Below, piece after piece: positions 1 to 36,252 of a DNA stretch of 36,252 nt. Position 1 is the first letter of the stretch, and each line of letters starts with the position of its first letter. The notes beneath the pieces are model-generated. The model was given only the letters and a program-made list of their open reading frames with translations. It was not told where the DNA came from and made no database searches. Source of the DNA: Selenomonadaceae bacterium (lineage in GTDB: Bacteria > Bacillota > Negativicutes > Selenomonadales > Selenomonadaceae); assembly GCA_017549815.1 (NCBI GenBank), contig JAFYNH010000082.1, positions 1-36,252 of the forward strand. Reading direction: 5' to 3'. The position numbers were made by a program, and so were the translations under genes.

Positions 1-67
1 ATATATATATAATGTTATTTGACTGTCCTATGATTTTTAACCTCCACGATACAATTATTTGAGCAAT

Positions 68-115
68 GAAAACGTTTCGATGCCCCTCTTAAACACTCAT
101 TATCGGAACGTTTTC
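68..115. repeat. Inverted repeat upstream of the peptide island
   Basis: GAAAACGTTTCGAT (68-81) is matched by ATCGGAACGTTTTC (102-115), a 14-bp inverted repeat with one mismatch and a 20-nt loop. It lies directly before the first small gene. It could be the terminator of a gene left of the window (a short T run is in the right arm) or an operator. The first 60 bases are AT-rich, beginning with an AT dinucleotide run, and hold no gene I can support. Confidence 0.5.
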
Positions 116-144
116 CTGCTTATAGCTTGAAAGGAATAAAAGTT

Positions 145-474
145 ATGTCGAAGATATTAGATTTTAAAGCGATAGTAGACGATAGTAATTATTTGGGCAA
201 AGGGATAATCGAAAGTATATTGGACTACAAATTTTTGAACAAAATAGATTCGAGTCTCAGCGTTTACAATGATTTTGATGAATTAAGGGCGATAGTTAAG
301 TCCGAATACGCCAAATATGGTATAAACACGATTATTTACGGTCGTCGCGGTAATGAATACTATAATGGGACTGAAAAAATCGGCAGGAACGAGTTATTGG
401 AGCTGATAAAGTCGCAAACAGGTTCTGAATTAGAAATAGAGCCGTACTTGGAAGAAAATTTCATATGGGAATAA
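145..474 (+). CDS. Small hypothetical protein with the island's Y-x-N-G core motif but no GG leader
   Basis: A 109-residue soluble acidic protein of unknown function. I chose the ATG at 145 over an in-frame TTG at 127 because AAGGA (131-135) sits 9 nt upstream of it. The segment at residues ~60-95 (GIN..., GNEYYNG, then an I-x-R-N-E-L helix) aligns by eye with the C-terminal core of the GG-leader peptide at 2830-3192 (GIE..., NKYYLNG, I-T-Q-E-E-A). It is therefore probably a leaderless relative of those peptides, for example an immunity or partner protein. That role is inference. The N-terminus has no double-glycine site, signal peptide or membrane segment. A terminator follows at once. Confidence 0.7.
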   Translation: MSKILDFKAIVDDSNYLGKGIIESILDYKFLNKIDSSLSVYNDFDELRAIVKSEYAKYGINTIIYGRRGNEYYNGTEKIGRNELLELIKSQTGSELEIEPYLEENFIWE

Positions 475-481
475 AAAAAAT

Positions 482-510
482 CCCTTCGGCACGCGGTCGT
501 AGGGTTTTTT
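482..510 (+). terminator. Rho-independent terminator
   Basis: CCCT/AGGG outer stem with inner CG pairs, followed by TTTTTT. It directly abuts the next promoter. Confidence 0.75.
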
Positions 511-512
511 CG

Positions 513-541
513 TTGACTGCTGAATATTTTTTTGCTAAAGT
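513..541 (+). promoter_or_regulatory. Sigma-70 promoter of the MqsA-like gene
   Basis: TTGACT (513-518), 17-bp spacer, TAAAGT (536-541). The spacer is T-rich before TGC, as in all the island promoters. Confidence 0.75.
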
Positions 542-558
542 ATGTTCGAGGTGGTTAT

Positions 559-822
559 ATGGAAAACACAAAGATTCACCATATAACAGGCGAGATACTC
601 TATCGAGACGTTAAACAAGCCGAGTATACATATAAAGAGAAACGAATAACAGTTGACCAGCCCGGTTGGTATCCGAAAAGAGATGATTATACCGATGACG
701 ACGTAATTTTATCACAAGATGACATGGCGGCTACCGATTATGCATTAGAAATAATGAAAGAGCGGCATGAAAGGTATTTGGCGGAGCAAAATCAAGAATT
801 GGGCAATGTAGCGTTTGCATAA
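559..822 (+). CDS. MqsA-like antitoxin N-terminal domain protein (no HTH)
   Basis: 87 residues. The start is the ATG at 559, preceded by AGGTGG (549-554); the longer TTG frame would begin inside the -35/-10 spacer. The pattern G-E-x-L-x-R-D-V, YTYK, ITVDQPGWYP, then a DDM...ALE helix recalls the N-terminal domain of MqsA/YgiT-family antitoxins. In that family a C-terminal XRE helix-turn-helix normally follows; here the protein stops before it, and the zinc cysteines of classical MqsA are absent. No MqsR-type toxin is adjacent. It shares the island promoter type but not the peptide leader RNA. Family assignment is from pattern memory and moderate. Confidence 0.6.
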   Translation: MENTKIHHITGEILYRDVKQAEYTYKEKRITVDQPGWYPKRDDYTDDDVILSQDDMAATDYALEIMKERHERYLAEQNQELGNVAFA

Positions 823-834
823 TAAATAAAAAAT

Positions 835-862
835 CACTTCGGCGAGTGTAGGAGTGTTTTTT
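835..862 (+). terminator. Rho-independent terminator
   Basis: CACT (835-838) pairs with AGTG (853-856), followed by six T. It sits 3 nt before the next -35 box. Confidence 0.65.
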
Positions 863-864
863 CT

Positions 865-893
865 TTGACAGAACAAAATTTTTTTGCTAGACT
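865..893 (+). promoter_or_regulatory. Sigma-70 promoter, peptide cassette 1
   Basis: TTGACA (865-870), 17 bp, TAGACT (888-893). A leader RNA conserved among the cassettes follows: TTGTAAC..GGAATTT..GACGTATAAA.., then AAGGAG. Confidence 0.8.
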
Positions 894-953
894 TGTAACT
901 AAAAGGAATTTGAGACGTATAAAGGACAGAAAATAGAAAGGAGACTGATAAAA

Positions 954-1148
954 ATGGCAACACGTGAGGAAAACATTAAGAAAATCAATGACGAACTCGA
1001 AAAGATGAGCGACAAAGAACTCGAACAAGTCGCGGGCGGAGCTTATGATCAAACAGCTGATTTCAAATGGTATAACAATGTCTATAATACGTATAGTCTT
1101 AACAGTAGAAAAATCTCTCAAGAGATGACCGAAGCCGGTTTGAAATAG
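954..1148 (+). CDS. Double-glycine leader peptide 1 (64 aa)
   Basis: The precursor has a 29-residue leader beginning MATREENIKKIN and ending VAGG, the cleavage site type recognised by C39 peptidase-containing ABC exporters (established for GG-leader bacteriocins). The predicted core is 35 residues, Tyr/Asn-rich and cysteine-free. It retains a short Y-S-L-N-S-x-x-I-S motif, matching YYLNG-x-x-I-T in the peptide at 2830. AAGGAG at 938-943 precedes the ATG by 10 nt. It has its own promoter and terminator. Cleavage, export and activity are inference; no exporter is in the window. Confidence 0.85.
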   Translation: MATREENIKKINDELEKMSDKELEQVAGGAYDQTADFKWYNNVYNTYSLNSRKISQEMTEAGLK

Positions 1149-1180
1149 TAAAAAAAAACTCGTCTCGGCATTAAAAAAAG

Positions 1181-1207
1181 CCCTTCGGAATATGTCGGAG
1201 GGTTTTT
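1181..1207 (+). terminator. Rho-independent terminator, cassette 1
   Basis: CCCTTCG/CGGAGGG stem (one G-U pair), 8-nt loop, then TTTTT. Confidence 0.85.
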
Positions 1208-1209
1208 CG

Positions 1210-1238
1210 TTGACAGAATAAAATTTTTCTGCTAGATT
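1210..1238 (+). promoter_or_regulatory. Sigma-70 promoter, peptide cassette 2
   Basis: TTGACA (1210-1215), 17 bp, TAGATT (1233-1238), 2 nt after the T tract of the preceding terminator. Confidence 0.85.
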
Positions 1239-1298
1239 TGTAACGAAACGGAATTTAAGACGTATAAATGACAGAAAACAGAAAGGAGAAAGATAAAA

Positions 1299-1646
1299 AT
1301 GGCAACACGCGAGGAAAACATAAAAAAAATCAACGTGGAACTCGAAAAGCTCACCGATGAGGAACTTGACCAAGTTGCAGGCGGCTCATGGTTTATTACG
1401 GAGGAACAGGCAAAAATGTCAGGTCTTACGTTGAAAAAAGAGGATGGATCGCCCGGGAGTTTCGGTTATCTTTGGAATACAGGCGATTATTACTGGAATG
1501 GAAAAAAACTTTCATTGACAGATGCCTACAATGTAACGTATTTCGTGAAATGGAATGGTAGACAGCCGAATTCTCTTGACGAAGCAAACAATTATGCTTC
1601 GGAAACCAGGGGCGTTCATCAAAAAGATGAAATGGAATGGTATTGA
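1299..1646 (+). CDS. Double-glycine leader peptide 2 (115 aa)
   Basis: Same 29-residue leader ending in VAGG, then an 86-residue core starting SWFITEEQA. The core holds a block nearly identical in the next two genes (LTLKKEDGSPGSFGYLW, NTGDYYWNG) followed by a divergent tail ending EMEWY. It has no cysteine, so lanthionine or disulfide chemistry is unlikely. SD GAAAGGAG, ATG at 1299. An upstream ATG in the leader RNA is out of frame here, which supports the MATREEN start for the whole family. The 3' end is partly duplicated after the stop (see repeat). Likely a secreted peptide of unknown action. Confidence 0.87.
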   Translation: MATREENIKKINVELEKLTDEELDQVAGGSWFITEEQAKMSGLTLKKEDGSPGSFGYLWNTGDYYWNGKKLSLTDAYNVTYFVKWNGRQPNSLDEANNYASETRGVHQKDEMEWY

Positions 1647-1690
1647 AGAAGCAAACAATTATGCTTTGTAAACCGGGAGCGTTCATTAAA
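1581..1690 (+). repeat. Imperfect 67-bp tandem duplication of a peptide gene tail
   Basis: GAAGCAAACAATTATGCTT at 1581 recurs at 1648, and similarity continues about 40 bp (AAACC.GG.GCGTTCAT..AAA). The first copy is coding; the second lies after the TGA at 1644-1646. It is a footprint of slippage or recombination at the 3' end of a cassette. Confidence 0.85.
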
Positions 1691-1722
1691 AGTAATAAAA
1701 TCGTTTGTAGAGCTAAGAAAAG

Positions 1723-1748
1723 CCCTTCGGAGTGATTCGGAGGGTTTT
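1723..1748 (+). terminator. Rho-independent terminator, cassette 2
   Basis: CCCTTCGG...TTCGGAGGG stem-loop followed by TTTT. Confidence 0.8.
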
Positions 1749-1752
1749 CGCA

Positions 1753-1781
1753 TTGACGGCGGAAAATTTTTCTGCTAAACT
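1753..1781 (+). promoter_or_regulatory. Sigma-70 promoter, peptide cassette 3
   Basis: TTGACG (1753-1758), 17 bp, TAAACT (1776-1781). Confidence 0.8.
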
Positions 1782-1841
1782 TGTAACGAAACGGAATTTA
1801 AGACGTATAAAGGAATGAAAACGGAAAGGAGAAAGATAAAA

Positions 1842-2171
1842 ATGGCAACACGCGAAGAAAATCTTAAAAAAATCAACACGGAACTCGAAAAGCTCACCGA
1901 TGATGAACTTGATCAAGTGGCAGGCGGCTCGTGGTATATTAAGGAGAAAGATGCAAAACTCGCAGGTATTACGTTGAAAAAAGAGGATGGATCGCCCGGG
2001 AGTTTCGGTTATCTTTGGAATACAGGCGATTATTACTGGAATGGAGAAAAAATTAAACGTAAAGATGCCTACGCTGTAATGTATTTTGTGAAATGGAATG
2101 GTAGACAGCCTAGTTCTCTTGAAGAAGCAAAAAAATATTTTGGCGATGCTGGAGCCTTGCCGTTGAAATAG
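1842..2171 (+). CDS. Double-glycine leader peptide 3 (109 aa)
   Basis: Leader MATREENLKKIN...VAGG (29 residues), then an 80-residue core beginning SWYIKEKDA. The central block (ITLKKEDGSPGSFGYLW, YYWNG) and KWNGRQPSS are shared with its neighbours; the tail ends GALPLK. I chose the ATG at 1842. An in-frame ATG at 1815 would add nine residues encoded by the conserved leader RNA including the SD itself (AAAGGAGAA), so it is not a likely start. No cysteine. Probably an exported product of the same family. Confidence 0.86.
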   Translation: MATREENLKKINTELEKLTDDELDQVAGGSWYIKEKDAKLAGITLKKEDGSPGSFGYLWNTGDYYWNGEKIKRKDAYAVMYFVKWNGRQPSSLEEAKKYFGDAGALPLK

Positions 2172-2211
2172 TAACCAAGAATAATAAAATCGTTTGTAGA
2201 GCTAAGAAAAG

Positions 2212-2237
2212 CCCTTCGGCGTATGTCGGAGGGTTTT
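2212..2237 (+). terminator. Rho-independent terminator, cassette 3
   Basis: CCCTTCG...CGGAGGG stem then TTTT. The 35 bp before it (AATAAAATCGTTTGTAGAGC...) are nearly identical to those before the cassette 2 terminator. Confidence 0.8.
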
Positions 2238-2241
2238 CGTG

Positions 2242-2270
2242 TTGACGGAGCAAAATTTTTATACTAAACT
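2242..2270 (+). promoter_or_regulatory. Sigma-70 promoter, peptide cassette 4
   Basis: TTGACG (2242-2247), 17 bp, TAAACT (2265-2270). Confidence 0.8.
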
Positions 2271-2330
2271 TGTAACGAAATGCGATTCACGACGTATAAG
2301 CGGCAGAAAACAAATTGGAGGTTGATAAAA

Positions 2331-2675
2331 ATGGCAACACGCGAAGAAAATATCAAAAAAATCAACACGGAACTCGAAAAGCTCACCGATGAGGAACTTG
2401 ACCAAGTGGTAGGCGGCTCGTGGTATATTACGGAGGAACAGGCAAAAAAGTCAGGTCTTACGTTGAAAAAAGAGGATGGATCGCCCGGGAGTTTCGGTTA
2501 TCTTTGGAATACAGGCGATTATTACTGGAATGGAGAAAAACTTTCACCTTCAGATGCCTGCCATGTAATATATTTCGTGAAATGTAATGGTAGACAGCCT
2601 AGTTCTATTAAAGAGGCAAATGAATATTATGCCGATGATAGAGATGATGATGTGGGATTTGAATTGGCCATTTAA
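2331..2675 (+). CDS. Double-glycine leader peptide 4 (114 aa)
   Basis: The leader is identical to the family except for VVGG in place of VAGG at the processing site. The core has 85 residues: SWYITEEQA, the shared LTLKKEDGSPGSFGYLW and YYWNG blocks, and two cysteines (DACHVIYF and VKCNG) that its sisters lack, which could form a disulfide. The tail is acidic (DDRDDD). ATG at 2331 with TTGGAGGT upstream; an in-frame ATG at 2280 lies within the conserved untranslated leader. Unknown activity. Confidence 0.86.
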   Translation: MATREENIKKINTELEKLTDEELDQVVGGSWYITEEQAKKSGLTLKKEDGSPGSFGYLWNTGDYYWNGEKLSPSDACHVIYFVKCNGRQPSSIKEANEYYADDRDDDVGFELAI

Positions 2676-2710
2676 GATAATTGATAAAATCTTTTTAACA
2701 GCTAAAAAAG

Positions 2711-2736
2711 CCCTTCGGAGTGATTCGGAGGGTTTT
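2711..2736 (+). terminator. Rho-independent terminator, cassette 4
   Basis: CCCTTCGG...TTCGGAGGG then TTTT, same sequence class as cassette 2. Confidence 0.8.
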
Positions 2737-2740
2737 CGCA

Positions 2741-2769
2741 TTGACGCAGGAAAATTTTTTTGCTAAAGT
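2741..2769 (+). promoter_or_regulatory. Sigma-70 promoter, peptide cassette 5
   Basis: TTGACG (2741-2746), 17 bp, TAAAGT (2764-2769). Confidence 0.8.
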
Positions 2770-2829
2770 TGTAACGAAAAGGAATTTAAGACGTATAAAG
2801 GAATGAAAACAGAAAGGAGAAAGATAAAA

Positions 2830-3192
2830 ATGGCAACACGTGAGGAAAACATTAAAAAAATCAATATGGAGCTCGAAAAGCTCACCGATGAGGAACTTGA
2901 CGGAGTGGCAGGCGGAAATTGCTACCAAATGGCAGATGACAGCCGCTTTCTTAACAGTTTGAATGGCTCGTGTGACCGTTACGGTGCTACGAAGATATTT
3001 TTGGAAATAGTTAATTACAAAGAGATTCGGAAGGCGTGGTCGCAAGTAGGTATTGAAGCACACATAAAGACTTATACGACAGGAGAAAACAAGTATTATC
3101 TTAACGGGCAAGAAATAACGCAGGAAGAGGCGCGTCAGCACGCAATGAAAGTTACGGGGCATTATATGAGCGAATCCGAATGGAACTGGTAA
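2830..3192 (+). CDS. Double-glycine leader peptide 5 (120 aa)
   Basis: Leader MATREENIKKIN...GVAGG (29 residues) and a 91-residue core that differs from peptides 2-4. It starts NCYQMADDS, has two cysteines (NCYQ, GSCDRY), a predicted helix (FLEIVNYKEIRKAW) and the shared NKYYLNGQEIT motif, and ends SEWNW. ATG at 2830; the in-frame ATG at 2803 is part of the conserved leader RNA. It links the family to the leaderless protein at 145-474. Function unknown. Confidence 0.86.
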   Translation: MATREENIKKINMELEKLTDEELDGVAGGNCYQMADDSRFLNSLNGSCDRYGATKIFLEIVNYKEIRKAWSQVGIEAHIKTYTTGENKYYLNGQEITQEEARQHAMKVTGHYMSESEWNW

Positions 3193-3220
3193 AAAAAAAT
3201 CGTCTCGGCTAACAAAAACG

Positions 3221-3250
3221 CGGCGGACGGTCGCAATCGATGATAAAAAG
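3221..3250 (+). repeat. 30-bp repeat before a terminator (second copy 3765-3793)
   Basis: CGGCGGACGGTCGCAATC followed by [GA]ATGATAAAAA occurs at 3221-3250 and again at 3765-3793, each time just upstream of a CCCTTCGG terminator. It adds to the evidence that cassette ends are copied as units. Confidence 0.85.
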
Positions 3251-3278
3251 CCCTTCGGCATAATGTCGGAGGGTTTTT
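3251..3278 (+). terminator. Rho-independent terminator, cassette 5
   Basis: CCCTTCGGCATAATGTCGGAGGG-type hairpin followed by TTTTT. Confidence 0.85.
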
Positions 3279-3281
3279 ACG

Positions 3282-3310
3282 TTGACAGAATAAAATTTTT
3301 TTGCTAGGCT
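3282..3310 (+). promoter_or_regulatory. Sigma-70 promoter, Nif11-leader cassette
   Basis: TTGACA (3282-3287), 17 bp, TAGGCT (3305-3310), followed by the same leader RNA as the MATREEN genes. Confidence 0.8.
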
Positions 3311-3370
3311 TGTAACGAAATGGAATTTAAGACGTATAAAGGAATGAAAACAGAAAGGAGAATGATAAAA

Positions 3371-3736
3371 ATGAAAGGTTTCAAGGAATTTAAGGCAAGA
3401 ATGGAAAGTGACGAGGCATTTAGGGAGAAATTCAGAGATGTTAAGGACGAAGAGCAACTTTTGGCACTTACGCGTGCTGAAGGTTACGACGTTGAAATTC
3501 TCGACGAAGAAGACCTCGACGTAGTTGCAGGCGGAGCTAATGCTGCAGATAATTTCAAAAAAGTATCTGATACAGCGGAAAATGAAGTCAGCAACGCATT
3601 TAATAGAGGAGTTAATAACATTGGAAATGCAATAGGCAATTTGAAAAAGGATATTGTTAGAAGTACATCTGTACCTAAAGTTGTAATTGAAACGGCAGCA
3701 GCGAAAGTTTTGCAATATGTACGTTGGTTGTTTTAA
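3371..3736 (+). CDS. Nif11-type leader peptide (121 aa)
   Basis: The N-terminus (MKGFKEFKARMESDEAFREK..., LLALTRAEGYDVEIL, DEEDLDVVAGG) is a Nif11-like leader, known from lanthipeptide and other RiPP precursors, ending in AGG at residues 53-55. The 66-residue core is Ala/Asn/Val-rich, cysteine-free and partly amphipathic (FNRGVNNIGNAIGNLKK). SD GAAAGGAG, ATG at 3371; an in-frame ATG at 3320 lies in the leader RNA shared with the MATREEN cassettes. The same control region thus drives two unrelated leader classes. No modification enzyme is seen nearby. Confidence 0.85.
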   Translation: MKGFKEFKARMESDEAFREKFRDVKDEEQLLALTRAEGYDVEILDEEDLDVVAGGANAADNFKKVSDTAENEVSNAFNRGVNNIGNAIGNLKKDIVRSTSVPKVVIETAAAKVLQYVRWLF

Positions 3737-3796
3737 GTAAAAAAAAAGTTCACGAGGCTCAAAAGGCGGCGGACGGTCGCAATCAATGATAAAAAA

Positions 3797-3828
3797 CCCT
3801 TCGGCGGAGGTTGTCGGAGGGTTTTTTT
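3797..3828 (+). terminator. Rho-independent terminator closing the island
   Basis: CCCTTCG (3797-3803) pairs with CGGAGGG, then seven T (3822-3828). Confidence 0.85.
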
Positions 3829-3838
3829 GTGTTATAAT
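3811..3838 (+). promoter_or_regulatory. Probable promoter of tsaC-glyA-PAP2
   Basis: A perfect TATAAT at 3833-3838 with TTGTCG (3811-3816) 16 bp upstream, inside the 3' arm of the island terminator. The SD AAGGGAGG lies at 3846-3853. Confidence 0.6.
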
Positions 3839-3861
3839 GAATTACAAGGGAGGATTTGGAA

Positions 3862-4479
3862 TTGCAGACAGAAATATTGCAGCCGACTGAAAAAAATTTG
3901 TTACGAGCGTCAGAAATGATAAAGCGTGGCGAACTTGTAGCATTTCCGACAGAAACAGTCTACGGATTAGGAGCGGATGGGCTAAATGTCGAAGCTTGCA
4001 GGAAAATATTCATTGCGAAGGGCAGACCGAGTGATAAACCGCTAAGTTTGCACGTAGCTAGCCTAGAAATGGTAGAACAAGTTGCGCAAGTCTCCGCGCA
4101 GGCAGAAAAATTATTTGAAAGGTTTTGTCCCGGAGCCTTGACGATAATATTGCCAAAGAATAAAATTGTGCCCGACTTCGTGACGAGCGGGCGATCGAGC
4201 GTTGGGATAAGGTTTCCGGCAAATGAAGTAGCCATTTCGCTGATAAGGCTGTCAGGAACGCCGATAGCGGCACCGAGCGCGAATTTATCGAACTTACCGC
4301 CGCCAAAGACTGCGCGGGAGGTTTTAGAAAATTTATCTGGACGAGTGGAGATAATTTTAGACGGCGGGCGATGCGAATTCGGGATTTCGTCAACGATAAT
4401 CGATTTAACGACATCGGAGCCGCAAATCTTACGTCACGGAGCGATTTCGGCAGAAAAAATAATGGAGGTCTTAAAATGA
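3862..4479 (+). CDS. tsaC: L-threonylcarbamoyladenylate synthase (TsaC/Sua5/YrdC family)
   Basis: Makes threonylcarbamoyl-AMP from threonine, bicarbonate and ATP, the first step of the tRNA t6A37 modification. 205 residues, the short TsaC length without the Sua5 C-terminal domain. Visible motifs: TETVYGLG (~30-37), K-G-R-P-S-D-K-P (53-60; the KxR..K nucleotide/substrate site) and APSAN. The start is uncertain: TTG at 3862 lies 8 nt from the AGGGAGG SD, whereas TTG at 3856 is only 2 nt away. It is first gene of an operon; its TGA overlaps the glyA ATG (ATGA, 4476-4479), suggesting translational coupling. Confidence 0.92.
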
Positions 4480-5717
4480 ACTTGAATGAAGGCATGAATA
4501 AGGACGCAGAACTGTTTGCGGCGGTAGAAAATGAATTGAATCGTCAGCGCAACAAATTGGAGCTAATCGCGTCGGAAAATATCGTAAGCAAGGCGGTAAT
4601 GGAGGCGCAAGGCTCGGTTTTAACGAACAAATACGCGGAAGGTTATCCTAGCAAAAGATATTACGGCGGTTGCGAATTCGTAGACGTAGCGGAGCAGTTG
4701 GCTATAGATCGTGCAAAGAAGCTTTTTAACTGCGCATATGCAAATGTACAGCCGCATTCTGGCGCACAGGCGAATACAGCGGTATATTTTGCGCTTGCGA
4801 AGCCCGGCGATACGATAATGGGCATGAATTTAACGGACGGCGGTCATTTGACGCACGGATCGCCCGTAAATTTGAGCGGGAAGTATTTTAATATCGTTCC
4901 ATACGGAGTAAGTCGCGAAACAGAGACGATAGACTATGATGAACTGGAAAAAACGGCTTTTGAGTGCAAACCGCGCATAATAGTAGCTGGCGCGTCGGCA
5001 TATTCGCGGATAATAGACTTTGAACGGCTTGCAGACACGGCAAAAAAGGTCGGAGCGTATTTAATGGTTGATATGGCGCACATAGCGGGGCTTGTAGCGG
5101 CTGGATTGCATCCAAGTCCGTTGCCCTATGCTGATGTAGTGACTTCGACGACGCATAAAACGCTTAGAGGACCTCGCGGCGGCTTGATTTTGTGCAACGA
5201 TGCGGAATTTGGCAAGCAATTCAACAAAGCAATCTTTCCCGGCACACAGGGAGGACCTTTAATGCACGTAATAGCGGCAAAAGCTGTTGCATTTTTCGAG
5301 GCATTACAGCCCGAATTCAAGGAATATGCCGCGCAGATTATCAAAAACGCTAAGATATTGGCTGAAACGTTGACAGCGGACGGATTTAGGATAGTAAGTG
5401 GCGGCACGGACAATCATTTAATGCTGGTTGACTTGACGAGCAAGAATATAACTGGCAAAGAGGCGCAAAACGTGCTTGACGAGGTAAATATTACTGCGAA
5501 CAAGAATACAATCCCGTTTGAGCCGCGCAGTCCGTTTGTTACGAGTGGATTAAGGCTTGGAAGTCCTGCATTGACGACACGCGGCTTTAAAGAAGCGGAC
5601 ATGAAGGAAGTTGCCGACATAATCGCGCTTGTACTCAACAATCCGAGCGATGAAGGCAAAAAAATAGAAGCGCGGGCAAGAGTCGCCGCCCTCTGCGAAA
5701 AATATCCGCTTTATTAA
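4476..5717 (+). CDS. glyA: Serine hydroxymethyltransferase
   Basis: PLP enzyme interconverting serine and glycine with tetrahydrofolate; the main cellular source of one-carbon units. 413 residues, normal for bacterial GlyA. The PLP Schiff-base lysine is K228 in [23 protein letters not shown] near the N-terminus and YPSKRYYGG are diagnostic. The reading frame is open further upstream to 4371, but the ATG at 4476 has GGAGG 7 nt upstream and matches the family N-terminus. It overlaps tsaC by 4 nt and is followed 11 nt later by the PAP2 gene. Confidence 0.97.
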
Positions 5718-5728
5718 GGAGTTTTGAT

Positions 5729-6673
5729 GTGGATATAGACTATCTGATATTTTTGCAGGGAATACGCGAGGATTATGGCGGGGAAGGCTTATTTACGCTG
5801 ATTTCAGCCCTGCCGAAGAGTGCATTAACGGCGGCGATACCTGCGATATTGTATTGGTGTTTCAACAAGCAGGCTGGGATATTTATTTTATTCAATGCGA
5901 CGTGCGGGCGAGTGATAAACGAGCTGATAAAGGGGACATTCTGCGTATATCGTCCTTGGATAAGGGAAGCGGAGTTAATTCCGTCGTCTGAGTCGTTAAA
6001 AGAGGCGTCGAGCTTTTCATTTCCGAGCGGGCACACGCAATTTACGACGGCAGTTTATGGCGGGTTTGCATTTTTCTACAGAAAAGTTTTACCGACGCTG
6101 GTAATTGGAATTTTTGGCTTGATAGTGTTGTCGGTAGCGTTCAGTCGGAATTTTTTGGGAGTTCATACGCCACAAGACGTTTTAATCGCGATAATTTATT
6201 CAATCGGGCTGTTTTACGTAGCGGAAAAGCTTTTTATATGGATAGGCAAGGACAAAGAGCGTCGATTGATATTTTTTATAGGCGGACTGATAATCTGCGC
6301 GGTGATTTTCCTGTATTTATACTACAAACCTTATCCGGAAGATATTTTGAATGGGAAATTGATAGTAGACCCGTTGAAAGCGCGAGCAGATGCATTTGAT
6401 GCGCTTGGATTTGGTTTAGCATTCTTTTTAGGCTGGTTTCTTGAGCAAAAGTTTATAAATTTCAAGATAAAAGTATCGAACAAGGACAGATTATGGCGAG
6501 TGATAATAGGATTTGGGATTTTAGGTGTGATAGCGGTTATAATTTATCCTTTGATTAAAGTTTTCTTGAGTATAGAGGCATACAAGTTCTTCAAAGCGTT
6601 TTTACCGTTCTTTTCGATACTTTTTATAATCCCGTTGATATTTACGAAGGTTGAACAGCGATTTAAGCGTTAA
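5729..6673 (+). CDS. PAP2-family membrane phosphatase
   Basis: 314-residue integral membrane protein with several hydrophobic segments. It carries the three PAP2 acid-phosphatase motifs: K68-x6-R75-P76 (KGTFCVYRP), PSGH (99-102) and SR-x4-GVH-x3-D (139-150). Members dephosphorylate lipid phosphates such as undecaprenyl diphosphate or phosphatidyl phosphates; the substrate cannot be told from sequence. After the catalytic half there is an extra C-terminal hydrophobic region (~170-310). GTG start at 5729 with AAGGAG 7 nt upstream; an overlapping ATG hits a stop at once. Last gene of the tsaC-glyA operon. Confidence 0.9.
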   Translation: MDIDYLIFLQGIREDYGGEGLFTLISALPKSALTAAIPAILYWCFNKQAGIFILFNATCGRVINELIKGTFCVYRPWIREAELIPSSESLKEASSFSFPSGHTQFTTAVYGGFAFFYRKVLPTLVIGIFGLIVLSVAFSRNFLGVHTPQDVLIAIIYSIGLFYVAEKLFIWIGKDKERRLIFFIGGLIICAVIFLYLYYKPYPEDILNGKLIVDPLKARADAFDALGFGLAFFLGWFLEQKFINFKIKVSNKDRLWRVIIGFGILGVIAVIIYPLIKVFLSIEAYKFFKAFLPFFSILFIIPLIFTKVEQRFKR

Positions 6674-6679
6674 AGAGCA

Positions 6680-6711
6680 AAAAAAATCCCTCCGCCGCAT
6701 TTGACGGAGGG
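6680..6711. terminator. Bidirectional terminator between PAP2 and nrdD
   Basis: CCCTCCG (6688-6694) pairs with CGGAGGG (6705-6711). On the - strand it is followed by A then a run of eight T, a strong terminator for nrdD. The + strand T tract is weak. Confidence 0.85.
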
Positions 6712-6716
6712 TTAAT

Positions 6717-9485
6717 TTATTTATCGTTGTGTTTAAGTCGTTTAATATGGAAAGTACCGGTTTCGACTTCTTTTCTATGGCAATGAGGGCATTCATTGGT
6801 AATAATGCCGGTGTAGCCGCAAACGGGGTCGCGGTCGACTGGGTGATTGATTGAAAAATAGCCCATATTGGCATCATGCATAGCCCTGACGAGAGCCTCG
6901 AACGCGGAAAGATTTTTAGTAGGGTCGCCGTCCATTTCGATATAGGCGATATGCCCCGCGTTGCAGATAGCGTGGTAGGGAGCCTCAATCCTAATCTTAT
7001 CGCCCGCGCAGATAGGGAAATAAACGGGCACATGACTTGAATTAGTCATATAAGGTCGGTCAGTGACGCCTTTTATATTTCCGTAGATTTTTCTGTTTGA
7101 ACGTTGGAATTGTCCGGCTGTTGATTCTGCGGGCGTTCCAAAGGTCGTCCAGTTACGTTTTTCGCGCTTAGTATAATCGTCGGTACGTTCGCGCAGGTGT
7201 TTGACGATTTTCAAGCCTAATTCTTGAGCGTCATTGCTTTGCCCGTGATGTTTACCGATTAAAGCGACCAGACACTCTGCAAGTCCGCAAAAGCCGATTG
7301 AATAGCTTGCGTGCTTTAAAACGTCTTTAATTTTATCGGTCGGCTTGAGTTTTTCGGAGTCCATCCAGACGCCCTGCCCCATAAGGAACGGGAAATTATA
7401 AACGTGCTTTTCTTCGATAACCTTGAGCCGACACAACAAATAATCATGGCAAAGGGTTATGTACTTATCATAGAGGCGGAAGAATTCTTCGATATTGCTT
7501 TTTGATTCAAGCGCGAGCTTCGGCAAGTTAATCGTCACGAAAGCAAAATTCCCGCGACTGCCCGATTCTTCGCGCCCGTTGACGTTTGACATAACGCGGG
7601 TTCGGCAATTCCCCGAATTTATAAATGACAAAGTGAATTTATCCGTTGCCGTCTCAAGGTCGTAACTGCATTTATCAAGACTGCCGAGCGTTTCAATCGA
7701 AGTGACAGCTATAACATCAGGAGTTTTGGTTGATGATTCGACACCGTTCCATTGTAAAAAAGCCTTTTTGCCGCTACCAAGATTTGTTGCAATCTCGTTG
7801 CTCATGGAAAATTCAACGCGGTAACGAATTTTTGTAATTTCTTCGGCGTCATAATGATTCAAATAAAGTTTCGCGGGATAACCCAGTGATTGTGCCAAAG
7901 CCAACTGTTGAAGTGACAATTCTTTATTCGTCGAGCCGATTTGAACTTTCGATTTACTGCTTATATGTCCGTCACCGTCAATCATTCCTGCCAAGAAAGC
8001 TAAACGAATTTTTCGCGGCGCAGAAAAAATTTCATTCGGAATGGAACGTTCGGATTTGAGTTCGCCGCCGAAAATATTTTTAAGGTACATTCCAAGTTTC
8101 TTTTGCTCGCCACAAATTCTAACTAAATCATAACAACCTTTGACACCGCGATTATAATTTTGGACGTGACAATCGAAATTCCAAGCTTTTTTTACGCTCT
8201 CAATATATTTAGCCTCAATATCTGCTTCCGTATTTCCGTCTAAAGCTACGCAAATGTCATGAGAATAGTTGCCGTCAGTAATTATAAGCCCGAGAGCGTA
8301 GGCAAGATTTTCATCAATAGTCGAAGTGGTGATGCTATTTTCGGGTAAAGTGAACCATGTCTTAATTGTATCGCCTACTCGCAAGTCTTTGACATAAATT
8401 CGCCCGCGATTTTCTGTGTAAAGCGGATGGTCGGCAGTTACGAGAAGACTTCGACCATTACTGAATTTAATGCGTGCCCAATTACCCATGTCGGGATTTT
8501 TAATGACGGTTTTAACGTTGACAAAGCCGTTTTCGCCGTCCCAAACTTCAAGTTCTGTGGGGATTTTGTATTCGCTTAAATCTTGTTTCAAAATCTCAGA
8601 ATCAATGCGTTGCCAAAGTCGTTTCAAACCCTCGCAATAAATTTTTCCTTTACGACGATAAACGACAATCTCGTCGCCGTCAGCACAACCCATGGTCGCC
8701 ACATAACTGTTATAATCACCGGGCTTGTAGTATTGCAAATTATACGGTGCGTCCAATGAGACGAAATTTGGGAAAAGACGTTTTGCACTGACTTTGCAAG
8801 CTTGTCTGAACAAATCGTAGTTTGGGTCGTCGACGTTATAATTAACACCGCTTTTAAGCTGAAAAACACTTATCGGGAAAATTGGAGTTTCGCCGTTACC
8901 GAGCCCCGCGTCGATTGCGTTCAAAACCTCGCGGGTAACTAAGCGACCTTCGGGCGAAGTGTCCATACCGTAATTTATGGAACTGAAAGGAACTTGTGCA
9001 CCTGCCCTGCTGTGGAGCGTATTAAAATTATGAATCAATGCTTCCATAGCTTGATGAGTTTCTTCTTCAACGTCCGCGCAGGCTTGCTTATAAATTTTTG
9101 CCGCGAGTTTTTCCGAGCCGATAATTTTTGTTAAGTTTTCGACGGCGATGGGATTTTCTCCCTCAGAATAAGTGCAAATATTAAAATCAATTTCGCCTGC
9201 CGCAGTTACGTCGCAAAATTCGCAGGCGCGTTTAAGCTCGTTTTCTATCGCCTTCTTAAAAGATTTTCTTACACCTTCAGCCATTGCATAATCAAAGGCG
9301 TTTATACTTTGCCCGCCAAACATATCATTTTGATTGCTTTGCACTGCTATACATGCCAACGACGCATAAGAACGAATGGAATTTGGCTCGCGAAGAAAAC
9401 CGTGCCCCGTCGAAAAGCCGCCGTGAAAAAGTTTCAGCAAATCGATTTGGCAACAGTTAAACGTTATTAAACTGAAATCCTTGTC
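6717..9485 (-). CDS. nrdD: Anaerobic ribonucleoside-triphosphate reductase, exon 2 (with in-frame intein)
   Basis: Main catalytic part of the class III ribonucleotide reductase, which makes dNTPs anaerobically. The exon resumes at DKDFSLITF, with NCC (equivalent of phage T4 Cys79) followed by QIDLLKLF, then GFSTGHGFLREPN and SNQND. The exteins meet at ATMG|CRTRVMSN, where the Cys is the thiyl-radical cysteine (T4 Cys290). A 360-residue intein splits this site. Mature spliced protein: 731 residues. The C-terminus has a zinc-ribbon-like PVCGYTG...CPHC but ends ~20 residues later without the R-[VI]-[CT]-G-Y-L glycyl-radical motif. No nrdG activase gene lies in the window. An unspliced frame could start at TTG 9440 but would lack the ATP cone and NCC. 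Confidence 0.93.
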   Translation of the reverse strand, partial: DKDFSLITFNCCQIDLLKLFHGGFSTGHGFLREPNSIRSYASLACIAVQSNQNDMFGGQSINAFDYAMAEGVRKSFKKAIENELKRACEFCDVTAAGEIDFNICTYSEGENPIAVENLTKIIGSEKLAAKIYKQACADVEEETHQAMEALIHNFNTLHSRAGAQVPFSSINYGMDTSPEGRLVTREVLNAIDAGLGNGETPIFPISVFQLKSGVNYNVDDPNYDLFRQACKVSAKRLFPNFVSLDAPYNLQYYKPGDYNSYVATMGCADGDEIVVYRRKGKIYCEGLKRLWQRIDSEILKQDLSEYKIPTELEVWDGENGFVNVKTVIKNPDMGNWARIKFSNGRSLLVTADHPLYTENRGRIYVKDLRVGDTIKTWFTLPENSITTSTIDENLAYALGLIITDGNYSHDICVALDGNTEADIEAKYIESVKKAWNFDCHVQNYNRGVKGCYDLVRICGEQKKLGMYLKNIFGGELKSERSIPNEIFSAPRKIRLAFLAGMIDGDGHISSKSKVQIGSTNKELSLQQLALAQSLGYPAKLYLNHYDAEEITKIRYRVEFSMSNEIATNLGSGKKAFLQWNGVESSTKTPDVIAVTSIETLGSLDKCSYDLETATDKFTLSFINSGNCRTRVMSNVNGREESGSRGNFAFVTINLPKLALESKSNIEEFFRLYDKYITLCHDYLLCRLKVIEEKHVYNFPFLMGQGVWMDSEKLKPTDKIKDVLKHASYSIGFCGLAECLVALIGKHHGQSNDAQELGLKIVKHLRERTDDYTKREKRNWTTFGTPAESTAGQFQRSNRKIYGNIKGVTDRPYMTNSSHVPVYFPICAGDKIRIEAPYHAICNAGHIAYIEMDGDPTKNLSAFEALVRAMHDANMGYFSINHPVDRDPVCGYTGIITNECPHCHRKEVETGTFHIKRLKHNDK
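7608..8687 (-). other. NrdD intein with LAGLIDADG homing endonuclease
   Basis: 360-residue in-frame protein intron. It begins with Cys1 (CADGDEIVVY, splicing block A), has T84-A-D-H87 (block B), two LAGLIDADG helices (~128-142 ALGLIITDG and ~229-243 LAGMIDGDG), block F (SYDLETATDKFTL) and ends FINSGN before Cys+1 of the C-extein. The penultimate residue is Gly rather than the usual His; some active inteins tolerate this. It lies directly before the catalytic cysteine, a typical conserved-site insertion. It contains none of the CCGCGCAG octamers found in the exteins. Confidence 0.93.
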
Positions 9486-10383
9486 CGTAATTTTGACTAT
9501 ATCATAATCTCTTTCGAGATTCCGGGCACTTCGGAATGCGGAATTTCACCGTAAACCTACTCTACTCGCCTTTTAAACTTTCGATAGTCGATTAACTTTA
9601 CTTTTCAAGTCCACAATAGAAATTATGCCGCAATTTTTAAATTCAATAACGTCTTCGCCATTCAAAAATTTAATAATGTTATTATAAATCCATGTCAAAG
9701 ATTTTCCTGTCAACTCAGTTAATTCCGACATCATATATAATCGTCCGTTTTCACCGTGAATCTCAAAACGATAACGCGGATTTCGTCTTCCAGAAGAACA
9801 GCCTGACGCAATCTGACCAGCAGATATATTCTTAGCAGTTTTATCGCGAAATTCTTTATCATTCCAACGAATGGAATTATTCAAAGAGACGTTGTTAAAA
9901 CCTTTTTCGCGTGCCCTGCGATTATTTTCTTTTTTAGTAACCCATTCAAGATTTTCGGCGGAATTATTGAAATGATTGTTGTCCAAATGATCAACATCCA
10001 ATTCTGAATAATTGGCAGGCGGATTGCAAAAAAGATAAGCAATGAGACGATGAACACTGAAACGTTTTGGCTTCCCCTCGATTCTTAGCGTTACTTTGGC
10101 ATAAGAACCGTAACAATCAAACTTAAGAAATTTTTTAGTCAGATTTGAATAGATTCGCCCTTCCGAGTATACTAGATAATCATGGAAACTCTTAATGGAC
10201 ATTCGGCATAACCTCCTTTCCTCGAAAAGTCTTAGCACAGGATTCGTCTTAAGACATCCCCTGTCAGCCCCGCCACAAATTGCCATTTCCTGCAATGCCG
10301 TTTTTGCGTCAGCGGGACACCTCAAATTTTTGAGTTCACCCGGTTTTTCATAGCGCGTCACCACGCTAAGCCACGACTTTTTC
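9486..10383 (-). mobile_element. Putative group I intron in nrdD
   Basis: Joining 10384 to 9485 restores the NrdD frame exactly: IHIH (exon 1) + DKDFSLITF (exon 2). Unspliced, exon 1 reads EKVVA-stop. The 5' exon ends in T (CAT) and the intron ends in G, as group I introns require. Near the 3' end, GATATAGTC (9505-9497 region) can pair with GACTATC (~9589-9583), fitting the P7 R/S elements, and TCTCGAAAGAGA forms a hairpin between them. The 5' part contains a GGGTGAACTC..., GTGTCCCGCTGACGC and GCAGGAAATGGC core-like stretch. About 898 nt, encoding an HNH protein. Class and exact ends need a covariance model. Confidence 0.8.
9573..10202 (-). CDS. Intron-encoded HNH homing endonuclease
   Basis: 209-residue nuclease within the nrdD intron. 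An N-terminal domain (SFHDYLVYSEGRIYSN) precedes the HNH core HRLIAYLF...VDHLDNNHFNN...NLEWVTKKEN (~51-93), and a C-terminal NUMOD-like DNA-binding helix region follows (LYMMSELTELTGKS). Start chosen at ATG 10202, which has AAAGGAGG about 9 nt upstream; the frame is open further upstream into intron core sequence. The stop codon overlaps the presumed P7 5' strand (KVNRLSKV-stop spans GACTATC), as is common for intron ORFs packed against the ribozyme. It would cleave intronless nrdD alleles to spread the intron (family knowledge). Confidence 0.88.
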   Translation of the reverse strand: MSIKSFHDYLVYSEGRIYSNLTKKFLKFDCYGSYAKVTLRIEGKPKRFSVHRLIAYLFCNPPANYSELDVDHLDNNHFNNSAENLEWVTKKENNRRAREKGFNNVSLNNSIRWNDKEFRDKTAKNISAGQIASGCSSGRRNPRYRFEIHGENGRLYMMSELTELTGKSLTWIYNNIIKFLNGEDVIEFKNCGIISIVDLKSKVNRLSKV

Positions 10384-10890
10384 ATGGATATGGATCCAGT
10401 TTTCCTTATCAGCAATCACGAATTCTTCAGGCAAGACGTAGTTATCAACGAAGTACTTGGAGCTTTCCGCGCCGAGTTTTAGCATAATGCCCATTGAAGC
10501 ATCGGTATTAATGTTGGCGTTATCGCGCTTTAAATCAATGTCTACAGAGTCGGCGAAAAAAATATCGCGGTAAGTGTCCATTAATTTTTTCTGCGCGGCG
10601 CGGCGTTGAGAATGCTTTTGCCGATAAACGATGAATTGCTTGGCAACGTCGAAGAAACCATGCGCCATTAAACATTTCTCGACTTGGTCTTGAATAGCCT
10701 CGACGCCGATAATTTCGTTCTCGGAAATCGCTTGCTCAACCGAATCCGTCACAAGTTCCAATTCTTCGTCGGAAAGTCTGTCGGCAGGTGTTGTAGCGTC
10801 TCGATTCGCGCCGACTATCGCATTAAAGATTTTCTCGCGGTCGTATGAAACCTTTTGCCCCGAACGTTTCCTAACCTTTGTCAGTTGCAT
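10384..10890 (-). CDS. nrdD: Anaerobic ribonucleoside-triphosphate reductase, exon 1 (ATP cone)
   Basis: The first 169 residues of NrdD. An ATP-cone allosteric domain (KVRKRSGQKVSYDREKI... to YRQKHSQRRAAQ, ~1-100) is followed by the start of the catalytic barrel (NANINTDASMGIM, KENWIHIH). The ATG at 10890 has AAAGGAGGAGG just upstream; the longer frame to 10971 runs through the promoter. Without intron removal, translation would end five codons into the intron. A promoter with TTCACA-17-TATAAT lies 32 nt upstream. Confidence 0.93.
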
Positions 10891-10921
10891 ATTTCCTCCT
10901 CCTTTCAAATGTAGTGGCGTG

Positions 10922-10950
10922 ATTATACCATTTGCAGGCTGGTTTGTGAA
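10922..10950 (-). promoter_or_regulatory. nrdD promoter
   Basis: On the - strand: TTCACA (10950-10945), 17-bp spacer, TATAAT (10927-10922). Five of six bases match at -35, all six at -10. Confidence 0.8.
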
Positions 10951-11055
10951 CATACCCGAATTTGACGCCAAAACGCGAAAGGCAATACGTCAAATGCATT
11001 ATGACGCGCTGTCACAAAGTCGACGACTCGAAAAATTTTTTATGCGACTTTATGA

Positions 11056-11061
11056 TATAAT
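11056..11061 (+). promoter_or_regulatory. -10 box of the acetyltransferase gene
   Basis: TGATATAATT provides a perfect TATAAT at 11056-11061. No good -35 is visible 16-18 bp upstream. SD AGAGGTGA follows at ~11070. Confidence 0.5.
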
Positions 11062-11082
11062 TATCGTTAGAGGTGATTTAAC

Positions 11083-11703
11083 ATGACAAAGGAAATCCAA
11101 CCGAAAGATTCAAATCGCTTTGTCGCATACAAACTTTGGATGAATGCTCCAAATCCTATGATAACATTTTTTAAAACTTTCGACGTTACCAATCTGATTA
11201 AAATTCATAAAAGAGATAGTCTCAAGTTCAATATGTTGCTTTGTTATTGCATTGGAAAAGCCGCCGCCGATATAAAAGAATTTTTTACCTTGCCCGTCGG
11301 CGACAAGTTGATTCAATATGACTCGCTCGCCGTCAATACGATTGTTAAAAATAAACTCGGCGAAGTCAGCTCCTGCGATATTTTTTTCACGAAAGATTTA
11401 AAGGAATTCAATCGCGATTACTTGAAATATACCGCGCAGGTCGCCGAAACTTGCCAAGACCGCGATTTATCAGATGATTTTATGGTTATCGGCACTTCTG
11501 CGATTATCGAGACCGAACTTGACGGCGTTATCGGCATGAACAGCGGTTTTAATAATCCGTTCCTGTTTTGGGGCAAGTACAGGAAAAAGCGATTAAAATA
11601 TTATCTGCCAGTATCGTTTCAATTTCATCATACGCAAATAGACGGCTCGCACGCCGCTAAATTCCTTGAAGGCTTGCAAGCGGAAATAAATCAACTTTTA
11701 TAG
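11083..11703 (+). CDS. CatA-like O-acetyltransferase
   Basis: 206 residues, typical of type A chloramphenicol acetyltransferase-like proteins. The family catalytic motif HH-x3-DG is present as HHTQIDG (182-188); His183 would be the general base. The centre (NMLLCYCIGKAAAD, LPVGDKLIQYDSLAVN, SSCDIFFTKDLKEF) fits the CAT fold. Whether it acetylates chloramphenicol or another hydroxylated substrate cannot be told; chromosomal homologues of this kind are common and often not resistance genes. Monocistronic; converges with the next gene, their 3' ends overlapping by 13 nt. Confidence 0.85.
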   Translation: MTKEIQPKDSNRFVAYKLWMNAPNPMITFFKTFDVTNLIKIHKRDSLKFNMLLCYCIGKAAADIKEFFTLPVGDKLIQYDSLAVNTIVKNKLGEVSSCDIFFTKDLKEFNRDYLKYTAQVAETCQDRDLSDDFMVIGTSAIIETELDGVIGMNSGFNNPFLFWGKYRKKRLKYYLPVSFQFHHTQIDGSHAAKFLEGLQAEINQLL

Positions 11704-12083
11704 CGTTCAAGCTCCTCAACTTCGACGCTCGCCGCGTTAATCTTGAGCAAATAATAAATATCGTCCCTCTCCGAATTAAAATCCGTGTCGACCGCGAAGA
11801 TTGTAAAATTTCCGTCCTTGTCCAACTTACTACTACGAATTTCACTGTCAATTTCCGCGTCAAAAATTCTGTCGGCAATGGCGGCATAATATTCAAAGCA
11901 TGAAACGTCATTAAACGTTACGCGAATCCAACCGTTAGGCGGCTCATTCTTGTCATACCAAAGTTGCATCCAAAAGCAAAAGAAAATTTTAAACTTGAGG
12001 ACTTTTTTATTGGCGTCGAAGTCAATGTTCTCAATGCTACTGTCATGCAAATAATATTTTTCATCGAATTCCGCAATGGTCAT
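11691..12083 (-). CDS. Hypothetical protein, 130 aa
   Basis: Unknown. The sequence begins MTIAEFDEKYYLHDSSIENI. A short N-terminal H-D-S motif followed by alternating beta-strands (KKVLKFKIFFCFW, WIRVTFNDVSCFEYY, NFTIFAVDTDF) gives an all-beta, acidic, cytosolic protein. Similar HDS-starting small proteins are often found as immunity-like or orphan proteins, but I do not claim that function. ATG at 12083 with GAAGGTG 6 nt upstream. It stands alone on the - strand between + strand genes. Confidence 0.7.
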   Translation of the reverse strand: MTIAEFDEKYYLHDSSIENIDFDANKKVLKFKIFFCFWMQLWYDKNEPPNGWIRVTFNDVSCFEYYAAIADRIFDAEIDSEIRSSKLDKDGNFTIFAVDTDFNSERDDIYYLLKINAASVEVEELERYKS

Positions 12084-12162
12084 GTCGGCACCTTCGTTTT
12101 TTATAAAGGAAATTTCCTGTCGGCGTGGAAAGTTCCTTTAATTTATTCAAGGAGAAATTTTT

Positions 12163-12915
12163 ATGAACACTTTTAACGCAAAGATTTTATCGAACGAAGA
12201 AGTCGCGGCGAAAATTTTCCGTCTGACTGTTGATGCTCCAGAACTCGCTCAAATTTCACGCGCAGGTCAATTCATCCAAGTCAAAATCTCCGATGAATTT
12301 ACGTTGCGGAGACCGCTGGGTATTGCGTCAACGGCGGGCGGCAAAATTAAAATTTTTTATCGTGCAGTCGGTCGCGGCACTGAAAATTTATCAAAACGTC
12401 GCGCAGGCGAAAGCTTAAACATTTTGGGCGCACTCGGTAACGGCTTTACTCCTCGCGATGGGAAAATTTTACTGGTCGGCGGCGGCATGGGATTAGCTCC
12501 TTTGCTCTGCGCGGCTGAACAATTTAATTCCGATGTTTTAATGGGCGGCAGAAATCGCGACGAAGTTATCTTTTGGCAGGAAGAATTCCGTCCGCATGTT
12601 GAAGAAATTTTTATCACAACCGACGACGGCAGTTACGCTAAAAAAGGCTTCGTCACAGATTTATTGCCCGAAATTTTACCGGCTAAAAATTATTCGGCGA
12701 TTCTGACTTGCGGTCCGGAAATTATGATGCGCGGCGTCGCTAAGCTTGTCCATGAAAAAAATTTGCCCTGCCAAGTCTCTTTTGAAAAGCGTATGGCTTG
12801 CGGATTAGGCGCGTGCTTAAGCTGTTCGATTGATACTGTCGACGGTCGCAGGAAAGTTTGCAAAGATGGTCCCGTATTCGACGCGCAAAAAGTTTTCGGA
12901 GGTAAATTCGCATGA
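12163..12915 (+). CDS. pyrK: Dihydroorotate dehydrogenase B, electron-transfer subunit
   Basis: Iron-sulfur flavoprotein that passes electrons from dihydroorotate dehydrogenase PyrD (1B type) to NAD+ in pyrimidine synthesis. 250 residues. FAD-binding RPLG (50-53), NAD-binding GGGMGLAP (106-113) and a C-terminal [2Fe-2S] site C213-x4-C218-x2-C221-x11-C233. AAGGAG lies 9 nt before the ATG. The stop overlaps the pyrD ATG (ATGA), as expected for a two-subunit complex. A 7-bp inverted repeat AAAGGAA/TTCCTTT lies at ~12105-12139 in the leader. Confidence 0.95.
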   Translation: MNTFNAKILSNEEVAAKIFRLTVDAPELAQISRAGQFIQVKISDEFTLRRPLGIASTAGGKIKIFYRAVGRGTENLSKRRAGESLNILGALGNGFTPRDGKILLVGGGMGLAPLLCAAEQFNSDVLMGGRNRDEVIFWQEEFRPHVEEIFITTDDGSYAKKGFVTDLLPEILPAKNYSAILTCGPEIMMRGVAKLVHEKNLPCQVSFEKRMACGLGACLSCSIDTVDGRRKVCKDGPVFDAQKVFGGKFA

Positions 12916-14216
12916 ATAATTTTTCCTTCCTCGAAGATAAACCCGAATATCGCTCGTTCTCAAAAGATTGTATCGACGCGGAAAAGGTTTTTCGCAGTTC
13001 TTACGATTCTTGCGTTAAACTCGTACGCACTGCCATTGATGCCGCCAGTAAATGGATTTACGCCGCCGAAAATAAAATTGCGTCCGATAATCTTTTCGAG
13101 CTGATTGAAAACGCCAACCTTGATAAAAATCTTTCCGATAAACTTCATTACTGTCGTAAAGCGGGTAACGCGGCGATTCATAACGAGAAAGAATTTTCGG
13201 CGCAAGAGGCGGAGCAATGCTTGAAAAATCTCTTCGACTTGGTTCTTTATATCGATAAAAATTATGGAAAAAATTTTGAGCCGCGAACTTTTAAAAGCTT
13301 AATCTGCGCAGAAAATATTTTACAAACGGAACTTTGCGGAATGAAACTCAACACTCCGATTTTTGCGGCGTCGGGAACGTTCGGATTCGGCGAGGAGTTT
13401 GAAAGTTTCGTTGACTTGTCGAGGCTCGGCGGCGTTATGGTTAAATGTATAACTTTAAAGCCGCGCAGAGGTAATGACGGCATTCGCATAACTGAAACTC
13501 CGTCGGGCATGTTGAATTGTATTGGGCTTGAAAATCCGGGCGTCGAAGTTTTTCTGACTAAAATTTTGCCGCGCATTAAGGATAAAATGAATGTCGTCGT
13601 CAATATCAGCGGCTCCAGCGTCGACGACTACGGCAATCTTGCAAAACTTTTAGACGTGGACGGCGTCGCGGCGATTGAATTAAATATTTCTTGCCCGAAC
13701 GTTAAAGACGGCGGAATAATTTTCGGCACTGATGAAAAGGCGGCGGCGGAAGTTACTCAAGCGGCTAAGAAAAATACCAGCAAGCCCGTTATCGTCAAGT
13801 TAAGCCCGAACGTTACGGACGTTACGAAAATTGCCCGCGCAGTTGAAAATGCGGGCGCGGATTGTCTTTCGCTGATAAATACGCTTATGGGCATGGAAAT
13901 AAATATTCACACGTGGCGACCAACGCTCGGAAATATTACGGGCGGACTTTCGGGCGGCGCGATTAAGCCTGTCGCGGTGCGTATGGTTTGGCAAGTCGCT
14001 AACGCCGTCAAAATCCCAATTATCGGCATGGGTGGCATACGTTCGGCAAGCGACGCCGCAGAATTCTTTTTAGCGGGAGCCTCTGCCGTCGCCATAGGTA
14101 CCGCCAATTTCGCAGAGCCTTCAATCACTATGAAAATCGCCGACGACTTGGAAACTTACTTGCGGAGTTGCGGGCTTAAAAATATCCGCGAGCTTGTCGG
14201 TAAAGTTAAAGCCTAA
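12912..14216 (+). CDS. pyrD: Dihydroorotate dehydrogenase 1B with N-terminal DUF4145-like domain
   Basis: 434 residues, against ~300 for a normal PyrD 1B. From ~137 it is a standard class 1B enzyme: [10 protein letters not shown] (151-160), [25 protein letters not shown] with catalytic base Cys261, then the FMN phosphate site GMGGI and AVAIGTANF. It oxidises dihydroorotate to orotate with PyrK. Residues 1-~122 ([41 protein letters not shown]) match the DUF4145 domain best known from the N-terminus of HsdR-type restriction subunits. No internal start with an SD exists near residue 135, so the fusion looks genuine. The role of the extra domain is unknown. Confidence 0.92.
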
Positions 14217-14222
14217 AAAATT

Positions 14223-14256
14223 ATCCCCCGCGCAGATTGTCGCAGGGGATTTTTTT
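14223..14256. terminator. Bidirectional terminator containing the CCGCGCAG octamer
   Basis: ATCCCCCGCG...CGCAGGGGAT stem followed by seven T. It separates convergent pyrD and oppF; the oppF stop lies in the T tract. The 5' arm contains CCGCGCAG (14228-14235). A near copy is at 18678-18710. Confidence 0.87.
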
Positions 14257-15142
14257 AATTAACCATAACGAAATGGGTATCGCTTAGCTGTTGCATTGTG
14301 CCCTTTTCGTAATTCAAGCTGTCGGCGTTGTAAGTTATTAGCTGACGATTTTTTTCAACGGCAGGATTAGGTTGCGGCACGGCTGATAACAAACTTTGCG
14401 TGTAAGGGTGAACGGGATTAGAAAAAATTTCTTTAGTCGTGCCCGTCTCAACCATATAGCCCTTGTGCAGGACGCCAATTCTATCCGAAATGTATTTAAC
14501 CATGCTCAAATCGTGCGCAATGAAAAGATAGGCGCATTGGGTCTCGGCTTGAATATCCTTCATGAGGTTTACGACTTGCGCTTGAATCGAAACGTCTAAA
14601 GCCGAAATGCATTCGTCGGCAATGATAAGTTTCGGATTCATGACAAGGGCACGAGCTATCCCGACGCGCTGACGTTGTCCGCCTGAAAATTGTTGCGGAT
14701 ACCTTTCGGCGTGCGCGGGCGATAATCCGACTTTCTTTAAAATCTCGCCGATAATCTCGTTGCGCTCCTTAGGCGTCGAGTAAATTTTATGAATGTCAAG
14801 TCCTTCGCCGATTATGTCTCCGATTTTTTTACGCGGATTCAAACTGCTCATCGGGTCTTGAAAAATCATCTGCATATTTTTTCGAAGCATTCGGCGCGTT
14901 TTGTTATCAAGTTCGCCGGAAATTTTTCTGTAGTTGAAAATGATTTCGCCGTCGGTCGGGTCGTAAAGTCTGATGATACTTCGCCCGATTGTGGTTTTGC
15001 CGCTCCCCGATTCGCCGACAAGTCCGTAGGTTTCGCCCGCATTAATTTCAAACGAAACATCATTGACTGCCTTAACCGTAAAACTGCGCGAGATTTTAAA
15101 ATGCTGACGAAGATTTTTAACTTTAAGAAGAGGCTCAATCAT
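14255..15142 (-). CDS. oppF: Oligopeptide/dipeptide ABC transporter ATPase (OppF/DppF type)
   Basis: Second ATPase of a peptide importer. 295 residues. Walker A GESGSGKT (43-50), ABC signature FSGGQRQR, Walker B LIIADE, then the Opp/Dpp C-terminal extension HPYTQSLLSAVPQPNP. Energises uptake through OppB/OppC. Third gene of oppC-oppD-oppF on the - strand, separated from oppD by a degenerate repeat block. ATG at 15142 with AAAGGCGG upstream. Substrate (peptides, nickel, others) cannot be told. Confidence 0.93.
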   Translation of the reverse strand: MIEPLLKVKNLRQHFKISRSFTVKAVNDVSFEINAGETYGLVGESGSGKTTIGRSIIRLYDPTDGEIIFNYRKISGELDNKTRRMLRKNMQMIFQDPMSSLNPRKKIGDIIGEGLDIHKIYSTPKERNEIIGEILKKVGLSPAHAERYPQQFSGGQRQRVGIARALVMNPKLIIADECISALDVSIQAQVVNLMKDIQAETQCAYLFIAHDLSMVKYISDRIGVLHKGYMVETGTTKEIFSNPVHPYTQSLLSAVPQPNPAVEKNRQLITYNADSLNYEKGTMQQLSDTHFVMVN

Positions 15143-15159
15143 AATTAGCCGCCTTTCTG

Positions 15160-15243
15160 AACTAGGAACTGGTTGTTAGGAACTAGGGACTAGGGATTAA
15201 TTGCGCATTACGCATTTCTAATTCCTAATTCCTAATTCCTAAT
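15160..15243 (-). repeat. Degenerate heptamer repeat block A (STRR-like)
   Basis: On the - strand: AATTAGG repeated three times, a GCGTAATGCGCAATTA segment, then CCCTAGTCCCTAGTTCCTAAC units. It fills the gap between oppD and oppF and contributes the last codons and TAG stop of oppD (GIRN-stop). It resembles the short tandemly repeated heptamers described in cyanobacteria; relatedness is only by form. Confidence 0.85.
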
Positions 15244-16262
15244 TGCTTTTTTAATCGTGCCTTCAATTCCTTTGGCAATTCGACTTTGGGCGCGTCGGGG
15301 TGTAGGAGCCACGTAGCCGCATAATGCGTATCGGAAATTTTGAACATAGGCGGCTCGGCTTTCTCGTCAATCTTCATTGCAAATTTATTCCGCGCAGAAA
15401 AGGCGTCGCCCTTCGGTTCATGTAAAAGATTCGGCGGACTGCCCGGTATCGAATATAAGCGGTCGTCGTCCGTCTCCAAATCCGGCATTGCCGATAACAA
15501 GCCCCAAGTGTACGGGTGGCGCGGGTCATAAAAAATTTCCTCAACTGTGCCGACTTCAATAATTTTGCCCGCATACATGACGTTGACATAATCGGCAACC
15601 TTCGCCACGACGCCCAAATCGTGAGTGATATAAATTACCGACAAGCCCATTTTCTCCTGAATGTCCTTAATCAAATTCAAAATGCGGGCTTGAACAGTAA
15701 CGTCAAGGGCGGTCGTCGGTTCGTCGCAAATTAAAATCTTCGGCTCGCAAGATAATGCACAGGCAATTACAACACGTTGACGCATTCCGCCCGAAAGTTG
15801 ATGAGGATAATTTTTCATGCGCTTTTCGGCGTCGATTATCCCGACCAAATTTAAAAGTTCAACTGCGCGGCGGCGGGCGTCATCCTTTGAAATTTTTTTA
15901 TGAAGAAACATTCCCTCCATAATCTGATCTCCGATTTGCATAGTCGGATCCAAACTCGTCATCGGGTCTTGAAATACCATTGCGATTTGTTGCCCGTTAA
16001 TTTTTTGGCGCAAATCTTTTTTAGTCAGCTTGAGGAGGTCGACATTGTTATAAATAATTTGCCCGCTGTTGATAATGCTGTTGCTGTCCAAAAGCCCTGT
16101 AACCGCCTTCATGGTAACAGATTTTCCTGAGCCGCTCTCGCCGACAAGTGCAACCGTCTTTCCGAGCGGCAAATCAAAATTAATGCCCCTAATCGCATGA
16201 ATATCGCCTGCATTCGTCCTAAACGTAACGTCCAGATTTTTAATCGATAAAATTTTTTCCAT
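15225..16262 (-). CDS. oppD: Oligopeptide/dipeptide ABC transporter ATPase (OppD/DppD type)
   Basis: First ATPase of the peptide importer. 345 residues. Walker A GESGSGKS (41-48), signature LSGGMRQR, Walker B ILICDEPTTALD, and the OppD tail HPYTWGLLSAMPDLETDD...IPGSPPNLLHEPKGDAF. Its family usually has a Cys-rich loop in this tail; here no such cysteines are seen (GDAFSARNKF). The C-terminal residues LGIRN and the stop come from repeat block A. ATG at 16262 with a weak AAGGGG SD. Confidence 0.93.
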   Translation of the reverse strand: MEKILSIKNLDVTFRTNAGDIHAIRGINFDLPLGKTVALVGESGSGKSVTMKAVTGLLDSNSIINSGQIIYNNVDLLKLTKKDLRQKINGQQIAMVFQDPMTSLDPTMQIGDQIMEGMFLHKKISKDDARRRAVELLNLVGIIDAEKRMKNYPHQLSGGMRQRVVIACALSCEPKILICDEPTTALDVTVQARILNLIKDIQEKMGLSVIYITHDLGVVAKVADYVNVMYAGKIIEVGTVEEIFYDPRHPYTWGLLSAMPDLETDDDRLYSIPGSPPNLLHEPKGDAFSARNKFAMKIDEKAEPPMFKISDTHYAATWLLHPDAPKVELPKELKARLKKQLGIRN

Positions 16263-16290
16263 AACAACCCCTTAAAGTTGGCGAAAACCC

Positions 16291-16398
16291 GGCGCACATG
16301 GACGTGCGCCGCGCCGCGTTTTTCACGTGATGTGAAAAGCGGCGTCCTTCGCCCTTTTCTTTTGCATACTTTTCTTTTGGGCGCAGCAAAAGAAAAGT
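16291..16398. repeat. Three consecutive hairpins between oppC and oppD
   Basis: GGCGCAC/GTGCGCC (16291-16310), CGCCGC-TTTTTCAC/GTGAAAA-GCGGCG (16313-16344) and ACTTTTCTTTTG/CAAAAGAAAAGT (16369-16398). They fill the 145-nt gap in an otherwise compact operon. Possibly a dispersed repeat element or an mRNA-processing or attenuation region setting oppC versus oppDF levels. Confidence 0.75.
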
Positions 16399-16407
16399 TG
16401 AAAATCC

Positions 16408-17391
16408 CTACATATTCTCAAGTTTCGGAGCCAATGCCTCGCGGAAGCCGTCGCCTATCAGATTAAAGCCCAGCATTAAAATTGCCAAAACGCAAATCGG
16501 CGGCAAAATTTGATAAGGCAATATCGTTACATTGTTAAAGCCCGCCTCAATCAGCGAACCGATTGAACATTGCGGCAAAACTATTCCGACGCCAACGAAA
16601 CTTAAAAATGCCTCCGTGAAAATCGCAACCGGTATCGAAAACATGACTTGAGTAATTATCGGACCGATTGTGTTCGGAAGTATTTGTTTAAAAATTATGT
16701 GGAAACTCCCCGCGCCGAGCGTCCGACTCGCCAAAACATATTCGCGTTCCTTTATCTTTAAACATTCTGCGCGAGCTATTTTGCTCATTGGAATCCATTC
16801 GGTTATCAGCAACGACGCGATAACCAGCCCGATTCCTTTATCCATGAAAATCGCCAAAATCGAAATGATTACCAGCGTCGGGATACTGCCCGCAATTTCT
16901 ATGAACCGCTGCAGAATATTATCGACCATTCCGCCGAAAAAGCCCGATATAAGCCCGTAACTCATGCCGATTAGCATATCAATAAAAATCGCCACGAACG
17001 CAATTATCAACGAAACCCGCGCCCCTTGCCAAGTCCGAGTCCAAAGGTCGCGCCCCATATCGTCCGTACCGAATATAAACGTCCTGTCCGAAAATAAATT
17101 CTGCGCGGAACCTGCAATTTGCGGATATAAACTTTTGGCAGTGATTTCTTTGCCCGCCGAATCAGTCACGGAAATAATTTCTTGATAGCCGTATGAACTC
17201 ACAATCGGAGCAAAGACAGCAAAAATAATTATCGCGGCAACAAGAATCAATCCGACGACGGCAAATCGATTGCGGAAAAAATGAATCGCAACGCCTTTCC
17301 AATATCCCTGCGAGGCAAAATTTTTATCGACAGTTATATCTCTGTCCGTAATAAATTCAAAGTCATCTTTCTGCGGAACGTAACTTTCCAT
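16408..17391 (-). CDS. oppC: Oligopeptide/dipeptide ABC transporter permease (OppC/DppC type)
   Basis: 327-residue inner-membrane permease. An N-terminal OppC cytosolic segment precedes the first TM (VVGLILVAAIIIFAVFAP), a periplasmic loop (FIFGTDDMGRDLWTRTWQGAR, the OppC hallmark), five further TMs and the EAA loop (EYVLASRTLGAGSFHIIFKQILPN). Start chosen at ATG 17391, which has GGAAGG 6 nt upstream; a TTG six bases earlier is possible. No OppB partner or OppA binding protein lies next to it: the divergent neighbour is a hydrolase. Confidence 0.93.
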   Translation of the reverse strand: MESYVPQKDDFEFITDRDITVDKNFASQGYWKGVAIHFFRNRFAVVGLILVAAIIIFAVFAPIVSSYGYQEIISVTDSAGKEITAKSLYPQIAGSAQNLFSDRTFIFGTDDMGRDLWTRTWQGARVSLIIAFVAIFIDMLIGMSYGLISGFFGGMVDNILQRFIEIAGSIPTLVIISILAIFMDKGIGLVIASLLITEWIPMSKIARAECLKIKEREYVLASRTLGAGSFHIIFKQILPNTIGPIITQVMFSIPVAIFTEAFLSFVGVGIVLPQCSIGSLIEAGFNNVTILPYQILPPICVLAILMLGFNLIGDGFREALAPKLENM

Positions 17392-17437
17392 GCTCAACCT
17401 TCCTTAAAAAAATCTGATACTCCTGAAAAATTTCTGA

Positions 17438-17443
17438 TATAAT
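17438..17443 (+). promoter_or_regulatory. -10 box of the beta-lactamase-like gene
   Basis: TATAAT at 17438-17443 in CTGATATAATATC, in the short divergent gap with oppC. The -35 is not convincing. Confidence 0.5.
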
Positions 17444-17488
17444 ATCAAAGCTCGTAAATGAATGTCAAGTGAAAAGGAGCGCGGCTTT

Positions 17489-18673
17489 ATGACAGTTTTG
17501 GACAACGAATTGGAAAGTTTAATCGGCGGCGACGAAATCAAAGTGCCGGGTTTAGGCGTCATCGTTTATAAGGACGGCATGGAAATTTATTCAAAGTTTT
17601 TGGGGCGGCGAATTATCGAGAGTTCAAAGCCCGTCACTCGTCAAACGCGATTTAGAGCGGCGTCGGTTGCCAAAATGTTTACAGTGTTTAGCGTCCTGCA
17701 ACTTGCCGAGCAAGGGAAAATAAATCTCGACGCCGACATAAGCGAATATTTAAATTTCACATTGCGCAATCCGAATCAGCCGCGAGAAAAAATTACGGCG
17801 CGAATGTTGGCAAGTCATACGTCATCACTGTGCGACGAGAAAATTTACAGCATACCGCCCGAAGTCTCCGTTAAAGAATTTTTCACGCCCGACGGTAGAT
17901 TTTGGGAAGGCGGCGCACATTTCGCTAAGGAAAACGTCGGCGAATATTTTACATATTGCAATTTGAATTACGGCTTGTTAGGTACGATTATCGAAGTCGT
18001 AACGGGCGAACGTTTTGATATTTGGCAGAAGAAAAATATTTTAAAGCAACTCGACACCCGCGCAGATTATGTTCCGAGTAATTTTGAACGGGCGGAATTT
18101 GAAATGCTCGGCGCGACTTATCGTAAAGAAAATCCTTCGGGAGCGTGGTACGGAGAAATCGACGACTTCAAAGGTATTCAGCCTGCGCGGGATACAATTT
18201 CTCTTCAAAATGCCTACGACAAAAATTTTCAACACGTCTGCGACTTAAAAGCTTATAAAGTCGGAACGAACGCAACGATTTTTTCTCCGCAAGGCGGCTT
18301 GAGAATTTCTTTTGAGGAATTGGCTCACGCTCTCGAAATGCTTATGAACGGCGGCACTTTTCGCGGTAAAAAAATTTTAAGCAAAAAATCCGTCGAAGAA
18401 ATGTTGACGCCGCATTGGATTTACAACGGCAAGAACGGCGACACTCAAGACGGCGCGATTAAATCTTACGGGCTGGGAATTTATAACTACAATAAAAATT
18501 TAAGCGGTCATACGGGCGAGGCGTTCGGGCTATTGTCGGGACTTTATTTTATCCCGAATAGCAAAAGCGGCTTTGTCTTCATGACGAACGGCGAGGCTTT
18601 TAAAGACGCCAATTATATTTTGGAAGAAAAAATTATCGACGCCCTTTGCAACTTCCTAAGCCGCCACAAATAA
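17489..18673 (+). CDS. Class C beta-lactamase-family serine hydrolase
   Basis: 394 residues. Beta-lactamase/DD-peptidase fold: S59-V-A-K62 (nucleophile SxxK), Y156-C-N158 (YxN) and H-T-G in LSGHTGEAFG (the KTG box). There is no signal peptide, so it is probably cytoplasmic, unlike true AmpC; such proteins are often esterases or peptidases acting on small esters or D-amino peptides. Start chosen at ATG 17489 (AAGGAG 9 nt upstream) rather than the in-frame ATG at 17462. Single gene with its own terminator; the divergent peptide transporter might hint at peptide substrates, but that is speculation. Confidence 0.85.
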   Translation: MTVLDNELESLIGGDEIKVPGLGVIVYKDGMEIYSKFLGRRIIESSKPVTRQTRFRAASVAKMFTVFSVLQLAEQGKINLDADISEYLNFTLRNPNQPREKITARMLASHTSSLCDEKIYSIPPEVSVKEFFTPDGRFWEGGAHFAKENVGEYFTYCNLNYGLLGTIIEVVTGERFDIWQKKNILKQLDTRADYVPSNFERAEFEMLGATYRKENPSGAWYGEIDDFKGIQPARDTISLQNAYDKNFQHVCDLKAYKVGTNATIFSPQGGLRISFEELAHALEMLMNGGTFRGKKILSKKSVEEMLTPHWIYNGKNGDTQDGAIKSYGLGIYNYNKNLSGHTGEAFGLLSGLYFIPNSKSGFVFMTNGEAFKDANYILEEKIIDALCNFLSRHK

Positions 18674-18677
18674 AATT

Positions 18678-18710
18678 ATCCCCCGCGCAGATTTACGCAG
18701 GGGATTTTTT
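18678..18710. terminator. Bidirectional terminator containing the CCGCGCAG octamer
   Basis: ATCCCCCGCG...CGCAGGGGAT then TTTTTT. Almost the same as 14223-14256. CCGCGCAG at 18683-18690. Confidence 0.87.
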
Positions 18711-18721
18711 GCGGAAAAATT

Positions 18722-18952
18722 TTACTTGGATTCGCCAACGGTTTTGCTTTCAACGTGAACTTCGGGCAACGCTAAATTCTCCGCCACAAAGTTAAACGCC
18801 ATCTCCGTATGCTCTTCGCTCGCAGTGCTAATCTTAGCGTCTCGAACAATCTGCGCGGCGTCGGCAACCGTCTCGGCGTGTTCCTCAATCAGTTTCGCCA
18901 AAGTCTCAAGGTGCATGTTGAATTGCTTATTGGTCATGCCTTTATCAAACAA
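18722..18952 (-). CDS. Small hypothetical protein, 76 aa, downstream of gltS
   Basis: Unknown. It is acidic and helical (HLETLAKLIEEHAETVADAAQIVRD), with no membrane segment and no cysteine. TTG start at 18952 is supported by GAAGGAAGG 8 nt upstream; an ATG 15 nt later (MTNKQF) is the alternative. It begins 19 nt after the gltS stop and shares its transcription unit, so a regulatory or partner role for the symporter is possible but not shown. Confidence 0.7.
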   Translation of the reverse strand: MFDKGMTNKQFNMHLETLAKLIEEHAETVADAAQIVRDAKISTASEEHTEMAFNFVAENLALPEVHVESKTVGESK

Positions 18953-18971
18953 TTTAATTGCCTTCCTTCAA

Positions 18972-20162
18972 TCAGATAAAGTTTATAAAGAATGTAATCG
19001 TCAAGCTGTTAATGAAATCGGCGAACATGGAGCCGACAATCGGAACCAAGATATAGGCTTTAACCGACGGCGCAAATTTACCCGTCAAAACTTGCATGTT
19101 AGCCATAGCGTTAGGCGTCGCGCCCATGCCGAAACCACATGAACCCGCCGATAATATCGCCGCGTCGTAATCCCGTCCGAGTACATTGAAGACGATAAAG
19201 TACGCGAAGATAAACATTAACGTCGTCTGCCCGACTAATAACACCACCAGCGGCAACGCCAATTCCGCTAACTGCCACAGTTTCAAAGTTATCATCGCGA
19301 TACCTAAGAATAACGATAAGCAAATGCCGCCAATGTCGTTTATCTCGCCAATGTGTACTTTGAATGAGTCCGTGAACTCGCTGTAGTTGCGCATAACCGC
19401 CGCCACTATCATCGCGCCGATATAAACAGGAAATGTCATGCCCGTTTTCGATAACAACATTGAAACGACTGTGCCCGCTCCCATTGCCAACGCCAACTGA
19501 TAAGCCGCCGGCGCGTACATGCTAACCGAACGTTCATGTTTCTTTTCTTCCTCGACAAGCGGAGTCTCGTCGGCTTTAACTGCCGTTTTTAATAAATCTT
19601 TGCCGAGTATCAAACGACGCCCCAGAGGTCCGCCCATTAACGAACCCGCGACCAAACCAAAAGTCGCCGCCGCAGTGCAAAGCGTCGTTGCTCCGACAAG
19701 CCCTAAGTCCTCAAGTACCGGGCCAAAAGCTCCTGCTGTGCCGTGACCGCCGACCATAGAAATTGAACCCGTGCAAAGTCCGATAAATGGGCTGATATTT
19801 AAAACTCCCGATAAAGCAATCGCCAAAAAGTTCTGACAGAAAATCAACGCGCAGACACAGCCTAAGAAAATTAACAGGCTGATGCCGCCGCTTTTCAAAA
19901 CTTTTATGTTCGCTTGGAAACCGACAGACGTAAAAAAGGCGACCATACAAACCGTCTTTAACGTCTCGTCGAAGGAAAAGCCGATAATGCCCGAAGTGTA
20001 AAGACAGCAACTGATTATTGCAAATAAAAGACCGCCGACGACTGGCGACGGGATACAAAAAGTTTCGAGGAATTGTATCCGCCTTTTTAGTATGGTGCCG
20101 ACGTAGAGCATGACGACCGCAATCGCCAATGTTTGATACATATTGAATTCGAGCGTATACAT
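18972..20162 (-). CDS. gltS: Sodium/glutamate symporter
   Basis: Na+-driven glutamate carrier of the GltS (ESS) family. 396 residues with about ten to twelve hydrophobic segments in two inverted halves. The pore-loop signatures GSISMVGGHGTAGAFG and GSCGFGMGATPNAMANM are clear. ATG at 20162 preceded by AAGGAAG; a GTG nine bases upstream is too close to the SD. It follows a TAXI-type lipoprotein gene across repeat block B. Confidence 0.95.
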   Translation of the reverse strand: MYTLEFNMYQTLAIAVVMLYVGTILKRRIQFLETFCIPSPVVGGLLFAIISCCLYTSGIIGFSFDETLKTVCMVAFFTSVGFQANIKVLKSGGISLLIFLGCVCALIFCQNFLAIALSGVLNISPFIGLCTGSISMVGGHGTAGAFGPVLEDLGLVGATTLCTAAATFGLVAGSLMGGPLGRRLILGKDLLKTAVKADETPLVEEEKKHERSVSMYAPAAYQLALAMGAGTVVSMLLSKTGMTFPVYIGAMIVAAVMRNYSEFTDSFKVHIGEINDIGGICLSLFLGIAMITLKLWQLAELALPLVVLLVGQTTLMFIFAYFIVFNVLGRDYDAAILSAGSCGFGMGATPNAMANMQVLTGKFAPSVKAYILVPIVGSMFADFINSLTITFFINFI

Positions 20163-20178
20163 AAAGTTCACTTCCTTT

Positions 20179-20275
20179 CTAGTGGCTAGTTGTTAGGAGC
20201 TAGGAACTAGTTCCCTAATCCCTACCAGTTCCTATTTCCTCAATCCTAGTTCCTGAATCCTAGTAACTAATCCTG
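20179..20275 (-). repeat. Degenerate octamer repeat block B (STRR-like)
   Basis: Imperfect copies of TAGGAACT/AGTTCCTA, including the palindrome GGAACTAGTTCC. It shares a 33-bp exact stretch (starting GGAACTGGTAGGGATTAG) with block C. It begins at the TAG stop of the TAXI gene and ends just before the gltS SD. Confidence 0.87.
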
Positions 20276-21265
20276 CCCTGCTTTAATAGTTTCGCCCGAC
20301 TTGCCGTCGTAAACATTAACCTTGACTCCTTGCTCCTCATAATATTTCGCCGCGCCCGCATGGAAACTCGCAGGAATATCTTGGACGGCATATTCATTCG
20401 TCAATTTATCGCTCGTGTTATGCGGGAGCTTGTCGGCGTTCTTAAGAATAAATTCGGTAAGATAATTAACTTCGTCGTCCTTTAAATCAGTGCTTGCGAC
20501 TAAAACCGCCTTGACGCCGATTGTCGAAACTTCTTCGGTTTGTCCCGCGTAAGTGTTGGCGGGAATCGTGCAACGAGTGTAACCCTTGTAAAGTTTCATC
20601 ATGTTATTCTGAACGTCGGGGGCAATGGAGAGAATTTTAATTTCTTTTTTAGCGGCAAGGTTCGCAATCGCCGAAGTAGGCGCGCCCGCCGTGATAAAGA
20701 AGGCGTCGATTTGTCCCTTTTCAAAGGCTAATGCCGAATCCGTGAACGATAAATAGGTTGGCTCCAACATTTCAAAGGTTAAGCCGTGCGACATTAAAAT
20801 TTGCTCGGCATTTTGCAGAACGCCCGATTCACGCTCGCCGACCGAAACTCTTTTGCCGACCAATTCGCTAACGTCATTAATGTCAGAATCTTTGGCAACG
20901 ACAATCTGACAAGCCTCCGTGTAAAGTCCTGCGATTGCCGCGTAACCTACGCCGGGACCTGCCGCCGCAAATACGCCACGTCCGTTAATCGCGTTGGAAA
21001 GCGTGTCGCTTTGGACTATCGCAAGGTCGAGAAATTTCTCGCGCAGAAGTCGAAGATTAGCCGCCGAGCCTGCAGTCGTTTTAACGTCGATTGCGCGGCT
21101 TGAATCTTCTTGAATCATTTTCGCCAACTCGGTGCCGTAAGCGTAATACATGCCACCAGTACCGCCCGTGCCGAAGCGCGTCGCTTGGTTGGCTGATTTT
21201 TCTCCGCCGCAACCAAAACACAGCGCGATTATCGGCAGGAGTAGCAAGAGTTTTAAAGCCTTCAT
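20267..21265 (-). CDS. TAXI-family solute-binding lipoprotein
   Basis: 332-residue substrate receptor. Lipoprotein signal peptide MKALKLLLLLPIIALCFGC with lipidated Cys19. The TAXI pattern follows: RFGTGGTGGMYYAYGTELA, ...TTAGSAANLRLL, LDLAIVQSDT, GKRVSVGERESG, IDAFFITAGAPTSAI. TAXI receptors normally feed TRAP transporters and bind acidic amino acids or 2-oxoacids. No DctQM permease is in the window, but a glutamate symporter gene follows in the same direction, suggesting partnership. GAAGGAGG precedes the ATG. Confidence 0.9.
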   Translation of the reverse strand: MKALKLLLLLPIIALCFGCGGEKSANQATRFGTGGTGGMYYAYGTELAKMIQEDSSRAIDVKTTAGSAANLRLLREKFLDLAIVQSDTLSNAINGRGVFAAAGPGVGYAAIAGLYTEACQIVVAKDSDINDVSELVGKRVSVGERESGVLQNAEQILMSHGLTFEMLEPTYLSFTDSALAFEKGQIDAFFITAGAPTSAIANLAAKKEIKILSIAPDVQNNMMKLYKGYTRCTIPANTYAGQTEEVSTIGVKAVLVASTDLKDDEVNYLTEFILKNADKLPHNTSDKLTNEYAVQDIPASFHAGAAKYYEEQGVKVNVYDGKSGETIKAGQD

Positions 21266-21291
21266 CGTAAAGCCTCCTTCGTAATGATTAG

Positions 21292-21978
21292 TTAAGTTTT
21301 GCCCTGTTCGACGCTTTTGATTTCTTCCTGTGAAGCACCTTTCAGCGCATAAGTATCAAACGCGGGCGAGTCGGGTATCTGTATCTCTAAGCTTGTAATT
21401 CTGCAAAAATCGGCGTTTCCGCAAGTAATGCTGACATCAAACACATGACCGCCATTTTTTGCGTCTTCAGAAAGAAAATGCATATGCCAACCTGCGGCAT
21501 TAATCCCGTCCATGTAGTCGGGATAATACACGCATACAAGAGAGCCTTTGATATTTTCAAAGACAAACGCTTTCTGTGTAACACTTAATGCGTCTTTCAG
21601 CGTTAAATGATGCGCACACGTCCCCGATTCAGAACGCGCATCTACTTTTGAAAATTCGCCGTTGATTCTAACCGCATACATTGAATTAAGTCCAAAGTCT
21701 TCCTCAATGCAAATCGTCAGCCACTCTTTTAGTTGGTCGATTGTATTCATATTGCCAAATTCTTCAGACCGACTTGGCTGAAAATTGCAGACGGAGGCAA
21801 AAGGTATACCTCTTTCGTATTCGGCAAGGACAACATCGCCGTTATCTTTGGCACGATAGCATTTTCCGTCCAGAACGATCATTTCGCCGTCCACGTCTTC
21901 AAAAGTGCCAAGACCAAGATTCCCATGTCGGAGCAGTTCTTCAACCGTTATCACAGATTTTGAAAATCCCAACGCCAA
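21292..21978 (-). CDS. budA: Alpha-acetolactate decarboxylase, 5' end displaced by an IS605-type element
   Basis: Converts 2-acetolactate to acetoin. The zinc-site signature GWHMHFLSEDAKNGGHVFDV, VEELLRHGNLGLGTF, FASVCNF and the C-terminal beta-hairpin are intact. The frame upstream of the first usable start (TTG, 21978) still encodes the family's QVSTLQAL strand (codons from 21999), but it runs directly into the IS right end with no ATG/GTG and no SD before a TGA at ~22070. The native start codon and leader were therefore lost. Either a shortened protein starts at the TTG or the gene is silent. Confidence 0.85.
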   Translation of the reverse strand: MALGFSKSVITVEELLRHGNLGLGTFEDVDGEMIVLDGKCYRAKDNGDVVLAEYERGIPFASVCNFQPSRSEEFGNMNTIDQLKEWLTICIEEDFGLNSMYAVRINGEFSKVDARSESGTCAHHLTLKDALSVTQKAFVFENIKGSLVCVYYPDYMDGINAAGWHMHFLSEDAKNGGHVFDVSITCGNADFCRITSLEIQIPDSPAFDTYALKGASQEEIKSVEQGKT

Positions 21979-21999
21979 AGCCTGCAGTGTAGATACCTG

Positions 22000-22148
22000 C
22001 TGAGCCTCCCCATGACTAAAGTTAGGGGGTTCTGGGAGACTTGCGCCTCCGTTTAAGAAGTTTGGCAGTCAAGCTACCCTTATTCTTACAGGCGTGCCCA
22101 GTTCGCCTCTACAGTATAGCCCAAAATCGGGCACAACTTTACTTTTAA
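22000..22148 (-). ncRNA. TnpB omega-RNA-like (reRNA) scaffold
   Basis: From AAAAGTAAAG (22148) to GGGGAGGCTCA, this right-end segment matches by eye the right end at 36240-36088: GTAG-x-GG...GGCAC-x-GCCTGT-x-AGAATAAGG, then the terminal hairpin. In IS200/IS605 elements this region is transcribed as the guide RNA of TnpB, with the flank as guide. Here the guide would be budA codons. Whether it is expressed is unknown. Confidence 0.55.
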
Positions 22149-22440
22149 TTTCTTCTTACCTTCCTTTCCTTGTTTTTGCCTAACACTTATTTGAAACCGT
22201 CACGATTCACCCAGTCCGGAGAAAAATCTCTAAGTGTCGCGCTGCGAAAAGGGTTAGTGTACATCCATCAAGGGATACCCCAGAACGTTTCTAAGCCGGC
22301 AATCTCTTAGTCGTTGATTTTAAATACGTTTTTGTTAGAGCGGAAGTCTAACCGCTTTTTTAAATTTTATTTATTTTTATTTTGTCTGTCAAGTTGCGCC
22401 TTATATCCCCATAGCTGAAGCTAGGGGTCTTACGGCGCAT
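22000..22440 (-). mobile_element. Degenerate IS200/IS605-type element without transposase
   Basis: This ~440-nt stretch has no gene. On the - strand its left part holds a long hairpin (GCGCC...CCCCTAGCTTCAGCTATGGGG...GGCGC, 22438-22396) typical of IS605-family left ends. Its right part ends in a second hairpin (CCCCCTAAC/GTCATGGGG) and GGCTCAG at ~22000, where budA coding sequence begins. The middle (~22150-22390) is AT-rich with no recognisable TnpA or TnpB. It begins right after the ygeX stop. Compare the intact-looking right end at 36088-36252. Confidence 0.75.
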
Positions 22441-22451
22441 TTGATAATATT

Positions 22452-23603
22452 TCATCGTATGTCCTCCCGTTTTTTTGTCGACAAAATTTTTTTATAGTTG
22501 TCGGGGTCGGTATCGCCTTCCGTATTTATGACAAAAATAATTGAGTCCTCGTCAAGTTCAAGGGCACGACGCAACTCCGAAGAAGCAAGCGCGGCATTAA
22601 TTAAAGCAAAGCCCGCACAGCCCGATTCGCCCGAAATAATCTTATGCTTAGCAAGTTCGCGCATAGCGTCGGCGGCAACGTCATCAGAAATTATCGCGGA
22701 GTCGGCGGCATAACGTCTTAAAATTTTCCAAGCCAATTCGCAAGGCGTCGCGCAGTTTAAACCCGCCATCATTGTTTGACAATTCCCAGTTGCCGAATGA
22801 ATTAGCCCGTCGCCAATGCGCATCGTCTCATAAAAACAGGCAACCTCTACAGGCTCAACGATTGTGATTCGCGGCGGATTATCTTTAAAATTTTCGGCGA
22901 ACACTGCGGCTATCGCGCCCGCCATTGCTCCTACTCCCGCTTGTAAGAAAATATGCGTCGGTCGCTGATAATTCATTTGCCGCAACGCCTCATAAGCCAA
23001 CGTCGAATAGCCAAGCATAATCTGCGCGGGAATTTCTTCATAGCCCGCCCACGACGTATCTTGAATCAAATGCCAATGATTTTTCGCGGCAAGCTCCGCC
23101 GTGTACTTAACGCAGTCATCGTAGCTTAAATCAGTTATCTTGACGGTTGCCGAGCCAGCGTCGCGAATTGCTTGCGCCCGAACTTCGACAGTCCCTTTCG
23201 GCATGAAGACATAAGATTTGCAACCGAAAAGCCCCGCCGCCCAACTGACGCCCTTGCCGTGATTGCCGTCGGTCGTCGTTATAAAAGTCATTCTGGAAAG
23301 TTCGTCGCGGCGAGTAAAAATTTCTTCGAGCGTCGGATTATTCAAGCCGAGTTCACGACTTATAACTTTATAAATCGCCCAGACTCCGCCCAGAGCTTTG
23401 AACGCTTTAAGCCCAAAACGTTGCGACTCGTCCTTGATAAAAATCGGACGGACGCCTTTAAAATTTTTCAGCTCAATCAGCGGCGTCTCATTATAAACTT
23501 TCAACGACTTATGCAGGTTGCGAACATTTTCAGTTGCGTCGAAGGAATAAGCCGACGTATCGACCGCCTCGCCGCGATTTTTATTCTTAACAATCTTAAT
23601 CAT
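22452..23603 (-). CDS. ygeX: Diaminopropionate ammonia-lyase
   Basis: PLP enzyme degrading 2,3-diaminopropionate to pyruvate and ammonia. 383 residues, fold type II. PLP lysine in RFGLKAFKALGG; TTTDGNHGKGVSWAA (asparagine loop), QAGVGAMAGA (phosphate cup) and SGESGCAGFA near the C-terminus match the family. ATG at 23603; it overlaps the galU stop by 8 nt (ATGATTAA), so the longer frame inside galU is not used. The IS605-type element begins right after its stop. Confidence 0.92.
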   Translation of the reverse strand: MIKIVKNKNRGEAVDTSAYSFDATENVRNLHKSLKVYNETPLIELKNFKGVRPIFIKDESQRFGLKAFKALGGVWAIYKVISRELGLNNPTLEEIFTRRDELSRMTFITTTDGNHGKGVSWAAGLFGCKSYVFMPKGTVEVRAQAIRDAGSATVKITDLSYDDCVKYTAELAAKNHWHLIQDTSWAGYEEIPAQIMLGYSTLAYEALRQMNYQRPTHIFLQAGVGAMAGAIAAVFAENFKDNPPRITIVEPVEVACFYETMRIGDGLIHSATGNCQTMMAGLNCATPCELAWKILRRYAADSAIISDDVAADAMRELAKHKIISGESGCAGFALINAALASSELRRALELDEDSIIFVINTEGDTDPDNYKKILSTKKREDIR

Positions 23604-24486
23604 AGTCAAGCATTTGCTCCATATTTTCATGAAGAGCGGCAAGATAATTTTTCAAATCGTTAGCAGTGTCGGGATTGCGTAAAGCAAATTCGATATTCGC
23701 CTGCAAAAAGCCTAACTTCGTCCCCACGTCGTAGCGGTGCCCCTTGAAAATGTAAGCGTACATCGCCTCACTTTTAGCAAGCCTTTTAAGCCCGTCAGTC
23801 AACTGAATTTCTCCGCCCGCGCCCGGTTCCTGCGTCTCCAGATAAGAAAAAATCGTCGGCGTCAAAATATATCGTCCCAAAATCGCAATCCGACTCGGTG
23901 CCGCCTCAAGCGCAGGTTTTTCAACCAAATCTTTAACCTTATAAATTCCGTCGTCTACATTTTTGCAATCGACAATGCCGTATTTGTGAACGACTTCATC
24001 AGCAACTTCCTGCACGCCCAAAATCGAAGTCCTATATTCCTTGAAGACTTCAACCATCTGTTGGAGAACGGGCTTTTTGGAAACGACGACATCATCTCCT
24101 AGCAAAACCGCAAAAGGTTCGTCGCCGATAAAATGGCTTGCCGTCAAAACCGCGTGTCCTAATCCGAGCGGCTGTTTTTGGCGGATAAAATGGACGTTGG
24201 CTATTTCTGGAATGTCTTTAACCATTTGCAACATTTCCATTTTGTCCTTGCGTTCAAGCTCAAGCTCCAATTCTATCGAGCGGTCGAAATGATCTTCAAT
24301 CGAACGTTTGTTGCGTCCCGTCACGACGATTATATCTTCGACGCCCGCCGCCGCTGCTTCTTCGATTATGTATTGGATTGTCGGCTTATCGACGATTGGC
24401 AACATTTCTTTTGGCTGTGATTTCGTCGCCGGTAAAAAGCGCGTGCCGAGTCCTGCGGCGGGTATCACAGCTTTTCGGACTTTCAT
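23596..24486 (-). CDS. galU: UTP-glucose-1-phosphate uridylyltransferase
   Basis: Makes UDP-glucose for envelope polysaccharides. 296 residues, usual length. Nucleotide-binding AAGLGTRFLPATKSQPKEM (10-28), VTGRNKRSIEDHFD, LGLGHAVL and GRYILTP are diagnostic of bacterial GalU. AAGGAG precedes ATG 24486. Translationally coupled to ygeX downstream. Confidence 0.96.
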   Translation of the reverse strand: MKVRKAVIPAAGLGTRFLPATKSQPKEMLPIVDKPTIQYIIEEAAAAGVEDIIVVTGRNKRSIEDHFDRSIELELELERKDKMEMLQMVKDIPEIANVHFIRQKQPLGLGHAVLTASHFIGDEPFAVLLGDDVVVSKKPVLQQMVEVFKEYRTSILGVQEVADEVVHKYGIVDCKNVDDGIYKVKDLVEKPALEAAPSRIAILGRYILTPTIFSYLETQEPGAGGEIQLTDGLKRLAKSEAMYAYIFKGHRYDVGTKLGFLQANIEFALRNPDTANDLKNYLAALHENMEQMLDYD

Positions 24487-24534
24487 AAAAATCCTCTCCT
24501 TATTTAGAAATTTTTTTAATAATATCAGATAAGC

Positions 24535-25182
24535 TTACGGCAAACAATTAATTTCAATGGGCAAGAGAATTTCTCCAAGCTCCTCTTGTAAAAAATTTGC
24601 GGCGGTTAAGTCGTTCAATTCTGTTAAAAAATTTTCGACCTGCGCGGGCAACAATAAAATTTCCAGCGTCACAACGTCGGCATAATCGGAATTCACGACG
24701 CGGATTTTTTTATTACGCAGATAATTTTCGACCGTCGCTAGGAAGTTATATTCGAGCGTCAGGGAAATTTTTTTGAACAGCGTCATCTGCACGACCTTTG
24801 AAGCGGCAAGTCCAAGCGCGGCGGTATGCGAATAAGCACGAATTAGACCGCCCGCGCCGAGCTTTATTCCGCCGAAATAGCGCGTGACGACAATAGCGCA
24901 GTTCGTCAGATTATTTTTCTTAATCGTTTCAAGAATCGGATTGCCCGCCGTGCCGCCCGGTTCGCCGTCGTCGTTTGATTTCTGTTTATCGCCGCGTTCG
25001 CCCAATATCCACGCCGAACAATTATGCGTCGCGTCGAAATATTTCTTGCGAATCATCTGCACAAAGTCGCGAGCCGCCTCTTCCGTCTCAACGTGCTTGA
25101 CGTGCGCTAAGAATTTCGACTTGTTCACTTCATAAGCCGCAGAAAAAATTTCTCTGTCCGCAATCGTTTTAAAATCCGTCAT
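24535..25182 (-). CDS. YigZ/IMPACT family protein
   Basis: 215 residues, UPF0029 family. N-terminal Impact domain (EVNKSKFLAHVKHVETEEAA, HNCSAWILG, DDGEPGGTAGNPIL, VVTRYFGGIKLGAGGLIRAY) followed by the C-terminal DUF1949 ferredoxin-like domain. Biochemical role in bacteria is not settled. The ATG at 25182 overlaps the TGA of the upstream metalloprotease-like gene (ATGA), so the longer frame to 25209 is rejected. Confidence 0.93.
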   Translation of the reverse strand: MTDFKTIADREIFSAAYEVNKSKFLAHVKHVETEEAARDFVQMIRKKYFDATHNCSAWILGERGDKQKSNDDGEPGGTAGNPILETIKKNNLTNCAIVVTRYFGGIKLGAGGLIRAYSHTAALGLAASKVVQMTLFKKISLTLEYNFLATVENYLRNKKIRVVNSDYADVVTLEILLLPAQVENFLTELNDLTAANFLQEELGEILLPIEINCLP

Positions 25183-26066
25183 CTGGAATAGTAAACCTCG
25201 CGGACACAATCCATAATAATTTCGTTATTTTGTTCGTCGCGCTGACCTTTTTTACGCCAATTTTCAAAGCCGCCGAAATTCGCCGCCGCAACTTCCTCTT
25301 TGTCTTTCATTTTATGAATTATATCGCGCATGACATTTGCGCCATAAATAACATCGTCATGAAACACAGGCGTTCCGTCAACGTATTTATATTTTTTTAT
25401 CAAGCTGGCGGGTATCTTCGCCTTATCCTTCTTGCTTATCGCAATAGGAAACCACAAAGTTTTTGCCGTCGAGTATTTTTTTTCAAAGATTTGGTTTTCA
25501 TAAGTTTTGCTTCTCAACTTGAGAGGTATAGCCAAATCGTTGGGATATTTTTTTATCTCCGAGACGGAATCTTCTGCCCAAGTCGCCATGCCCTCCAAAA
25601 ACCAGCCGTTTCTAAAATAGGTCGCGCCGTATTGCACTAAATGAAAATATTCATGGGTAGGAGTTGGTTTTTTATGAGAGTCAACGGTGTTTGCAAGTTT
25701 GATGTAAATGGCGCGTTCGTTCGGGTCGTGCTTTGATTTTTTACGGACGTTACTAAAAGCCTTCCCGCTGTTGCCGAGTTCTTCCCTGTCTAAAAGGTCG
25801 ATTTCTATTGACGTAACGCCTTTGAAACGCTCGGACTCAAGTGGGTCGGGGAATTTGAAAACGTCCTTGAAAACTTCGCGAGCCGCATTAACTTGCGTCG
25901 CCATGTCTTCAACGTAATCGGGCACGTCGTTTGAATTAAGGTCTGCGTTGTCCTTGATAACGTTTTCCTCGTAAATGACGTATATAACGCCCTGTTGATA
26001 AACCGCCGCGCTCACGGGCTGAATCATCGCGAACGCCAGCGCAATCGCCATTATTAAAATTCTCAT
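25179..26066 (-). CDS. Secreted zinc metalloprotease-like protein
   Basis: 295 residues. A cleavable signal peptide (MRILIMAIALAFAMIQPVSA, predicted cut after Ala20) sends it out of the cytoplasm. DLNSNDVPDYVE (42-53) looks like a thrombospondin-type-3 calcium loop. H138-E-Y-F-H142 is a gluzincin-style zinc motif, with E158 in WFLEGMATWAED as likely third ligand. The mature protein is rich in lysine. I do not know a named family. Peptidase activity is inferred from HExxH plus the downstream Glu. Strong SD (CAGGAGG) before ATG 26066; coupled to yigZ. Confidence 0.8.
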   Translation of the reverse strand: MRILIMAIALAFAMIQPVSAAVYQQGVIYVIYEENVIKDNADLNSNDVPDYVEDMATQVNAAREVFKDVFKFPDPLESERFKGVTSIEIDLLDREELGNSGKAFSNVRKKSKHDPNERAIYIKLANTVDSHKKPTPTHEYFHLVQYGATYFRNGWFLEGMATWAEDSVSEIKKYPNDLAIPLKLRSKTYENQIFEKKYSTAKTLWFPIAISKKDKAKIPASLIKKYKYVDGTPVFHDDVIYGANVMRDIIHKMKDKEEVAAANFGGFENWRKKGQRDEQNNEIIMDCVREVYYSR

Positions 26067-26081
26067 GCTGATAACCTCCTG

Positions 26082-27191
26082 TTAAAGTAAAAAATCTGCA
26101 AAGACTTCATTCCCCAATGCCAAGCCGCGTTTCGTCAGAGAAATTTTTTCGCCGTCGATTTTAAGCAAGCCGAGCCGACAATTTTTAGCAATGACTTCGC
26201 CGAACACGTCAAAAATTTTCACGCCGAATTTATTTTCAAAGACCTGCGCGGAAATGCCGTCGACCATGCGCAAGCCTAAGAAACAAAATTCCTCCATAGC
26301 CGCTTGCCGAGTAACGACTTCTTCAATCTCTGGGGCGTTGCCTTTAATGTAAGTTGCCACGTCGCGAACGTTTGAAGTTCTTAACTTGCCGTCGAAACTA
26401 TGAGCACCCGCCCCGAATCCGAAATAACTTTTGCCCGTCCAATAGCCGCAATTGTGACGGCTCTCGAAATTTTTCTTGGCGAAGTTGCTAATTTCATAGC
26501 GGTGATAACCCAGCGTCGGCAAAGTCTCCGTTATAAAGTCGTACATGTCAGCGCAGAGATTTTCGTCGGGCAATGGCAATTTATCTGCGCGGGCAAGCTC
26601 GAAAAATTTTGTATCTTCTTCAATCTCCAAGCCGTAAATCGATACGTGCGCAACGTCAAGAATTTTTATCTGCATAAGGTCGCGGCGCAGATTGTCTAAC
26701 GTTTGATTCGGCAAGCCATACATTAAATCGACGCTAACATTATCGAAAAATTTTTTGGCAAGCTCGACGGTTTCAATCGCCGTTTGCGAGTCGTGAATCC
26801 TGCCCAAAATTTTTAACAATGCTTCGTCGAAACTCTGAACGCCCAAACTTAATCGGTTAAAGCCCAAAGCCTTCAAGCCGCGCAGATAATTTTCGTCGAC
26901 GGTTCCGGGATTAGCCTCGATTGTAATTTCCGCGCAGTTATCGACGTTAAAATTTTTTCTAATCGCGCAGATAATTTTTTCCAGCTGATTAAGCGTCAAC
27001 GTTGTCGGAGTGCCGCCGCCGAAATAAATCGTCTCGACCTTTGAAGAATCGCCGCGCAGATTTATTTCCCTAATCAGTGCCTCGACGTAAAAATTTTTCT
27101 CTGGCTCGTCGCTAGTTTTGGAGTTGAAGGCGCAGTAATTGCATTTTCTTAGGCAAAAGGGAATGTGTACGTAAATCAAAATTTTCTCCAC
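26082..27191 (-). CDS. hemW: Radical SAM heme chaperone HemW
   Basis: HemW (formerly mis-called HemN-like coproporphyrinogen oxidase) binds heme and a [4Fe-4S] cluster. The cluster motif is C13-x3-C17-x2-C20 in IPFCLRKCNYC; FGGGTPT, EANPGT, RLSLGVQSF and GYHRYEISNFAK follow, with the C-terminal HemN domain. 369 residues from GTG 27191, which begins 1 nt after the fic stop; an in-frame TTG at 27221 overlapping fic is the alternative. No clear SD for either. Confidence 0.93.
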   Translation of the reverse strand: MEKILIYVHIPFCLRKCNYCAFNSKTSDEPEKNFYVEALIREINLRGDSSKVETIYFGGGTPTTLTLNQLEKIICAIRKNFNVDNCAEITIEANPGTVDENYLRGLKALGFNRLSLGVQSFDEALLKILGRIHDSQTAIETVELAKKFFDNVSVDLMYGLPNQTLDNLRRDLMQIKILDVAHVSIYGLEIEEDTKFFELARADKLPLPDENLCADMYDFITETLPTLGYHRYEISNFAKKNFESRHNCGYWTGKSYFGFGAGAHSFDGKLRTSNVRDVATYIKGNAPEIEEVVTRQAAMEEFCFLGLRMVDGISAQVFENKFGVKIFDVFGEVIAKNCRLGLLKIDGEKISLTKRGLALGNEVFADFLL

Positions 27192-27192
27192 G

Positions 27193-27801
27193 TTATAAAA
27201 GCTCGTGCGTCCGATAAACAAAATAATTTTCGTAAAAATAACTCGCGTCGAGTCCTTTCATGAAAATTTCTCTGTCATCGATTTTGTCAGTCAGTGCAAC
27301 GGAAAGGATTTTTTTTATTTTGTCGTCGTGAATCGGGCTGAGCTCCATTGCCGAAAGATATTCCGCTTTATCGACGCGACTCCAATCAACGACGCGGCTA
27401 AGCTCCGTTTTTAAAATGTGGTCAAGCCAAAGCCGCATACTGCGCCCGTTGCCTTCGCGGAAGGGATGCGCAACATTCATCTCAACATATTTCTCGATAA
27501 TCGCGCTGAAATTATTTTGCGGCATATTTTCAATCTGCGCGACAGCCTCGACAAGATAAAGTGCGGCGGCAAATCTGAAATGACCTTTGGCAAGATTAAC
27601 CGTGCGGATTTTACCTGCGAAGTCGTAAATTTCTCCGAACAGGGCGCGATGAATCTCGGCAAGCGTCGAGAATTTTCCTGCAGGAAATTTTTCAAGTCGC
27701 CCGCTCGTGAAAAGTTTAATGGCATTTTGCTTGCTGATTTTTTCTTCGACTCGCGCAAGTTCCGCCGCGTCTTCAATATTAAATTTATTATCAAGAGCCA
27801 A
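27193..27801 (-). CDS. Fic-domain AMP-transferase, class III (self-inhibited)
   Basis: 202 residues. The Fic catalytic loop H112-PFREGNGRSMR123 is intact, with the flap region GKIRTVNLAKG (~63-73). The C-terminus carries S187-Y-F-Y-E191-N192, matching the inhibitory motif [ST]-x3-E-[GN] at the position used by class III Fic proteins such as Neisseria NmFic. It should transfer AMP from ATP to a target protein when the Glu is displaced. TTG start at 27801. Its SD, GGGAGGG, is the 3' arm of the upstream terminator hairpin. Confidence 0.92.
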   Translation of the reverse strand: MALDNKFNIEDAAELARVEEKISKQNAIKLFTSGRLEKFPAGKFSTLAEIHRALFGEIYDFAGKIRTVNLAKGHFRFAAALYLVEAVAQIENMPQNNFSAIIEKYVEMNVAHPFREGNGRSMRLWLDHILKTELSRVVDWSRVDKAEYLSAMELSPIHDDKIKKILSVALTDKIDDREIFMKGLDASYFYENYFVYRTHELL

Positions 27802-27835
27802 AAAAAATCCCTCCCGCTGAATTTTTTCGGGAAGG
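27802..27835 (-). terminator. sucC terminator whose 3' arm is the fic SD
   Basis: On the - strand CCTTCCCG (27835-27828) pairs with CGGGAGGG (27816-27809), 11-nt loop, followed by A and a T run that merges with the TTG start of fic. Confidence 0.8.
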
Positions 27836-27857
27836 ATTAAAATTTTCCTGCCTATTC

Positions 27858-29042
27858 TTAAGCCGATTTAACAAGGCGAACAATTTCTTCCGCGCCGCCC
27901 TCCATAGTCTCCGCCATGATGACGTTGGCAATCGGCGACTCTTTTAAAATTTCTCTGCCACGCTCGACGTTGGTACCTTCAAGCCTGACAACGACTGGCA
28001 CGGGAATTGACTTGCCGTCGGACGAAATAATTTTTGCCGCGTCAACAATTCCTTGCGCCACGAGGTCGCATTTGTTTATGCCGCCGAAAATGTTTACGAA
28101 AATTCCTTTAGCCTGCCCGCCCTCAAGCATAATCTTAAAAGCTTCGGCGATTTTTTCGGGTGTTGAATCGCCGCCAACGTCAAGGAAGTTTGCAGGTTCG
28201 CCGCCGAAATGTTTTAAAATGTCGACTGTCGCCATTGCCAAGCCCGCTCCGTTTACCATACAAGCGACGTTGCCGCCAAGATTGACATAGTTTAAGCCGA
28301 GTTTCGCCGCATGAAGTTCTTTAGGGTCTTCTTCAGTTTCGTCGCGCAGTGATTCAATGTCGGGGTGACGATAAAGCGCACTGTCGTCGAAATTCAATTT
28401 GGCGTCGAGCGCGATAATATCATTTTCCTCTGTCAAAACGAGCGGATTAATTTCTGCCAGCGAGCAATCCTTTTTAACGAAAGCCCTATGCAAATTAATC
28501 ATGAGCTTTGTAACTTTGCGGATAACTTCCTTTGGGAAATTCATTTTATAAGCCATGCGCGTTGCTTGGAAGGACGCAAGTCCAATCGCGGGGTCAATGT
28601 ATTCTTTGAAAATTTTTTCGGGTGATTCGGCAGCAACTTTTTCGATTTCAACGCCGCCTTCCTCCGAGCCCATCATCACGACGCGAGCGGTTTTCCTGTC
28701 ACCGACAAAGCTAAGATAATATTCTTTTTTAATGTTGTAGCCCGCCTCAATCAGCAGACGCTTAACGACTTTGCCCGCCGCGCCCGTTTGGTGGGTGACA
28801 AGCGTTTTGCCCAAAAGTTCTTCGGCGTATTGGCGGACTTCGTTAAGATTGTGAGCGAGTTTAACGCCGCCCGCTTTGCCGCGCCCGCCCGCGTGAATTT
28901 GAGCTTTGACGACGGTAACGTCCGCGCCGAGCATTTGAGCTTGTTTAACAGCCTCCTCGACAGTGAACGCCGCGCCGCCGTCAGGAACGTTGACGCCATA
29001 GCCGCGCAGAATCGCCTTGCTTTGATATTCATGAATGTTCAA
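27858..29042 (-). CDS. sucC: Succinyl-CoA synthetase (ADP-forming) beta subunit
   Basis: 394 residues, full length. ATP-grasp N-terminal half ([40 protein letters not shown]) and CoA-ligase C-terminal half ([44 protein letters not shown]). Makes or uses succinyl-CoA with the alpha subunit SucD, for example in propionate fermentation. sucD does not follow: a terminator and fic do. GAGGTG SD before ATG 29042. Confidence 0.95.
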
Positions 29043-29054
29043 AATATCACCTCT

Positions 29055-29197
29055 TCTAGGAACTAGGAGCGAGTTACTAGGAACTAATCCCTACTAGTTC
29101 CTAATTCCTAGTAACCAGTTCCTAATAAAGGAGCGAGTTTCTAGGAACTAGTTCCCTAATCCCTACCAGTTCCCAGTTCCTAACAACTAGTTCCTAT
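29055..29197 (-). repeat. Degenerate octamer repeat block C (STRR-like)
   Basis: The largest block (143 bp). TAGGAACT/AGTTCCTA units with two related halves, each containing AACTCGCTCC, and the palindrome GGAACTAGTTCC. It supplies the final codons and TAG of the mutarotase-like gene and ends just before the sucC SD. Confidence 0.87.
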
Positions 29198-29897
29198 TCT
29201 TAATCATATAAACGGTCTGCGATTTAATCTTGCCGTCCGCCGCGTCCGAGCCGTCCGTCTTAACCGCAATGCCGCCTTCAACCGCCGCCGCACTAATATT
29301 ATTCTGCGTCGCATAAACGATCAAATCAATCTGCAAAGCCTCACTGAAAATATTCGCCGCATTCTTCAAGCCCGCGTTCAGATAATCAATCGGGCAACCG
29401 GGATCGTAGCCGAACATACCCAGTTCCATTTCGACTTCCGCAATTTCCGTAACGGGATAAGTTTTAGTATCGCCGATTTTCTCCCAAGTCGCGCCCTTCT
29501 GACAAGCTCTGAATTCGGCATCGGGCATAGCAAAAATCATCTCCGTCGAAATGTCCTTAACGCCGCTTGCCTCGTACTTAATGCTAATCTCGTTGTCGTT
29601 GGAAATGCTGTAAGTTACGGTCGCCGATTTGCCGTTGAGTTCCGCCGTAAACTTCATGCCTTCGAGAGTTTCTTCCGCTTGCCAAATAATTTTCGTAAAG
29701 TCCGCGCCGCCGTCGACGAATACATTACCCGCCGCCGCGTCGTCCTTGAGTAAGAAACGATTAGTAAAATTTTTGTCGCGAAATCTCATCGAAACGACAC
29801 GCGCCCCTAAATCCGTAACTTTAAGTTCGTTGCCCTTCGTGTTGCGGAGCGTCCAGATTGTCGCCGCGCCCGCGCTTTCCTTTTTGATTGACGGCAT
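29187..29897 (-). CDS. Aldose 1-epimerase-like (mutarotase fold) protein, short
   Basis: 236 residues, beta-rich, cytosolic. The N-terminus (TIWTLRNTKGNELKVTDLGARVVSMRF) matches the opening strands of galactose mutarotases, but the protein is ~100 residues shorter than GalM, and the catalytic His/Glu set is not evident. It could be a degenerate or non-enzymatic mutarotase-fold protein. AGGAGG SD, ATG 29897, 1 nt after the upstream EAL gene. The last residues (KNRN-stop) are encoded by repeat block C. Confidence 0.65.
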   Translation of the reverse strand: MPSIKKESAGAATIWTLRNTKGNELKVTDLGARVVSMRFRDKNFTNRFLLKDDAAAGNVFVDGGADFTKIIWQAEETLEGMKFTAELNGKSATVTYSISNDNEISIKYEASGVKDISTEMIFAMPDAEFRACQKGATWEKIGDTKTYPVTEIAEVEMELGMFGYDPGCPIDYLNAGLKNAANIFSEALQIDLIVYATQNNISAAAVEGGIAVKTDGSDAADGKIKSQTVYMIKNRN

Positions 29898-29898
29898 A

Positions 29899-31212
29899 TT
29901 AATTTTCCTCCTTATTTAAAAGATATTTATCCAAAAGTTTTTCGTAATCCTTAATCGGCAACGGGCGCGAGAAATAATAGCCTTGAATCGACACGTCGCC
30001 TAAGCTAGCCACGTAATCGGCTTGCGTTTTAGTTTCGACGCCCTCAACGACCGTGCCCATGCCCAATGCGTTTGTCAATTCTATTATGAATTTTAAAATG
30101 ACTGCGACACGCGGCGATTTTTCCAATTCGCGAATAAATGCCATGTCGACTTTGATTGTATCAAGCGGCATATCTTTAAGCATATTTAAGGACGAATAGC
30201 CCGACCCGAAGTCGTCCATAAGCACCGAGAATCCTAAATTTTTAAACGTCGAAATCATATCGAGCAACTGAACTTGATTATCTGTGTACGCGCTTTCGGT
30301 GACTTCCAATTTCAACATCCAAGGCTCCAAGTCGTATTTTTCTAAAAGCAGGGAAAGGAATTCGGTAAGGTCGGAGCTGTAGAAATTTAAGCGCGACAGG
30401 TTCACAGAAATTGGGACAATCGGCTTGTTTTCGTCGAGGCGTTTACGTTGAAGTCGGCAAGCCTCCTCCCAGACAAAGCGGTCGAGGCGGACGATAAAGC
30501 CATTGCGTTCGCAGACAGGAATAAATTTTCCGGGTGAAATCATGCCGTGCGTCGGGTGGAACCAACGTACCAGAGCTTCAGCACTAACGACAGTATTTTT
30601 ATGCGGGTCGAAAATTGGTTGCAGGAAAATCGTAAATTGACGTTCGCGCAGAGCAATTTCCAAGTTGCCAGTTATCAAAAGCTCCTCAATCATTTGGTCG
30701 CGCATTTTCGCATCATAATAGGCGTAGCGCGTCAGATAACTGCCCTTGATTCGGCGGAGTGCCATACCTGCGCGGTCGCACATTTGAATAATCGGCAAGT
30801 TGATATTGTCGACAGGGTAAATGCCCGCGAAAAATAAAATATTGTGGCTTATGTGCAGATTTTTAATTCGTTCGTCGAGGTCTTTGATAATCTGTTCGAT
30901 TTTAAGCTCTTCGGTCGGCACGCACAGGATAAAATGATCCGCGTCGGAGCGGCAACTCAGAGAGGTTCGCGGGTTAAGTGTCTCCTTGAAATATTCCGCC
31001 GCAGATTGCAAAATGACATTGCCCGTCTCCACGTGAAATAAATCGTTGATAATTTTGAAACAGCTTATATCCATGCAGATAATGGAGTATTTTACGTCGT
31101 AGCGTGCACCGAGCAATAATTGGGCTTCGGTGTAAAAAGTATCACGATTATAAAGCCCCGTTAGGGGGTCGAATTTACTACCGACAGTCGGCAAAACTCC
31201 CTCAGCTTTCAA
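29899..31212 (-). CDS. Degenerate GGDEF-EAL protein (c-di-GMP phosphodiesterase)
   Basis: 437 residues, no transmembrane or sensor domain. GGDEF domain (~12-168, DPLTGLYNRDTF) with the active site changed to R88-SDADH, so it is unlikely to make c-di-GMP. EAL domain (~180-430) with AEALVRW (E212), VNLS, LEVTES, DDFGSGYSSL and VVEGVET retained, consistent with an active phosphodiesterase. TTG start at 31212 with GGAGG 9 nt upstream. Confidence 0.93.
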   Translation of the reverse strand: MKAEGVLPTVGSKFDPLTGLYNRDTFYTEAQLLLGARYDVKYSIICMDISCFKIINDLFHVETGNVILQSAAEYFKETLNPRTSLSCRSDADHFILCVPTEELKIEQIIKDLDERIKNLHISHNILFFAGIYPVDNINLPIIQMCDRAGMALRRIKGSYLTRYAYYDAKMRDQMIEELLITGNLEIALRERQFTIFLQPIFDPHKNTVVSAEALVRWFHPTHGMISPGKFIPVCERNGFIVRLDRFVWEEACRLQRKRLDENKPIVPISVNLSRLNFYSSDLTEFLSLLLEKYDLEPWMLKLEVTESAYTDNQVQLLDMISTFKNLGFSVLMDDFGSGYSSLNMLKDMPLDTIKVDMAFIRELEKSPRVAVILKFIIELTNALGMGTVVEGVETKTQADYVASLGDVSIQGYYFSRPLPIKDYEKLLDKYLLNKEEN

Positions 31213-31292
31213 ATTGAATCGCCCTCCTTTGACTTTAATCCTTCAAGAATTTTTTCAACTATTCAACGCCGAAAAACAAATCCCTGCGCCGC

Positions 31293-32180
31293 TTAAAAAT
31301 CTTTCAATCCGAAACTCTGTAAAGCTCCTATGGAATTACGCCAATCGCGTTTGACTTTGACCCATAAGTCTAAGAAAACTTTCGCCCCAAGTAACATTTC
31401 TATTTCGGGACGCGCCGCACTGCCAACAGCTTTTAACATCGTGCCGCCCTTCCCGATTAAAATTCTTTTCTGTGAATCGCGCTCAACATAAATCGTCGCC
31501 CGTATAAAAATCGCCCCATTATCGCGTTCCGTGAATTCCTCCAAATCAACCGCGATTGAATGCGGAACTTCGTCCTGTGTCGCGTGTAAAATTTTTTCGC
31601 GAATCAACTCGGCGATTATAAAACGTTCGGGCTGGTCGGTTATCATGTCGGCAGGATAATATTGAACGCCTTCAGGCAGAAATTTTTTCGCCTCATTAAT
31701 CAGCGCGTCAACGTTTGTGCCTTCGGTCGCGCTTATCGGGACGACTGCCGCAAAATCTCTGCGCGTCGAATACTCAGCGATTATCGGCAAAAGTTTTTCG
31801 CGCTCAATCAAATCGACTTTATTCACAACCAAAATAACGGGCTTAGTCGTCGCGCTTAGGCGTTCCAAAATATATTTTTCGCCACCGCCAAATTTCTCCG
31901 TCGCGTCAATGACGAAAAAAATTGCGTCGACTTCTTTAAGCGTGCCCTCTGCCGCCTTCAACATGTATTCACCGAGCTTGAATTTCGGCTTGTGAATGCC
32001 GGGCGTGTCTAGGAAAATAATCTGCGCGTCGTCCTGCGTCAAAATACATTGAATGCGATTGCGCGTTGTTTGTGGCTTATCGGACGTTATCACTATTTTC
32101 TGCCCGATAATTTTATTTATGAGCGTCGACTTGCCCACGTTCGGACGCCCTATGACGGTGACGAATCCCGATTTATACAT
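31293..32180 (-). CDS. era: GTPase Era
   Basis: Ribosome-assembly GTPase acting on the 30S subunit and 16S rRNA 3' end. 295 residues. G1 GRPNVGKS (11-18), G3 DTPG (57-60), G4 NKVD (119-122), C-terminal KH domain with GKGG (242-245). GGAGG before ATG 32180. It follows rpoD after a terminator, so it may have its own promoter or depend on readthrough. Confidence 0.97.
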   Translation of the reverse strand: MYKSGFVTVIGRPNVGKSTLINKIIGQKIVITSDKPQTTRNRIQCILTQDDAQIIFLDTPGIHKPKFKLGEYMLKAAEGTLKEVDAIFFVIDATEKFGGGEKYILERLSATTKPVILVVNKVDLIEREKLLPIIAEYSTRRDFAAVVPISATEGTNVDALINEAKKFLPEGVQYYPADMITDQPERFIIAELIREKILHATQDEVPHSIAVDLEEFTERDNGAIFIRATIYVERDSQKRILIGKGGTMLKAVGSAARPEIEMLLGAKVFLDLWVKVKRDWRNSIGALQSFGLKDF

Positions 32181-32196
32181 AACGGTTCCTCCAATG

Positions 32197-32227
32197 AAAA
32201 GGGAGCCGCTGAAAATTTTCGGCTCCC
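32197..32227 (-). terminator. Terminator after rpoD
   Basis: GGGAGCCG/CGGCTCCC stem (32227-32201 on the - strand) followed by TTTTC. It lies just before the era SD. Confidence 0.75.
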
Positions 32228-32234
32228 TGATATT

Positions 32235-33584
32235 TCAATCCAGAAAATCTTTAAGTTTCTTCGAGCGGGCAGGGTGACGAAGTTTCCGTAACGCCTTTGC
32301 CTCAATCTGACGAATCCTTTCGCGAGTAACATTGAAACTTTTGCCGACTTCCTCAAGCGTTCTTGCTCTGCCGTCCTCAAGCCCGAATCGGAGCCGCAAT
32401 ACATTTTTTTCACGCGGCGTCAACGTTCCCAAAACGTCTTCGAGTTGTTCCTTTAAAAGCATGAACGACGCGGCATCGGCGGGCGCAGGGGCGTCTTGGT
32501 CTTCGATAAAATCTCCCAAATGCGAATCGTCTTCTTCACCGACGGGCGTTTCCAACGAGACAGGCTCTTGCGCGATTTTTTTAATCTCGCGGACGCGCTC
32601 AACTGGTATTTCCATTTCTTCGGCAATTTCTTCGTCGGTAGGTTCGCGCCCGTTTTTCTGCAAAAGATTTCGCGAAACCCGAACTAATTTATTAATCGTC
32701 TCAACCATATGCACGGGAATTCTGATTGTCCGCGCTTGATCGGCTATGGCGCGTGTTATCGCCTGTCTTATCCACCAAGTCGCGTAGGTTGAAAATTTAT
32801 AGCCCTTGCGATAGTCGAATTTTTCTACCGCCTTAATCAAGCCCAAATTCCCTTCCTGAATCAAGTCTAAGAAAAGCATTCCGCGCCCGACGTACCTTTT
32901 GGCGATTGAAACTACCAAGCGGAGATTAGCTTCGGCGAGTTCCTTTTGTGCTTCGGCGTGTTCAGCTTCGTCTTCGGACTCCATACGCATAGCAAGGATT
33001 TTTTCTTCTTCAGCCGTAAGGAGCGGCACGCGCCCAATTTCTTTCAAGTACATGCGGACAGGGTCATCGATTGAAACGCTATCGGGGATATTCAAATCAA
33101 CTTCGACTGGAGCTTTAATCGACTCGGTTTCTTCTTCCGCAGGATTTTCGACATTTTCAATTTGATTAATTAAATCCTCTTGTTCGGGCGAAGTCGTTTC
33201 AACATTTAAATCGCTGTCAACAGTCTCGGTTGTGTTCTCTACGTCTTCAAGGTCGTTTTCTTCATTGATAATTTCTATGCCCTCGCGTTCGCAGACGATA
33301 AAAACTTCGTCCATCTCATCCGTATCGGTTGCTATGCCCTGACTTTGAAGAATTTTATCAAAATCATTCCAAGTCAACTTCCCACCGGTTTGCTTGCACC
33401 TTAAAGTTAAAAGCGAAATTGTTTTTGCCATGCGACCTCTGGCGGCTTTTTGTGTTAAGTCCGCGTTGTCTTCGGTAGAATTAGTTTCGGGATTTTTTTT
33501 CGCGGAATTATCTTTTTTGTTTACCGACAGGCTGCCGCTCATATTGCCCTTATTCGGCTCGACAGTTTTATTTTCTCCTGTCAT
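32235..33584 (-). CDS. rpoD: RNA polymerase primary sigma factor
   Basis: Housekeeping sigma-70. 449 residues. Region 1.1 ([22 protein letters not shown]) is followed by an acidic linker (~100-160). Region 1.2 [11 protein letters not shown], region 2 ([53 protein letters not shown]), region 3, and region 4.2 ([12 protein letters not shown]-type, [27 protein letters not shown]). Start chosen at ATG 33584, with GGAGG 7 nt upstream, over a TTG at 33602. It reads the TTGACA/TATAAT promoters seen in this window. Confidence 0.97.
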
Positions 33585-33615
33585 TTTGCAGCCTCCTTTC
33601 AAGTGCCTTGTATTA

Positions 33616-35424
33616 CTAATTTTTTCTCAAACCATCCATTTCCCATTTAACCTTGAGCGACTCCTGAACTTTTTTATTATAGGTATCCTTATCGCTCGCA
33701 ATATATTCATCGGCTTGCGCAAGAAGAGTTTCGTACTTTTTTTTTAGCACGGCTTGCCTAAAGATGTCGACCGAATCATTAAAGCTTTCAATTTCGTCGT
33801 TGCGCGGGTCGTCCGAGCCGTTCATTAATATTTTAGAAAGTTCCGCATTAGCCGTTTCGCTTAATTCTTTTGACGCGCTCATTTGGTTAGGGCGTCTGCC
33901 TTCGTTCTTGCAAATTTCAAACCAGCCGAGTATTTCCCTATGCACTTCGCTAAAGAGTTCTGACGGGAACGTTACAATATAATCGATAACATCGTCGTCG
34001 TACCAGAGCATTCGCAAAATTATTTCGCAAGCCTCTTGGATAGTCGGTTTATGATTATCTCTCGGCTTTTTAATAACTGGCGGGCTTTTATCGGCGGCTT
34101 GACTTTGTTCCTTAGCAGAAAATTTTTTCCATACGTCCTCTGTAATTTTTTCGTCAAGAACAAGTGCCGACGCGATTTTTTTCTTATATTCGTTGCGGGT
34201 GACTGTGTTATTGATATTCACGACGACGGGCAAAATTTCACGTAGAGCCGCCACTTTTCCGCGAGTTGTCGAAGTATCTGCGCGGGCTAGGACGTAGCTC
34301 ATACGGTAATCAATGAGCGTAGTGGCATTTTTAATAAGTTCGTCGAAAGCCGCCTTGCCGTGTTTACGAACAAATTCGTCTGGGTCTTTACCGTCGGGAA
34401 CTTTGACGATAAAAACTTCCGCGCCCGCCTTCTGAACAATCGGTAATGCTCGGAGCGTAGCGCGTTGCCCTGCCTCGTCGCTGTCGTAGCAGAAAATAAT
34501 TTTCCGCGCATATTTCAAGATAAGTTTAACATGCTCATTAGTAAAGGCAGTTCCGAGAGTTGCGACGACATTTTTTATGCCCGCGCTGAAAAGTGAAATT
34601 GCGTCCATGTAGCCTTCAACGACAATCGCCGCGCCCGCCGTGCTTATCGCCTTATTGGACTTATCAAGCCCGAAAAGCAAATTGCGCTTGTTAAAAATCA
34701 CAGTCTCTGGCGTGTTGAGATATTTAGGATTATTTTCGTCTTCAGATTTTAGAATACGTCCGCCGAAACCGACGGTGTGCCCGAAGGCGTCATTAATCGG
34801 AATCATGACGCGCCCGCGAAATCTGTCGTAGTAACCAGAAGAAGTTTTTCTTTTGGCGACTAGCCCGACCTTTTCGAGTTGTTCGGGATTAAATCCGCGT
34901 CGCGTGAGATTCGACAAAAGATTTTCCCAATCGTCCGTCGCGTAGCCGAGCTTAAAAGTTTCAATCGTCTCCTGTGTAATTCCCCGTCCTTCAAGATATT
35001 TCCTGCCGATTTCGCCGTGAGCGTCTTTGATTAAACATTCATGATAAAAATCCTGCGCGAGTTCGTTAATTTTGAACAAAGATTTTTCTTCGCGGCGTCG
35101 ACGTTCTTCTTCGGGCGAAGATTTTCTTTCGGGCAAATCAATTCCTAACCGTTGCGCTTGGAGTTTAACCGCCTCGAAGTAAGTTATATTTTCAATGAGC
35201 GAAAGAAATTTAAAAGCATTGCCGCCCGTGCCGCAACCAAAACAATAAAAAAGTCCTTTGTCGGGGCTTACGCTGAAAGATGCGGTTTTCTCGTTATGGA
35301 AGGGACAACAGCCCCAATATCGCCCGCTCTTTTGCGTAAGTGTAACATAGCGCGATACTACTGAATAAATATCGGTGCGCTCGTTCACCCGTTCAACAAA
35401 TTCATCAAGCTCTGCACTTCGCAA
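33616..35424 (-). CDS. dnaG: DNA primase
   Basis: Synthesises replication primers. 602 residues. CHC2 zinc finger C40-x2-H43...C61-x2-C64, RNA polymerase domain (LGIDLPERK..., GFGGRIL), TOPRIM domain ([25 protein letters not shown]) and C-terminal DnaB-binding region. TTG start at 35424; GGAGG is 10 nt upstream. Directly followed by rpoD (31-nt gap), the classical primase-sigma arrangement. Confidence 0.97.
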
Positions 35425-35512
35425 CGCCTTTCAACCTCCGCCGTTTATATTCCCCGCGTCTTGTGAATTTCCTTTTTGCCGAATAAGAATTTTTATCGCT
35501 GCTTAACGTAAC

Positions 35513-35535
35513 AAAAAAAGACGCAAGTCCGCGCC
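35513..35535 (-). terminator. Terminator of the HNH gene fragment
   Basis: On the - strand GGCGC (35535-35531), loop GGACTT, GCGTC (35524-35520), then TTTTTTT. Confidence 0.65.
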
Positions 35536-35553
35536 TAAAAATGTTGAATAATT

Positions 35554-36087
35554 TTATCTGCTACCTTTGCGGCGATTGCAAGCCTTGCACAGCATTTGAC
35601 AATTTTCCGAAGTCGTTTTGCCGCCCGCGCTCCAAGCTGTTATATGGTCGCCTTCCATTTCTTTAATTTCAAAATGCTTGCCGCAACCCGCGCAGATTCC
35701 CGCTTGCCTGTCATAAGCCTCTTGTTTTTGGTCGTCGTCAAAGGTTCGCAAACTTAAATGTTTTTCTTCGCCGTCCAAAAGATATTCATAAATCCCGCGT
35801 CTGTTCGTAACTTCTTTGTCGAGAATAAGCCACTTAATTTTTTCCTCCAAATCTGCAGGATTCAAAGCGTCGTCCTTGTGCTTATTATAAAAGATTCCCC
35901 ACGCCAAGCCCTTCATGAGTTTAGGGCGAAAGTTCGAGAAAATTTCATTAACCCATGCAAACACCGCCTCAAAATATTTCCAAAGCTCGGCGGCGTCGGG
36001 CGTATGATTTCTTTTCTGCGCGTCCATGTAAAGTTCGGGACTCGTTAAGCCGTTGCGGTCGGCTATCCACTTCAAAGCCGTCTCCAA
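35554..36087 (-). pseudogene. DUF262/HNH endonuclease-like gene, 5'-truncated by IS605
   Basis: The readable part (177 residues) is the C-terminal half of a DUF262-type protein. A helical domain is followed by a complete HNH module: C132-x2-C135, EGDH148, N162, C167-x2-C170-N, as in GmrSD-like and related nucleases. Such proteins often act in defence or modified-DNA restriction (family knowledge). The frame enters the IS right end at 36088 with no credible start or SD: the nominal TTG is at the junction. The N-terminal DUF262 nucleotide-binding part is missing or lies beyond the element. Confidence 0.75.
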
Positions 36088-36252
36088 TTGACATTCCCCA
36101 TGCCTAAAGGCAGGGGATTCATGAGAAGTTTGAACTCTGTAGAGGCTAGTCCTTATTCGCTAGCGTGCGCCCTTATTCTCACAGGCTGTGCCAAACAACC
36201 ACTACACTGTCACCTTTCGGGTTCAGCTTACTTTTACTTATTTGTACCGTCC
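36088..36252 (-). mobile_element. IS200/IS605-family right end (partial, omega-RNA-like)
   Basis: On the - strand the terminal hairpin CCCCTGCC-TTTA-GGCATGGGG is followed by AATGTCAA at 36088, the classic IS605 right-end cleavage pattern. Upstream lie AAAAGTAAGC, GTAGTGG...GGCACAGCCTGTGAGAATAAGGG, shared with the element at 22000-22148. The tnpB body would be right of the window. The HNH fragment lies directly against the end. Confidence 0.8.

Follow-up and report, generated by a model that had tools for sequence, protein, structure and literature searches.

The DNA analysed here, a stretch of 36,252 bases (the window), contains at 865-3828 six one-gene units in a row, each having a promoter, an upstream element of about 60 nt, a Shine-Dalgarno sequence and a strong terminator, confirming the array described in an earlier note on this DNA (Table 1). 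Genes of this kind number at least 19 in the genome, spread over eight contigs, and the array accounts for about one third of them. We regard it as probable that these cassettes form a co-regulated, dispersed repertoire of unmodified mini-proteins secreted by NHLM export.

Table 1. Positions of the array features and of the adjoining long-core gene in the window
Feature	Position	Strand	Remarks
Leaderless long-core family member adjoining array	148..474	+	E 4.4e-7 to core profile; E 1.4e-6 in phylum-sample profile search
Cassette 1 promoter	865..893	+	sigma70-type (TTGACA-17-TAGACT)
Cassette 1 upstream element	895..922	+	bipartite, GTAAC..CGTATAA; 22 exact genome sites
Cassette 1 precursor	954..1148	+	29-aa GG leader, 35-aa core
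Cassette 1 terminator	1170..1208	+	z -4.71
Cassette 2 promoter	1210..1238	+
Cassette 2 upstream element	1240	+
Cassette 2 precursor	1299..1646	+	86-aa core with DGSPGSFGYLWNTGDYYWNG block
Cassette 2 terminator	1709..1748	+
Cassette 3 promoter	1753..1781	+
Cassette 3 upstream element	1783	+
Cassette 3 precursor	1842..2171	+	80-aa core, predicted H-E-E-E-H-H fold
Cassette 3 terminator	2205..2240	+
Cassette 4 promoter	2242..2270	+
Cassette 4 upstream element	2272	+
Cassette 4 precursor	2331..2675	+	85-aa core, two Cys
Cassette 4 terminator	2702..2738	+
Cassette 5 promoter	2741..2769	+
Cassette 5 upstream element	2771	+
Cassette 5 precursor	2830..3192	+	91-aa core, widespread long-core family; predicted folded alpha/beta domain
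Cassette 5 terminator	3245..3280	+
Cassette 6 promoter	3282..3310	+
Cassette 6 upstream element	3312	+
Cassette 6 precursor	3371..3736	+	55-aa Nif11 leader ending VVAGG, 66-aa basic core
Cassette 6 terminator	3791..3828	+	also in mechanical scan

Transcription signals and the shared upstream element

The promoter pattern, counted as TTGAC[AG], 17 bases and TA followed by two bases, not-A and T, occurs seven times on both strands of the window compared to 0.41 matches expected under a first-order Markov model, and six of the seven are the cassette promoters, in agreement with the claim that each gene has its own. Likewise, the CCCTTCGG/TCGGAGGG-type terminator hairpin reported earlier is present in all six cassettes, with minimum free energies of -16.3 to -20.4 kcal/mol and z-scores of -3.65 to -8.06; a mechanical terminator scan listed solely that of cassette 6. 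From these promoters and terminators the cassettes are predicted to be separate transcription units. Two further genes lie upstream of the array (148-474 and 559-822) with terminators weaker than those of the array; besides the leaderless gene at 148-474, a second leaderless copy of the long-core domain is found on contig C39.

Exact copies of the upstream element occur at 22 sites in the genome, followed downstream by 18 double-glycine (GG) precursors and one GG-like precursor, and the backwards-read pattern occurs once. The earlier note had described a conserved leader RNA of about 60 nt: the conservation stands (61 nt with 44-59 identities in 15 pairs), but the element is not a folded RNA. 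Four of the six upstream regions were folded and none performed better than its shuffles, which is why we call the element a linear motif; at the Rfam gathering threshold, nothing was found in the window. The precursor genes carry the versions ACGTATAA (147), GCATATA (30) and CGTACAA (3) or are unclassified (28). Two versions matter here, a single one being used per genome in 30 of 31 genomes, a count leaving out 31 genes (CGTACAA and unclassified) and merging genome names that share identical genes, and on 111 of the 135 tree rows the version shows almost no relation to core lineage. The GCATATA assignment at locus L039 looks like chance. As a reader of the element, a winged-helix protein (Trans_reg_C) on contig C42, itself preceded by the element, is not supported: its homologues occur in 16 other genus genomes, eight of which have no precursor matches, and are missing from most precursor-bearing ones.

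Leaders, export machinery and modification enzymes

A 29-aa double-glycine leader is common to five of the six cassettes, as had been noted, fitting LS..EL...GG, which we take to be the pattern of double-glycine leaders. L23, G28 and G29 are present in all 132 relatives with a 29-aa leader, these relatives having been chosen by such a pattern. TIGR01847 scores cassette 4 at its cut-off of 15.7 bits and cassettes 1-3 at 15.6, 14.0 and 14.5 bits. In cassette 6 the leader is of the Nif11 type and 55 aa long (Pfam E 3.5e-7), giving the one PF07862 match in the genome (30.8 bits, cut-off 23.8) and scoring 27.4 bits with TIGR03798 (cut-off 32.3); for cassettes 1-5, no PF07862 match is listed at E <= 1 and TIGR03798 gives at most 15.8 bits.

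The GG exporter on which the earlier reading depended is present in the genome. Outside the window, at locus L019 on contig C72, a full NHLM exporter scores above the curated cut-offs with TIGR03796 (980 bits, cut-off 853.3), TIGR03797 (746 bits, cut-off 709.4) and TIGR03794 (230.5 bits, cut-off 156.2). Its genes and TolC- and adaptor-type genes form a single cluster directly after another cassette that has this leader type and this upstream element. Among 66 genomes of the genus, those with precursors carry a full-scoring NHLM ABC1 in 40 of 50 cases and those without in 6 of 16 (Fisher p 0.0035), leaving 10 of 50 precursor-bearing genomes with no full-scoring exporter; in other families of the class, 6 of 47 genomes have one. 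Two of these ten genomes are G063 (98% complete, contamination 6) and G033 (96%, contamination 9), the latter with a broken copy only. An exporter-type gene lies beside the cassette at 4 of 106 fetched relative loci, one being TolC alone. We strongly infer that the cassette products are exported, probably via one shared machine.

The exporter trio, the large paralogous precursor families, the conserved leader ending in GG and the single Nif11 leader resemble the NHLM/NHLP/N11P systems as outlined in Haft, Basu and Mitchell (2010, PMC2887384), although five of the six leaders are short and under the TIGR03798 cut-off. NHLM exporters were defined there with NHLP and Nif11-derived RiPP precursors, and the cassettes might, like these, encode RiPP precursors of the NHLP/Nif11 type whose cores would be processed by an enzyme from another locus, radical SAM or other, and would leave the cell as natural products. 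The Nif11 leader of cassette 6 fits this reading, as do five SPASM proteins in the genome, one of which (contig C79) adjoins a GG precursor that shares the upstream element and has no long core, and the aromatic C-termini (DWKW, EWNW type), seen in 27 of 137 long cores where shuffling predicts 3.2. However, none of the SPASM proteins lies on contigs C81, C90, C42 or C5, some 25 kb separate the C72 one from the cassette on that contig, and no maturase was recognised among the listed neighbouring ORFs, a part of which was scanned. Neither a LanC-like enzyme nor YcaO has a match at E <= 0.001 in the genome, which is 94% complete, setting it apart from the NHLM/NHLP systems of PMC2887384, and the conserved folded part, predicted with high confidence for the long core in unmodified form, follows the GG site, whereas in NHLP an NHase-like leader precedes it. 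Prochlorosins and synechococsins similarly join a single conserved leader type to numerous hypervariable cores (PMC10783134), but prochlorosins, being lanthipeptides, are the products of a single promiscuous enzyme of the ProcM group and the cores here are predicted to fold as domains. We consider maturation into RiPPs quite improbable as the general explanation; with one SPASM protein standing beside a GG precursor that has the element, some members may be enzymatically modified.

Core domains and alternative roles

All core lengths fall within the range of 35-91 residues given earlier. The description of the cores as acidic fails, three of six being clearly so (pI 4.56, 4.99 and 5.89) and the others having pI values of 6.25, 9.27 and 9.60; among 208 relatives, a pI below 6 applies to 41% of 143 long cores and 23% of 65 short cores (<60 aa). 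That the cores are mostly free of cysteine holds for four of six in the array, not as a general trait, and the shared block DGSPGSFGYLWNTGDYYWNG exists, confined to genes 2-4. The core of cassette 1 looks like an internally deleted long core. For the cassette 5 core, a model based on 54 natural sequences predicts an alpha/beta domain of about 90 residues (pLDDT 94.3, pTM 0.86), and for the cassette 3 core, representing a second core type, the model reaches pLDDT 82.4 and pTM 0.69 (7 sequences); a profile comparison relates this type to the first one's C-terminal half (85% probability, E 6.2e-6). Judged by these models, the long cores appear to be folded domains, not peptides. The long-core architecture is not seen in cassette 6 or in the short cores. 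The family remains unrecognised, as before: no core matches a Pfam or NCBIfam family above cut-off, including bacteriocin families, PDB sequence searches with the core profile yielded chance-level matches (best E 0.36), these searches returned no homologue whose role has been characterised, and the cassette 5 model has no clear match among solved and viral predicted structures.

Class II bacteriocins and microcins share with the cassettes a double-glycine leader and a C39 exporter. A repertoire of such unmodified killing peptides would be consistent with the TIGR01847 scores of cassettes 1-4, the basic core of cassette 6 (pI 9.60) and replacement-rich change in some pairs, but no separate same-strand ORF of at least 40 aa lies between any cassette stop codon and its terminator inside 865-3828, arguing that no immunity gene is paired with a cassette, and the predicted alpha/beta domains and the lack of a known bacteriocin core family further render this reading rather unlikely. 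The lack of paired immunity genes fits secreted adhesion or biofilm proteins, possibly working like EbfG1-4 of Synechococcus elongatus, a precedent for non-killing small GG proteins; these are exported with the C39 transporter PteB, whose peptidase cysteine is needed for efficient secretion (PMC4997328). Many similar copies would suit such a role by redundancy, and cassette 1 scores weakly with the cyanobacterial GG family NF038167 (19.4 bits, under the cut-off of 32). In contrast to the four cotranscribed EbfG genes (PMC4997328), the cassettes are predicted single-gene units numbering up to dozens per genome, no relation to the EbfG cores was found and none to such proteins above cut-off, and the core diversity seems beyond the need of a structural matrix protein. 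We hold this reading to be unlikely as well.

Diversification and proposed function

Relatives occur in Selenomonadaceae of the Quinella type with up to 28 matches per genome. In a sample of 398 genomes from the phylum, which is no census, the core profile matches four: the window's own genome, two more of the same family and, weakly, one elsewhere (E 5e-5). A mobile or phage origin finds no support, cassette 5 having no match in plasmids or phages at E 0.01; in IMG/VR, two stretches fitted a pattern and none was confirmed. The proposal that cassette duplication together with recombination or gene conversion built the repertoire is upheld by genes 2-4, sharing runs of 25-28 identical codons in a block without synonymous change next to replacement-rich core outside it, and by leader-type changes on the core tree. 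The dN/dS ratios of the genes 2-4 pairs are 0.78-1.33, against which the median for cores stands at 0.31 and that for leaders at 0.18; strong positive selection as a general feature is rejected family-wide, values above 1 being found in 31 of 289 usable pairs (10.7%; 64 pairs with dS of 1.5 or more, or zero, dropped). The tree of 135 cores requires a minimum of 28 changes of leader type, below all 200 shuffles (34-53), showing leader and core are not independent; the trees being quick and short, these counts are probably inflated. Leader and core types nevertheless appear to reassort. A leader pattern served to select the 208 unique precursor genes from 131 sequences (the window and 130 loci, many overlapping), and the named loci were taken from at most 80 listed ones; the selection therefore leans to this leader type.

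Taking the cassettes as unmodified secreted mini-proteins, we propose that each is transcribed alone from its promoter, shared upstream element and terminator, that the C39 peptidase of the C72 exporter would, as we strongly infer, cut the leader after GG during passage, and that the product would very likely leave through the ABC/HlyD/TolC conduit. Outside the cell, the long core is predicted to reach its fold unaided, an alpha/beta domain some 80-95 residues long that acts unmodified, and the set would be kept diverse as cassettes duplicate, reassort leaders and cores, and convert blocks among one another. The most likely role would be interaction with neighbours or surfaces, with antagonism as our first and adhesion or biofilm formation as our second guess. 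More tentatively, we raise the possibility that Quinella-type rumen Selenomonadaceae secrete mini-proteins from a system that spans the genome and counts neither as RiPP nor as classical bacteriocin, made up of dozens of one-gene cassettes whose cores form a novel folded family, whose leaders can be exchanged and whose common element has changed in concert, the leaderless copies (148-474 and C39) acting as intracellular immunity or control partners; in such a system, the concerted change of the element across the loci of a genome suggests a trans-acting reader that changed with it.

Quinella is an iconic uncultured rumen genus, more abundant in some low-methane sheep (PMC9585023). The terms 'bacteriocin', 'lantibiotic', 'antiSMASH' and 'secondary metabol' are absent from the main text of that paper, where a large secreted repertoire thus seems undescribed. 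If our reading is true, NHLM export reaches beyond modified natural products to folded mini-proteins, the cores add a small domain family that is new and for which a model of high confidence exists, and the cassettes provide a natural system of recombining leader, core and regulatory element, whose cleavage, structure and activity are approachable with recombinant proteins without the need for culture.

The cassette array and its relatives in the genome

The window is a complete contig (C81) of a draft genome of 2.77 Mb (94 contigs, 94% complete), and its array consists of six one-gene cassettes. Each cassette starts with a promoter of the form TTGAC[AG], 17 bases and TAnnnT, a pattern with seven occurrences in the window (expected 0.41), six of them being the cassette promoters, and all six are closed by a strong hairpin with a T run (MFE -16.3 to -20.4, z -3.65 to -8.06) adjoining the following promoter. 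Each cassette is predicted to be transcribed separately. Five products share a 29-residue leader ending in GG and the sixth has a Nif11 leader. The cores of cassettes 1 to 6 comprise 35, 86, 80, 85, 91 and 66 residues; three are acidic, four are cysteine-free, and the short one of cassette 1 resembles a long core that has lost its central part.

A profile of the five leader-sharing products identified relatives on contigs C90, C72, C42 and C5. The bipartite upstream element GTAAC..CGTATAA, located between promoter and Shine-Dalgarno, has 22 exact sites in the genome compared to one for the reversed pattern. Eighteen are followed by a GG-leader gene, one by a gene whose leader is GG-like (EELDEVAAAG), one by a winged-helix regulator and one by no clear gene, and one lies inside a coding region. 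Including a C90 cassette with the second half of the element only, there are at least 19 GG-precursor genes on eight contigs (C81, carrying the array, C90, C72, C42, C5, C29, C63 and C79).

Several further features were observed (Table). In two cassettes the upstream region is extended by an insert of ~60 nt (GAGCCGCAAGGGACAAGCTGAATAGACAGC...), nearly identical in both, before the Shine-Dalgarno. On C79, a 64-residue GG precursor (LSKDELDAVTGG), also preceded by the cassettes' upstream element, is followed by a 499-residue radical SAM/SPASM protein; this pair is a separate RiPP-like system using the same regulatory element. A conserved element occupies the gap between stop codon and terminator in some cassettes, where all six of its occurrences in seven scanned stretches fall. 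Two long-core family members are leaderless, share the motif ESILDYKFL...YYNG..KI.R and are possibly intracellular partners or immunity-like proteins. Between one of these and the array, an 87-residue protein has its own TTGACT-17-TAAAGT promoter and weakly resembles MqsA-type antitoxins, with a score under the cut-off (E 0.096). Judged by eye from the ORF list, the gene for an anaerobic ribonucleotide reductase seems to be interrupted by an intein-like insert (LAGMIDGDGH motif) and by a separate HNH-type ORF.

Table. Positions of features in the window and in fetched loci (L numbers)
Feature	Sequence	Position	Strand
Six-cassette array	window	865-3828	
Leaderless long-core gene beside the array	window	148-474	
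Leaderless long-core gene, contig C39	L190	1739-1996	
87-residue protein	window	559-822	
Example of [DE]-aromatic-x-aromatic end	window	3178-3189	
GCGGCG[GC]ACGGTCGCAATC element	window	3223, 3769	
GCGGCG[GC]ACGGTCGCAATC element	L019	11437	
GCGGCG[GC]ACGGTCGCAATC element	L020	8786	
GCGGCG[GC]ACGGTCGCAATC element	L021	5334, 4927	-
Longer upstream region	L019	~11820-11930	
Longer upstream region	L021	~5126-5240	-
C72 cassette	L019	11456-11818	
C79 precursor and SPASM pair	L144	181-1881	
GG precursors flanking resolvase-like and TnpB-like ORFs	L192	4447-7574	
Split-looking ribonucleotide reductase gene	window	6717-10971	-
HNH-type ORF	window	9573-10415	

Exporter and distribution

The C72 cassette, with leader type and upstream element as in the array, is followed by TolC-type, RND-adaptor-type, NHLM HlyD (TIGR03794), NHLM ABC1 (TIGR03796) and NHLM ABC2 (TIGR03797) genes, all three NHLM proteins scoring above curated cut-offs and ABC1 carrying a C39 peptidase; the exporter and precursor families were defined by Haft et al. 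2010 (PMC2887384). Three C39 matches remain in the genome: a pair on C66 that is HlyB-like, scoring above the TIGR01846 cut-off, and a 236-residue protein on C91 that matches no NCBIfam model at E 1e-5. Among 66 genomes of the genus, full-scoring ABC1 is present in 40 of 50 precursor-bearing versus 6 of 16 precursor-free genomes (Fisher p 0.0035). Six genomes from other genera of the family have both exporter and precursor (three) or neither (three), and in 47 genomes from other families of the class the exporter occurs in six and a precursor match in none. Genuine exceptions include the precursor-bearing genomes G063 (98% complete, contamination 6), without a full-scoring exporter, and G033 (96% complete, contamination 9), with a broken exporter copy only. 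Of the 106 relative loci fetched, only 4 have exporter-type genes next to a cassette. The exporter, the leader and the co-occurrence together strongly suggest that precursors would be cleaved after GG and exported by the NHLM system.

The titles of at least 76 named loci with the 29-residue leader give Selenomonadaceae, Selenomonadales or Quinella sp. 1Q5 / 1Q7, suggesting Quinella or a neighbour as the window's genus; many among the named loci listed originate from ruminant stomach samples. The maximum is 28 matches in one genome. The long-core profile matched 4 of 398 genomes in a sample of the phylum, three of these, including the window's, belonging to the same family. Plasmid and phage searches gave no match and IMG/VR no confirmed match. 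In G147, from a different genus of the family, resolvase-like and TnpB-like ORFs are, by eye, flanked by GG precursors and are a possible means of cassette movement. One precursor gene is shared without any difference between the genome of the window (G000) and that of a second species in the genus (G035), which hints at recent transfer.

Term searches in the main texts of the genome paper on Quinella (PMC9585023) and of the Hungate1000 study on bacteriocins (PMC13289728) gave no sign of the cassette genes; in the latter, Selenomonas, Quinella and Nif11 did not turn up, and double-glycine did so in two general passages. The consulted parts of a rumen gene-cluster paper (PMC8241843) describe sactipeptide clusters in Selenomonas and do not name Quinella. 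Searches joining double-glycine peptides with Selenomonas bacteriocins in the rumen or with Selenomonadaceae exporters found no literature, and for Quinella and bacteriocins nothing relevant appeared by title among the matches listed. Judged solely by these searches, the cassette system seems undescribed.

Predicted fold and divergence of the cores

Cores of at least 60 residues are encoded by 143 of 208 unique precursor genes, most commonly with the architecture T..ETA.DSrFL..L, a helix ending G-I, and N.Y..nG..IS..EA; N.Y....G..[IV]S fits 92 of 137 cores of at least 70 residues (shuffled 0.4). AlphaFold2 predicts H-H-H-E-E-E-H for the cassette 5 core (54 natural cores; pLDDT 94.3, pTM 0.86) and H-E-E-E-H-H for that of cassette 3 (7 sequences; 82.4, 0.69), and the cassette 3-type profile aligns to the C-terminal half of the cassette 5-type profile (85% probability, E 6.2e-6). 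Among Pfam and NCBIfam models, PDB sequences and solved or viral structures, none stands out as a match to the long core; the best E for a single one of the 54 cores was 0.022 in Pfam and 0.0043 in NCBIfam. A [DE]-aromatic-x-aromatic C-terminus (EWNW, DWKW) ends 27 of 137 long cores (shuffled 3.2), is mostly confined to one core subtype and might serve as a structural cap or in recognition.

Genes 2-4 of the array share runs of 25-28 identical codons, reached by 0, 0 and 5 of 10,000 permutations of codon states, with a 26-codon block lacking synonymous changes in every pair. The core 3' of this block has 20-24 replacements versus 2-4 silent changes, and pair dN/dS is 0.78-1.33; across the family, the median is 0.31 for cores (353 pairs, 289 of them usable) and 0.18 for leaders (191). 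In a tree built from 135 long cores, leader type switches at least 28 times (shuffled 34-53), leader and core types thus being linked, but loosely; genome label changes 101 times (shuffled 109-118), a weak clustering by genome.

Element versions and proposed working

The upstream element exists in two versions, ACGTATAA (first) and GCATATA (second). Among genomes with at least two classified cassettes, double names merged, 30 of 31 have a single version (26 first, 4 second) and one is mixed, whereas 10,000 shuffles gave a mean of 13.5 and a maximum of 21 single-version genomes. On the core tree, version is nearly random (18 changes; shuffled 17-22). Per-genome purity and this near-randomness show that core lineages predate, or move between, genomes' element versions, while cassettes within a genome follow one version. 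Exact first-version sites are absent from precursor-rich G002, G011, G013, G034, G039 and G058, one G058 cassette being classed as first version from its second half alone. Most simply, a trans-acting reader would have changed along with its sites; the alternative is homogenisation through conversion. The single candidate reader checked across the genus genomes, the winged-helix regulator, does not co-occur with precursors, and no reader was found.

The exported core is predicted to fold, unmodified, outside the cell; the genome has no LanC-like or YcaO match. The cassettes have no paired immunity gene, and this makes a plain bacteriocin reading less likely. Biofilm formation is an alternative role that small GG proteins can take, as the EbfG/PteB system shows (PMC4997328). 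Our guess is that the folded core would then interact with neighbours or surfaces.
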